64,000 nt of DNA from Mesoplasma syrphidae (lineage in GTDB: Bacteria; Bacillota_I; Bacilli_A; Mycoplasmatales; Mycoplasmataceae), in NCBI RefSeq assembly GCF_002843565.1, contig NZ_CP025257.1:372001-436000 (forward strand). The letters run 5' to 3'. Positions 1-64,000 of this stretch are shown in pieces. The notes under the pieces are model-generated. The model saw nothing but the letters and a program-made list of their open reading frames with translations, was not told the origin of the DNA and searched no databases. A program made the translations under genes and the position numbers. The first letter of the stretch is position 1; each line of letters opens with the position of its first letter.

Positions 1-1
1 A

Positions 2-856
2 AAAGAAGAGCATGATCTTTCAAGAGCTTTTATTCAAAAGCTTATTAAAGATCAAAATATTCAAATTAATGGTATTTTTGCTGAATCTCAAAAAGTTAAT
101 ATTGCTGAAAATGATGTAATCACAATTACTATTCCCGCACCAAAATCAACTGAAGTTATTGCTGAAAAAATTGACTTTGAAATTATTTATCAGGATCAAG
201 ACATTTTAGTAATTAATAAACCAAATAATATTGTAGTTCATCCAGGAGCTGGCAATACAAGTGGAACTTTAGTTAATGGGTTGTTAGAGGCTATTGATGA
301 TTTGTCTTCAATTGGGGGTGTTGAACGTCCTGGTATTGTTCACCGTTTAGATCGCCAAACTACCGGATTATTAATTGTTGCCAAAAATGATAAGGCTCAT
401 AAAGTAATGTCACAAATGTTAGTTGATCATGAAGTATATAAAGAGTATCAAGCTTTGGTATGAGGTGTGATTTCTGAAAATAAGGGAATTATTGATGCAC
501 CAATTGGCCGTCATCAAAATGACCGTAAAAAAATGATGGTGACAAACAAAAATGCAAAGCACGCCAAAACAAACTTTGAAGTTATTGAACGTTTTGATAA
601 TGCAAGTCTCGTTCGCTGTTCAATTGAGACTGGACGAACTCATCAAATCAGAGTTCACTTCAATTTTATTAAACATCCAATCATGGGCGATCCGATGTAT
701 GGACGCTTAACAGATAAGGATACTAACTGAGGACAATATTTGCATGCATATAAATTAGTATTTAATCATCCGATTACAAATGAAAGAATGGAGTTTATAG
801 CTGACCTTCCGAAGGAATTTAGTGATAAAATTAAAGAATTAAAGGGGGAAGCATAA
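2..856 (+). CDS. rluD: RluD-family 23S rRNA pseudouridine synthase (5' end outside window)
   Basis: Isomerises uridines to pseudouridine in large-subunit rRNA in the cytoplasm. The reading frame is open from the left edge, and 284 residues are visible. The first part (SRAFIQKLIKD...IQING) is the end of an S4 RNA-binding domain. The catalytic motif HRLDRQTTGL, with the essential Asp, lies near visible residue 113, and the late family motif GRTHQIRVHF follows near 218. Trp codons are TGA (near 461 and 728). The stop lies one base before the ATG of the next gene, so the two are probably co-transcribed. Family assignment is firm; RluD versus another RluA-class member is inferred from length and the S4 domain. 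Confidence 0.93.
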
Positions 857-857
857 T

Positions 858-2186
858 ATGGATTTTACTTACAGTGAAATTAAAACAAGTTTAGTTAAAT
901 TTTTAACTAAAGTTGAAAAGTATAAGGCCATTAATTCAAAAGTTACGGATGGATTAGTTTTTTTAATTCATAAAAATCATGAATATGGAATGATTGTTAT
1001 CAGTGAACATGACTTTGATTTGAAGGCAAATTCTGAAGCAATGACAATTAGTAAAAAAGCCAAGATAAATGATCGTCATAAAATCAAAATGTTGAAAATA
1101 ATTATTAATAATGAGACACCAGAAGTTGTTAAATTTGCTGATGAAGTTAAAGTAGTAACTAATCAAAAAAATGTTAAAGAAATTTTACTGGAGTTTTTTC
1201 CAAATATTGGCTTAGTCGAATTTACCAAATCTAAAAATGGAACTGTTGTTGAACCAATTGTTGAAGATGAAAAAGCAAATCAGGAAACTTTAAGCAAATT
1301 CGTTGCTGCTCTTAAAACTAATAGGGTAACGACTAGTTGAGCTATTTTATTTTTATTTGTAGTTACGCCAATAGTGTTGTCCTTAATAGCAATATTTACA
1401 GCGTCAAGTAGCGAAGCTGTTGAGCTAAATCAATATTCAAAGACTGTTACTTTAATTTTTGGTGGAACAACATACTCATTGACAATTCTTGGTGGGCAGT
1501 GATGAAGAATTTTTACCTATGGTCTAGCGCCACATTCTTCTAATATTATTTTAATTATGCTGTTCATTTTCTTTATCGGGTCAACGATATTTTTGACAAC
1601 AAAGATTACCGAAACACGTATGGGTTCATACCGAATGATTGCAGCTTTTGTTCCTGCTTACATCTTGACTGGATTTTTGGCATCAACAACTTTACCTGCA
1701 ACTATTACTGGTGGAATGCTACCAATCTTATCGATTATTTGCGGAATGTTACTAATGAATACATCAGGTGATCGTACAATTACTGCTAAATTTTCAAAAT
1801 TAAAATCAGTTTGACCATTGGTCTTAATTATAATTTTTTCTTTTGTAATGGGAGATGCTCAGGACTTTTTAGTTAATGGGGTTGCAATTGTATTAGGATC
1901 TGCTTTTTCAGGATTGGTTAAACCAAAAGATAAATATAATTGAACTCATGGAGTTATGGTAGCAATTATTGTGGGTATTTTTGTCACTAGTTTAGTATTT
2001 TTATTAGTAGATAGCTATATTCCCGCAATGGATATGAGAGTCGCAATAACATTAAAATATTATGCTAACCACAATATATTTGGTGGAATTGATGGCAATA
2101 ATGCAATTTCCCAACGTATTGGTTGAAGAAGCATTTTATATTATGATGCTAAAAATATTATTCAAATAGGAAGAAAACCATTTTAG
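858..2186 (+). CDS. Rhomboid-like polytopic membrane protein lacking protease residues
   Basis: 442 residues. The first ~160 residues are soluble, with no recognised domain. The rest is about six hydrophobic segments. Residues ~212-221 read GGQWWRIFTY, which matches the signature after the first helix of rhomboid proteases, and TETRMG (~251-256) matches the family's E...G position. Where an active rhomboid has GxSG, this protein has ITGGMLPIL (~283-291), with no serine there, and the HxxxN motif after the WR signature is also missing. It is therefore probably a catalytically dead rhomboid-fold protein. The fold call is by motif and spacing only. Start: ATG one base after rluD, with aagggggaa just upstream. 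It is followed by the dCMP deaminase gene. Confidence 0.6.
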
Positions 2187-2199
2187 GAGGTAATGTAAG

Positions 2200-2688
2200 A
2201 TGTCTAACAAAAGAACAGATTACTTATCATGAAAGCCTTATTTTATGACTGTTGCCAAAGCGAGTGCAATGCGAAGTAAAGATCCTTCAACTCAAGTTGG
2301 CGCCGTTATTGTTAATAAACTAAACCAAATTATTTCAACAGGTTATAACGGATTTCCTCGAGGGATTAATGATGATGAATTTCCATGAATAAATTCTGGT
2401 GAGGATTGAGGAAATTTAAAGTATCCGTATGTTGCTCATGCGGAGCTAAATGCAATTGTGAGTGCGAGAACAGATTTAACTGGATGTGATGTTTATGTGA
2501 CATTGTTTCCTTGTAATGAATGTACAAAAATTATTATTCAAGCCGGAATTAATCGAATTTATTTTATTGATGACAAATATCATAATGAGAAGGAATTTAT
2601 TGCTTCTCGAAAAATGTTGGATGCTGCAAAAATTTCTTATGATCAGCTTCCAAACTTGGAAATAACAATTAAAGTAAAACAAAAATAA
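2200..2688 (+). CDS. Deoxycytidylate (dCMP) deaminase
   Basis: 162 residues, the usual length for this ComEB/dCMP deaminase family. It converts dCMP to dUMP, the precursor of dTMP, in the cytoplasm. The zinc site is complete: H80-A-E82 and P104-C105-x-x-C108. The N-terminal part ([18 protein letters not shown]) is typical of dCMP rather than tRNA or cytidine deaminases. ATG is preceded by a strong aggagg (2185-2190) that overlaps the stop of the upstream gene, so expression is likely coupled. The in-frame TGA codons (near 2230, 2386, 2407) are Trp. Confidence 0.93.
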
Positions 2689-3196
2689 TCTGCTAGAGTA
2701 TTACTAAAATAGTAAGTAGAAAAGACAAACTTTTAAAATTTTCTTTTAACTTTAAAGAAAACTGTTAAATAACCTTTTTCGAAGCATATAATTAGATTCA
2801 TGATAATAGTGAATTAAAGTCATATTGGAAGTGAAGTTTTTATTATGAACAGAAAGTTATTTCTTATCTAAAAAGAAATATTAATATTAGATTTTAAATA
2901 ATTAAGAGTTGAGGCAGAGGATTTCTTAACATGCGAAAATATTTTATATTAGATTTTATATTAGTCATTAATTAAATGAATTTTGTTATATGAGAAATAT
3001 GCTTTTGATAGTTTGAGTGGTGTAAAAGTCTATGAAAACAAGCGTATTAATGAATAGAAAAAAGTTAAAAAATTAAAGCAAAACTCAAATATCAATTTAA
3101 ATAAATAGTAGAATATATAAATGCTGAAATTGATAAAAGAACTACTGAACCAAATATTAAAGAATATAATTTAATAAATTATGGAGAAAGAATATT
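2689..3196. other. 508-base AT-rich gap with no intact gene
   Basis: No intact gene and no tRNA is seen. Short open stretches are interrupted by many stops. The last ~75 bases (about 3121-3195) can be read as a protein-like tail (AEIDKRTTEPNIKEYN), which suggests a decayed gene end. The remnant was not identified. Confidence 0.4.
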
Positions 3197-3970
3197 ATGT
3201 TTAAAAAGTTAAATTTTGAAAGTATTGAAGATTTGATTAAAACATTCAAGAGGAACAAAAATATTATTGGAATTATTCAGTGCGGAAGTAGAAACTATCT
3301 AAATGAAAATATTAATGAAATTGGTGACTATGATTTAACAGTAATTATAGATCAAAATATAAGTAATAATATAATGGGTTTACATTTTTTTATTAAAAAA
3401 ATACCTGTTGATTGTATGATTAAAACTATTGATCAATTCTATAAACCAATTACTAATGTTTTTGATTTGATGCATTTAGACGGCGTTATTATTCATGATA
3501 CTAATAATGAAGTCCAAAAAGCTTTAAATTACTTTATAGAGCATAGTAATCATAATCGCTTATTTGATAATAAATTAGTTATTAATAAATATCGTTATAA
3601 ATTTACTCACATAAAATATAAACTATTAAAACGGTTAAATAAAAATGATTTAACAATTAAATATTTGTTCAATGTCGGTTTTATTACATTTGTTGAATTT
3701 TATATGATTACAAGAAAAATTCAGCCAGGCAAATTTAAACTTGCATTTGAAATGATGCAAACAAATGAAAGTGAATTATTCACTCTTGTTAAGAGATACC
3801 AAAATACTAATGATGAACAAGTAATGTATGAATTAATTGAAAAAATTTTTTCATACATGTTAAAGTTTTGTAACGGTTTTTGAAAAGAAGATGAAATTTT
3901 ATTTAGAAAAAATATCGATTCTAATTTAGAAGATGAAAACAAATTGTTAGAATTTTTATTTGATAAATAA
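3197..3970 (+). CDS. Nucleotidyltransferase-fold protein (Pol beta superfamily-like)
   Basis: 257 residues. Residues ~27-52 contain GSRNYLNENINEIGDYDLTV, which fits the GS...DxD core of minimal nucleotidyltransferases, with D-x-D as metal ligands. A third acidic residue may be in VDCMI, near residue 74. The C-terminal ~140 residues are helical and Lys/Phe-rich. The substrate is unknown; related folds act on antibiotics, tRNA or proteins. The gene stands alone, flanked on each side by about 500 bases without genes, and no partner HEPN gene is visible. Start: ATG with ggagaaag (3183-3190) upstream. One TGA Trp codon lies near 3881. Confidence 0.6.
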
Positions 3971-4478
3971 GTATTTTTATTTAAGTTTAGAATATAATCC
4001 TTAATTAAAAAATATATAAGGACTGCTTTATTAAAATATTAAAGTTTAGCAAATTTAAATTTTTTTAATCCGAACTAGAATTTGTTTTCCATTTAATATT
4101 AATGATTTAGACAATACGCAATTAAAATTATTAGTATATTTAAATTTGAGTGAAGTTAAGCAAAATGCGTCGAAAAATATAAAGAAAAGATCATAAAGAA
4201 ATGAATGTCTATAAAATTTAAAACTTAAAAAGCATAGATTAATAGGTCTATGCTTTTTAAGTTTTTTTTTTTTTTTTTGAATAGCTTTTATATTTGATGT
4301 CCCTGTAGTTTCGTAATCCTTTTTATTTTATCTTAGAAATTTTTACAAATGTATATCTTTTAATTATTTAATAATAGTTCAAAGTGATAAGATTATTTTG
4401 TATAAGAAATTGAATAAGAATATTGATATCAAAAGCTACTAAAACTATAAAAGATATTTATAAACTATAGGAGTTATA
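3971..4478. other. 508-base gene-poor gap
   Basis: No supported gene. It holds a very strong terminator-like hairpin (4221-4279), listed separately, and a likely promoter/RBS region before the hydrolase gene (taggag near 4468-4472). The 250 bases between the nucleotidyltransferase stop and the hairpin carry only short broken frames. Confidence 0.5.
4221..4279 (+). terminator. Perfect 18-bp hairpin followed by 17 T
   Basis: The arms 4221-4238 and 4247-4264 are exact reverse complements around an 8-base loop, and the 3' arm runs into a T tract ending at 4278. It lies 250 bases past the nearest upstream stop, so it may end a longer transcript or belong to a lost gene. Confidence 0.85.
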
Positions 4479-5495
4479 ATGAAAAAAAAACACTATTTGT
4501 ATAATTTAACAATTATTACTAAAACAATTTGAAATTATAAGACTATTAAAAGTAAGGCAAAAATTAATTTTGAAAAATATAAAACTTTTTGCTACAACTA
4601 TCCCCGCAATGGTAAATGAATTAATGAAGATGGAACCGTAATTTTTTCAAATAATTTACAGTATCATTTTGATGATTTAAAAAGCAAATATATGATGGTA
4701 AAAACTTTTGAAAATAATGATCTGGAAACTTTGGAATTGGCAACTGCCAAAGGACCAATTAGTGCGTTAGTTGCAAAAAACTCTAAGTCAAATAAGTGAG
4801 TCATTGGTCTTCATGGCTGAACAGAAGACAAATATTTAGCTTTGCGATTAGTGTTTCATTATTATCAACAAGGCTATAATATTTTGACATTTGATGCCTT
4901 TGCTCATGGTTTAACATATGGAGATAAAACAGATATTGGAATGTCTTCAGTTGAAATTATTGACTGTTTAATTGAGCATTTGCAAAAAACATATAGCCCT
5001 CAATCAATTGGATTAATTGGCAATAGTATGGGAGCATCAACAAGCGTTTTATATAGTCAAATAGGTAAATATAAAAATAAGATTAATTGAGTCGTTGCTG
5101 ATTGCGGATTTAGTTCACTTAAACAGCAATATCGATATTTTATTGAAAATAACTTTTTTCATAATTGTTGATGAATCGAGGGGTACCAGTTTACAAAAAA
5201 ATTTAGTAAGGAAACCAAAACTAATCAAAACAAATACAATCTAACAAAGGGAATGAAAAGGTGCTCTGAAGTTCCAATTTTATTTATTCATGGTCAAAAG
5301 GATACTTTTGTTCCATGATGAATGAGTCAAGAAATGTATGACAAAAAACGATTATATGAGACTAATATTCAAAGCGAAATTTGAACTCCGCCTGATGCAA
5401 ATCACGTCGCAGTAATTGCAAAACACTATGAATTATATAAGACTAAAACTTTAGAATTTGGTAACAAATGGGAGAAAAATAATGAGATTAAGTAA
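4479..5495 (+). CDS. Alpha/beta hydrolase (serine hydrolase)
   Basis: 338 residues. The core has the order expected for the alpha/beta hydrolase fold: HGW oxyanion region (~residue 112), nucleophile elbow GNSMGA with Ser183, acid GQKDTF with Asp275, and NHV with His309. The N-terminal ~35 residues are basic and weakly hydrophobic, so membrane association is possible but no clear signal peptide is seen. The substrate is unknown; esterase or peptidase action is likely from the fold. Its last 14 bases overlap the amino-acid permease gene, so the two are translationally coupled. Start ATG follows taggag. Confidence 0.85.
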
Positions 5496-6897
5496 AAAGT
5501 ATGGTTTTTGAACTGTATTGGCATCAACATTAACTGCAATAGTTGGATCAAGTATTATTATTTCGTTCAATATGGTATTTAGTTTAGCTAATCAAAACCC
5601 AATTTTAATGATTCTAGCATGAGTATTGGGAGCTATGATTGTAATACCAGAGGCAATGATAATGATTGAACCTTCAATTGCCTATCAGGAAAGTGGAGGA
5701 GCTTATGCCTGAATTAAAAAGTGCAACTGAAAAATTTTAGCATTTTGATTTGGCTGAGTTTTAGTATTATTCGTTTCAGCAACTTCATTGGCAGGTTCTT
5801 GTTCAGCAATGGCGGGAATTGTTGGTGAAATATCTGGGATTAAAAATATTTACTTTACAAAGTTTTTAGCAATCGCTATTTTAATAGTTATGGGGGCAAT
5901 TCAAATTTTGATTCGTAACAGTTCAAAGTACACGCAATTTATTTTTTTAGTGGCTAAGGCTTTACCAATTCTTTTAGTGTTTATTTTAGCATTGATATTT
6001 GGATCAAAAGATGGGTTATTAAGTAATGAAAATATCAATAATGATTTGGGAAAAGCTTATGTTTCAGCAGCGCTATTAATTCCGGCAATTACATACACTG
6101 GATTTGCTTATTCAGGTCATGAGTTTCCAACATACATAACAGCTGAAATCGAAAACCCTAAAAAAACTGTTCCGCTAACAATTATTGGAGCTGTTTTAAT
6201 TGTATTAGTAATTTATGTGGCCTATGGAATTGCGTTATTGTCACTAGCAAAAACAGCGGGTGACTTACCAATGAATGGTACTTCATTGGGTGCTTTAAAT
6301 ATTCCAGATTGGGCAAAATTAACCTTTAACATTATGGCTATTTTCTTATTCGTTGGATCAATCAATGCCTTCTTAATGTTTCAATCGCGTTTAATTCATA
6401 AGCTTGCTGAATCTGGTGATGCACATGCAGTTTTTGGAAGAATTTACTCAAAATCTAATCAACCATATATGGCAATTATTTTATTAAGCACAATTGCAAT
6501 CTTTTATATTATTTTCAACGATGTTACACAGATTATTTCATCATTTGCCTTAGCAACTACGGTTTTAAAACTCTTGTTAGATGCTTCTGTAATTAAATTA
6601 CGCTATTCTGATAAAAAATATGTTCGTATTTATAATAATGTAACTTTTTGAATTTTTATGAGCTTAAGTATTATAACTGCGATAATAACTTTAGTAGGTT
6701 CAATTTATTTAATGGTAATTTATCCATTAAATCAATGAGAACAGTATAAAACAGTTTTCTCAGCAATTTGAAGACCATTACTAATGATTTTGGTTGCAGC
6801 AGGAGTTTTTGTTTTAGGATTTTTAAAAGTTCGCTATGAAAATAAGCGTCAACTAAAAAACTCTACAAAAGTGGCTGAAGTTGAAGAAAACAATTAA
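5482..6897 (+). CDS. Amino-acid permease (APC superfamily)
   Basis: 471 residues with about twelve hydrophobic helices. The opening segment (LTAIVGSSIIISFNM) fits the unwound first helix of APC transporters, and YQESGGAYAWIKK is a typical second-helix/loop motif of that family. It probably imports one or more amino acids in exchange or with a cation; the substrate cannot be told from sequence. The start lies inside the end of the hydrolase gene (ggagaaaaataATG). It is followed by a small terminator. Confidence 0.88.
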
Positions 6898-6907
6898 TAA
6901 AGACAAG

Positions 6908-6932
6908 ACCTTAGTTGATGCTAAGGTTTTTA
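6908..6932 (+). terminator. Short hairpin after the permease gene
   Basis: ACCTTAG (6908-6914) pairs with CTAAGGT (6921-6927), followed by a short T run. The stem is modest, so termination may be partial. Confidence 0.6.
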
Positions 6933-7006
6933 TTTTAATCGCCAAAACATTTAACATTAGCTCATACTTTAGATAGGTAAATGATAAAATAATATCAGGT
7001 GAAAAT

Positions 7007-7336
7007 ATGATAAAAAAAATTGGAATTGATATTGTTGAAAATTCGCGCATTAAATTAACACAGGTTTTTTTGGAAAAATTTTTGTCAGCTAAAGAGTTGC
7101 TAATAATTGAGTCATTTGAAAATGAGCAACGAAAACTGGAATTTGCAGCTGGTCGGTGAGCAGTTAAAGAGGCAATTATTAAGACTTTAGATATTTGAAT
7201 CTCACCAACTTTAATTGACATTGGGTATCATAATAAGAGACCAGTAATTTTAACACCAGGAATGGAAGCAATTCATGTTTCAATATCACATGAAACAAAC
7301 TATGCAGTAGGAATGGCGGTGAGAGAAGATGATTAA
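7007..7336 (+). CDS. acpS: Holo-[acyl-carrier-protein] synthase
   Basis: 109 residues, the normal size for AcpS. It transfers phosphopantetheine from CoA to acyl carrier protein. The N-terminal GIDIVE motif holds the magnesium-binding Asp8, and the second motif FAAGRWAVKEAIIK holds the catalytic Glu. The C-terminal HVSISHE is also typical. It overlaps the folA start by 8 bases, which suggests an operon acpS-folA-plsC. TGA codons at the AGRW and DIWIS positions are Trp. Confidence 0.92.
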
Positions 7337-7832
7337 ATTAATTTGAGCTCAAACCTGTGATGGAGTCATTGGCAAAGAAAACAAGCTTCCTTGATCGATT
7401 AAAAGTGAAATGGATTACTTTCGTAAAACGACTTTAAACCAAGCAGTATTAATGGGTTCAGCTACATTTGTTGGTATGGGTTCAAAAGCACTAAAAAATC
7501 GCTTAAATTATGTTTTGACACGTGAGCCCAGTCGTTTTGAAAAAAATGCTAATGAAAATTTGGTGTTTATAAAAGATCCACAAATACTAATTGATAAGTA
7601 CTTACATAATCCTGATCAAGATCTGTATGTAATCGGTGGAGCACAAGTGTTTCAAATATTTTTTGATAATTGTGATGAATTATTACGTAGTATTATTAAA
7701 AAACCATATTTAGGGGATGTATATATGCCTCAATTCAATTACAATAAGTTTAGTAAGGTAAGGCAAAATGATTATGAGGAATTTACCGTAGAAATATATA
7801 AGAGGGTACAAAATGGCAAAACAAGCTATTAA
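7329..7832 (+). CDS. folA: Dihydrofolate reductase
   Basis: 167 residues, usual DHFR length. It reduces dihydrofolate to tetrahydrofolate with NADPH. Visible motifs are GVIGKENKLPW near the start, MGSATFVGMGSKAL (NADPH region) and DLYVIGGAQVF (the late glycine pair). The gene begins inside acpS and ends inside plsC (20-base overlap), so the three are likely translated from one mRNA. Confidence 0.93.
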
Positions 7833-8862
7833 AGAGAATAATTTAGAAGTTAAAGATTTAGAAGTGGAAACAGCAACAATTGTTGAAACAAACTCAGAAC
7901 TTAAAGAAGAAGCAAAATTAATGAAACCATCAAACGAATCAAACAGCACTACAGCTGTTATTGATGATGAAGCTGGTAAACCAAAAGAGAAAGCAAATTT
8001 TAGTAAAGCTAAAATGTTATTTATGTGATGACCACTATGACGTATTTCACGTAAGTCAAAAAAAATAGTTAAAAAAAATCGTAATGACCCAAACACATAT
8101 TCTGAAGAGTACCGTTATCAATGAGTTAAAAAGGCCGTCAATAAGGTTTTATTTACGCTGAATGTTGATATTAAGATTGAAGGAATTGAAAATTGATTAG
8201 ATCGTGGGGTTATTTTAGCCCCTAATCATCAATCAAATATTGATCCGGCGATTTTAATCGCTATTAATGACTTTAGTCGTCAACAACCATTAGCATTTAT
8301 TGCCAAAGAAGAATTGTGAGATGATAAAAATTATGGAGCATTTGTTCGTTTAATTGATTGTGTTCCATTAGATCGTAGAAGTCCTCGCTCAGCACTTACA
8401 GCTTTTAAAGAAGCAAAAGATTTGGTAGTCGATTACAAACGTTCTTTAGTAATTTTTCCGGAAGGAACTCGTAGTGGAACTCAAGAAATTGGTGAATTTC
8501 ATGCTGCAGCCTTAAAAGTTGCCCAAATGGCAAACGCGCCAGTTGTGCCAGTCACAATAATCAATTCGCATCAAGTATTTGCTGAAAAGCGCCCTAAACG
8601 TGTAGAAATTAAAGTTGTTTTTGGTAAACCAATTATGCCAGCTAAACATATTTCTTTAAAAACAGAGGATTTAACAAAAAACGTTCGTAAGGAAGTTGTT
8701 GCCAATATGCAAAAATGAGAACATGAGCCAATGCGTTATGAACTTAAAAAACTTTCTAAAAAAGATATCAAAGCCTTAGAAAAAGATATTAAACAAAAAG
8801 AAGAAAGTCAAAAAAATAAAAAGAAGAAATCTTTTAAAGATCTTTTCAAAATCGTTGATTAA
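7813..8862 (+). CDS. plsC: 1-acyl-sn-glycerol-3-phosphate acyltransferase
   Basis: 349 residues. It makes phosphatidic acid by acylating the 2-position of lysophosphatidate at the membrane. The catalytic NHxxxxD motif is NHQSNID (~138-144), and the glycerol-phosphate site is FPEGTRS (~215-221). The first ~65 residues are an acidic, Ser/Glu-rich extension not needed by the family, and the last ~45 are Lys-rich. The start at 7813 has an agaggg RBS but lies within folA; in-frame ATG codons at 7921, 8005 and 8023 are alternatives. CdsA, which uses its product, lies 6 kb downstream. Confidence 0.88.
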
Positions 8863-8882
8863 AATCAGCGATTTTTTATTTT
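8848..8882 (+). terminator. Terminator after plsC
   Basis: ATCGTTGAT and ATCAGCGAT pair around a short loop that includes the plsC stop codon, followed by six T. The stop of plsC is inside the hairpin. Confidence 0.75.
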
Positions 8883-8966
8883 TTCTATAAAATTAGTCTT
8901 GAAATACTATCAAAAATAAATGATAATTAATGAGTAATTGGTTTTTCCAAATTATGTAAAAAAAGG

Positions 8967-8996
8967 TTGACAAAAGACATTAATCTAATGTAAAAT
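8967..8996 (+). promoter_or_regulatory. Promoter of the tRNA operon
   Basis: TTGACA at 8967-8972 and TAAAAT at 8991-8996, with an 18-base spacer. The first tRNA begins 39 bases after the -10 box. Confidence 0.75.
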
Positions 8997-9034
8997 TATT
9001 TATGTCCTTGCTTTCAAGGAAACAGTAAATATAT

Positions 9035-9110
9035 GCTGACTTAGCTCAGCTGGTAGAGCAATTGACTAGTAATCAATAGGTCGAAGGTTCAAGTCCTTTA
9101 GTCAGCACCA
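9035..9110 (+). tRNA. tRNA-Thr (anticodon AGT)
   Basis: Acceptor arms GCTGACT/AGTCAGC, D arm, anticodon loop CTAGTAA and a T arm are all present, and CCA is encoded. A34 threonine tRNAs are known in Mollicutes. It is the first gene of a five-tRNA cluster. Confidence 0.95.
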
Positions 9111-9120
9111 TTATAAATAT

Positions 9121-9204
9121 GGAAGGGTAGCGAAGAGGCTAAACGCGGGTGGCTGTAACCCACTTCCTTTCGGTTCGGGGGTTCGAATCCCTCCCCTTCC
9201 ACCA
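9121..9204 (+). tRNA. tRNA-Tyr (anticodon GTA)
   Basis: Acceptor GGAAGGG/CCCTTCC and anticodon loop CTGTAAC. The long variable arm (ttcctttcgg region) is typical of bacterial tRNA-Tyr. CCA is encoded. Confidence 0.95.
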
Positions 9205-9213
9205 TTTTTTTAT

Positions 9214-9288
9214 TGGGCTATAGCCAAGCGGTAAGGCAAAGGACTTTGACTCCTTCATGCGCCGGTTCGAATCCTGCTAGCCCAACCA
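9214..9288 (+). tRNA. tRNA-Gln (anticodon TTG)
   Basis: Acceptor TGGGCTA/TAGCCCA, anticodon loop CTTTGAC, CCA encoded. Confidence 0.95.
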
Positions 9289-9297
9289 CTTATTTTC

Positions 9298-9373
<76 letters not shown>

Positions 9374-9393
9374 TTTTTTATTAGGATTTTTAT

Positions 9394-9482
9394 CCCCAAG
9401 TGGCGGAACAGGTAGACGCATTGGACTTAAAATCCAACGGGCTTTATATCCCGTGCCGGTTCAAGTCCGGCCTTGGGGACCA
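9394..9482 (+). tRNA. tRNA-Leu (anticodon TAA)
   Basis: Acceptor CCCCAAG/CTTGGGG, anticodon loop CTTAAAA, a long variable arm as expected for Leu, and CCA encoded. It is the last gene of the cluster. Confidence 0.95.
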
Positions 9483-9493
9483 TTTGAATTTTG

Positions 9494-9518
9494 AGTAACC
9501 TCTGGGTTATTTTTTTTG
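9494..9518 (+). terminator. Terminator of the tRNA operon
   Basis: TAACC (9496-9500) pairs with GGTTA (9505-9509), followed by a T-rich run. Confidence 0.7.
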
Positions 9519-9611
9519 CGTCACTTCGCATTTTAGCAATTTATTATTAACTTAAATGTAATTAAGTCAAAGATGTATTATAATTTATAAAATTATGAGA
9601 TGAGGCAAATC

Positions 9612-10322
9612 ATGAAAAAACTAACCTGTTTAAAGTTATTTATTTTTTTGTCATATATATTTTTTTCATCTTCAATTGTGGCAAATATCTTCTTTAAAAT
9701 AATTTTGCTAGATCAGAAAACTGAAATTATTTTAATTTGATTCTATATTCAGTTTAATGTGATATTTTTGCTTATCCAACTTAAGGAAATATATAAAAAT
9801 GCCCGCACGGCTTTTTTGAGTATTTCAACTTACAATCTAAAAGCTAATCTTAAAGTTGAAAGTCTTTGTAATATTTACACAATTTCAATTCCTTCCTTTT
9901 TATTGTTGCAATGACAAACGACTCTTTTGATTAAGGAGGGAGAAGCAGAAATAATACAAAGACTTTTATTTTTAGAAACATTTGCAATTGCTTTTTCAAT
10001 AATGACTGTAATTGCTTTAGTAATTGGATTATTTGTATTTCTTTCAATTAAGCGAGTTGTCAAATGAAGAGTTATGACAGTTTTGAAAAGTCTAATTGGA
10101 ATTCAACTAAAAACCAAAGAAGTTAGCGAGATATCTTTGTTTATCTTATTGAATTTATTAGCAGCCCAAATTAGGACTACAAAATTGAATTGACATCAGC
10201 AGCACGTTGTTTTACCTTTATTAGCTGATGAAAGTTTACTAAAACGGATTTGTAAAAAAAAATGAAACGGGAGTTTTGACTTTATAGCTATTCATTTTTT
10301 TATAGTTAAAGAAGGAGAATAA
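9612..10322 (+). CDS. Membrane protein next to ABC exporter genes, unknown function
   Basis: 236 residues. It has hydrophobic segments near residues 5-30, 42-62, 90-105 and 122-146, then a soluble C-terminal part of about 90 residues. No family is recognised. Four TGA Trp codons break the frame under the standard code, so it is easily missed. It ends five bases before the ABC ATPase start, so it is very probably in the same operon and may be an accessory membrane subunit or regulator of that exporter. Start ATG at 9612 follows gatgagg. Confidence 0.75.
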
Positions 10323-10327
10323 TATGT

Positions 10328-11224
10328 ATGAAGCATAAAACACCGATTATTAAGATTAATAATCTTTCAAAAATTTATCCTAATGGATATGGAATTTTTA
10401 ATATTGATCTTTGTGTTAATCAAGGAGAGGTATTTGGATATTTAGGTCCTAATGGAGCTGGAAAATCTACAACTATTAGAACAATTATGGGTTACATCAA
10501 ACCTGATCAAGGGAGCTGCGAAGTTTTTGACTACAGTAGCTGAAAAGATGCTGCCACAATTCAAAGTCAAGTAGGCTATTTGCCAGGAGAAATTGCCTTT
10601 CCTGAATTCATGACAGGAACTGAATTTATTAAGTTGGTTTATAACTTAAGAAATCAAACAAATTGAAATGAAGTTGAGGAACTAATCAAATATTGAGAAT
10701 TTGACCCAAATAAAAAAATCAAAAAAATGTCTAAGGGTATGAAGCAAAAAGTGGGTCTAATTATTGCCTTCATGCACCATCCACAGCTGATCATTTTGGA
10801 TGAACCAACATCAGGATTGGACCCATTAATGCAGCAAAAGTTCATAAATTTAGTTAATCAGCGTAAGTCGCAAAAAACGACATTTTTAATGAGTTCACAT
10901 ATTTTTGAAGAAATTGAAAAAACTTGTGATAATGTGGCAATTATTAAAAGTGGTAAAATAGTATCTAGCTTTGATCTAGAAAAATTGCGACAAGAAAATG
11001 AACGCTATTACACTGTTGTATTTAAAAGTAATGATGTCTTAAAAAAATACAAAGTTTTGAAGCAAGAATTGAATAGTGTTACTTATAGTGTCTTACCAGG
11101 CCAAGTTCCCGAATTTGTTAAAGATTTAAATAACTATGAAATAGAAATGATTTCTGAGAATCCCTTTTCTTTAGAAAAATATTTCATGAATTTTTACAAA
11201 GAGGAAGGAGAACAACATGCTTAA
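10328..11224 (+). CDS. ABC-2 type exporter ATP-binding protein
   Basis: 298 residues. Walker A GPNGAGKST near 39-47, a signature-like MSKGMKQK near 134 (in place of LSGGQ), Walker B LIILDEP near 155, and the switch histidine in SSHIFEE. A C-terminal ~90-residue extension follows the ATPase core, as in drug or bacteriocin exporters. A second ATG (10324) just upstream is out of frame and stops after four codons. It overlaps the permease start by 8 bases. The partner permease is frameshifted, so the complex may be non-functional. Confidence 0.9.
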
Positions 11225-11941
11225 TAAATACATTATCAAAAATACACTTAAAGGAACATGACTAATTTGAAGTGTATTGACTTTAATATCAGCTATTTTA
11301 ATGTCGATATTTTTCTTTTTAGTTGATGGCGAGCAAGTGTCAATTGTTTTGGGGAAGATGTATTTTGCTTCAATTGGAATTGAAATTCCAATTATTTTTA
11401 CAGCAATTGTGGGGAACAAAATTGTGGCTAGAGAAATTGAGAAAGGTTATATGCATACTATTTGTCAACACCTTTATCAAGAACTAAAATACTAACTTCA
11501 AAAGCATTTGTGTTTGCTTTATTAATTGTTGTAAGTGGAATTGTTTATTTAGTTGTTGGATATGGTCTAATTGGAATAACCAATGCTAGTTTAAGCTATG
11601 TAGACTGAACCCTGTGAATGCTTAATTTAACTTTACTATCAACTGTCTTTGCTGGAATTGCATGAGTCTTTTCATGCTTGTTTAATAAAACGGGTTGATC
11701 AATTGTTTGTGGAGCAGGAATTCCGGCAATGTTTTTTATCTTCACAACTTTGTCAATGATTGAAACTTTGCATATCGAGTTTTTAAAATACTTTTCAGTA
11801 ATAAGTTTATTTGATCCAACAAACATTAAAGGATCTCAAGTTACAACATGACTGTTTCAAGATCTTGGATTGTTTGCAATGACAATTGGATTATTTGTAG
11901 GCGGAATTTATATTTTTAAAAATAAGGATTTACCGTTATAA
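11217..11941 (+). pseudogene. ABC-2 exporter permease, frameshifted
   Basis: The frame starting at ATG 11217 codes a signal-anchor-like helix and ends early at TAA 11493-11495 (92 residues). The rest of the protein continues in the -1 frame from about 11460 (STPLSRTKILTSKAF, then several membrane helices) to the TAA at 11939-11941. Adding one T in the ACTATTTG stretch at 11458-11464 restores one ~241-residue ABC-2 permease, so a single base has been lost. STPxSRTKIL is a common motif at this point of ABC-2 permeases. It could be a true inactivation, a phase-variable switch or a sequencing error. Confidence 0.85.
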
Positions 11942-11950
11942 AAAATATAA

Positions 11951-11977
11951 AAAAACTCACATTATGTGAGTTTTTTT
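11951..11977. terminator. Bidirectional terminator between convergent genes
   Basis: AAAACTCAC pairs with GTGAGTTTT around ATTAT, with A runs on one side and T runs on the other. It can serve the permease (plus strand) and the lipoprotein (minus strand, stop at 11987). Confidence 0.8.
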
Positions 11978-11986
11978 ACTAATCAA

Positions 11987-13030
11987 CTAATTATTAAAAC
12001 TGTTTAAATAATTTTCGCTTAAATTATATTGATATGGGCGAGGCTTTGTTTTTTTGTCTTTATCAAAGTTCGAACTTCCTTCATCTCAAGTTGTAAATAT
12101 GTCTTTTCCAGTTTGCATACCATAAAGAGTTGGAGAATCTTTATGAATCAAATGATCTTCAATATTAGAATTTAGTTCTTCAGTGATAGCAGATAATAAT
12201 CTCTGCAAAGCATTTTTTCTTTTTTCCTTACCTTCCTTGGGTAAAATAGTATCATCAATTGCCTTAGATTCACCTTGGTTAAATTCATAGAATAACTCAA
12301 AACCATTTACAAATCCAGTAATAACACCATTTCTGACTGTTAAAAAAACTGGTCCTTTCACATTTGTTAATGTCAATAAAATTTTATTAACATTTTCAGT
12401 AATTGCTTTTGATTCACTGGTACTATTAGAAGAAAAAAGTGATCGCGCAATATTTTCCTCGATTACGTCATTAACAATTTTTTTCATACTTTTACTTGTT
12501 CAAAGATCGCTCATTTCATCTAAGATGATTGATTTAAATGATACCTTACCATCAAGTTTTTGCTTATCAACAACATATTTTTGATCTTCATTGATTGCAG
12601 TGCGACTTCAATAAGCACTTTTTTTCTTAGGTTTTTCTTTTTTAACTGATGCTGTTCCTCAGTCGGTAGCAGAGTCATCGTTAGTATTTTTAGTTTCTCC
12701 AGAAGCAACTTTGATGTCTCAACCCAGCTCTTCATTACTTTGACTTAAATTTTTTAGTCCAGTATTAAAATCATGTCCTTTAGGATCTAAAAATTCTTCA
12801 ACAGCTGCCTGAAACGAAAGTGAACTAGCGTTGTCTTTTGAACCAATGTAAATTACAGCTGATGTGCCTTTCTTTGTAACTTCTGCGGTGTTACCTTTAT
12901 ATTGAACTTTTGTTTCATTAATTCAACTTGTGAAGTTATTATAATCAGTTCAGTTAGTACATGATACGACAGCTAAACTAGCGGTTGCCGTTAAACTGAT
13001 TGCTCCTAGCAATGATAATAGTTTTTTCAT
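11987..13030 (-). CDS. Lipoprotein of unknown function
   Basis: 347 residues. The N-terminus (MKKLLSLLGAISLTATASL, then AVVSC) is a clear lipoprotein signal with the lipobox Cys near residue 24, so the mature protein is anchored outside the membrane. It starts with ATG after a strong aggagg (complement 13035-13040). The mature part is hydrophilic and Lys/Asp/Ser-rich. A short patch (SAVIYIGSKDNAS, about residue 56) has a beta-strand look, but no family can be named. The gene faces the ABC exporter and shares its terminator. Confidence 0.85.
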
Positions 13031-13346
13031 AAATCCTCCTAAAATGACGAATACAAATAATCTATATAATTTTACTATAAAAGCTTTAATAAAAAATGAC
13101 ATAATTACATTTTTAAATTGGAATTCTGTCATTAAGTAAGCTCTCTACAAAAAAGAGTGAATGCCATGTTCATAAAAAGAATATTTTAATAAAATATATT
13201 CGGAAATTTTATCGAACAAAAACTAGTTTTTATTGTATAATTGTTTAGGAATTGATATTATTTAAAGGCAGGCAAACTTTTCTAAAGAATGCTTATAGCA
13301 AAATATTTTAAAATAATATGATGAATTTAGAGAGGTGAATGTTAAT
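13031..13346. other. Divergent intergenic region, 316 bases
   Basis: It lies between the minus-strand lipoprotein and rpmG. Candidate plus-strand -10 box TATAAT at 13236-13241 and an RBS (agaggtg) before rpmG. Minus-strand -10-like TATA boxes lie near 13050-13070. No gene seen. Confidence 0.5.
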
Positions 13347-13490
13347 ATGCGCGAAAAATATATTTTACGTTGTACTGCATGTAAAAATGAAAATTACATT
13401 GGAAGAAACGATAAGAAAAAAGAAAAAATTGAAGCTTCAAAATACTGCTCAAACTGCAACAAACACGAAATTCATAAACAAAAAAAATAG
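13347..13490 (+). CDS. rpmG: 50S ribosomal protein L33
   Basis: 47 residues, normal for bacterial L33. It has two CxxC zinc motifs (CTAC near residue 9 and CSNC near residue 34), so this is the zinc-binding type. Start ATG 13347 follows agaggtg with a spacer of about 7 bases. It is a single gene followed directly by a strong terminator. Confidence 0.92.
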
Positions 13491-13515
13491 TCTTTTCAAA
13501 AGACTATTTTTTATT
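13485..13515 (+). terminator. Terminator after rpmG
   Basis: AAATAGTCTTTT and AAAAGACTATTT form a hairpin that includes the rpmG stop, followed by a T run. Confidence 0.85.
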
Positions 13516-13568
13516 TTATAATATAAATAACAAAATAAATAACAAAATTTTAAAGGAGATTAGTTGTA

Positions 13569-14642
13569 ATGACAAAATATGAAAAAATTATTAAGTTATT
13601 AGATAGTAAACAAACTGACGCAGTTATCTTGTACGCCCCTGAAAATCGTTATTGATACTCACGTTTTCATTCATCAATGGGATATTTAATTGTTACTCGC
13701 AAAGGCTCATACTTATTTTTAGATGGTCGCTATATTACAGCTGCCAAAAACAAAAAAGATTTGCAAAATGTTGATCACATTATTCATTTTGGAAAAAATG
13801 TTTGAGCAGAAATGTTAAAAATTTTAGAGCAAGACCAGGTAAGTACTTTGGGATTTGAATCTGACTGAGTAATGTATAAACAGTACTTGGGATTTAAAAA
13901 TAATTTTGCAAATCAAACATTAGTACCAATTGATTGTTCATCTCTAAGAATGGAGAAGGAACTTTGAGAAATCACTCAAATTAAAACGGCTTGCGATATC
14001 ACAAATACTGTTTTCCAAGAGGTTTTGCAGTTTGTTAAGCCTGGAATGACAGAGTTAGAATTAGCCCGTTTTGTTAGTGATCGCTTCTTTGCTAACGGAG
14101 CAGACAAATTAAGCTTTGACACAATTGTAGCAAGTGGAGTTAATGGCAGCATGCCACATGCCGTTCCTACTGACAAAAAATTGGCAATCGGAGAATTGGT
14201 AACTTTAGACATGGGATGTTTTTATAATGGATATTGTTCAGATCAAACTCGTACATTTGGAATTGGAGAAATCACAGATCCGAAGTTATTAGATATTTAC
14301 AAAACAGTTTATGAAGCTCAAAGTTTGGGGATTAGTTTAGTTAAAGCAAAACAAAATGCCGGTGATATTCACCGTGAAGTTGCCAATTTTATTGCTCAAG
14401 CGGGTTATGAAGGATATTTTGATCATGGATTAGGACATGGTATCGGAGTAGAAATTCATGAAGAGCCTTATGAAAATGGCGTTTCGCAAACAATTTTGGA
14501 AGCTAACATGACAATTACCGTAGAACCAGGAATTTATATTCCAGGGGTTGGAGGAGTTAGAATTGAAGATGATCTTTTAGTCACATCTGATGGATATGAA
14601 ATGTTAACAACATCACCACGTGAATTGATTATTGTTAAGTAA
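13569..14642 (+). CDS. Xaa-Pro aminopeptidase family metallopeptidase (M24B)
   Basis: 357 residues with an N-terminal creatinase-like domain (~1-125) and a C-terminal pita-bread catalytic domain. The dinuclear metal ligands are visible: Asp in TLDMGCF, Asp in CSDQTRTF, His in GLGHGIG, Glu in VEPGIYIPG and Glu in RIEDD. It cleaves Xaa-Pro from peptide N-termini, useful for a peptide-scavenging parasite. Start ATG follows aaaggag. A terminator follows, so it is probably monocistronic. Confidence 0.93.
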
Positions 14643-14730
14643 TTTAATTAGAAAACTATAATTTCAGAAAGAATTACCAAATTTGTATAAATATCATATG
14701 CAAGTGGTTTTTCAGCACCAATAAAAAAAT

Positions 14731-14757
14731 AAAACCGGAACTTTTTCGGTTTTTTCT
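14731..14757 (+). terminator. Terminator after the Xaa-Pro peptidase gene
   Basis: AAAACCG at 14731-14737 pairs with CGGTTTT downstream, extended by a GAA/TTC pairing, then a T run. It lies about 90 bases after the stop. Confidence 0.7.
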
Positions 14758-14877
14758 ATTTTGAATTCCTTTATAATATTAAAAGACAAAAGTTCTGGGC
14801 TTATATTTTTTAGAATGTCAAAATAAGCTCTAAAAATGTTAAAATTAATTTAAATATTTTACATGCAGGAGGAAAAA

Positions 14878-16062
14878 ATGAACTCAACATCTAAAAAAAC
14901 AGTTCAAGAATCTAGTTTAACTCCTAAAAAAGCAAAAACTAATCTTCAAGTTCGTCTTATATCAGCAGTTTTTTTAGTTATTTTAATGATTATTTATTTG
15001 CTTCTTCCGATTTTGCATACCGAAATTAATCGTAAGCAAGGAGAAAGCAGTTTATTAGCAAATATTTTTGGATATTTGTCTTTATTATCAACTTGCTGTT
15101 TGATTGGTGCAAGTATTTATGAGTTTAATAGAGCAGTCGGAATTAAAAAATGAGGAGTTCAATTACTATTTATAATTACCGCTTTGTTTTTATTTTTTTG
15201 GCCCTTTGGCCAAATGGAATTCTTAAATGATTTATTTTATTATAATCGGCTTAATCAAAATCTTTTAAACATAATGCGTAGTCCTGTAATTTGTACTTTA
15301 GTGTTGCTTTTAGTTTTTATAATATTATGAGTTGTTGGATGAAAAACTGAAAAACGACCAGCCAAAGATCCTACGCAACTTAAACGAGGAACTTACAAAC
15401 AAGGATTATTAATTTTTGCAATAACTTTAATTATTGTATTTGCGATGAAGGGTTTTACAACTATTTCTTTATCGGTTATTTATATTGAACCAACTACGAC
15501 TACTGTATTTGATTTAGAACCAGTTAACAAAATATATCAAAACAATGTTATTCAACTAACCGACAATACCCCAACGTATTCTTTTACTGCCATAATTTGA
15601 ATTTGGTGCACAATTATTTTTACTGATACTTTTGCATACTTAGGAGGCTCAAAATTTGGTAAGCATAAGTTGTCACCAAGAATAAGTCCAAATAAATCAT
15701 GAGAAGGAGCAATTATTGGGACTGCTGCTGCTACTTTAATTGGAATAACGTTTTCAGTTTCACTGTTGTTTATTGAAGATACTCAAAAATTTGCGCCATT
15801 ATTTGGAGTGTTATATACCCTTATTAATGCAGAAACCGCATGAATACCTGTGTTAATATTTATTTTTATGACAGTTGCTATCTCAATAACTGGGCAATTA
15901 GGTGATCTCTTGTTTAGTGCAATTAAACGTAATTTGGGAATTAAAGATTATTCTAATTTAATTCCTGGTCATGGAGGAATACTTGATAGACTCGATTCAT
16001 TTTATTTAGTATTTTTTATGATTTATATTTTGACTTTGCTGACATGAATTAATGTTAACTAA
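14878..16062 (+). CDS. cdsA: Phosphatidate cytidylyltransferase (CDP-diglyceride synthase)
   Basis: 394 residues, longer than the ~270 usual in bacteria because of a large N-terminal membrane part. It makes CDP-diacylglycerol from phosphatidate and CTP in the membrane. The C-terminal signature is complete: [10 protein letters not shown], then [12 protein letters not shown]. Also visible are [20 protein letters not shown] and the following KSWEG. The best start is ATG 14878, which sits right after aggagg; an in-frame ATG at 14863 lacks an RBS. rseP follows 16 bases downstream, the conserved cdsA-rseP-polC order. Confidence 0.93.
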
Positions 16063-16078
16063 AAATTAAGGAGAGCAT

Positions 16079-17326
16079 ATGAGTACAGGATTAATTATTA
16101 TTGCTTTTTTTGTAGGAATTATCGCAGTTTTATTTTTGATTATGCTTCATGAGCTTGGCCATTTTGTTGTAGCAAAGTTATCAAAAGCTTATGTTTATGA
16201 GCTGTCTTTGGGATTTGGACCACGACTATTTACCAAAAAGGGTAAAGAAACTTGATACTCAATTCGACTAATTCCAATTGGTGGTTTTGTTTCAATTGCC
16301 TCTGATGCTGCTGAGCCACCATTGGGTCGAGAAGAAGAAGCAATGCAAATTCCTGATAGTCGAAAAATTGATTATATTGCTCGTTGAAAAAAAGCCTTAT
16401 TCATTATTGCAGGTCCGTTAATGAACTTTATTATTGCAATGTTTTTAATTACTACAATTTTTATGGCCAATGGATATAAAACAAATGATATGAATTTTTA
16501 TGGACAAAAATTTTCTGACAATAGCATTGCTTATAAAGTTATTAACAATAAACTTAGTGAAGAAGGAAAAGGATTTAGTCCTGATGCACAACAGTATGCA
16601 ATAACGGGATGAGAATTTAGATTTGAAAATGAGCAAGAATCTTTTAAACATTATCGAGATTATAAAGTAAATGATTTAGGACCTACTTATAAAGAAATTG
16701 TGTATCCATTGATTGAGGAGTTAAAAAATAAGGCGTTCAATAATCCTGAGAATTTTGAGCGTTTTCAACTAAAGTTCTCATTTGTTGAAATTGAGCGCTA
16801 TTCGGGAAAAGTTCAAAAAGTTTATAGTCTCGATAACAGTGAATTTTATAAACTTGATAAAGACGAGGATCAAGAAATTATTAGTGCTTGAAAACAGCAA
16901 AATAAAATTAGTATGGGTGTTGCTGCTCCTACAAGATATTTCAAATCAGTTGGAAGTGCTTATGGTTATGGATGAAAAGAAACATTTGATCAGTCAATTG
17001 CATTGCTAAAAGGCTTAGGTATGTTATTTACTGGTAATATTCAGGCCTTATCAGGACCATTGGGAATGGCTAATCAAACAGCGACAGTAATGGATTCACC
17101 AACAACATTTTTCTTATATGTGGCTGGGATTTCAGCAAACTTATTTATGCTAAATATGATTCCAATTCCTCCACTTGACGGGTATCGCTTTTTAGAAAAT
17201 GGTGTAGAAGCTGTTACTAAAAAGCCATTAAATAAAAAGTTTAAACTAGTGGTCTATTCAATTGGAGCGTTATTATTTGCTGGATTATTTATTATTATCA
17301 CTTTAAAAGACATACTAATCGGTTAG
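16079..17326 (+). CDS. rseP: Site-2 protease, RIP metalloprotease RseP
   Basis: 415 residues. An intramembrane zinc protease that cuts membrane-anchored substrates. The HELGH zinc motif sits in the first helix (near residue 24) and the second motif NMIPIPPLDG in a late helix (near 360). The central ~190 residues between them should hold a PDZ domain, but the region is charged and carries no obvious PDZ GLG-type motif, so it is divergent. Start ATG after aggagagc. polC follows 15 bases downstream. Confidence 0.92.
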
Positions 17327-17341
17327 AAAGGAACTCTACTT

Positions 17342-20300
17342 ATGAATAAAGCAATTAAAAATATCTTTGACAAATTGTCAATTAACTTTGATGACCTTGA
17401 CCTAAGCTATTTTGAAAATGCCGACTTAGTTGAACAAATTAAGATTTCTAAATTAAAAGGAAAAGCCTATGTTCATATAAGTATAAATAATTTTTTACCA
17501 ATTCGCATTATTGAGCAAATAAATTACGCTTTCAAAAAAAATGATTATGTCCCAATGAAACTAATTTTGGATGTCAAGCATCAGCAAATTGAAAAAGAAA
17601 TTGTTTGAGAATATTTGGAATGAATTAAAAACAGCAAGGCTCAAGAAAAGGGAGGTTGCTGAAATTTTGTTGACCGCGAAGGCTATACTTTTGACATTGA
17701 TAATCAAACAATTATCTTTAAACTTGAATCCTTATCACAAAAAGCTGAATTTGAAGTATTAACAAAATATTGTGATGCCAAATTAAAGCAATGTGGATTT
17801 AAAAACTTAAATTTTAGCATTGAAGTTGATCAAAGTAATGAAGAAGAGTATTGGAAAAAACATGAAAAGAACTATCAGCTAATTGTTGAAAAGAAGGCTC
17901 AGTTTGAGCAGTCAATTAGAACTAATATTGAAACAAACCGACAAGTTTATCAAACTAATAATAGAGTGTTTAAAAAAAACTTTGTCAAATTAGATGAACC
18001 TACTTATAAATCAATTGCTGATATTGATAATGATGCTCAAAATGTAGTTATTCATGGAATGGTAATGACCAAAGAAATTAGAGTCTCTCGAGCTGGAAGA
18101 AAAATTTATATTTTGGGAATTACTGATCACAAATCTTCAATCAAGGCAACTTACTTTGGAAAAGATGAAAGTGATTGTTTATTTGATAGTCTAACTGATG
18201 AAGAAGCAGCTGCTGATAATGCCAAAGAAATGAAAGCATTGCGAATTGAAAAAGGCGATTGAGTTGCTTTGAAGGGAAAAACAAGTTATTCTCAATATGA
18301 TCAAGAGCAAGTCTTTTATATTGATAATTTTTGCAAAATTGAAAAAAATGTTGAAGTTCGTAAAGATTTGGCAAAAAACAAGCGTGTAGAATTACACATT
18401 CACTCTAAAATGTCAGCTATGGATGGTATTTCTGATTTTAAAGATTACGCTAATCTAGCAAATCAATGAGGATGGAATGCTTTGGCACTAACTGATCATA
18501 ATAATGTTCAATCATTTCCAGATGCCTATGCAGCTATTAAATCTATTAATAAGAAGCGTGATTCTAATAATCAAATGAAAATGATTTATGGTCTAGAAAT
18601 GACAATGCTACCAAATGATCTTTGATACGTCAAAAATCCCAAGAATCAAAGTTTACGTGAGACAAAATTGGTAGTTTACGACTTGGAAACAACTGGACTA
18701 TCTCCAGAGTTTGATGAAATTATTGAGTTTGGAGCAGTTGTCTATAACTACAAAACTGGAGAACGTAAACAAATAGATATCTTAATTAAACCAGAACAAA
18801 AACTTAAACAGTTTACAAAAGATTTGACACATATAACTGATGAAATGCTTGAAGATAAACCGCCTATTGCTGAAGCTTTTAAGCAAATTTATGAAATTAT
18901 CGATGGTGCAATTTTAGTCGCTCATAATGCAAACTTCGATTTCAACTTTTTAAATAGCTATGCTCAAAAATTGGGATATCCCGAGCTAACAAATACGGTA
19001 ATTGATACCTTAACAATTGCACGAGCAATGTATCCAGGGTTAAAAAATCACCGTCTAGGAACTGTGGCCAAAAAAAATGGAATTCTTTATGATGAAAAAG
19101 TGGCTCACCGTGGAGACTATGATGCTGATGTTTTAACAGATATTTATGAACATATGTGAGCTAACATGCGTAAAATAATGGATATAAATCTTGATTCTGA
19201 TTGAGCAAAAATTCATCCGCAAAATGATAAAGAAAATATGAATTATATTAAAACGCGAGGTTTTCATACTACTGTTTTAGTTAAAAATCAGGCGGGATTA
19301 AAAAAATTGTACAAGCTTGTTTCTAAATCACATACTGATAATTTTTTTGGAGGGCCAAAAATTTTTAAAAACATACTTATTGAAGCTCGCAATGAGGGAA
19401 ATCTTTTATTAGGGACTTCTTGTGTTAATGGAGAAATTTTTGAAATGGCTCGAACTAATACATTGTCTGAACTTGAGAAGCGAATTCAAGATTATGATTA
19501 TGTAGAATTACAACCATTAAGTGTTTATAAAAATCTTTTACAAAATGATTCTTTAAATGAAGAAGAACTTAAGCGAACTATCAAAATAATTATTGCGGCA
19601 GCTTTAAAATATCACAAAATTATTGTTGCTACAAGTGATGCACATTATGTAAATCCTGAATTGAAACAAATTCGTGAAGTGTACATTAATGCTAAAGGTT
19701 TAGGTGGAACACGTCATCCCTTATTTGATTACAAGGGTCGTGTGAAGGACAACCCAGATCAACATTTACGTACTACTGATGAAATGCTAAAAGAGTTTGC
19801 TTGACTAGAAGATCAGGAATTAATTAATAAAATTGTTATTGAAAATAGTAATTTAATTTCTAGTATGGTAGAACCCAACATTGAAGCAGTAAAAGAAGGT
19901 CTGTATACACCATCAATTGAAAATGTTAACGAAAAATTGCGAGCAAAGTGCTATGAAACAGCGCATGAATTATATGGTTCAGATCTTCCTGAAATCGTTG
20001 AGGCTCGCTTAGAAAAAGAGTTGAATTCAATTACCAAATATGGTTTTTCAGTAGTTTATTGAATTTCACATTTGCTTGTTAAAAAATCATTAGATGATGG
20101 TTATTTAGTTGGTTCGCGAGGATCAGTTGGTTCATCATTTGTAGCGACAATGTCAAAAATTACTGAAGTAAATCCACTGAAAGCGCACTATCGCTGCGAA
20201 ACTTGTCAATATTCCGATTTTAATACTCCAGCAGAGGTTAAGTGTGGTTATGATTTACGACCAGCTCAATGTCCTAAATGTAAATCAAGTTTAGTTGGCG

Positions 20301-21823
20301 ATGGACATGATATTCCGTTTGAAACTTTTTTAGGATTTGAAGGAGACAAGGTTCCCGATATTGACTTAAACTTTTCAGGTGAATATCAACCAGTTGCTCA
20401 TAATTTTACTAAAGAAATGTTTGGAGAAAATAATGTATTTCGTGCTGGAACAATTTCAACAGTTGCCGAAAAGACGGCTTTTGGTTATGTTAAAGCATAT
20501 TATGAAGAAAAATTTGGATATGAAAATCAACCTCGTAAAGTTGAGATTGAGCGTCTAGCCAGTTTAGCTGAAGGTGTTAAACGTACGACAGGTCAACACC
20601 CTGGAGGAATTATTATTTTACCCTCTGAATATGAAATTGAAGACTTTACACCAATCAATTATCCAGCTGATGATACATCATCAAGTTGAAAAACAACACA
20701 CTTTGATTTCCATTCAATTCATGACAATTTATTAAAGATGGACATATTGGGGCATGTTGACCCGACCGCTTTAAGAATTCTAAGAGACATTACGGGAGTT
20801 GATCCAATGACAATTCCAACAAACGATAAGCAAGTTTATTCGTTATTTTCAGGATTGAGTTCTCTAAAAATTCAACCTGATCAAATTAATGGTGAAACAA
20901 CTGGAGCAATTGGGATTCCGGAGTTTGGAACTCAATTCGTTAGAGGAATGCTTAAAGAAACAAGTCCAAAAACTTTCGCAGATTTGGTTCAAATTTCAGG
21001 ATTATCACATGGAACCGATGTATGATTAGGAAACGCTCGAGACTTAATTAAAGAAAATAAGGCCAACATTTCAACGGTCATTGGATGTCGGGATGATATT
21101 ATGGTGTACTTAATGTCAATGGGATTGGATTCATCAATGGCATTTACGATTATGGAATCTGTTCGTAAAGGTAAGGGTCTTAAAAAACCGTGAATTGATG
21201 CAATGAAAGCCTGCAATGTTCCAGACTGATATATTGAATCATGTTTGAAAATTAAATATATGTTTCCCAAAGCACATGCGACTGCTTATGTTTTGATGGC
21301 ATATCGAATTGCTTGATACAAAATTCATTATCCAGCCGAATATTATGCCACTTTCTTATCTACCAGAGCAGATGCATTTGATTTGAAAGTTTCTCTTGGA
21401 GGTTATGAAGCTGTTAACAATCGTTTAAAAGAATTAGAGGCACGATCAGCAGGATCTTATGGTGATAAACTTACTAAAAAAGATGAAGATTTAATGGTAG
21501 TTTATGAAATAATGCTAGAAATGTTTTCTCGTGGAATTAAGTTTGGAAATATTGATTTTAAAGTTTCACAAGCTTCAAGATTTGTTGTTGTTGAGAATCC
21601 GCAAACTAAGGAAAAAACAATTATTCCGCCATTTAATATTATTGACTCACTAGGAATTACAGTGGCTGAATCAATTGTTAAAGCTCGAGAAATATCAGCG
21701 ATTGCATCAGTAGCTGATTTGAAAAATCGAACTCAAGTAACTCAGACACAATTAAAAATCTTTGATGAATTGCGAATTACTGATTCATTATCAAGTGATG
21801 AACAATTAACATTTGAATTTTAA
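17342..21823 (+). CDS. polC: DNA polymerase III, Gram-positive PolC alpha subunit
   Basis: 1493 residues, full length for PolC, the main replicative polymerase with its own proofreading. Order: N-terminal domains (1-~200), OB fold (~205-330), PHP domain starting at [13 protein letters not shown] (~351), inserted DEDDh exonuclease (DLETTG near 446, NFDFNF near 540, HRGDYDADV near 581), return to PHP (ATSDAHY), zinc module with CETC and CPKC (~950-985), and polymerase active site DIDLNFSG (~1006). Numerous TGA Trp codons occur. It ends with a terminator. Confidence 0.96.
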
Positions 21824-21847
21824 AACTTAGCTTGCTAAGTTTTTTTA
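21823..21847 (+). terminator. Terminator after polC
   Basis: AAACTTAG (21824-21831 region) pairs with CTAAGTTT around CTTG, followed by seven T. Confidence 0.85.
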
Positions 21848-21911
21848 TTTATACAGTTGTAGTTTTCTAACAAAGGGAGTATTATTTAAAATAACAATTT
21901 AATATAAAAAA

Positions 21912-22030
21912 CTTGTATAAGCCAACATAATGGGTTGGTGTCTCTACGTCGTACCAATACGAATCTATAAGACTTAGCACTCGTGGAGAAGTTTTTTGCA
22001 TACTTTTTGCAACATTCTGACGAGTTTTTT
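21912..22030 (+). promoter_or_regulatory. Guanine-type purine riboswitch with terminator platform, upstream of guaA
   Basis: The aptamer spans 21912-21971. P1: 21912-21917 with 21966-21971. P2: CCAAC (21922-21926) with GTTGG (21934-21938), loop L2 ATAATGG. J2/3: GTCTCTAC (21940-21947). P3: TCGT/ACGA (21949-21952, 21959-21962) with loop L3 ACCAAT, which can kiss L2 through TGG-CCA. The specificity base equivalent to C74 is C21965, so guanine or a guanine analogue is expected rather than adenine. The expression platform is a hairpin (ACTCGTGGAGAA region at 21979 with TTCTGACGAGT to 22025) plus six T. It should turn guaA-guaB off when guanine is plentiful. J2/3 position 48 (C for U) and J3/1 position 73 (T for A) differ from the consensus. 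Confidence 0.85.
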
Positions 22031-22050
22031 ATTTAATAAAAAGGAGAAAT

Positions 22051-23595
22051 ATGCAACAAACACAAATCATTATTTTGGATTATGGAAGTCAATATACGCA
22101 ATTATTGGCTCGCAGAATTAGAGAACAAAATGTCTTAGCAGAGGTAGTTGACTTTAATTTGACTAAAGCTGATTTATTAAAATACCCCAACTTAAAAGGA
22201 ATCATTTTATCAGGGGGGCCAGCCAGTGTTTATGAAGAAAATGCATATATGGTTGACAAAGAAATTTTAGAGGCTGGATATCCAGTTTTGGGAGTTTGCT
22301 ATGGACTACAACTAATTACACATTTATTTGGAGGAACTGTTGAAGCTGCTACTAAACAAGAGTTTGGAAAGGCACAGTTAGTTATTGATGATCTATCAAA
22401 TATTTTATTTGACAATGTTCCTAATTCAAAAAATGTTTGAATGAGTCATGCTGATCATTTAACAACCATTCCTAATGATTTTTATCAAATTGCGCATTCT
22501 GATAATTCAATTGCAGCAATTAAGCATAAAAATCAAAATATTTATGGAATTCAGTTTCATGCAGAAGTAACTCATTCTGAATTTGGAGCAGAAATACTTA
22601 ATAATTTTATTTTTAAAATTGCTAAAGCCAAAAAGGACTGATATATGTCAACCTTTATTGAAAAAGCAATTGCTCAGATTAAGGAAAAAATTGGTAATGA
22701 CAAAGTAATTTTGGGTTTGAGTGGAGGAGTTGATTCATCAGTTGCCGCTACTTTAGTATCAAAAGCAATTGGAAAACAGCTAACATGTATTTTTGTAGAT
22801 ACAGGATTACTTCGCAAAAATGAAGCTCTACAAGTAATGGATACTTACGCTAAAAATTTTGATATGAATATAAAAATGGTTGATGCAAGCGAGTTATTTT
22901 ACAAAAATCTTCGTGGAATTAGCGAGCCTGAAACAAAGCGCAAGATGATTGGAAAATTATTCATTGATGTGTTTACCGAAGAGGCACGCAAGATGAGTCG
23001 AGATGCCAAATGATTAGCGCAGGGTACAATTTATCCTGATGTCATTGAATCTTCAAAAGAAGGGCATAGTTCAAAAACAATTAAGTCACATCATAATGTT
23101 GGGGGATTACCTGAAGATTTAGGATTCGAGTTATTGGAACCAATTCGTGATTTGTTTAAAGATGAAGTTCGTAAGGTTGGTCGTGAACTGGGAATTCCTG
23201 ATAAAATGATTGATCGTCACCCATTTCCCGGGCCAGGATTGGGAATTCGTGTAATTGGTGAAGTTACAAAAGAGAAATGTGATATTTTGCGTGAAGTCGA
23301 TGACATTTTTATATCAGCTCTTCACGAAGCAGACTTATATACTAAAGTCCAACAAGCTCATGTTGTTTTACTTCCTGTTAAAACAGTAGGAGTCATGGGC
23401 GATAATCGTACATACGAATTTGTGGCAGCTTTGAGAAGCGTTGATACGGTTGACTTTATGACAGCAACTGCTAGTCATCTACCATGAGACTTTATTGATA
23501 AAGTAGTTAATAAAATTATTAATGAAGTTAAACATGTTAATCGCATTGTTTATGATGTAACTTCAAAACCTCCAGGAACAATAGAATGGGAATAA
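22051..23595 (+). CDS. guaA: GMP synthase (glutamine-hydrolysing)
   Basis: 514 residues, full length. It makes GMP from XMP, ATP and glutamine. The glutaminase domain (1-~195) has the nucleophile Cys83 in GVCYGLQ and a His in QFHAEV; the ATP pyrophosphatase P-loop SGGVDSS is near 225; the C-terminal dimer domain ([11 protein letters not shown] region) follows. TGA codons at 22438 and 22639 are Trp inside one protein, so it is not two genes. The leader carries a guanine-type riboswitch. The last 10 bases overlap guaB. Confidence 0.96.
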
Positions 23596-24740
23596 ATATG
23601 GGAAAAAACAATAGCTTAAATAATAAATTAGTAGATCATGGAATTACTTTTGATGATGTTTTAGTAGTTCCCAGCTACAGCGATGTATTGCCAAATGAAG
23701 TTTGTTTGAAAACTCGTTTAACAAATAACATTAGTTTAAATATTCCATTTGTGTCAGCGGCTATGGATACTGTCACTGAACATCGATTGGCAATTGCCTT
23801 GGCCCAACTCGGTGGAGTTGGAGTGATTCACAAAAACCTGAGTATTGAAAACCAGGCTAAAGAAGTAAAAGTTGTCAAAAATTTTAAATTTGAAGTTGAA
23901 GAAGGCATGAATCCAGCTTATGACACTCAAAAACGCTTACTAGTCGGAGCTGCTGTTTCAACAGGTTTGGATACGCTAGAAAGAGTCCAAAAATTAATTG
24001 CCGTTGGAGTCGACTTTATTGTTGTTGATTCGGCCCATGGTCATTCTCAAGGAATTTTAAAGACTGTTAAATCTCTTCGTAAAAAATATCCTGAATTAGA
24101 AATTATTGCAGGAAATATTGCAACAACAGCTGGAGCCAAGGCTTTAGTTGAAGCTGGGGCAAATGCTGTTAAAGTTGGAATTGGACCAGGAAGTATTTGT
24201 ACAACAAGAGTTGTTGCTGGAGTTGGTGTACCTCAGATTAGCGCAATTGCCAATACTTATGAATATTGCCAAACGCATAATATTCCCTTTATTGCAGATG
24301 GAGGAATTAAGTATTCTGGTGATATTGTAAAAGCGCTAGGGGCTGGTGCGAATACTGTCATGCTTGGTTCAATGTTTGCAGGAACTGAAGAGTCACCTGG
24401 TGATGTTATTCATATTGATGGTAATTCATATAAGACATATGTGGGAATGGGCAGTTTGGCTGCAATGAGTCGTGGATCAAGTGATCGTTATTTTCAAAAA
24501 GGAGCTAAAAAGTTAGTTCCAGAAGGTATTGAATCAATGGTTAATTATAAAGGCCCATTAGCTGAAATTGTTTTTCAAATGCTCGGGGGATTGCGTTCAG
24601 GAATGGGATATACTGGAAGTCATACAATTGAAGAGTTAAGAACAAACACAAAGTTTGTTCAAATTACCAATGCAGGCTTAGTTGAATCTCATCCTCATGA
24701 TGTAAAAATGATTCAAGCAGCACCAAACTACAATAAATAG
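23586..24740 (+). CDS. guaB: IMP dehydrogenase lacking the CBS domain pair
   Basis: 384 residues, about 100 shorter than usual IMPDH. It oxidises IMP to XMP with NAD+, feeding guaA. The catalytic loop GPGSICTTR has Cys205, and the flap DRYFQ (~300), KLVPEG and the C-terminal GSHTIEELR are those of IMPDH, not GMP reductase. Where two CBS domains are normally inserted the chain is short (around residues 100-115, [13 protein letters not shown]), so allosteric control through CBS is absent. Start ATG 23586 lies within guaA; ATG 23598 is an alternative. Confidence 0.94.
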
Positions 24741-24752
24741 GGTAAAATATAT

Positions 24753-24790
24753 AATATCGAATTAACCAGCCAACGGTTCGATATTTTTTT
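24753..24790 (+). terminator. Terminator of the guaA-guaB operon
   Basis: AATATCGAA (24753-24761) pairs exactly with TTCGATATT (24777-24785), followed by T's. Confidence 0.9.
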
Positions 24791-24805
24791 AACAAAAGGA
24801 GAGAT

Positions 24806-25468
24806 ATGAATCAAACTGTCAAACAATTAATGGAAGAACGTCGTAGCGCTCGTCGCTTCCAAACAGACTATGAAATTGCTGATGATGATTTAGATCAAAT
24901 CATTGAAGCTATTCGTATGTCACCAGCTAGTTATGGAGCTTTAAATACTCGAGTAGTCGTTATGAAAAAAGGGCCATTTAAAGACAGTTTGAATAAAATT
25001 TTTTATAATCAAGATAATTTTACTCAAGCATCAGCATATATTATTTTTGTAAATGACAAGGCAAAGATAATTTGTGATGAAACAATGCCATATACAACAA
25101 GTCTAATTTTTAAAGATGACTTAGCAAAACGTGAAGCATTTTTGAAAAATTTCTATAATGTATGAAATACTCGTTTTGGTAGTCCCCAAACAATTGGCTT
25201 AGCCGAAGAATGAAGTATGAAACAATCATATATTGCTTTGGGAGTTGGAATTGTAGCAGCTGCCAGCTTAAATATTGATTCCTGCCCGCATGAAGGACTA
25301 GATAAATTAGCTTTAGAAAATGTTTTGCAGCAGCATGGTTTGATTACTAAAAATCAACAAGTAGCTGTTGGATTAGCTTTGGGCAAAATCGATGAGACAA
25401 TTGCAAATTCACGAGTAAAGGAAAAAATTCGTATGCCAATTGCAAATTTTCGAATTGATGTAATATAA
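24806..25468 (+). CDS. Nitroreductase-family NAD(P)H-dependent flavin oxidoreductase
   Basis: 220 residues, usual for the family. It uses FMN to reduce quinones or nitro compounds. The opening RRSARRF matches the FMN-phosphate contact seen in most nitroreductases, and SPASYGALNTR is the second FMN region. GVGIVAAASLNIDSCPHEG near residue 143 and the final VALGKID motif also fit. Physiological substrate unknown. ATG follows aaaggagag immediately after the guaB terminator. Confidence 0.9.
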
Positions 25469-25492
25469 TATATAAAATGAAATGGAGAAATT

Positions 25493-25861
25493 ATGAATAA
25501 TCAACAACAAAATTCCAATAACTATGGATATCCTCAACAACCAAGCACCCGCAAATCTTTGTATTTAATAGCGTATATTTTTAACCTTATTTGTACAGTT
25601 ATATTAGGAATTTTAATTATTCCACTATTATGATGTATTCCAGCAACAATTGCTAGTAAGCGTGCATACAACGAATGTGATACACCACAAGAAGTATCTC
25701 ATATTGGATTAGGGGTTGTTTCGTTATTGTTAGTAAGTGGGATTGGTGGAGTTTTCATCCTTGTAGCTTCAGCAACAAAACCTGAGCCAGTAATCGTATA
25801 TCAACAAAATCAAAGTTCTGATTTTAACTCACCAAATGATGCAAATTCTAATGGACGTTAA
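25493..25861 (+). CDS. Small membrane protein with a Gln/Asn-rich tail
   Basis: 122 residues. The first ~22 are rich in Gln, Asn, Pro and Tyr. Two hydrophobic segments follow (about 24-48 and 76-100), with a short loop containing ASKRAYNECDTPQEVSHIG. The last ~20 residues are again Asn/Ser-rich. The layout, a polar N-terminus then two helices, resembles small DUF4190-type proteins, but the function is unknown. It contains one TGA Trp codon. ATG follows tggagaaa. Confidence 0.75.
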
Positions 25862-26258
25862 AAATATGAAATAATGCATTAAGCATTAATTGAAAACTTA
25901 ATTAAATTATTATTTGGTTTACCATTTTTGGCGTTTAAGATGTTTTTATAACTTGGAATAAACGTATTTTAAAACTGTAACATAGTACTATTTTTAGCTA
26001 ATTTTGAAACACTGTTATCAGTGACAACACCAATATTTCACTCTTTGTTTTGAATTTTTACACTGCTAATATTATTTTAAAAAAAGCCTTTTCATTATTG
26101 AAATGGCTTTTTTCTTGAGGTGATAAGATCACTGATAGATTTTCTTTAGTAATTATAAAAAAACCCTCTTTGCATACCTATTTCAATGATGAGTTGTCTT
26201 TTATCATTTTTGTATACAAGGAGAATTATATTAATTTCAAAACTTTCAAATAGTTATT
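25862..26258. other. 397-base gap with a hairpin and a possible remnant
   Basis: A hairpin (26079-26112) is present. On the minus strand a ~40-codon frame (about 25973-26080) reads VKIQNKEWNIGVVTDNSVSK and then stops; it looks protein-like but was not identified. Otherwise broken frames. Confidence 0.4.
26079..26112. terminator. Hairpin with A/T arms between convergent genes
   Basis: AAAAAGCC and GGCTTTTT pair, extended by TTTC/GAAA after one mismatch, and end in a T run. It can terminate in both directions. Confidence 0.65.
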
Positions 26259-26699
26259 TTATCTTTTAATTATCATTTTAATATGAGCTATACCATCATC
26301 GTCAAAAACTTCAGAATTTTCTATAAATCCAAATTTTTTATAAAAATTTAAAAGTCGATATTGAGCACTTATTTTAATATCTTTTTTAGGCGCATTTTTA
26401 TTAAGCCAAATAATAACATTTTTTAATAATTCTTTACCTATTTCTTGACCTCTAAACTTTTGTGGTGTTAAAACTCTTCCAAACGTTATTGAGTTATCAT
26501 CAAGATCAAAAATTCTTAAATATGCAGCTAATTCACCATTTTCAGTTTTTATCATCATGTGTGTTGCGATCAAATCATTATCATCAATGTCACATGCTAA
26601 TCATTCTTGTTCTACTACAAAAACTTTACTTCGATTTTTAAATATTTCTCATATTTCTTTATTTGCTAGTTCATTAAATTTTTTAAATTCAATTTTCAT
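26259..26699 (-). CDS. ElaA-like GNAT N-acetyltransferase
   Basis: 146 residues. It carries the acetyl-CoA binding region FRGQEIGKELL (R/Q-x-x-G-x-G/A-like) near residue 82. N-terminal VFVVEQEWLACDID near residue 27 is the pattern of ElaA proteins. The start is ATG at 26699 (minus), preceded by aaaggag; a shorter internal Met at 26573 would lose the N-terminal strand. One Trp is coded by TGA. The acetylation target is unknown. Confidence 0.85.
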
Positions 26700-27211
26700 A
26701 ATGACTCCTTTTTTTATTATTAATAGAATAACAAAAAAAACAGCATTTGCAGTTTTATTAAATAATTTCGCATGAATTACAAGACCTATCGTCGCTGAAA
26801 TTGAAAAGGTAATGCTGTGCTTTTCATTAACTGCTTAAAGCTTAACGCTATCTATTTCATCATCAACATTAGTTATTTTTTACCAATCTTTAAGCCTTTT
26901 TATTATTGAATTTAGCAATTCGTTTTTCTTTTTTTAACACAAAAATTACTTAAACAATGGAATTAACTCTTTTTTACTTATTCATAAAGTTAAACTTTAT
27001 TTGACTTCTTTAAAATGCTTCTTGCCCTAATCTTTTTTATAGTCATCAACTCATTTTTTACTTCTTGCGTAATTGTTTTAAAAGCCTTATTAAATTTAAA
27101 AAAATGTTTGTATCTTTTATTAATAAGTGTTAATATTTAAATATAAGATTGATAGATTTTAAGCAAGCCGAAAGGCTTGCTTTCTTATTGACCTTATGAG
27201 AGGAGAACTTA
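26700..27211. other. 512-base gap before the rimP-nusA operon
   Basis: It has no intact gene. A minus-strand frame at about 26990-27111 codes 39 residues (ending RARSILKKSNKV) between stops, probably a decayed gene. The rimP leader with a possible promoter (TATAAG at 27142-27147) and a strong hairpin is at the right end. Confidence 0.45.
27161..27190 (+). promoter_or_regulatory. GAAA-capped hairpin in the rimP-nusA leader
   Basis: AAGCAAGCC (27161-27169) pairs exactly with GGCTTGCTT (27174-27182) around a GAAA tetraloop and is followed by a short T-rich stretch. It sits between a plausible promoter (TATAAG 27142-27147) and the rimP start at 27212. It may be an attenuator or a 5' protective stem. 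Confidence 0.6.
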
Positions 27212-27706
27212 GTGAAAAATTTTTCAAACATAAAAACGACAATTATTGAAATGGCAAATGTCATTTTAAAAGAACATCATTTAAGAGTTTATGAAGTTAA
27301 TAACTTTGTTGATTTTGAAAGTGATATTTTACAAATCTTAGTTGAAGATCTAAATCAACCGAATAAGCCATTAGATTTTGATGCGCTAACTGCAGTCAAC
27401 GAAAAGCTGTCAATTGCAATGGATGAATTTGATTCTATTAAGGAACCTTACATGTTAGAAATTGCTAGTGCAGGAATTGAAAAATCAATTCGAGATTTTG
27501 AAGAAATGATAAAGGCTGTTGGTCAATATATTTATGTAGAACTACAAGCAAGTATTAAAAATTTATCAACATTTGAAGGAATACTAGTAGACTTTAATAA
27601 TCAGACTGAAGAATTTAAAATTGAATTCTTTGTTAAAGGTCAAAAGAAAAAAGCGTTATTTAAATGAGAAGATATAAAAACTGTTAGATATGCAGTTAAA
27701 TTTTAG
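27212..27706 (+). CDS. rimP: Ribosome maturation factor RimP
   Basis: 164 residues, normal size. It assists 30S assembly. The family pattern is present: LVEDLN then MLEIASAGIEKSI (usual LEVSSPGxxRPL), and the C-terminal KALFKWEDIKTVR in the second domain. It starts with GTG at 27212, placed 8 bases after gaggaga. It lies 9 bases before nusA, the standard rimP-nusA-rnpM-L7Ae-infB operon. Confidence 0.92.
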
Positions 27707-27715
27707 GGGGATAGC

Positions 27716-29164
27716 ATGGTAAATGGTGCAGAATTATTAGAGGCAATTAGCTTAATTGCTGAAGAAAAAGGTATTGATAAAAATACAATATTTGAAGGAA
27801 TTGTTGAAGGATTTCAAAAAGCTTTTGAACGTTTCTTTGATACAGATGCGATTATTCAAGTTGAGATCGAAGAGTCAACTGGGGCAATTAAAATGTTCCA
27901 AGAATTGGAAGTTTTAAATACAGTTGAAGATGATTGATTAGAAATCACTCCAGCTGATGCTAAAAAAGAATTTGGTCAAGAATTTTCAGAGCACGATTTA
28001 ATTAGACGTCCAATTGAATTTAACGAAGACTTTTCAAGACTAGCAGTATTTCAAGTTCGTCAAATTGTTCAACAAAAAATAAAAGGTGCAGAACGTGCAA
28101 AAGTTTATGCCAAGTTTATTGATAAACAAGGTGAAATTATTAAAGGTAAGATTACTGGAATGAATGAGCAAGGGACATCATATTTAGTTGATATTGACGG
28201 AACTGTTGCTTCATTATGAAATCAAAAAACTATCAATGGTGAAAAGTTTGAAGTTAACGAATATGTAACTTTATATATTGATGAAGTTGCTAAAGACAAT
28301 AAGTTTTCACAAGTGATGGTTTCGCGTACAGCGCCAAACTTTTTAGCAAAATTATTGGAACAAGAAGTTCCAGAAATAAGTGAAGGAATCGTTGAAATAA
28401 AAGCAGTTTCTCGTGAAGCTGGAAAACGTGCTAAAGTAGCAGTATATTCACATGACGAATTTGTAGATCCAATTGGAGCTGTAGTTGGTTCTCATGGGGC
28501 ACGTATTAACAATGTTTCATCTGAACTTCGTGGAGAAAAAATCGATGTTGTTAAATGAGATTCATTAGTTGAAAACTTTATTATGAACGCAATGGCACCA
28601 GTTCGTGTTATTTCAGTTAGTGTTGATGAAGAAAATGGTGAATGTGATGTAATTGTTCCTAATGAACAATTATCATTGGCTATTGGTAAATCTGGAATTG
28701 CTGCACGTTTAGTAGCTAACCTGCTAAAAATTCGTGTCAATATTTATTCATATGCAAATGCATTAGAAGATAAGGTCGAAATTTTGTGAAACGGAAATAT
28801 TTCAGAAGCTGAATTATCAAATCCAGAGTTTTTAGCAAACATTAATAAACGTCGTGAAAAAACTGCTGGTAATCCAAGAGTATCAAAACCAAGAGCAAGT
28901 CAAAAACCAGTTTTTGATGTTGATGCATTGGCAGCCTTGCAAGATGAAATTAAGTTAGAAAATGAAATTGAAGAATTGGAGTTTGCAACAATTCCTGAGC
29001 CAATAAAAGTTCAAAACGAAGCAGTAGATGAAGAGTTAGCAGAAGATCATAATTTGGACGAAATTGCTGCAAAATTAAAGGAATTTGAAAATGTAATTGA
29101 GGAAACTGAAGAAACTGATTTTGATGAAGAAGAAATTGCTGACTACGATAAGTACTACGATTAA
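27716..29164 (+). CDS. nusA: Transcription termination/antitermination factor NusA
   Basis: 482 residues. N-terminal RNA polymerase-binding domain (1-~125), S1 domain (~130-200), then two KH domains including VGSHGARINNVSSEL (~260) and IGKSGIAARLVANLL (~325). The last ~85 residues are a Glu/Asp-rich tail rather than the repeats found in proteobacterial NusA. It modulates pausing and termination by RNA polymerase. The ATG follows ggggg. Several TGA Trp codons. Confidence 0.95.
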
Positions 29165-29169
29165 TTAAG

Positions 29170-29433
29170 ATGAAATATCAAAATCTAATCTTAAGAAAAG
29201 ATATTGCTTCAAAACAAATGTTGCCAAAAAAAGACTTAATTCGCATTGTTAAAAATAAAGAAGGTAAAATATTTATAGATTTAACTTATAAAGCAGAGGG
29301 CCGTGGAGTTTACGTTAAAGGTGATCTAGAATCATTTAAGATAGTCAAAAAACTTAATTTATTGTCTCGAGGCTTAAAAGTACGAATTGATCAAAACATT
29401 TATATGGAATTAGAAAAGGTTATCAATGGATAA
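29170..29433 (+). CDS. rnpM: YlxR-family protein (RNase P modulator RnpM)
   Basis: 87 residues. The operon place between nusA and the L7Ae-like gene, plus the GRGVYVKGD motif, identifies YlxR. In B. subtilis YlxR binds RNase P RNA. The usual N-terminal CxxCR-like motif is replaced here by LRKDIASKQMLP, so this is a diverged version. It overlaps the next gene by 8 bases. Confidence 0.88.
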   Translation: MKYQNLILRKDIASKQMLPKKDLIRIVKNKEGKIFIDLTYKAEGRGVYVKGDLESFKIVKKLNLLSRGLKVRIDQNIYMELEKVING

Positions 29434-29731
29434 ACAAAAATTATTAAATGCCATTGGAATGGCCTATGGGTCACGAAACGTTATTTATGGGGCAAAATTA
29501 TTAGACTTCATCAAAGGGAAAAAAGTGACATTTGTCATTATTGGATCAAATATGGGTCCAAGTCAAAAGAAGAAAATAACTGACAAATGCAAGTTTAACG
29601 AAGTTGAATATTGAGATGATATTTTGACAGTTGAAGAACTTGCTCAAGCGTGTGGAAGAACCACTATTGTCGCTGTAGGATTTAAAGAACAAAATTTTGT
29701 TAAGTTGCTTAAATCTACAATTAAACAGTAA
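29426..29731 (+). CDS. L7Ae/L30e-like RNA-binding protein (YlxQ)
   Basis: 101 residues. A kink-turn RNA-binding fold of the L7Ae family: the region GSNMGPSQKKKITDKC near residue 40 and the end TIVAVGFKEQNFVKLL fit. In Bacillus this ORF is ylxQ in the nusA-infB operon. RNA target unknown. The frame contains a TGA Trp near 29614, so the protein is longer than a standard-code reading shows. It overlaps rnpM. Confidence 0.85.
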
Positions 29732-29750
29732 AAGAAAGGGGAAAATTTAC

Positions 29751-31637
29751 ATGGCTATAAATAAAAACAACAAAAACAATAACAGAAATACTAATTCGGC
29801 TGCTGCCAAGGCAAAAGCAAAAGAGCATACAAAACATATTAAACAACAACTTAAAGAAGAGGTTGCAACAGGTTTAATCGATGGAGTGTTTGTTTATACA
29901 GGACCTTTATCAGTTACTGAATTTGCTTCAAAAGTTGGAAAGTCAACAGCTGATATTTTGAAATTCTTTTTTAATCAAGGATTAATGATGAACCAAAATA
30001 TGATGTTGAGTGAAGAACAAATGGGGGAATTGGCTCTAGAATTTGGATTTGACTTTAAAAAAGAAGAGTCGCTAACAAAGGAAAATATTTTTGAACAATT
30101 GCAAGTAGCAGATAAACCTGAAGATTTGGTTGACCGAGCTCCAATTGTTACAATTATGGGGCACGTTGACCATGGTAAAACAACATTGCTAGATTCAATG
30201 CGTAATGCTGATGTTGCTGCATCTGAAGCTGGAGGAATTACTCAGGCAATTGGAGCTTACCAAGTTGTTCATAGTTCTGGTAAAAAAATTACTTTTATTG
30301 ACACTCCAGGACATGAGGCTTTTACTGAAATGCGAAGCCGTGGTGCTAATGCCACTGATATTGTAATTTTAATTGTGGCAGCTGATGATGGGGTGATGCC
30401 TCAAACAGAAGAAGCCATTGATCATGCTAAAATGGCCGAAGTTCCAATTATTGTTTTTGTCAATAAGTGTGATAAGCCAGGAGCAGATCCAGAAAAAGTT
30501 AAAGTTGAATTAATGAACTATGGATTAGTAGCTGAAGAATATGGAGGAGACATTCCGTTTATTTTGGGATCGGCTAAAGAAAAGCAAGGTTTGGAAGAAT
30601 TACAAGAAACAATTTTATTTATTTCTGAAATTAAAGATTACCGTGCCAACCCTAACAAATTTGCTTCAGGAGTTGTTCTTGAAGCACATCTAGATAAGTC
30701 AAGAGGACCAGTTGCTTCAATTCTTGTTCAATCAGGAACTTTGGAAATGCGTGATATGGTTGTTGCAGGGGGAGCTTTTGGAGCTATTAAAAATATGGAA
30801 AATGAAAACCATAAAAAAGTTCTTAAAGCTGAACCATCTCGCCCAGTAGTAATTTTTGGACTTAATTCAGTTCCAAATGCTGGAGATAAATTCATCGTAA
30901 TGAATGATGAAAAAATGGCCCGTCAAATAGCTGAAGCACAAATTGATAAAAAGCGTGCAGCCGAACAACAATCAAAGCAGGCCTTTACATTAGATCAAAT
31001 TAAAAATCACATTGATCAAGGTGAATTGAAAAACATTAACGTAATTATCAAAGCTGATACTCAAGGATCGGTTGAGGCCCTAAAGGGATCATTAGCAAAA
31101 ATTGATATTGCTGGTGTTAAGTTAAATGTTATTCGTGGATCAGTTGGGGCTATTTCTAATTCTGATATTACTTTAGCGATGGCATCATCAGCAATTGTTT
31201 ATGGATTTAATGTTCGTCCAGATGCTTCAGTTCGTCGTAAAGCTGAAGAAGACGGAGTTGATATTCGTTTGCATAATATTATTTATAAAGTAATTGAAGA
31301 ATTAGAAGATGCTGCCAAAGGCATGCTTGATCCAATTATTGAAGAAGTTGTTTTAGGGCAAGCTGAAGTTCGTGCTCTATTTAGACACACAGATATTGGA
31401 GTTATTGCCGGATTCCATGTTGTAGATGGAATGATTCCTCGTAATGCTCGTATTCGTATCCTACGTGATGGAATAGTTGCTTATACAGGAGAAATATCTT
31501 CTTTAAAACATCAAAAAGAAGATATTAAGGAAGCAAAAATTGGTTCTGAAGGTGGACTAACAATTAAAAACTTTAATGATATTAAAGAAGGCGACATAAT
31601 TGAAGCCTACAAAGAAGAAATTAAAAAAAGTGTTTAA
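29751..31637 (+). CDS. infB: Translation initiation factor IF-2
   Basis: 628 residues. It places initiator tRNA on the 30S subunit with GTP. G-domain motifs: GHVDHGKTT (~136), DTPGH (~183), NKCDKP (~238). The N-terminal domain is short and Asn/Lys-rich compared with Bacillus, as is usual for Mollicutes. Start ATG 29751 follows gaaagggg; an in-frame ATG at 29697 lies inside the preceding gene and lacks an RBS. It is followed by TATAAT of the next gene. Confidence 0.96.
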
Positions 31638-31664
31638 GCAATTTGGCTTAAATAAAATCTAAGG

Positions 31665-31670
31665 TATAAT
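31665..31670 (+). promoter_or_regulatory. -10 box TATAAT before the 178-residue membrane protein
   Basis: A TATAAT hexamer 27 bases before the ATG at 31697. A weak stem (TTTAAGC 31633-31639 with GCTTAAA 31646-31652) lies just upstream and could end infB transcripts, though it lacks a T run. Confidence 0.5.
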
Positions 31671-31696
31671 ACTTTATAAGTACGGAGGTATATTAA

Positions 31697-32233
31697 ATGA
31701 CAACAACAAAAAATACGAGATTCGGAATTAAAGAAATTATGGCCATTGTTTTTGGGACTATTTTCTTTATTGCTGTAATCGTTGGACTTTACGGAATCAA
31801 ATTTAACTTTGATGGTATTAGTTATACACTAGCAACATTATCAAATTTAGGGGGTGCTCGTGCTTGATGAGCATCAGCTGCTTACTATCTTGGAATCTTT
31901 GGATTATTACTAGTTTGCTTATTTGCAGTTTTTGAAATCTTAGGATTATTACTATCACTAGTATTTAAGAAAAATAAATTCGTTAAATTGAATTTGAGAA
32001 TTGCTAACTTTACTGGAGGAGCATCATTTGTATTGATACTAATGTATTTAATATTTTTAATGGTTGGAGCTATTATAAATATTGGTTCTGGGAATGTTGC
32101 TAACTTTGCAATTGCTTGAGTAATCACATTTGTAATTACTGCATTACCTTGTGCTTTTGTAACTTTGGCAAATGAAAAAATGCTGAGAGCTTCAAAAGAT
32201 CGTGTATCAAAAACTAAAACAACTACAAAATAA
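31697..32233 (+). CDS. Four-helix membrane protein, unknown function
   Basis: 178 residues with four hydrophobic helices (about 14-34, 60-88, 108-130, 138-160) and short basic tails. Two adjacent TGA codons give WW near residue 57. No family recognised. It has its own promoter and a terminator right after it, so it is a single-gene unit between infB and a short cysteine-containing gene. Confidence 0.8.
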
Positions 32234-32251
32234 CCGTAAGGTTATTTTTTT
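32228..32251 (+). terminator. Terminator after the four-helix protein
   Basis: AAATAACC pairs with GGTTATTT around GTAA and is followed by T's; the stop codon is part of the stem. Confidence 0.85.
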
Positions 32252-32469
32252 TGACTTTGTGTGAACTGCTAATGTAGTAGAAAAACAGAGTACGCAAATA
32301 TAATTGAATAAATATCAAATGAGAAAAATACATTGATTCAAGTTCATTATTAAAAATCTCAAAGTTTGCGAAGAACCTCTATTTAAGCGAAAAACTTAAA
32401 GATAGATAGTGAAGTTTAGTATTTTGATAGTAAGTGTTAGAATTTAAATAAAAGAGGAGGATTGAAAAA

Positions 32470-32724
32470 ATGGCAAAAGATGTTAAAAATGTGTATGAAA
32501 TTCAAGATATGAGCAAATTAGGAATAAGTGAAATTAGTGATTTGATGGACAGCGGAAAAACACTTTTAATCTCATTACGTAAAGGTATTCATGTTGAGAA
32601 ATCTTTAGAGAATAAATACTCTGAGTTTTTAAAAGCAAATATAGAATTGAAAGAAGAAAAAGCAAATTGTGGAATTTGCGGCTGCGGTGAAATTGCAGAC
32701 ATTTTGGTTTATGCTTGAAGATAA
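32470..32724 (+). CDS. Small Cys-containing protein, unknown
   Basis: 84 residues, soluble. Near the C-terminus is CGICGCGE (about 66-73), with three cysteines that could bind metal, followed by IADILVYAWR. The N-terminal half is Lys/Glu/Ser-rich. No family recognised. The frame passes one TGA (Trp) two codons before the stop. ATG follows a good RBS (gaggagg). No terminator before rbfA, but 145 bases separate them. Confidence 0.7.
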
Positions 32725-32869
32725 AAAGCTTTGACATTTTATCGTTTTCAATTAAAGTATTGACTAAACAATTTGTATTTATACTGTAAAGACAAAAATT
32801 TTTTAGCTTTCAGTACTTTATATAAACTAGTCAGAAATGTTATAATTAAGTTAAGAAGAGGTATCGATT

Positions 32870-33217
32870 ATGGCAAATCAAAAAGTTCAAGCAAGAAAAG
32901 AATCATTAATTTTGAGAGAATTGACATTAATTTTAAATCGTGAAATGGATAATGAAATTTTAAAAGCCGTATCAATTTCTGAAGTTAGATTAACAAATGA
33001 TTCTGAAATGGCGAAAATATATTATACATTTTTGGCATTTAATTCTGAAATTGATCAAGAAAGCGTAGCTGAACAATTGGAACTTAATCATAAAAAAATT
33101 CGTATGAATTTAGCAAGAAAAATTCAAGTTCGCGCAGTTCCTGAATTGCAATTTATTTATGATACATCGTTAGATAATGCGAATAAAATTGAAAAAATTT
33201 TAAAAGATTTGAAATAG
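32870..33217 (+). CDS. rbfA: Ribosome-binding factor A
   Basis: 115 residues, usual for RbfA, a KH-like 30S maturation factor. The end ELQFIYDTSLDNANKIEKIL is the family signature (usual L.F..D.S...a..i..ll). It lies upstream of truB-ribF-rpsO, the usual downstream part of the nusA-infB operon, here split off by the two genes at 31.7-32.7 kb. Confidence 0.92.
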   Translation: MANQKVQARKESLILRELTLILNREMDNEILKAVSISEVRLTNDSEMAKIYYTFLAFNSEIDQESVAEQLELNHKKIRMNLARKIQVRAVPELQFIYDTSLDNANKIEKILKDLK

Positions 33218-33273
33218 TAAATAATAAAAGTTCAAGCATAGTCTTGATTTTTTTGTAGAAAGAGTATGTGAGC

Positions 33274-34143
33274 ATGATAAATAAATCGGGAGTTATTATT
33301 GTTAATAAGCCATCAGGAATTACTACTAATGGAGTCATTCAAAAAGTTAAGCGTAGCTTAGGAATTAAAAAAGTTGGGCATGCGGGAACATTGGATCCGT
33401 TGGCAACAGGAGTAGTTATTTGTTTAGTTAATAATGGAACTAAAGTTAGCGATTATTTATTAAATGCAGATAAAGCATATATTGTAACTATGAAACTATT
33501 TGTAGCAACAGATACTTATGATAGTGATGGAAAAATTTTACATACTCAGGTGCCATTTGAAATTAGTCAATCTCAAATTGAAGCAGTTGTTGCCAAATAT
33601 GACGGTTTAAATTATGATCAAACACCCCCAATTTATTCAGCAATTAAAGTTCAAGGTAAGAAATTATATGAATATGCTCTTGATAATCGGGAGGTCGAAA
33701 TTCAAAAACGAAATATTACGATTCAAAGTTTAAAATTACTTGGTTATGACCAAATAAAACAAGAAATTACTTTAGAAGTTAAATGTTCAAAGGGAACTTA
33801 TGTTCGTAGTTTAGTTGTTGACTTTGCCAATGATTTGCAAACAATTGCGCATGTTACAGCTTTGCAACGCACCAAATCAGGATCATTTACAATTGATGCA
33901 GCAATAAATATGCATGATATTAGTGAAAAGGATATTATTGATTTGCACACTGTATTACAAAATGAACAGCATTCAATTGTAAAAACTGATAATCTTAAGG
34001 ACGTCATGTTAGGTAAAAAAATTGTCCTTAACACTTCTGATAATCTTGTTTTTATCGAAGACGAACATCATAATATCTTGGCATGCTATGAACGTGACCA
34101 AAATAATGTCTTTAAATGCCGCCGTGGTGGACTAAATAACTAA
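33274..34143 (+). CDS. truB: tRNA pseudouridine(55) synthase
   Basis: 289 residues. It makes the conserved psi55 in the T loop of tRNAs. The catalytic motif GHAGTLDPLATGV (Asp in TLDP) is near residues 33-45; then QTPPIYSAIKVQGKKLYEYA and CSKGTYVRSLV are the next signatures. GTG at 33268 is in frame two codons earlier, but ATG 33274 is the more likely start. It is followed 8 bases later by ribF. Confidence 0.94.
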   Translation: MINKSGVIIVNKPSGITTNGVIQKVKRSLGIKKVGHAGTLDPLATGVVICLVNNGTKVSDYLLNADKAYIVTMKLFVATDTYDSDGKILHTQVPFEISQSQIEAVVAKYDGLNYDQTPPIYSAIKVQGKKLYEYALDNREVEIQKRNITIQSLKLLGYDQIKQEITLEVKCSKGTYVRSLVVDFANDLQTIAHVTALQRTKSGSFTIDAAINMHDISEKDIIDLHTVLQNEQHSIVKTDNLKDVMLGKKIVLNTSDNLVFIEDEHHNILACYERDQNNVFKCRRGGLNN

Positions 34144-34151
34144 GGAAATTT

Positions 34152-34721
34152 ATGGAACTAATTAAGATTGAAATTGATAATTTAAAAGTGATTGCAAAAA
34201 AAATTGCCAAATTCAAACGACCATTTGTTGCAACAATTGGGAATTTTGATGGAATGCATCTATATCATCAAAAAGTATTAGCAAAAGCTAAGGAATGAAG
34301 CCAATATTATGACCTTCCCATGGTTGTTATCAGCTTTAGCCAAAATATTTATGACTATTTAAATTATGAAGAGAATCGTATTACATCAACAAAACAAAAA
34401 GCAGAATATATTGAAAAAGTTTATGAATCTGAATTATTTATAGAAGTCCTGACTAATGATGAATTAGTTAATACTCCAAAAGAAACGTTTCTCAATATTT
34501 TAAAAGAGACTTTCAATATTGTTAGAGTTGTTGAAGGAGCTGATTTTAGGTTTGGAGCTCAAGGTAAAGGAACAGTTATAGATTTGCAAGCTGTTTTTGG
34601 ATTAGAAAATGTTTGAGTTGAGCCAAGAGCAAATGAAATTTCATCTACAAAGATTCGCAAATTATTGAAAAATGGCGATAAGCAAGCAGCTAATGATCTT
34701 CTAGGGATAAAAGTAAAATAA
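34152..34721 (+). CDS. ribF: FAD synthase (FMN adenylyltransferase) without riboflavin kinase domain
   Basis: 189 residues, against about 310 for bifunctional RibF. The nucleotidyltransferase half is complete: TIGNFDGMHLYHQ near residue 28, then GADFRFGAQGKG and the ISSTKIRKLL signature near the end. The riboflavin kinase domain that would follow is missing and no separate kinase is seen nearby. It converts FMN to FAD. Standard position downstream of truB. Confidence 0.9.
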
Positions 34722-34772
34722 CTAATGTATTTAAAAGTTTATTATGTTATTATTTTATAGGTGATTGTTTAC

Positions 34773-34805
34773 CAAAGTTTCTATCTTTCCCGAGATGTTA
34801 CTTTG
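34773..34805 (+). promoter_or_regulatory. Leader hairpin upstream of rpsO, possible S15 control site
   Basis: CAAAGT (34773-34778) pairs with ACTTTG (34800-34805), and ATCT (34783-34786) pairs with AGAT (34793-34796) inside it. It ends 39 bases before the rpsO ATG. S15 often represses its own mRNA through leader structures; that role here is an inference. Confidence 0.45.
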
Positions 34806-34844
34806 ATAAAACGCTAATAATCAAAATAAAAGGGAGAAACCACA

Positions 34845-35111
34845 ATGGTATCAAAAGAAAGAAAATTAGAATTAATTAAAGAATTTGGTGGATCAGAAAA
34901 AAATACAGGTCTGGCTGAAGTTCAAGTAGCTATCTTAACTGAAGATATTGCAAATATGACTGAGCACTTAAAAGTACATAAAAAAGATGTTCCGACAAGA
35001 AGAACATTGTTAAAAAAAGTTGCTCAAAGAAGACATTTATTAGACTTTTTGGCTAGAAATGATGTAAATCGTTATAAAGCAATTATTGAAAAATTGGGAT
35101 TAAGAAAATAA
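34845..35111 (+). CDS. rpsO: 30S ribosomal protein S15
   Basis: 88 residues, the standard length. It binds 16S rRNA early in 30S assembly. Conserved features [23 protein letters not shown] and the [18 protein letters not shown] region are complete. ATG follows aagggag. There are no TGA codons. A tRNA-Gly gene with its own promoter follows. Confidence 0.96.
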
Positions 35112-35141
35112 TCAAAATTTTGTAAAAAAGGAAAAAATATC

Positions 35142-35170
35142 TTGACACTCATATAAAAATTATTTATTAT
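35142..35170 (+). promoter_or_regulatory. Promoter of tRNA-Gly
   Basis: TTGACA at 35142-35147 and TATTAT at 35165-35170 with a 17-base spacer, 18 bases before the tRNA. Confidence 0.8.
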
Positions 35171-35187
35171 ATAAGAGTGTTAAACAT

Positions 35188-35261
35188 GCAGGTGTAGTTT
35201 AATGGTAGAACTTCAGCCTTCCAAGCTGACTGTGAGGGTTCGATTCCCTTCACCTGCTCCA
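35188..35261 (+). tRNA. tRNA-Gly (anticodon TCC)
   Basis: Acceptor GCAGGTG/CACCTGC, anticodon loop CTTCCAA, T arm GGGTTCGATTCCC, CCA encoded. It has its own promoter and terminator. Confidence 0.95.
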
Positions 35262-35275
35262 TTATGAAATAGTTT

Positions 35276-35299
35276 AGAGCTCTTAGGAGTTCTTTTTTT
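35276..35299 (+). terminator. Terminator of tRNA-Gly
   Basis: AGAGCTC (35276-35282) pairs with GAGTTCT (35287-35293, one G-T pair), followed by seven T. Confidence 0.8.
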
Positions 35300-35426
35300 A
35301 TTATCATATTTAGTAAAATAATTTACTATTTTGTAAAATAATAACCAAAATAAACTAAAAATTTTTGACAAAAATATTAAATGATCAATGAACTATAATT
35401 AGAATAAATTGAATTGAGGGACTAGA

Positions 35427-36500
35427 ATGAAATCATACTTTAGAATACTCGGCAATTTCCGAAAAAAGTTGCGCTCGAATAAATATCTTGATGGCTTTGA
35501 ATCTACAAACCAAAGTGTTTTATTAAAACAACAAGTTGATAAAAGTAATGCAATCGATGATTCGCAAGCATTTGGATTGTTGAGTAACTTTTATACAATT
35601 GGTGACAGTTTGAGCGATGTTAATGGTCTGACTTCAGTTTTTAGCGCTTCTTTGCGAAAACAAATTAATGTAAGTTACCCAAGTGTTAATAATTCTTACA
35701 CAAATGGCGATAATGCAGCGCTACTAGTTGCTAAACATTTTAAAGTTGAAAACTTTACGGCTGGATTTGATTATCAAACAGCGAACAATCATTTTGTTAA
35801 GCATGGGAAAAATTATGCAATTGCAGGAGCAACAGCTGCAGAAATTTCTTCGGGATTTGGTTTAATGCTTAACAATTTCAAAATTAAAGATCAGGCAGTT
35901 TCGCTTCTTAAGCAACATAAAATTAGTTTTAATGATTTACTTTTTATTGAAATTGGGGGTAATGACTTATTTCAAATCGTTGATCTTCCAATTAGCAAGC
36001 AACGAAATAAGATTAGTGAAGCAGTAGCTAATATTCAGTCAACACTGCTGTTGTTACTAAACAATGGTTTAAAAAAAATTATATTGGCAAATGCTCCAGA
36101 TATTAGCCGCCTACCCAAATATCTAAATACGCCTTTAGCCAAAACAACAAAAAGATTAAGTAGAGAATTTAATCGAAAACTTCAAAAAATGTTTGTTAAA
36201 GTTAATACTCAATATTGTCATACTATGTATTTTTATGATCTTCAAAAAAAGTTTAAGTGCATGCTAAAAAAATTTGATGGTGACACTTCACAAGCTCCTA
36301 CAACAATTAAAAGAGATTTTAGGGCTGTAATTAAGCGATGCACAGTTGAAATTGAATTTAACAATAATATTAAACCAGAACAACTAGATAACTACTTCTT
36401 TTTTGATGAAGCGCATCCAACAAAATGAGCGCATTTTGAAGTGGCCCAAGATCTCATTAAAATTGCTGAAAAAATGACTAAAAAATAGTTTTCCAAAATA
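35427..36500 (+). CDS. GDSL-family lipase/esterase, no signal peptide
   Basis: 357 residues, paralogous to the lipoprotein lipase 1 kb downstream. GDSLSD with the nucleophile Ser near residue 60, GGND oxyanion block near 177, and DEAHPTKWAH with the catalytic Asp-His near 328. Unlike its paralog, the N-terminus (MKSYFRILGNFRKKLRSNK) is short and basic, with no hydrophobic core or lipobox, so the protein is probably cytoplasmic. TGA in the TKWAH motif is Trp. The stop lies within the terminator hairpin. Substrate likely a lipid or acyl ester. Confidence 0.85.
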
Positions 36501-36532
36501 AAATATGTATCAAAATGGTACATATTTTATTT
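36494..36532 (+). terminator. Terminator after the first GDSL gene
   Basis: AAAATAAAATATGTA (36494-36508) pairs exactly with TACATATTTTATTTT (36518-36532). The TAA stop of the gene lies in the 5' arm. Confidence 0.8.
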
Positions 36533-36604
36533 TAAGCATATATAATATTTAAAGTATTTGAAGTATTAGTCTCATTTTGAGAGTATAAAAAGAAGGTATG
36601 ATAT

Positions 36605-37537
36605 ATGAAAAAAATAGGGAAAAGAATATCAATTGTCTTGGCAGCAATCGGGATGGGAACGACTGCTATTATTTCTGTGGGATTGGTAACTCCAGGAATG
36701 GGACTTGAGTCATATAAATTTATTAACAGTGTCAAAAAACAGATTAACACTAATTTTGCTAAAAACAAATTTGTTATTGATGGTTCAAGTTTGGTATATG
36801 AAATGATTGTTAACTCAGCAATTAAAAGTAGTTATAAAGCTGATGCATTGTCATCAACTAACTGATACAGTGCAAAAGAATCAAATTCGAAGCGAATTGA
36901 TGAATACAACAAGTTTATTGATAACTGATTTGATGCTCGATGAGGTGAAACTATTAAAAATAAGCAAGACATTGATTTAAATGATGTTTCAATGGATTTA
37001 ATTAAATTTGATAAGGCATTTGCAACTGAATTTCATAGTTATGGATATGTCAATCCAGGATTTACATGAATTTTTAAAAAAGGTGTTGCAAAAGACATGT
37101 TAAGTTTTAATTTAAAAAACACTGAAATGTATCAAGAAGCTTTAGAAAAACAAACTACTATTGAGCAAAACTTTTATGATTCGAAAGTTAAGCATACTGG
37201 GCCAGGACTTAATGGAATTGATGTAACAAGTTCATTAGGAAGTTATATTGTCAATAACAAAGTTTGATTTATTAATATTCAACGTGCAAATGTTGATTAT
37301 GCTTTAAATGATCCAATTGCTAAAGCAGCAGGGGTTTTCAAAGACAAAACATTAACTTCTGCTGACTTGCCGAGTTTAATTACGGCTGATGATTTATATC
37401 AACCTAATTTTACAAGCGGAATTATTGTTACAGCCATTGGAACATGAATGTTATTGGTTATTACACCAATTGTTTTAACTAGTGGAACAATTGTAATTGT
37501 GACTGTAAATGTTAAAAGTAAAAAGGGTGGGCAATAA
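36605..37537 (+). CDS. Membrane-anchored protein with helices at both ends
   Basis: 310 residues. An N-terminal hydrophobic segment (about 8-30) and a C-terminal one (about 276-302), with a soluble ~240-residue domain between them, so the central domain is likely outside the cell. The domain is rich in Lys, Asp and Asn, and contains GINGID-like VDVTSS, not a recognised motif. It lies between the two GDSL lipase genes, 4 bases before the second, so it is co-transcribed with it and may work with it. Function unknown. Confidence 0.75.
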
Positions 37538-37541
37538 TTTT

Positions 37542-38633
37542 ATGAAGCGATTTTTAGCTATTATTGGAACAATTATTTTAGCCTTATCACCAATTGCTGT
37601 AGTTTCTGCTTGCACAGTTCCCCAAAAAAAGAATATTGACTTTGATCGCTTGGTTGGACTAGATATTGATAAGTCAAAGGCAATTGATGATTCAAATAAC
37701 ACTGGGCTTTTTACTAATTTTTATACAATAGGGGATAGTTTAAGCGATGTTAATGGATTGACATCAGCGCTGAGTATGGCTCTTGGAACAACAATTAAGT
37801 TTAGTGAACCAAGTTTTAACAGTTCGTTCACTAATGGAAATACGGCTGCTGCAAATTTAGCTGCAAAACTTGGAATTGAAAAATTTGAATCAGGATTTGA
37901 TTACAAAATAGGACAAGCATCTTTAAGTAAGTTTGGTAAAAACTATGCGATTGGAGGAGCCACAGCTGCAAAAGCTAGTGGACCTATGGGAGCGATTGTA
38001 AATTATTTTAAAATTCAAGACCAAGCAGAAGCAATTATCAAGCAGCACAAAGTTAAATCAACTGATTTGGTTCTTTTAGAAATTGGGGGAAATGATTTGT
38101 TTGGAATGATGGGAACAAGCGATGCTAATAAAGCTGTAAAAATGGCTGAAGCAATGGAAAATATTAAAAATGCAATGTTGACATTGCTAAATAATGGAAT
38201 TACTAACATTGTTGTTATGAATGCTCCTGATATTAGTCGCATTCCCACATATAACAGTCAAAATGACAAAATTAAGCAAGAAGCAAAGGCTTTAAGTTAT
38301 GAATTTAATGCTCGTTTTAACACTGTTTTTGAAGAAGTCAATAAAAACTATGGAAACTCAATGCAAATGTATGACTTAATGAAAAGTTTTAATGAAATGT
38401 TAAAGGAATATGAAAAAGAAAATAAAGATTTTGAAAAACCAGCAACAACTACAAAATTTGATTTAAATAAAATTTTAGAAACTGGCGTTATTCCAGTTGA
38501 ATATAATGAAGGTATCTCAGAAAAAACAATTGACAACTACTTTTTTTATGACGCAGTTCATCCAACCAAATGAGCACACGAAAAAGTCGCTAATGACTTA
38601 GAACAGCTTGTTATGAAATGAGGTGCTAAATAA
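37542..38633 (+). CDS. GDSL-family lipase/esterase lipoprotein
   Basis: 363 residues. Lipoprotein signal MKRFLAIIGTIILALSPIAV followed by VSAC, so it is anchored at the cell surface. The catalytic layout matches the paralog: GDSLSD near 64, GGND near 182, and DAVHPTKWAH near 337. Best start is ATG 37542; an in-frame ATG at 37509 lies within the upstream gene. Ser/Asp/His triad complete. It may act on host or own lipids. The stop overlaps the next gene's start (taATG), so translation is coupled. Confidence 0.9.
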
Positions 38634-40714
38634 TGAAAAAATTATTATGCATTTTGGGAGCATTTACAATTGTAGCTAGTTCAGGGGCAACCATTGTTAG
38701 TTGTGGATCAATTCCCAATGATATTGCTTATTCAGAAACAACTAATAATGAGAATAATTTAAAATTAGCTACAACTGAAATTGCCAAAACTTTAATTTTG
38801 AATGACCAAACTGGAATTGATGCAAATTATATGTTTGAAAACTTTACTTCAGCGCAACGTTTAAGCAATATTGAAGGATTTGATTTAACTGAACCTACTA
38901 TGACAGAATATACTCGCTTAAACGAATGAGCAAAGCTTTATTTTAGCGTCTCAAATGTATTTGATAAGCAATCAATTGTAACAAATGCTAATTTAGCAGT
39001 TCGCAAGCAAGTAATCTCTAATAGCAAAGGAATTCTTGAAACAATTTCTGGATTAGGAGATGCTATCAAATTGTTAACAAAGGGCAACACTTTAGAAGCT
39101 ATTGTAGGAATTCTTACTAATTCGGTAATTCTGCAAGCCTTTATTTCAACTGATTTGGCAGACTTTATTAAAACATTGTCATTACCAATTGATACTATTG
39201 AAGAATTGGCTTATGCATTTGATGATTTAAACTATGAAAATTATTCTTATCAGGAAGTTTTAAATGCAAGCTCAATTGAACTAAGCAATGGACTGCGTAA
39301 TATTTTAGGTTTTGATAATATAACTGAAGTGACAGTCAACAATGATGTTGCTAATTTTAATCAAGCAGCAGTCAATATAGCAAAAATATTAGGAATGTTA
39401 ATGAATGGAAAATCTGAAGTCAAAGTTAACATGTTTAATAGTGTTCGTGGTTTAGCACAAATAATTCGTTTTGGTCGTGGTATGTTAGCATATATAGTTC
39501 AGTTTGATCAATATCGCGATTATACAGCGCAAAAAGGTGATTATTTATTTTCTGATAAAGAAAATAATAATACCATTGTTGATAAAGTTTTGAAGAGACA
39601 ATTTGTTAAGGAAGACAATTATATTGATTTTAAAAAACTTGTTGTCAATATAAGCAGTATTTTCACAGTAGATGATGAGGGTTATAACTTTCAAAAGTTA
39701 ATGGCAATGCTTTTTGCTAAAACACCAAAATATCTTGCTACTTCGAGATTAGGTTTAGCGCCACTATTTAATGAAGTTTTAAAGTCATATGTAGAGGCAA
39801 ATATACCTAATGGGAAAATATTAGGAGCTTTTATCCCAACTCTAACAGGAAGTTTATTTGATGCTTTGGCAAATCGAGGATCACTTGATAGCTTAGTTTT
39901 GGCGCTTACACTAGCAACAGTTACTTCTCCACCGGAATTGAAAGAGAAAATGAAGCAAGTGACAAAGGCATTGAGGGCTTCAAAATTAAACAAGAATCTT
40001 TATAGTGAACTTTATTCAGGAAACTTGCTAGAAGAACTTGGTCCAATTCTGGCACCATTAGATATTAGCTTACCGATGATTTCAGAATTTAACATTAAGA
40101 CTTTGCTATCGAGACCAACAATTGATAATGAATCTATTTCAGGAATCTTAAATAAAATTTGTAAAGAATTAGATCTTAACATTAATGTTGTTAATCAAGA
40201 GAGCAAATACTCAGAACAACCCCTAAAGCTAAATAAAATAAGTAATGTGATTTACTCGTTAACAAAAAAAGTTACTTGAGAAGAGCAAAAAAATAATCAA
40301 ATCAAGATTGTTACTACTTCAGTTTTGGAAAAAGCCTTAAAAAATCCATACCAAATGTTTGAAGTATTGGGATATAACAAAATAACTAAAAAGTTTGATG
40401 ATGGTAGTCCTTTAGCTGCAATCAAAGATATGTTAGGCGATGGTGTAGCCATTGCAGAACTATTACAAATCTTAAAAGTGTTTAGTCATGGAGTAGATAC
40501 TAGTGTCAATCAAGAAATTGAGGCCATTATTCAAACCCAACTTATGGATCCAACAAAATGAACAATTACCTCTTATAATAAAAAACAAAGTGGTAAAATT
40601 ATAAAAGAATTGTCTGTAAGCATTAATTACCAAAGCGATCAATATCAGTTAAAAATTGTGCGCCAAAAAACAGGGTATTTTAAAGTAGATACATTCACAA
40701 AACTAAGTAAATAG
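38633..40714 (+). CDS. Large lipoprotein, unknown function
   Basis: 693 residues. Signal MKKLLCILGAFTIVASSGAT then IVSC gives the lipobox Cys. The mature part is mostly helical, with many Leu/Ile/Lys segments, and no named domain was recognised. Two TGA Trp codons lie near 38927 and 40280. Its ATG is fused with the stop of the GDSL lipase gene (TAATG), so it is co-translated with it, and degV follows 16 bases downstream. The joint order suggests a surface lipid-handling unit; that is an inference. Confidence 0.82.
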
Positions 40715-40730
40715 AAAGAATGAACAGACA

Positions 40731-41570
40731 ATGAAAATAGCAATATTAACAGATTCATCATATGACGGAAAAATTGATGAATACAAAGATTTGTATCTGG
40801 TACCTTTAATTATAAACACTGAAGATGGGCGTGATATTCTTGATGACAATAATTTGGCTAAAGAAGAGTTTTATCAATTATTAGATAGTCAACCACTAAA
40901 AACATCTCAAGCCACTCCGGGACAATTAATGCAAGTCTGGGATGAATTATTAGTAAATTACGATCAAATAATTTATTTACCAATTTCAAAAGGACTATCG
41001 GGCCAATTTGCAAACGCCCGTATGATGAGTGAAACTGAAGAGGCATATAAAGGTAAAGTTTTTGTTTGCGATGGCAATAATGTTTCAATCATTACCCAAA
41101 AGACTGTTAAGCAAATAGCTTTTTGAATTGCTGAAAATAAAACTGGATTTGAGATTTTAGAACTAGTGAAAGAGCTTTCAAGTAAATTTACAACGTTTAT
41201 TATTCCCAAGAATCTTGAAACACTAAAGCGTGGTGGGCGAATAACTCCGACTGCTGCTGCGCTTGCAAAAATGCTAAAAATTATTCCAATATTAAGATAC
41301 GATGGAACAATTGATAAAGAAGATACTGCAAGAACATTTAAAAGAGCTATCAAGGAATCATTAAAATTAATCAAAAAAGAGTGTCATGGTACAAAATTTA
41401 TTGATGTTGCGTATTCACGCTTTTCATCCGAAGATTTTGAAATGATTCTGAAAATTATTAATGATGAGGGTTTTAAAATTGGTACTATCTCAGAATTAAC
41501 TAATGTAATTATTGCTCATACGGGTCGAGAAACAGTCGCCTTATGTGGATGAAAAAACACAATTAAATAA
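40731..41570 (+). CDS. degV: DegV-family fatty-acid-binding protein
   Basis: 279 residues, normal for DegV/FakB. It binds a fatty acid in the cytoplasm and in Firmicutes presents it to fatty-acid kinase FakA. The start KIAILTDSSYD and the later SKGLSGQFANAR (lipid-phosphate loop region) and RGGRITPTAA are typical. The lipase and lipoprotein genes sit directly upstream. No FakA gene in this window. Confidence 0.9.
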
Positions 41571-41576
41571 AGTCAA

Positions 41577-41603
41577 AAATAAGTTGCGAAACTTATTTTT
41601 TAA
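41577..41603 (+). terminator. Terminator after degV
   Basis: AAATAAGTT pairs with AACTTATTT around a short loop and is followed by T's. Confidence 0.75.
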
Positions 41604-41672
41604 CTTTTAAAAGGGCTTTTTCCTAAAATAAAATAGATAATTGTATAATAAGATAAATAAAGGAGACAAACT

Positions 41673-42428
41673 ATGGACGAAGAACAAACAAAGATCGATT
41701 CTTACTGACAACAAATGCGTCAATTTTCATCATCAAGAACTAATTTTTGAATTAGTTTACTGTCAGAACTTTGTTTAACAATCATTCCATTTATTGCTTT
41801 ATGATTAGTTGTTGGTCCTGATTTTAGGGCTTACAGTTTTAATGTTTATATTTCGAAATTACATAGCAACTTCGGAATTTTAATAGCAATCATAATAGGC
41901 TATTTTGTTTATGCTCTTTTATTTAATACAATATTATTTTTTGTTCGTCTTCAAAAAGCTGATTCATTTACATATACATGCGGATTAGCAATTGTGGGTG
42001 CATCAATAATTTTAAATGGCGCATGGATGATTAATTGAGAAGTTGCCAAGCAAACTGAAATGCTAAAAATTTTTATAAGATTTTTATTAGCTGTGGTATT
42101 AGGAATTATTGGTGTAATTTTTGGAGTCTTATTAACTAATTTAGCTCGTAACTGAGCATACAAAATTGAAGAAGAGGATCGGGAAATCTTGTCAGCTTAT
42201 CGCCAAGGTTTGCCAGTTCCTTCAAAGCATCACCTTCGTGTTGTTCGAGCTGAAAAACTAGCGCAAAAGCACGAAGCAGATCGCCAGGAACTTGAACTGT
42301 TTAAGGAACAATTAAATACTCGTCTTCTTGAAAGCTATGAGGATAAGAAGGCTAATGAAAAGGCCGCCATTATTAGAGCAAAGTTGGATAAAAAAGAGTC
42401 CAAAAAACGAAAACAAAAAATATCTTAA
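41673..42428 (+). CDS. Membrane protein with long charged C-terminal helix
   Basis: 251 residues. Four hydrophobic helices (about 25-48, 66-92, 102-118, 132-158) followed by a ~90-residue Lys/Glu/Arg-rich cytoplasmic helix, probably coiled coil. TATAAT at 41644-41649 gives a promoter and aaaggag an RBS. It ends 9 bases before the next membrane-protein gene, so the two form an operon. No family named. Confidence 0.78.
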
Positions 42429-42437
42429 GGAGAGAAA

Positions 42438-43316
42438 ATGCATCAAAAAACTAAGACCGAAGTTCGTAAGTTTTATTACGACTTTACGAAAAAGTATTTT
42501 GTAACAAGTAAGCCACTGCTAATATTATTTATTTCTGATATGATGCTATTTGCAGCAGTTTGCGTTTCATTTTTTACAAAATTGGCTTTACCAGATATGA
42601 ATGAGACAGCCGAGAGCGTCTTAAACTATTTAATTATTATAAGTTCATTTTATATTTTGTTAAAATTTACGATAACTAACTTTATGTATGATTCAATGTA
42701 TTTTAAAAAGATTTGCATTTATCAAGAAAATTTGGAATTAAAAGCAATGGAAGTCAAAACCCAACGTGTTATTAATTACATGCCTTTTCAATTTGTTGTT
42801 TTAATGATTTCATTAAACATTATTGTTGTGGTCATATTAAACTTTGAAGTAGAATTAATTTTTAATAGTGCAACAATCGTTAAAGTGTTAGTAACAACAC
42901 TAAGTACCTTATTATTAATTCCATCATTTTCTACATCATTAAACAAAATTTCAACAATCAAAAGTAGTGTAAATAATAATTACAAGTTGCTAATTCGTGA
43001 TCAATTTTATGCAAATAAAGATTTTATTAAAAATCACGAAGTTATTAATAACTATGAATTTATTGAATTTACTGATTTATCAGTTGTTTCTAAAAAGGGA
43101 TTGTTTTTAATAACTGATGTAAAAGACGCAAAATGCAAAAAAGTTTTATTGGACCATAATTTGATGGTACTTGATACTTATAAAGAAATTTGAGATAAAT
43201 ATACTGATTTTTTAGAATACATCAGTCAAGAAAAATCTAAAGGACGTGATCGTCGTTTGGCATTTCTAATTCAAAGAGTCTTTGATTCAGTATTTATTGA
43301 CATGTTAGATATTTAA
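42438..43316 (+). CDS. Membrane protein with large soluble domain
   Basis: 292 residues. Four hydrophobic segments near the N-terminus (about 26-48, 63-82, 120-142, 150-170) and a soluble C-terminal half of ~110 residues with Asp/Lys-rich loops (ITDVKDAKCKKVLLD). It is the second gene of a two-gene operon after the 251-residue membrane protein. Function unknown. It ends 15 bases from the convergent gene's stop and shares a palindromic terminator. Confidence 0.78.
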
Positions 43317-43327
43317 TAAGAAAAATA

Positions 43328-43353
43328 AAATTAGCATTTAAATGCTAATTTTT
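43328..43353. terminator. Palindromic bidirectional terminator overlapping a stop codon
   Basis: AAATTAGCATTTAAATGCTAATTT is a perfect palindrome at about 43328-43351, extended by a T run. It contains the last four codons and the stop of the minus-strand kinase gene. Confidence 0.8.
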
Positions 43354-44101
43354 TTAATTTATCCTGAGCAATTTCTTTAAAAATTTCTTGCTTCGTTGAT
43401 TGATACATATAACTTGCTCAATAGCTTCATAAATAATTTTGATAGGTAATAAAATCAAACAGCTTTTGCAAATCTATTGCTGACAAATTCAATAGCTTCA
43501 AAAATTTGGGTCATTGATCTGGATCTAACGATTCGCTCATGAAACTCGCATAATCAAATAGTCAATGATTTAGACTAGCAAATTCAAAATCAATTAGAAC
43601 CCAACGGTTGGATATCTTTAAAAAGTTTCCGCGAACCAAATCATTGTGAGAAACAACTAGTCCAGAACCGTCATCTCAATCATCAATAATTCGAACAATT
43701 TTTTGATCATATTGACTTAAATCAAAAATCGGAACAACTTTAGTTTTAAACTTATTCAAAATTACTTGAGGATTGAAGGGTTTCAGAGTCAAATCTAAAT
43801 GGTGAAACTTTTTAATCAAACGAATTACTGCCTTCATTTTACTAGTACAAATTTCTTGATCATGAAGTGTAAAAGTATTTGGGTAGTATTTGGTGTATGA
43901 TGTAAATAAATTACTTTCATCAAATTCTCATTTAACTGGAACCAACAGTCAGTCAAATTTCGAATCCTTAAGTTGTTCATAAAAGGTCTGTTCATTTTCA
44001 CGATCAAGAAAATAATCGACAATTTGATTAGATTTTTTGCCAATTAAGTCATTTTTAAGAAACAAAGTATTAGTTAATCCTTGAAATTGTTTATTTTCCA
44101 T
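43331..44101 (-). CDS. LicA-like choline/ethanolamine kinase family protein
   Basis: 256 residues. The kinase signature SHNDLVRGNFL (H-x-D-x4-N type catalytic loop) is followed by LIDFEFAS with the metal-binding Asp, the order seen in choline/aminoglycoside kinases. It probably phosphorylates choline or a similar small alcohol for lipid synthesis. It is coded in a frame with several TGA Trp codons, so only pieces appear in a standard reading. Start 44101 (ATG) after gaggtttcag. It is divergent from rdgB. Confidence 0.85.
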
Positions 44102-44126
44102 TCTGAAACCTCTAAAATATATACTA

Positions 44127-44132
44127 TATAAT
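44127..44132 (+). promoter_or_regulatory. -10 box TATAAT before rdgB
   Basis: Located in the 59-base divergent region between the kinase gene (minus) and rdgB, 29 bases before the ATG. RBS aaaggag follows. Confidence 0.6.
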
Positions 44133-44160
44133 TTAATTTTACACTAAAGGAGCCATCTTA

Positions 44161-44772
44161 ATGACAGAACCAATTTTATGAATAGCAACTGCAAATCCTT
44201 CTAAAGTATTAGAATTTAAAATTTTATTTCCCGAGTATGAAATTAAAACATTGTTAGATATTCCTGAATATGAAGATATTATTGAGGATGGGGCAACTTT
44301 TCAAGAAAATGCGATGATAAAGGCAAAAGATTTAGCATTACATGTTAAGGGAATTGCTATTGGTGATGATAGTGGATTAAGTGTTGATTGCTTAGATGGA
44401 TTTCCTGGAATTCATTCTAAACGATGAGCCGAACCATTAACTGATTTTATTGAAATTTCTCAAGCTTTATTACTTCGTATGCAAGAATACCAAGATATGA
44501 AATTACGAACAGCTAGAATGAGTACAGCAATTGCTTTTTATGATGCAATTAGTCAAGTTGAAAAAGTTATTTACTGTGAGGTTAATGGAAGAATTGCTAA
44601 AGAGATTTTGGGAGAAAAAGATAAGGGCTTTGGTTATGATCATATTTTTATTCCTGATCCCTTTACTTTAACTTATGCGCAAATGGGTCTAACAACTAAA
44701 AATAAAAATTCCTCACGTCAAAAAGCTGTAGATGAATTTAAAGAGTTTATTAAGAATTATAAAGGAGAGTAA
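44161..44772 (+). CDS. rdgB: Non-canonical purine NTP pyrophosphatase (ITPase/XTPase)
   Basis: 203 residues, usual size for the RdgB/HAM1 family. It removes ITP, dITP and XTP from nucleotide pools. The start IATANPSKVLEFKILF is the family phosphate-binding motif, then AIGDDSGLSVDCLDG and GFGYDHIFIP. ATG follows aaaggag. It ends one base before trmL, so the two are co-transcribed. Confidence 0.93.
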
Positions 44773-44773
44773 T

Positions 44774-45319
44774 ATGAACAAAAGAAAATTACATATCGTT
44801 TTATATGAAACAGAAATTGCTCAAAACGTCGGAGCGATTATGCGTACATGTGTAGCTACTGCTGCTAAACTTCATATCATCGAACCATTGGGTTTTCCTT
44901 TTGACGAGCGTCATTTATCACGTCCAAGTGCCAATGAATTTAAGTATGTAGATATGGTACGTTATGATGATTGAGCACATTTTCAAGAAGCCAATCCTAA
45001 TGCAACTCTATTTTGCTTATCACGTTATGGCAAACAACCAATCTCAGATTATGATTTTACAGAAATTAATGATGATGTTTTTATTATGTTTGGTAAGGAA
45101 TCAACAGGAATTCCCAAACAAATTTTAGTAGACAATTTTACAACAACCTTTAGAATCCCAATGGTTCCTGAAGCACGTAGCATCAATATTTCTAATTGTG
45201 TAGGAATTACAGCCTATGAAGTTCTTCGTCAATGAGGTTACCCAAACTTATCAAAAGTTGAAGTTCAAAAAGGCGAAAATTATATTACTGATGGTAACTG
45301 AAAGGGGATCGAAGATTAA
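44774..45319 (+). CDS. trmL: tRNA (cytidine(34)-2'-O)-methyltransferase
   Basis: 181 residues. SPOUT fold with a C-terminal knot: VLYETEIAQNVGAIMRTC near the start, FGKESTGIP and RSINISNCVGITAYEVLRQ at the end, the SAM-binding trefoil loop. It methylates the wobble base of tRNA-Leu in other bacteria. Start ATG 44774 (aaggagagtaat); a longer reading from 44732 lies within rdgB. It shares an operon with rdgB. Confidence 0.92.
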
Positions 45320-45436
45320 AATATTTGGGACTGAGCTGCCATACTAAAGTAAAGGGTCTAAAAATTAAGCTGTATAAAGTCTGTAAGTTAAGTAAAAATA
45401 ATAGACAAGAAATATGAGAAAAGAGGTAAAATATCC

Positions 45437-46546
45437 ATGGCTAAGAAACGTATTGCCTTATTTGGAGGTTCATTTGATCCGATTCATACTGATCATGTCA
45501 ATATAGCCAAAGCATGTCATGAGCAATTAGGTTTTGAAGAAGTTTGATTAGTTCCCGCTTATTTAAATCCCTTTAAAAAAAAGCAAAACAGTATTATCAA
45601 AGACCGGCTTTCAATGCTTAAAATTATTGAATCTCAAAATTCATTTATTCGCATTAATGAATATGAGATACGTAACCAACGAGCGACTTCAACTTTTGAA
45701 ACTGTTAGTTACATTTTAGAGCATTATCCGGAGAACGATTTTGCCTTTATTATGGGAAGCGATCAACTAGATAATTTTGAAAAATGAAATGAGTTTGATA
45801 AACTTATTAAATTAGTTCCTTTTAAAGTTTTCAAACGTCAGTCTGCTATCAATCAAATCATCGTAGACAAATATAATTTGGAAGTTTTTGAGTTTAATAA
45901 CAATTTTTTATCTTCAACAAAGATTCGTAATTTAATAGATTTGGATAAACAAATTCCCGAGATAAATGACTACATTAATTATAATCTTTTGTATCTTCAT
46001 GAACGTTTAGAAAATCAAATGGATCAGGAGCGCTATTTGCATTGCTTAAATGTCGGAACAATGGCAAAAGAATTAGCACTCGTATGAGGAGAAAGCGAGC
46101 AAAAAGCTTTCATTGCAGGAACACTACATGACGTAACTAAACGCTGAGATGAGCAAAAATCTCATTGATATTTAGAACATTACATGCCGGGATTATTATT
46201 AGAACCAAAGCAAGTTTGGCATTCTTTTACCGGTTATTTACACTTACAAAAAGATTGGTTAATTAAGGATACCGAAATTTTACAAGCCGTTTTTAATCAC
46301 ACTGTTGGAAGTCCTGATATGACTCGTCTAGATATGATTATTTTCTGTGCTGATAAAATATCAGTTGAGCGTAACTATCCTAATGTCGAGTATTTTAGAA
46401 ATTTATGCTTTGAAAATTTAGAGCAGGGGTTTAAAGAATTACTGCAAATGCAATACGATCGCTCAATTGCTGATCATGGAGTTGAAAACATTGGTAAAAT
46501 GTTAATCAACACAGTTAAATACTGAATAGAAAATGAGGAAAATTAG
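45437..46546 (+). CDS. nadD: NadD-YqeK fusion: nicotinate-nucleotide adenylyltransferase with HD phosphohydrolase
   Basis: 369 residues in two parts. Residues 1-~190 are NadD: GGSFDPIHTDHV with the nucleotidyltransferase HxxH-like site, and the ISSTKIR-type SSTKIRNLID near the end of that half. Residues ~195-365 are the HD-domain YqeK: HCLNVGTMAKEL, LHDVTKRWD and FNHTVGSPDMT. In Bacillus, nadD and yqeK are separate adjacent genes; here they are fused. NadD makes NaAD; YqeK hydrolyses Ap4A. The frame ends one base before the mtnN start. Confidence 0.93.
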
Positions 46547-46547
46547 A

Positions 46548-47231
46548 ATGATTTTATTAATTGGGGCAATGAAAGAAGAGCTTCATCAGTTGGTAACAGA
46601 TATCAAGGCTACTGCCGTTAAAGACTCAATAGTTTCTGAATTTTTAACTCCAGATAGTAAGGTTTTAGTTGCCTATACTGGAATTGGACTTGTGAATGCT
46701 GCAACAACCTTATCATACTTATTAACTAAGTACAAAGGTCAAATTAGTCAAATTGTTAATGTGGGAACAGCTGGGTGCTTAGATAGACATCAACTAAAAC
46801 GGGGAGACTTGGTTATTGTCGACAATGCTTATTTATCAACAGCTGATTCAACCGGATTTGGTTATGTGCATGGGCAATTACCAGGAATGCCACCACATTA
46901 TACAACCGATAGTGAAATTCGTGCAAGGTTAATGGCTTGTGTACAAGCAAATAATTATATGATTGCCAATACTGCTTCAAGTGATATATTTTTTGAGTCA
47001 CAAACTAAAATTAACGAATACACATCAAAACTTCCAGCCAAAATTGCAATAGCAGAAATGGAGTGCGCAGCCTTAATGCAAACAGCGCATATCTTTAACA
47101 TTCCGATTGGAGCTTTAAAAATTGTTTCTGATGTAATTGGAAATGATGAATCTAATGAAGAACAATTTGATCAGTTTTTACCTAAAGCTGCTTTAGAGTT
47201 AAGTCAGATAATTCAAATGTATCTTAAATAA
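46548..47231 (+). CDS. mtnN: 5'-methylthioadenosine/S-adenosylhomocysteine nucleosidase
   Basis: 227 residues. It cleaves MTA and SAH to release adenine in the salvage path. The start LIGAMKEELHQL, then NVGTAGCL, EMECAALMQTAHIFNIP and IVSDVIG are family motifs, including the Met-Glu and Asp (SDVIG) that bind the nucleoside. ATG 46548 follows gagg; an in-frame ATG at 46533 lies within nadD. It is followed by a terminator. Confidence 0.92.
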   Translation: MILLIGAMKEELHQLVTDIKATAVKDSIVSEFLTPDSKVLVAYTGIGLVNAATTLSYLLTKYKGQISQIVNVGTAGCLDRHQLKRGDLVIVDNAYLSTADSTGFGYVHGQLPGMPPHYTTDSEIRARLMACVQANNYMIANTASSDIFFESQTKINEYTSKLPAKIAIAEMECAALMQTAHIFNIPIGALKIVSDVIGNDESNEEQFDQFLPKAALELSQIIQMYLK

Positions 47232-47271
47232 AAAAAACTTTTTACTTTAATTAAAGTGAAAAGTTTTTTAT
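47230..47271. terminator. Bidirectional terminator after mtnN
   Basis: A run of A's, CTTTTTACTTTAATTAAAGTGAAAAG hairpin, then T's. The minus-strand permease ends at 47268 within it. Confidence 0.8.
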
Positions 47272-50200
47272 TTATTTAATTTTTTTACATTTAGTCAGCT
47301 AACAATAAAGGTTACCAAATATAAGAAAAGTAGTAAACCAAAAATTCCTAGTGGGTATCATCAAATAATGTTTGCAAAAAAGACATACGAACTGGTGTTT
47401 GAAATTGCAGCAATAAACACATAAATACTATAAATTCCTAGTCCTAATCCTGCAGTAAATATTAATATAATTCAAGAATTATATAATCTGAAAATTTGTT
47501 TAATAATGTACAAATTTGAATATCCCAAAATCTTCATTGTCTTAATAAACTGATGATTATCTTCAATAATTAGGGTCGTTGCTAGTAATAATATAATTAA
47601 GGTAATCATTAGTAAAATTGTAATAAAAATGTAAATTATCAAATTTAGTTTGATAGCTAAATCCTCAATAATATTTTTTGTTAAATTAACAGGACTTAAA
47701 GTGCTGATACTTGGAGTCGAGAAGCCTTCGTAATACTTATCCTTATTAATAATTGGCTCACACTCTTGCCCATTTTCATTACCTTCGCATCCTGGTGGAG
47801 TAATCATTTCGTATGATCCTCTTGTCCCAAATTCACTAAAATCTCCGTAGCGTTGAGTAGTTGATAATCCAATAACTAGATCATCAAGTTCTGGGTTACT
47901 AGATAGTTTGTAATTAAAGACTGGGTAAAGGTTATTGTAAAACTTATTTAAATTGTCTCAGGCCAAATTTGAGTTTGCTTGGAGAATATTTTGAAATTCA
48001 GAATATGATGGTGAACTCTGTAAAAAAGTTTTCAAGTCGTTGTCATTAAAATTTTCAAACGTATATAAATCATTGACATATGCTCACTCTGGAACGAAAA
48101 AGTTTTCAAAGTTAAACTTTTGAATCCTGTCATATTCCATAACCTTATTTGCATTACTATTTGCAATTCATGCTTGCGGTTTTCCATAACTGTTTTCAAT
48201 TCCCACCACTTTAAAAGGTTTCTCAACCCTAATCGGATCTGTTCCAATTCGAAGCTCATTATTTGTAACTTGCTTATGAATTGGTGGTTGTTTAGAAGCG
48301 CCTAAGGCGCCATTATTGGTAATCGCTAAGGATTCACTTCCAAAATTTGCAGAAGTGAAATTCTCAGGAATTCCCAAAAAAGTATCAGAGAAATTGCGAG
48401 CTTCTGAAGAATTTTTAGGACTAGAATAGTAGCTTCGGCTCGATTGAGTTCTAAAATCCTTATATGGATTTTTAGTTCAACCCATTTGAACGTCATCTAA
48501 ACTAATTGGTTGATATTGATTATCAATTAAAGTTTCAAGCTTAGCATTAATTACTTCTAAGTCTATCAACTCATTAGTTTTCAAGTCTAGTTTTTTTGCC
48601 AACGCTTGATTAATGACAATATCATAGGTGTTAGTTGCTGTATTAAAAAGGTTTTGATTCAAAAGTTGATTTTTTTTGTCCAAAAGAGTTGTTAACTGAG
48701 AATCATAATCAATTCCATAAACATCAAATTCTAAATTATCATACTTAGCTTTAAAAGTTGTTCCCAATTCATCAGTTGTTTGATTGTAAGGAACAATACT
48801 GTTGCTAATTGCAAAAGTCGTTTCTTTTTCCAAAGCATTAATAATTTTTTGCTGAATATAGTAGGGGGTATTTGTATAAGTTAGCATTAAAATTGATGTC
48901 CCCAAGCGTCATTCAAAAATTGAGGCAAATCAAAGTGTTAGATTATTATTTAAACGCTTTATATCTTCTTCTGCTCATGATTTTAAAGAAACCGATTTTA
49001 ATGTTTTAATATTAACCAATTGCTTATCCAAATAAAAGTCAAAATCAGGTTGTTTATTTGAGCTTATTTGATAGTTTTTATTATAGTCTTTATCCATTTT
49101 TCAAAAATTTTGATATGTATTATTTTTAATGGCAATAGCATTTTTAAGCACTTTATTCATTTGATTATTATCAAGCATGTTATTTTTAACAAGCTTTTTA
49201 TTGTAAGTTAACGGTAATGCATCCGAGTATTTTTTATAAAAATTTAACATTAAATCACAATATGCTAATAAACTGTTTTTAGTAGGAGTTTCTTTTTTAA
49301 ATTGTGCAAGATCATTTTCCAAAGTTGCAAAGTCATTTCATTGTGAATAAATATTTTTCATTGTTTGACCAGCACCAATCATACCAATTCCAAAGCTATC
49401 ATCAATTTCAGCATTATCCAATTCCAATAAAAAACTTGTTGACAAGTTTTTTCAGTTAATTCAGCTAAATTCTGCCCAAGCAGTATTATGTTTTTTGGCA
49501 ATATCGTAAGAATAATAGTCAGTATGAATATTGTTATTTAAAATATCGTTAGTGACTTTTTTTCAGTTGATTTCTTTTGAGTCATCATTAAGTAATGGAT
49601 AGGCTGTGCTGACAATATCTTTGCTTCTTGATCCAATGTATTGCTCGACCAGTTTATTATTAAAATCAAAACCTCATTCGGAATCACTAAAATAGGGGTT
49701 ATAGGTCTTTAAAAAGCTTAGGGGATTATTGGAAACAGGAGAAGTATACATAACTTTATTTTTGTAATTAATATTGGCAAAAATATTCTGATAATTATTT
49801 TTAATTTGCTGAGGAATAATTAATACCGAAGAAGTCAAAGTAGCACATAGTAGCATTGCCATTGCAACTCCCAAAATTTTTGAAAATGATGAAATAAATA
49901 AAGCTGCACGAAGTTTGTTATCAAATTTATTAATAACAAATCACTGCTTATATTTAATTGCAACTCAAGAAATTTTAGAGTTTTTAACACCAAAATTTAA
50001 AACAGTCAAGGGCCTATTGAAGTTGTGGTAACAAATTACTGATGTAATAAGCAAAAAAGTTCCTATTACTACAATTAGGCTTAATAGTTCAAAGTATCAC
50101 AAGCTATTCGCTGTTGTAAACTCAAAATTAAAAATGTTGGTAAATAAATTAATAAAATGATTTTGAAAACCGATAAATATACCGACTCCAGTGCCATAGC

Positions 50201-51464
50201 CAAATAAGCAAGCAAAAATAATTAATGCTAAATAGTTAAATATAATTTTATCATTTTTATAACCCATTGATTTTAAGTAGCCAATTTCAGCTAACTCATT
50301 TTCAAGTTCTTTTTTTGATACTAAATAAAAAATAAATATTGTAATTGAAAAAATTACAGTCACTAACAATCCACTCATGAGATTGAAAAGACTTAAAATT
50401 TTACTGACGTTATTAATTCGAGCATAGTTACGATAAGATTTATCATTATTACTATAAAAATACTCTTGGTTATTGAATAAACCTCCAAGTTGCTTGTATT
50501 GACCATTTAAAGACTTTACATCCAAAGTTTGCTTGGGATTGGTTGCTTTAAGTGAATAGTATGTCTGACGGTCAAATTCTGAAGTTAAAGAAACCAATGC
50601 AGTATTGGAGTTGAAAATCTTCATTGTTCGCAATTGAGAAATACCATTTTGATAATTAATTTGAAATTGATAGTTACTAAATCCCAAAGTTCGAGCATCA
50701 ACATAAACCAAAGCTTCTTCTTTAGCTTTAGGATACATCGATAGTTTGCTAAATAGAGGGTAAGCAAAATCAACAGAAGAACCGAATCCAATAACCTTAT
50801 ATCAATTTAATCCATAGTATTTGCTGTTTTCTAATAGTTCCTCAAGAGAAGAAACTGCAGTAATATCTTTATTAACAGCTGGATTTTCATTTACCATTAA
50901 GCTAGTTCCATATTCATCAGGTTGCAAACGGATGATTGATCCAATTTTAATATTATTAGCTTTAGCAAAAGTTGGATTAAAAATTACTTCACGCTTGGCA
51001 CTTTCATAATTACTAGAAAAATTACTTCCTTCTGCAAGAACAAGTTTATCAATTTGAGCTTCTGGCACTGAATCAAATTTTGCAATAACTTTTAATTTTA
51101 GAGCAGTCTGCTGATTAGTAATATTATTAATTGTCCATTCTTCAGTTTTAGATCATTCAAAGGCATTTTTTATTGCTAATTGGTTTAATACATATTGCTG
51201 ATACAGTTCCTGGCTTTCAGGTAGTTTATCATCTTGATCCTTTGTGGGATTGGCCAAGCGAGTATTGGAATCAACATCCATTACCACTTGTCTCAAATTA
51301 CTGGAAATTTTAATTTCATTATAAGCAGTACCAACCTTTAAGTTAACAGCAAAGGTTCCAAAAACTCCTATAAAGAATAACGAAATTAAAAATCCCAATG
51401 CCCCAATTTGAATAAGTTTTTTCTTAGATTTTCTGACCGAATTCTTAAAAAATAGTCAACGCAT
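47268..51464 (-). CDS. Giant FtsX/MacB-like ABC transporter permease
   Basis: 1398 residues. A helix near 18-40 is followed by a large extracellular domain (~40-355), three helices (~358-480, with the FtsX-like GYLKSMGYKNDKI loop), another helix near 535, a second extracellular domain (~560-1270) and three final helices (~1275-1300, 1332-1357, 1362-1392). A second FtsX loop, TMKILGYSN, precedes the last helices. These are two MacB-type permease halves with about 700 residues of surface domain. No ATPase gene is adjacent. Start ATG 51464 follows aggagaac. Many TGA Trp codons. Confidence 0.88.
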
Positions 51465-51662
51465 AGTTCTCCTGACAACGCTTTCAAAATTACATACTTT
51501 TTGTAGTGATTTTAATACTATATCATGTTAACACTAGGAAATGGAATTTCTACTAAATATTACAAATTTTGTGACATTAAAATATTTTAAATAAAACTCA
51601 ATAACGATTTTCATTAAGATAGAAAGTGTTAAAATAATTTTAAATGTAAAAAAGGAGGGCTT

Positions 51663-52307
51663 ATGAAAATTGCAATTTTTGGAACAGTTGGAGCTGGAAA
51701 AACAACATTAATTGATAAATTAAAATCTAAGCTTCCTAAAGACTATCAAGTATTTTGAGAACCATTGTCAGATAATCCTTACTTTGAAGATTCTTATTCT
51801 CCAAATCAAATTATATCTCGAGCAGCAGCATATAAAATGGAATTATTAATGCTTGCAAATCGCATGAAGCAGTTTCTAGATTCTAAGCAATATCAAAATG
51901 TTATTTATGATCGGGGGATCATGGATACAATTATTTTTGCTCATTGCAATTATGAAGCAGGAAATATTGATGAACGTGATTGAAAAGTCTATCGTGAGTA
52001 TTTTGAAATATCAGTGCTGCCATCAATTTTTAAAGGTCCAAATCAGGAAGGTTATGATTTAGTAGTGTACTTAAAGGTTAGTCCTGAAACTTCAATTCGT
52101 CGTATTCATACTCGAGCAATTGAGCGTGAATTAGCAGTTGATAATGTGTTTTGAACAAAACTAACTGAAATGTATGACCGCTGATATTTACATCTAAAAG
52201 ATGCATTTCCTTTTATGGTAATTGATGGAAATTTAGAAGATCCAGAAATTTATGCCAATCAGGTAATTGCACATGTTAAGCAAATTAATAGTTTGGGAAA
52301 TAAGTAA
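51663..52307 (+). CDS. Deoxynucleoside kinase (dAK/dGK type)
   Basis: 214 residues. It phosphorylates deoxynucleosides in salvage. P-loop GTVGAGKTT near 7-15, FWEP near 32, and YDRGIMDT (usual DRS/ERS motif) near 82. The lid-like RRIHTRAIERE near 160 follows. Mollicutes are known to use this family for deoxyadenosine and related substrates. ATG follows aaaggagg. Divergent from the giant permease. Confidence 0.88.
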
Positions 52308-52401
52308 TTATCCCAAGCTTTTTTATATCTAAAACTTATGATTATACCTATTTTCATTGTTATAAAGATTTAATAAACTCAAAACTATAAGGAGAGAAAT
52401 T

Positions 52402-54324
52402 GTGAAAAAGAAGGTTAATTATAATCAACATGCTCAAAGCTTTTTAGTAGCAATTGGCGGACAATCAAATATTACAAATTACGTACATTGTTTCACTAGA
52501 ATGCGCTACGAAGTAATTGACAAGACATTAGTTGATATTGAAACAATTAAGCAAAATCCGATTGCCAAAGGGATCAACTGAAATGGTGATCAGTTGCAAA
52601 TCATTCTTGGATCGGGTGTTGTTGAAGAAGTTTATAAAGAAACTCAAAACTTATTAGCGATTCCAAACTCAGCAGGTTCAGGAAGTTTTGAGCTAAAAGA
52701 AAAAATTGCTCAAAAGCGAAAACGCGGACTTGGGCCAGTATTTACAGCTTTAGGAGACATTTTCTTACCGATTATTCCGGCATTAGTATCTGCGGGATTA
52801 TTGATGGGATTTAAAGCACTATTTGTTCAACTTAAAATTATTGAAGTAGGAACAACATTTGAGCAAATTTTAAATATTTTGACATCAACAGCGTTTGCCT
52901 TTTTAGCAGCCTTGGTTTGTTGGTCAACAGTTAAGCGCTTTGGAGGAACTCCAGTTATTGGAATTATTATTGGAATTATGTTCGTCTCACCAATTTTGCC
53001 AGATAAAAATGCTGTCGCAACCTGAGATTATTATCAAATATTTATTAAGGGTTATCCAACAATAGAAGCGGCTAAAGAAGCTTGAACTGCTTCAGGACTA
53101 GCAATTCCTGTTGAAGTTTTAGCATGAAAAATTGGTTTTATAACAATTGTTGGGTGACAAGGATCTGTTTTACCACCAATTGCATTGGGAATTTTAGCAG
53201 CGGTATTGGAAAAAAATTTAAAAAAAGTTGTTCCAAAATCGCTAAATATGATTATTACCCCATTCATAACAATCACAGTTACATTTGTAATGGGACTATT
53301 TGTATTTGGACCTTTATTGCAAGTTGTTGAAAAGGGTATTTTAATTGGAGCCACAAGCTTTTTAAAAATCCCGTACGGTTTTGGAACTGCATTATTAGCA
53401 GGAACATTACAAGCAATTGTTATTACAGGTGCTCACCAATTACTACAAGGATTGGAAATGCAAATGGTAATTGAAGGGCAAATTACTGGCAACGGTTCAA
53501 TTATGAATGCTGTTTGAACAGCTTCAATTGTAAGTCAAGGTGGGGCTGCGTTTGCTGTTGCATTTTTAACTAAAAACAAAGTTGATAGCAAATTACATTT
53601 ATCAGCTGGTTTAACATCATTATTTGGAATCACTGAACCTGTAATTTTTGGAACCAATTTGCCAAGAGTAAAGCCATTTTTGTATGGTTTAGTTGGAGGA
53701 GCAGCTGGAGGCTTCATTGCAGGAATCTTTAATGTTACATGTCCAGGGATGGGAGTAACAGTTATTCCAGGGTTATTATTATATTCTGGTCAACCATCAC
53801 ATTTAATTGGTATTTTGGGAGTTAATATTGTGGGATTCGGAACTGCATTTTTACTAACACTATTTCTATTTTCAAACAACATTAATATTAAGAATAAGTT
53901 CAACCAAAACTTTAAAAAAATTGGTTTGAAAACTCGCTTCAAAAATAAAGTGCTAGTAAGTCAATACAAGCAATTTATTAAGCAAAATCATGCTGAAATG
54001 AATGCTAATAGCAAAGTGATCAATGAATATCAAAAACAAACTGCAATTTTAGCAAATTGGAAACTTGATAAAGAAGAATTGCTTGATAAGCTAGAAATTA
54101 AACAAAGTAAGAATAACGAAACTGCTAAATTGGAAACTTTAATTCATAACAAAAAAAGCATGATCGATGAACAAATTTTGTTAATTGAAGCAATCAAGCA
54201 AAAATACGACAATATTTTAGTAAAACAACAAGAAATTGTTGATGATTACAAATTGTTAATGAACAAGAATGGTATAACTGATCTAAATTTGAGCGCTTTG
54301 AGTGTTCTTATTGAATATAAATAA
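52402..54324 (+). CDS. PTS sugar transporter EIIBC with coiled-coil C-terminal extension
   Basis: 640 residues. The IIB domain comes first: GGQSNITNYVHCFTRMR with the phosphorylated Cys30. The IIC domain follows (about 105-490), with GLTSLFGITEPVIFG near its end. From ~491 to 640 the chain is a hydrophilic Lys/Gln/Glu-rich coiled coil, not the IIA domain of glucose/beta-glucoside enzymes, so IIA must come from elsewhere. The family resembles trehalose/sucrose/beta-glucoside EIIBC. GTG start at 52402 after aaggagag. Confidence 0.88.
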
Positions 54325-54409
54325 AACACACAGACATTCTAACTATTTGTTATTTTAGATAAAGCGAAACCTAAATTAAACAAAGATAACAACCCAAATT
54401 TTAAAAAAA

Positions 54410-54456
54410 CAAAACAATTTTCTATTTTAGAATTGGCTTTTGTTTTTTTCTTTTGC
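54410..54456 (+). terminator. Weak terminator downstream of the PTS gene
   Basis: AAAACAATT...AATTGGCTTTTG region forms an imperfect hairpin followed by T's, about 100 bases after the stop. Confidence 0.45.
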
Positions 54457-54608
54457 ATATCTTGTAATAGGCAAGTGCAAAAGTGTAAACAAATGACTTG
54501 AAAAACAAATAGGCGAACAGTTTTCCAGTTTTCCTATTTTAAGTTGTTTTTTACAATCACACTTATTATAATAATTTAAATATTATAAAGTTTGACGAAA
54601 GGGGATAA

Positions 54609-55325
54609 ATGTATATTATGACCAATATGGAAAAAATTTTCAAAGACAGCAATTTTAGACTTTCAAGGTTGGAATTTATAAGAATGCTATTTTTGAAGAT
54701 TATTAAGGACTTGATAATTACTAGTTTGGTAATGATAGCTGCTACAGTTTTTGTCATTTTAATTGAATTAGTTATTTTGAAGAAAAGTAAAAGTTCATTG
54801 ATATCTTATCGAATAACAGAAGTTATAAGTTTAATAATAATTATTTATACTTTTCTAAGACTAATATTGACTATTAAGTCACTTTGAATTATTTCTAAAT
54901 GTAATAGGCAAACTAATAAATGAGAAGCAATATCAAAAAGTGAAAAAATTTGAGTATATTTAAAAATCATTGAAATATCTAGAAACTATTTTTCAAGAAA
55001 AACTTATGAAAGTTGAAAAAAGCAGAATCAGGTGATGACATCAGAACTGAGTCAAAATTCATTGCCACATGCAGAATATTACAGTTGTTGCAAGCTAAAT
55101 AAAAGATCTCTTCTATCAAGAATTATATTGAGGATATATTTTTGATTTTGATGATTTTTTGATGAATATTTTCTAATATTGCTAACAATTATTGGAGCCA
55201 TCATTTTTTTCTTTCCAAATCTTGTTAGCTATTTTAATTCATTATTAAATATTGGTAGAATCGAAGATACCCCTGAAGTTGAAAAAAACTATAAAGAAAT
55301 TATTTCGAAGTTTTTGCCAGAATAG
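54609..55325 (+). CDS. Membrane protein, unknown function
   Basis: 238 residues. Hydrophobic helices near 33-56, 66-90, 168-180 and 183-206, with basic loops between them. Several TGA Trp codons (about six) break it under the standard code. The RBS is aaagggg before ATG 54609; ATG 54618 or 54627 are possible. It has no named family. It stands alone between the PTS gene and pepO. Confidence 0.7.
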
Positions 55326-55600
55326 CATGCCAATAACTTAGTTGTCTTGAGTAAAAATAAAAAAATAGCTATTATGAAAGTTTCTTATACTTACTGATAT
55401 TTACTAAAAGTCAAAAATCACATCTGCTCCTTGCCAATATTATACTTTCAAAAATATTTTTAGATTGTAAATATAAGTAGATTTGGAGTTGTAAGTAGGA
55501 CCAATTAGTAGAAAAATAAGAAATAAATAAGCTAAAGTTTTTGAATCTTTGTTTTGATATACAATTATATAAATAGAAAAATAAAAGAGAGGTTATTAAA
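55326..55600. other. 275-base gap before pepO
   Basis: No gene supported. It holds the pepO leader with RBS agaggtt and a -10-like TATAAAT box near 55567-55573. Confidence 0.4.
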
Positions 55601-57502
55601 ATGAGTAAAGTAAGAGCACAAGACAATTTTTTTGAATATGTGAATAAAGAATGAATGGATAATACCAAATTACCTGATGGTTATGCATCATGAGGAAGTT
55701 TTGAGGAGCTAGGGAAAAAAGCTGATGATGACATCAAAAAAATTATTCATGACTTATTAAGTCAAAAAACTTTAATATCACAAGAAAATCAATTTTTAGT
55801 TAACTTGTATAAAAACTATTTAAATGATGAAGCCAGAAATAAAGCTGGAATCGCACCGCTTCAACCAATTTTAGAAACAATTGATAAATTAAAGTCAAAA
55901 GCTGATTTAACAAAATTATTTATTGAGTTAAGTGAAAAATGAGATGTTAGTTTTTTTCATAGTAAATCTGTTGATGCTGATTTTGAAGATAGTACAACTA
56001 GAGCACTGATGATTGATTCTATGGGATTAGGAATGTCAGATCGTGATTTTTATGATCCAACTCATCCTCGTCATGACCAAATTAAGGCTGCATACAAAGT
56101 TTATCTGGATAGTTTAGTTCAAGAAAGTCAAGTTGGTTTATCAACAACAAATATTTTTGAACTAGTTTATAATTTTGAAAAAGAGATTGCTCAATCAATG
56201 TTGAAAAATGAGGAGTTAAGAGATCCTAAAGCAATTTATAATTTGTTTACTGCTGAAAAAATTACATCATCATTTGGATTTATTGATTGAACTGAATACC
56301 TAACAGCTACTGGATATATTAAAGCTTCAAAAATTATTGTTAGTGAACCTAAGTTTTTTGCAAAATTAACTGAGATGCTTGCTGAAATTAATCTTGAAGA
56401 TTTGAAAGACTTTATGAAGATTCGTGTTATTTCAGGATATTCAGGATTATTGACAACAAATTTATATGAAATCAAATTTGCTTATCGTTCAGTATTTAGT
56501 GGAGTAACTACTAAAAAACCAGCCGAAGATCGTGCCACAAATTTTGTTAATGATTTGATTGGAGAGTTACTGTCTCAAGAGTATGTCAAAAGACATTTTT
56601 CACCATCTGCAAAAAAACAAGTTTTGACAATGGTTGATGATTTAATCAAAGTTTATAAAAATCGTATAAACGACTTAGATTGAATGTCAAAAGAGACTAA
56701 AATTAAAGCATTGGAAAAAGCAGATTCATTTAAGGTAAAAATTGGATACCCAGATAAATGAGATGATTTTAGTGATCTGAAAATTGATCTTTATGAAAAT
56801 GGCGGAAGCTTATTTGAAAATACACTAAGTATTCAAAAACATTACTTAAACAAGGAATTAGCAAATATTGCTAATCCAGTTGATAAGGATAAGTGATATA
56901 TGTATGCTCAAACTGTCAATGCATATTATAATCCAACATCAAATGAAATATGTTTCCCTGCAGCTATCCTACAAAAACCATTTTATAGTGAAGAACAAGA
57001 ACATGCTAAAAATCTTGGAGGAATTGGGGCTGTAATTGGGCATGAAGTTAGCCACGGGTTTGATGATGAGGGAAGTAAGTTCGATAAGGATGGAAACTTA
57101 AAAGATTGATGAACAAAGGCAGACTATGAACAGTACAAAAATCGCACAGATAAAATTGTTGAGCAATATAATGCTTATGAATTTAATGGAACACATGTCA
57201 ATGGACAATTAACCTTGGGAGAAAACATTGGAGATTTAAGTGGAGTTGCTGCAGCTTTAGATATATGTAAAAATCAAGCTCCAAATGATTTAGAATTATT
57301 CTTTGAAAATTTTGCAAAAGTCTTTTGTCGTATTTCAACTCCAGAATTGCGTAATACTCGTTTATTAACAGACCCCCATTCACCAGAAGAAGTTCGTGTA
57401 AACGGTGTATTTGTAAATATCGATGAGTTTCATGAACTTTATAAAACCAAATCAGGAGACAAAATGTATAAACCCAAAAAAGACCGAATTAAGGTTTGAT
57501 AA
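55601..57502 (+). CDS. pepO: M13-family metallopeptidase (PepO-like oligopeptidase)
   Basis: 633 residues, the full length of PepO. The zinc motif [16 protein letters not shown] (HExxH) is near residue 480, and the third ligand Glu is in GENIGDLSG near 540. The substrate motif NAYYNP and [11 protein letters not shown] come before it, and [10 protein letters not shown] near the end. No signal peptide, so it is cytoplasmic and cuts small peptides. TGA just before the TAA stop is Trp. It has its own leader and no close neighbours. Confidence 0.95.
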
Positions 57503-57742
57503 TAAGCACAAGAGTCTTATGAAAATTTTTGTATCTATATGATGTTAATCGCAACAAAATAAGTAAAAAACATATTAGAGGGAGAAAGGTTATTGAAACC
57601 ATTGCCGCTTGGTTGTAAGAGTAGCTATTATTAATGAGTGTACTAAATGTTAATTCAAAAACTTACTTTTTCACAGCAGGGTTGACTGTTAAATATTGAA
57701 AAGATGTTGAAGAAGTAAAATAAAATTAGGCTGTTGATATAA

Positions 57743-57886
57743 TTTGAAACATTAGCATTTAATTTAGTATTTGGAATTGTTTTTGTTAACTTTTTTCTAC
57801 TTTATTTATCAATGAAAATTGCATTTGCAATATTTCGTAAGTTAATAAGAATACATGCCAATCAAATTTCTTTACAAGCTATTTAA
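57743..57886 (+). pseudogene. Fragment of a membrane protein gene
   Basis: An open stretch of 47 codons bounded by stops and without a start: a hydrophobic helix (FNLVFGIVFVNFFLLYLSM) followed by a basic tail. It is a typical gene fragment; parent not identified. Confidence 0.45.
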
Positions 57887-57970
57887 AGTTATTCAAGACA
57901 ATTGATTAGCAATATATTTTTTAAACACTATAGTTATTTTATATGCTATAAAATATTTTAATAAGAGAAG

Positions 57971-58000
57971 AGAACATGTTAAACACATGTTCTTTTTTTA
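57971..58000. terminator. Hairpin terminator in the decayed region
   Basis: AGAACATGT (57971-57979) pairs with ACATGTTCT (57985-57993), followed by seven T. Confidence 0.8.
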
Positions 58001-58096
58001 TAAAATCATATTTTAAAATCTTGTGCTTAATGAGACTTTTTCCTTGAAAGAAGGGAGATACTAATATTACATTATTTGAATTTGGTGTTGATGCTA

Positions 58097-58424
58097 ATGA
58101 GAAAAAATAATTTCTTTTCACTATAAAATACATCACCAGCATTTATTGGATTTTGAATATTATTCATAACCGCTACTGTAATATTTTTTTATGATAAATT
58201 ATTATACAATTGCTGTCAGTAATGATTTAGAAGTAAAAGATAGACTTATTAAATCATTTGAAATTTTTTGATTATTCATTAAAGACCATTTAACTACTGC
58301 TACAATGGTCAATGATGATGATGCATGTTTAAAAAATTGAAAAGAGCAAATGATTAACAAATTTGTATCAATTGCAATTGGTGTTTCAATATTTTTAGTT
58401 TCTAGTATTTTATTAAGGAATTAA
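58097..58424 (+). pseudogene. Decayed small membrane protein gene
   Basis: ATG 58097 opens a frame that meets TAA at 58124-58126, then continues without stops as a hydrophobic helix (SPAFIGFWILFITATVIFF). At the T7 run 58184-58190 the frame shifts by one, and the reading resumes from ATG 58191 (IAVSNDLEVKDRLIKSFEIF ... IAIGVSIFLVSSILL) to TAA 58422-58424. Together these make about 108 residues with two helices. One stop plus one frameshift show decay. TGA codons are Trp. Confidence 0.65.
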
Positions 58425-58502
58425 TTACAGAAGAAATTAACACAGAATAAAACTATTAAGCAATTATAACTTATGAAATACATATGTAGATCTTGATAGC
58501 CA

Positions 58503-58765
58503 ATAATATTAATACCTCATGATACAACTGGAGTTGTCACTGTTAAGTTCAATAAAAAGCAAAGTTCTACAGCAGCTAATTCTTTTACCAAAGAAAATGG
58601 TTTTAAAGCTACTATAAAATTTGATTCAGCAGGTATTAAAAAAATAATGATACTGCAAATAAAAAGTTTATATTAACAATAATTACTTCTTTAGTTTCTT
58701 CTAACAATACAGTTATTGATAAGCAAGATTCCTTAGGTGATGTTAAATTAACCCTAATAAATTAA
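58503..58765 (+). pseudogene. Decayed C-terminal part of a surface-like protein
   Basis: Two open frames overlap at an A run (about 58630-58640). The first reads TTGVVTVKFNKKQSSTAANS, then FKATIKFDSAGIKK; the second continues NDTANKKFILTIITS and ends DVKLTLIN before TAA 58763-58765. The Thr/Ser/Lys pattern looks like a secreted or surface protein's end. No start remains. Confidence 0.55.
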
Positions 58766-58899
58766 TGACCAACTTAAAAAATCCTCTCATTTTGATATTA
58801 ATTTTAAAAAAATATAGCTTTTTAATTTTTTTTGTACTTAATGTGATTAAATGAACGTGTGTAAATAGAGCCTTATTGACGAGACAAGGAATTAAACAA

Positions 58900-60195
58900 A
58901 TGAAAAAATTATTACTAACTTTAAGTTCTTTGGGGCTTATTTCAAGCGGTGTTTCAGCAATCATCGCAGCTGCACCTTTAACCAAAAGCAATACTAGAAA
59001 TAATGCTGATGATACTAAAATAGAGCCTCAAGAGGATTTGATAAATTCTCTTGAAATTATTAGAAAAAATACTGAATATATAATTGAAGCAAAAAATGAA
59101 AGTCAGAAAGGCAATTATTTTGTACAAGAGATGATACAGCCAAATGACATATCCGTGATAAATTTAGAATCATCGGTAAGTAATAAATTAAAAAGAATGT
59201 ATGTAGATTCAAGTAAAGATAATCAGATTCCTGGATATGATAAAAATTATGATAAAACCCAAAGCAAAGCTAAAAATAATCAATGATACTCAAACGAAAT
59301 TCACATGGTAGATATAAATGTTCTTGATTATGCCACATCTAAACAATCATTTTTAAAAAATATCAATTACATCGAAATTAATTCAAATATTTTTTACAAT
59401 TTTTGAGCTTCTGGATTTGGATGAGAATCAAGCGGAGGCAAAAGTCCTTCATCAGTCAATATGACCCATAGGTTTTCTTTAACTGGAGATGATAAATATA
59501 ATACAATTGTGAGTGCTACTGATACTTTGCATAAAGGAAGAGAAAGCATTCAGATTCAAATTAAAGAAGAATGAAATGATAATATTCTTAGTTTTAAAAT
59601 AAAACTACTAGGTAAGGTTTGGTGAAAATGAGGAAGTGTTTATAATCATGCAGCTATTGTAGGGATGCAAAATGAAACTTTAAAACTTTATAAATCAGAT
59701 GAATTTGAAAACGAAGAACTTAAGCATTATAGTACAATTATGCCTGGAACTTTTACTCAAAGGTCCTCTATAAATGGAGCTATTACTGATGTGGCAACAC
59801 CGGCGTTAAAGCTTATTGAAGCAGATCTTTATGAAAAATATGACAAATGAAAAGCTGATGACATAATGATTCTTAATTTAGCGGGAGTTTTTATGGGAGA
59901 TTTAATTGCGCCGCCTGGATGAAAAGGATATGCCATGTTATCAATGCCAAATTTATATGATATAGCCAAACTTATAACAGACAATATTAAAAAGGGATAT
60001 CCTGTTAATTCTTTTTCAGTTGATCTTGTAAGTAAGAATAATGGAATAAAAATGTGAGGGGAGCTTTACTTTGTCATTAATGGAAAACAAATATTCATAA
60101 CAAAATCAAATGAAATTCGCTACATTCCGGGTGCAATGTATCTCTATACAGGTGCTTATGAGGCATCCGTACTTATAAGCACTACAAGTAATTAA
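58900..60195 (+). CDS. Secreted protein without lipobox, unknown function
   Basis: 431 residues. N-terminal signal MKKLLLTLSSLGLISSGVSA followed by IIAAAPLTKS; it lacks a Cys at the cut site, so it is a secreted rather than a lipid-anchored protein, unlike the other signal peptides in this window. The mature part is Asp/Lys/Ser-rich, with several Trp-containing short blocks coded by TGA (WASGFGWESSGGKS, VWWKWGSVYN) and MILNLAGVFMGDLIAPPGWKG. No family named. ATG 58900 follows acaagga. It is the first gene of a possible four-gene cassette with a lipoprotein and ABC exporter genes. Confidence 0.75.
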
Positions 60196-60220
60196 AAATA
60201 TAAACTTCTAAGGAGACTCT

Positions 60221-60601
60221 ATGAAAAAAATATTAACTATTATGTCCGCTTTTGGAATAGCCACAACGCTGTCAACAACAGTAGTTGGATGTGGTCCCAA
60301 AAAAAATGTACTGCCTGAAATTGAATTTGAAGAAATCAATTTGAATGCAATAGATTTTTTTAAAGAGAGAAAAGAACTAGGAGAACAAATAGATTCTGAA
60401 GCAGCAGTTACAAAAGTTAGACAACTTATTTTAGAATGACAATCGCTACCTGAAAATTCTGACATGCGAATTAAAATGATTGATTCAGTAGATATCAAAG
60501 TAGACGAAGACAAAAAAGAAGTCAAAATTTCTGCAAAGCCAAATCAATTGCAATATACAAATTTTTGTATATTTACTTATACGTTAAAAGCAAGTTTTTA
60601 A
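60221..60601 (+). CDS. Small lipoprotein
   Basis: 126 residues. Lipoprotein signal MKKILTIMSAFGIATTLSTT then VVGC gives the lipid-anchored Cys. The mature part (~100 residues) is Glu/Lys-rich and soluble. ATG follows aaggaga. It lies 25 bases after the secreted protein gene and is probably co-transcribed with it. Function unknown. Confidence 0.78.
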
Positions 60602-60679
60602 GAACTAAAGAGATAATGGAAAAGAAACTTTGGCCATTTTGTTTTGCTTTTTCAAAAATTTAATAAGGAGAAAAAAGCT

Positions 60680-61459
60680 ATGATAGAACTTAAAGGTGTA
60701 TCAAAAACATTCAAAACTGGATTTGGAATCAAAGATATTTCTTTTACTATCAAAAAGGGAGAGATTGTCGGTTTTCTTGGTGATAATGGCGCTGGAAAAA
60801 CAACGATAATAAAATTGATATTTAATGAATACGCAAAAGATTCCGGAGTTGTTTTGATTAATAATAGGCAAAATACTAAAAGAAGATCGCTAAGAAAAAT
60901 TGCCTTTTTTCCTGATCAAAATAATTTTCCCTTGCATTATAAAATTAAAGATTTTATGATTTATTCAGCCAAATTAAAAAAAATTTCAAAAGAAAACATT
61001 AAAAAAAATGGCAAAATCCTTTTTGAAGCTTTGAATCTTGTTGAATATGAAAATTCACGGTTTAATGAATTATCAGCGGGATTGCAAAAAAGAGCCTTAT
61101 TGTTATCAATCTTAATTACTGATCCAGAAATAATTGTCTTAGATGAACCTACAGCAAACTTGGATGTCAAATCCAGAATTGATTTTCTAGATCTTTTGCA
61201 AAAACTTGCAAAGTTTTATAATAAAACAATATTTATAACAAGTCATAATATTGATGAGCTTAACTTAATTGTAAATAAAATTATAATAATTGAGCAAGGA
61301 AAAATTATATACGAAAATAAATTTGATTATAAAAAAGAAGATCTACGAAGCGTTTATTCCAAAGTAATTGGTAAGAAAATAAGTACAATTGATTATTGCA
61401 AAATGAACAATATCTTTAAGAATAATAAAGATAAGGAGGAACTATATGAAAAAGATTAG
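60680..61459 (+). CDS. ABC exporter ATP-binding protein
   Basis: 259 residues. Walker A GDNGAGKTT (~34-42), signature LSAGLQKR (~131; the second Gly of LSGGQ is replaced by Ala-Gly-Leu), Walker B IIVLDEPT (~151) and the His of TSHNIDE. Start ATG 60680 follows aaggag; an in-frame ATG at 60644 lacks an RBS. It overlaps the permease gene by 14 bases. Substrate unknown; the upstream secreted protein and lipoprotein make export a fair guess. Confidence 0.92.
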   Translation: MIELKGVSKTFKTGFGIKDISFTIKKGEIVGFLGDNGAGKTTIIKLIFNEYAKDSGVVLINNRQNTKRRSLRKIAFFPDQNNFPLHYKIKDFMIYSAKLKKISKENIKKNGKILFEALNLVEYENSRFNELSAGLQKRALLLSILITDPEIIVLDEPTANLDVKSRIDFLDLLQKLAKFYNKTIFITSHNIDELNLIVNKIIIIEQGKIIYENKFDYKKEDLRSVYSKVIGKKISTIDYCKMNNIFKNNKDKEELYEKD

Positions 61460-63317
61460 CTTTAACAAGCAAACTTATAAAGAATTTTTTGAGTTTTCCA
61501 TTTCTACCAGAATTGCTTTTGATATTTTAAAATCAAAAGTCTGAATAGCAACTACAACGTTTTTCATTTTGCTGTTTGCAGGCGTAAATGTATGCTTTAG
61601 TTTTATTTTAAATACCCCAAGTCTAAATAGAACAATCATTCAATTTGTACCAATAATCATTATGATGATTTATATCAGCTATTTTAATATTTATTCGATG
61701 GCCAAATATTTCTCTAAAGAAATTAAAAATGGAATAGTTAATCTTGAAATAAGAAGTGGGACAAGTAAATCAAGGCTATTTTGGGAGCGTGTTCTAGTTA
61801 ATAAAATATTTTCAGTAATACTAATACTAATTTATGTAATAATCTTTTTTTTGATTTACATTAGTTCAAAAAAAGAATTCAATAAAGTAGTTGCTTTAAA
61901 TTACACGGCAGGACTCTTTTTTACCATTATTTTTGATCTAATAATTTTTTCAATTCTTTTAATTTTCATAACTGTTCAATCTGGAGCTTTAATGGGTGCT
62001 TTAGGAACATTTATATTAATTTTCTTTGCCTCAATTCCATTAATCGCATTATTTGTTCAAAAACAAGAGATTATTTCAGACTTTGGAGTTAGAAATTACA
62101 AATTGGCTGTTGCTAATGAAACAAATAAGCTTAGCCAAAAATTTGGCAAAAATTCAATTATTGAGCAATCAATAGCTGATATGAGAATTTTAAGAAATAA
62201 TAAATTTCAGTATTTTGATGAATTTGGGAATAAATTTGAATTTGAGGATGCACCAGAAACATTGCCAATTTATGGATTTAATTTAAATAAATATAATGCT
62301 AAATTCCCAACTTATGAAAACTTTTACAGATTCGAAGAGAGCTATTTGTATGATTTGATGTATTCAGGATTGGGTTCTGAAGTTGAAAATTTACCATTAT
62401 TTGCTTATTTGCAAAAAGACAATAACTTTGTTGGCAAAAAATTTTATGTAAAAGTATCAGAAGAAACTAAGCAGACAAGTATTTTTAAACTTTTCAAAAA
62501 AATGACAAATAAAATTGTTTACACTGATGAAGAACTTTTTAATATGTACTCTGAAAAAGCCATTTCAAACTCAATATTTTATCAGCATTCTAACTATTTA
62601 AAGCAGGAAGCAAGCCTCGCCAACAAACTTCAAGGAGAGTTTGAATATAAAAAAGTTTTAAAGAAAATTTATAAATCTGCAAATCATCAAGAGAAGGAAA
62701 TATTAAAATTAATTGACAGTGTTGTTAAAACTTGCTACTTAATTTATAACCCAGAACTTTTGACAAATAATGGCAGAAATAATGACGTTTTTTCTTTCAG
62801 AGAATATCCAAACGGAATTAAAGATTGAACTTGATCCAAATATTTAAAAATTACTCCAGGACAAAGAACAATCCAAAAAGTATTTTTTCAAATTTTAGAA
62901 ATAACAACATATGTTTCAGGACAAAATATAAATGAAACTGAAAAACCAATCACAGCTACTGAAGCTATGAAGCAAGTTCGCAAACAGAACTCAAACCCTT
63001 ATAATTTTTTTATCAAGCAAGTTAATTATATTAATAATCCTATATACAATCTAGCATTTGACCATGAAGTTTTTTCAAGTAGCACTTCAAGACTTCCAAT
63101 GCAAATTTATGATGTCAAAGGTTTAAAAACCGTTAATGAAGAAAAGACTACATTCGCAAAATTTGATGGAGCATGAGCTAATGGTAGAAACTATGAAGAA
63201 ATTATTAGTTTAGGGTTTAGTTTAAATATTAACTTAATAGTTTTTTTAGAGATTCTTGGATCAGCTTCTGTGTTATTACTAGGATTTGGAATTTTTTATA
63301 AAAAAATTGTAAAATAA
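61446..63317 (+). CDS. ABC exporter permease with large extracellular domain
   Basis: 623 residues. Helices near 33-60, 68-90, 113-140, 155-180 and 188-206, then a ~380-residue soluble part and a final helix near 597-617. The first part (KNGIVNLEIRSGTSKSRLFW) resembles ABC-2 permeases. The long domain between helices is unusual for ABC-2 and may face outside. The frame has TGA Trp codons near 61541 and 63176. It pairs with the ATPase gene that it overlaps. Confidence 0.85.
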
Positions 63318-63409
63318 CTTTTATATTTCTAAAAGTATTAATAACGAAATCAAAAATGTAACTAAAAATACCTTATATTTTTTTTACTATAAACATTAAT
63401 AAAATATAA

Positions 63410-63445
63410 AAAACAACCGATGAAGGATCATTGGTTGTTTTAACA
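63410..63445. terminator. Bidirectional terminator after the ABC permease
   Basis: AAAACAACCGATGA pairs with TCATTGGTTGTTTT around AGGA; A's and T's flank it on the two sides. It also serves the convergent minus-strand gene. Confidence 0.85.
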
Positions 63446-63453
63446 TAAACTTA

Positions 63454-64000
63454 TTATTGACAAATTTTTTCAAATGCAAAGTTTAGTATATATTGATAGT
63501 AATTTGGAACGAGATTGTTGTATTGTAAATAGCATTGACACGATAAGTAACTTTCAGAAATATCTTGATGATGGATATTAAGTATCTTGGGAATTTTTTC
63601 AATTTTTAAATTTACACTAGCATCAATATAAAACAACATTGAAAAAAATGAAACTATTCTTAAGTCTTTGTTATTAATTCTTCAGCGTGATTCTTTTAAA
63701 TATCTTTTGTAGCCTTTTAGAACTTTAATCCTTATATCTTCGTCAATTTTAAAATCTTTTTTACTATAAAGATTTCATTCGCTTACTAGGGTATTAAATT
63801 CTTTTTCCAATAGTAGTTTTTGTTTTTTAAAAATTAATCCATTAAATTCTCATAATATTAATATAGTATTGATAACAAAGCATATGCAAGAAAAACTTAA
63901 ACTAAAAATATATTCAATTTGATGTTCTTGATTAAGTATTGTTAAAGAAAGCCAAATTGTTCCTCCAAAAATGCTTAAAGCAATTATTATTGAAATATAA
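63454..64000 (-). CDS. Membrane protein, 5' end outside window
   Basis: Open from the right edge to TAA at 63454-63456; 182 residues are visible. Two hydrophobic helices near the visible N-terminus (IISIIIALSIFGGTIWLSL and FSLSFSCICFVINTILILW), then a ~120-residue soluble part rich in Lys and Asn. Two TGA Trp codons are in frame. No family recognised. Shares its terminator with the ABC permease gene. Confidence 0.7.

Follow-up and report, generated by a model that had tools for sequence, protein, structure and literature searches.

A guanine riboswitch with a lineage-variant junction, predicted to act as a transcriptional OFF switch before guaA-guaB in a Mesoplasma-group mollicute

The guaA and guaB genes of a 908-kb mollicute genome, in which TGA is read as tryptophan, are preceded by an ordinary member of the known guanine riboswitch family RF00167, and this element very probably acts as a guanine-I riboswitch that turns transcription off in response to guanine. 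Within the window, the whole stretch of 64,000 nucleotides that was analysed, cmscan reports one purine riboswitch: the Rfam Purine covariance model (RF00167) matches positions 21893-21987 with 41.4 bits, where the gathering score is 37, and with an E-value of 7.4e-6 at whole-genome scale. A sequence-only reading of this DNA had proposed a guanine-type riboswitch with a terminator platform before guaA-guaB and had suggested a search with this model; the score lies above the threshold and not below it, and the proposal is supported. The three-stem aptamer of that reading, with its L2-L3 contact bases and C74, is likewise borne out by the RF00167 match and the structural parse (Table 1). A second RF00167 match at 372948, of only 19.3 bits, was dismissed as chance.

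The closest named relative by guaA is Mesoplasma seiffertii (91% GuaA identity, in a search from which the genome's own records may have been absent). The guaA leaders of three congeners carry the orthologous element, and between the four species P2 and P3 have changed on both sides with pairing kept (A-U to G-C, C-G to U-A and U-A to C-G). The three stems P1, P2 and P3 with paired changes that mark an RF00167 member are thus found, except for a mismatched first pair of P3. L2 reads AUAAUGG and retains the terminal GG of the L2-L3 contact, while L3 has CC. The RF00167 score, its whole-genome E-value, the guaA copies of the three congeners and the two-sided changes in P2 and P3 place the element beyond chance. 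Downstream, the start of guaB overlaps the stop of guaA by 10 bases. The GuaB protein has 384 residues, and its Pfam match covers the IMPDH catalytic domain only; no CBS (Bateman) domain was found in it by Pfam, so that nucleotide allosteric control may be missing. A promoter scan found no forward promoter, and a TATTAT at 21880-21885 was spotted by eye only.

Table 1. Features of the guaA-guaB leader and its surroundings, in window positions.
Feature	Position	Strand	Basis or remark
polC	17342-21823		Pfam DNA polymerase III alpha; upstream of the riboswitch
Purine (guanine-type) riboswitch aptamer, three stems	21911..21972	+	RF00167, 41.4 bits; structural parse
P1 5' strand	21912..21917	+	pairs with 21966-21971
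J1/2 UAA = U22 A23 A24	21918..21920	+	structural parse
P2-L2 hairpin	21921..21939	+	P2 = 21921-21926/21934-21939; two-sided changes in congeners
J2/3 GUCUCUAC	21940..21947	+	G46 U47 C48 (21942) U49 C50 U51 (21945) A52 C53
Antiterminator 5' strand UCUCUACG, in J2/3, includes C48	21941..21948	+	predicted
P3-L3 hairpin	21948..21963	+	P3 about 21948-21952/21959-21963; opens with G54 (21948). A72 (21963) mismatch
J3/1 UC	21964..21965	+	U73 (21964), C74 (21965) = specificity base
P1 3' strand	21966..21971	+	
Intrinsic terminator ACUCGU...ACGAGU, inner stems	21979..22030 (stem 21979-22025)	+	T-run 22025-22030
Antiterminator 3' strand CGUGGAGA, overlaps terminator stem	21982..21989	+	predicted
Shine-Dalgarno AGGAG	22042..22046	+	by eye
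guaA, glutamine-hydrolysing GMP synthase (table 4)	22051..23595	+	NF000848, 778 bits, cut-off 400
guaB, IMP dehydrogenase catalytic domain	23586..24740	+	PF00478, 530 bits

Judged from the bases of the binding pocket, guanine is our best guess for the ligand. The three bases that specify guanine, U22, U51 and C74, are all present. Adenine riboswitches use the same scaffold and require U74, where this element has C74. The 2'-dG-I aptamers require C at position 51/58, where this element has U51; in both 2'-dG classes a C at position 51 selects the nucleoside, and the U51C change alone converts a guanine aptamer to 2'-deoxyguanosine (PMC8872408). The element scores 40.1 bits with the 2'-dG-I model (RF01510) of the same clan, short of the cut-off of 51, and a 2'-dG-I assignment was rejected on this score.

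Set against known systems, the element most resembles the guanine-I riboswitch (RF00167) of Bacillus subtilis xpt, with which it shares the three-way junction, the L2-L3 contact bases, the terminator platform, U22, U47, U49-C53, C74 and a guanine-biosynthesis operon. It differs from xpt in its short P2 and P3, which are usual in its own family, in U73 and G54.A72, and in the use of J2/3 as a predicted antiterminator strand. The 2'-dG-I riboswitch of Mesoplasma florum (RF01510) comes from the same bacterial family and has the same short P2/P3 scaffold, but it carries C in place of U51, and its J2/3 reads GACCCCGCC rather than GUCUCUAC. Guanine-II riboswitches of Paenibacillus (PMC9295807) also share U22, U51 and C74; in contrast to these, the element would have no insertion if aligned in the simplest way, and it is predicted to be an OFF switch where guanine-II is an ON switch.

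The direction of switching follows from the predicted folding of growing transcripts, which gives two mutually exclusive states, the antiterminator and the aptamer with the terminator; ligand and loop-loop energies lie outside the model and would favour the latter. The J2/3 strand UCUCUACG can pair with CGUGGAGA once 21989 has been transcribed, and at 21992 the antiterminator reaches -18.0 kcal/mol against -12.3 for the aptamer. For the transcript to 22031, again leaving out the ligand and the loop contacts, the values are -28.9 for the antiterminator and -24.6 kcal/mol for the aptamer with its terminator. The helix between J2/3 and the platform is worth -10.9 kcal/mol, a value reached by none of 200 shuffles that kept base composition only; among congeners the corresponding helix is reached by 1% of shuffles in one species (L074) and by 12% in another (L070), where it is weaker. 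As it is also not seen in most other leaders of the family, the genus may be alone in using this switching strand. Without ligand, the strand at 21941-21948 would pair with 21982-21989 and block the terminator stem, allowing guaA-guaB to be transcribed. Binding of guanine would lock J2/3 into the aptamer and prevent the antiterminator from forming; 21979-22025 would then fold as the terminator and transcription would stop. Since 21982-21984 are also part of the terminator stem, ligand binding should terminate transcription and turn guaA-guaB off, and plentiful guanine would most likely shut down these two GMP-making genes.

Two core positions had been singled out by the sequence-only reading as altered. 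The bases themselves, C48 at 21942 and U73 at 21964, are correctly quoted, but C48 is no departure from guanine riboswitches. It occurs in 32 of the 58 distinct aptamers that were parsed with fixed junctions in the family and its closest relatives, and in 26 of 64 aptamers of other genomes from a class-wide search, a sample biased to high scores; the Rfam model alignment scores it '+'. On these counts, C48 is a common natural alternative to U48, and with such a frequency in all samples it was rejected as a sign of altered ligand choice. Its partner in the predicted antiterminator helix is G21988, and the J2/3 antiterminator was considered as a general cause of C48; this fits the genus, but C48 is common in leaders that lack the helix. 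A literature search for position 48 as a flipped-out base gave nothing.

Position 73 tells a different story in the family than in the wider class. A73 is usual in RF00167, although not treated here as defining, and in the class sample the 64 aptamers divide into 61 A, 2 U and 1 G. Of the 45 C74 aptamers in the family, 21 have A, 20 have U, 2 have G and 2 have C, and all 13 of the adenine-type aptamers with U74 have A73. Aptamers with U73 precede guaA, hpt, permease and lipoprotein genes (apart from guaA, names assigned by eye from translated starts). In one genus, one species has A73 (L056) and another U73 (L062), with identical P3 before the same permease gene, 127 of 157 residues being identical. 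This pair, together with the many gene contexts of U73, indicates that U73 comes and goes while the gene context stays the same. By this comparison U73 is a variant that recurs in the lineage, next to the binding pocket, and the two "altered core positions" make no new class. The first reading missed a further departure: G54 and A72, which would form the first P3 pair, are mismatched in each of the four species examined in the genus (L004, L075, L070 and L074).

What U73 might do is best considered through its neighbours. In the adenine aptamer A73 forms the triple A73.(A52-U22) with the U22-A52 pair (PMC6817744), so that U73 need not be neutral, and A24 is reported to lie between A73 and the C54-G72 pair, holding P2 and P3 together (PMC9588036). 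Within the family U73 is associated with G54 (14/19 against 6/26, Fisher p 0.001) and with A24 (14/18 against 6/20, p 0.004), tests that ignore the relatedness of the sequences, which inflates their significance. These associations fit a single stack next to the pocket whose bases co-vary. We would regard U73 with G54.A72 as the form that the stack joining P2 to P3 (73 / 24 / 54-72) takes in this lineage, and at most this form may tune stability or kinetics. The earlier suggestion that the two changes tune ligand choice or affinity is thus unsupported in its first part, because U22, U51 and C74 are kept, U73 alternates with A73 and the 2'-dG-I score is below its cut-off; position 73 may tune affinity or kinetics. 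A refinement of the guanine OFF switch, in which U73 and the state of 54-72 tune guanine affinity or on and off rates with the ligand unchanged, comes close to an even chance without quite reaching it: the bases associated with U73 are those reported to stack in the adenine aptamer (PMC9588036), but neutral drift with compensation would fit as well. That the conserved G54.A72 and U73 rebuild the junction stack of the genus's guaA aptamers into a subtype with changed selectivity or kinetics is unlikely.

The mismatch could also be read as a shift of register by one base, in which P3 starts at pair 55-71, J2/3 has 9 nucleotides rather than the 8 obtained when G54.A72 closes P3, and J3/1 has 3 (AUC), which would recall the junctions with insertions in guanine-II. 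While G54 and A72 cannot form a standard pair in these four species and guanine-II does have one inserted nucleotide in J2-3 (PMC9295807), close relatives with U73 (L046, L060 and L062) have a normal 54-72 pair with junctions of 8 and 2 nucleotides, which makes a mismatch simpler than an insertion; we consider the shift distinctly improbable. We give slightly less credence again to altered selectivity, in which U73 with G54.A72 would favour 2'-deoxyguanosine, guanosine, hypoxanthine or xanthine over guanine. U73 is rare outside the family (2/64), 2'-dG-I type aptamers occur in the same genome, and A73 contacts A52-U22 (PMC6817744); against this stand contact bases of the guanine type, the 2'-dG-I score under its cut-off, the alternation of A73 and U73 before one gene in close relatives (L056/L062) and a gene context canonical for guanine. 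A decayed, non-functional riboswitch, to which the modest score and the P3 mismatch might point, is scarcely credible for an element that has an intact platform and that four species retain with compensatory changes.

Other purine aptamers accompany the element in its genome and family. Two loci of the same genome carry the adenine-specific U74, L002 (G000:C1:76924-77018 +) and L001/L084 (G000:C1:566822-566916 -), and are followed by purA and by a purine-permease-like gene; the family as a whole yielded 13 distinct aptamers with U74. RNAs with C51 (CUCCAC) lie in the same genome at 228805, before a ribonucleotide-reductase-like gene, and at 804059, before a lipoprotein gene that resembles those for nucleoside-binding lipoproteins; the latter RNA, at G000:C1:804059-804120 - (L036, L083), is 2'-dG-I-like with 50.1 bits against the cut-off of 51. 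In a sister genus (g5) an aptamer on the RF01510 scaffold precedes guaA (L100, L101, L102, L103 and L105, at about 1380-1450) with J2/3 GACCUGCC, and the ribonucleotide-reductase leaders have J2/3 GACCCCGCC. At the selectivity position the guaA copies of this genus seem to have U, and their leaders perhaps sense guanine in a 2'-dG-I scaffold. Two further RNAs of the family that lie before lipoprotein genes, L033 and L073, parse with a J3/1 of 3 nucleotides (UCC and AGC) and are possible junction variants.

In the Mesoplasma-group mollicutes A73, near-universal in most purine riboswitches, varies freely, and its stacking neighbours 24 and 54-72 vary with it; U73 alone should therefore not be taken for a sign of a ligand switch. 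The natural A73/U73 pairs of these bacteria are on offer for probing what role position 73 may have in tuning.
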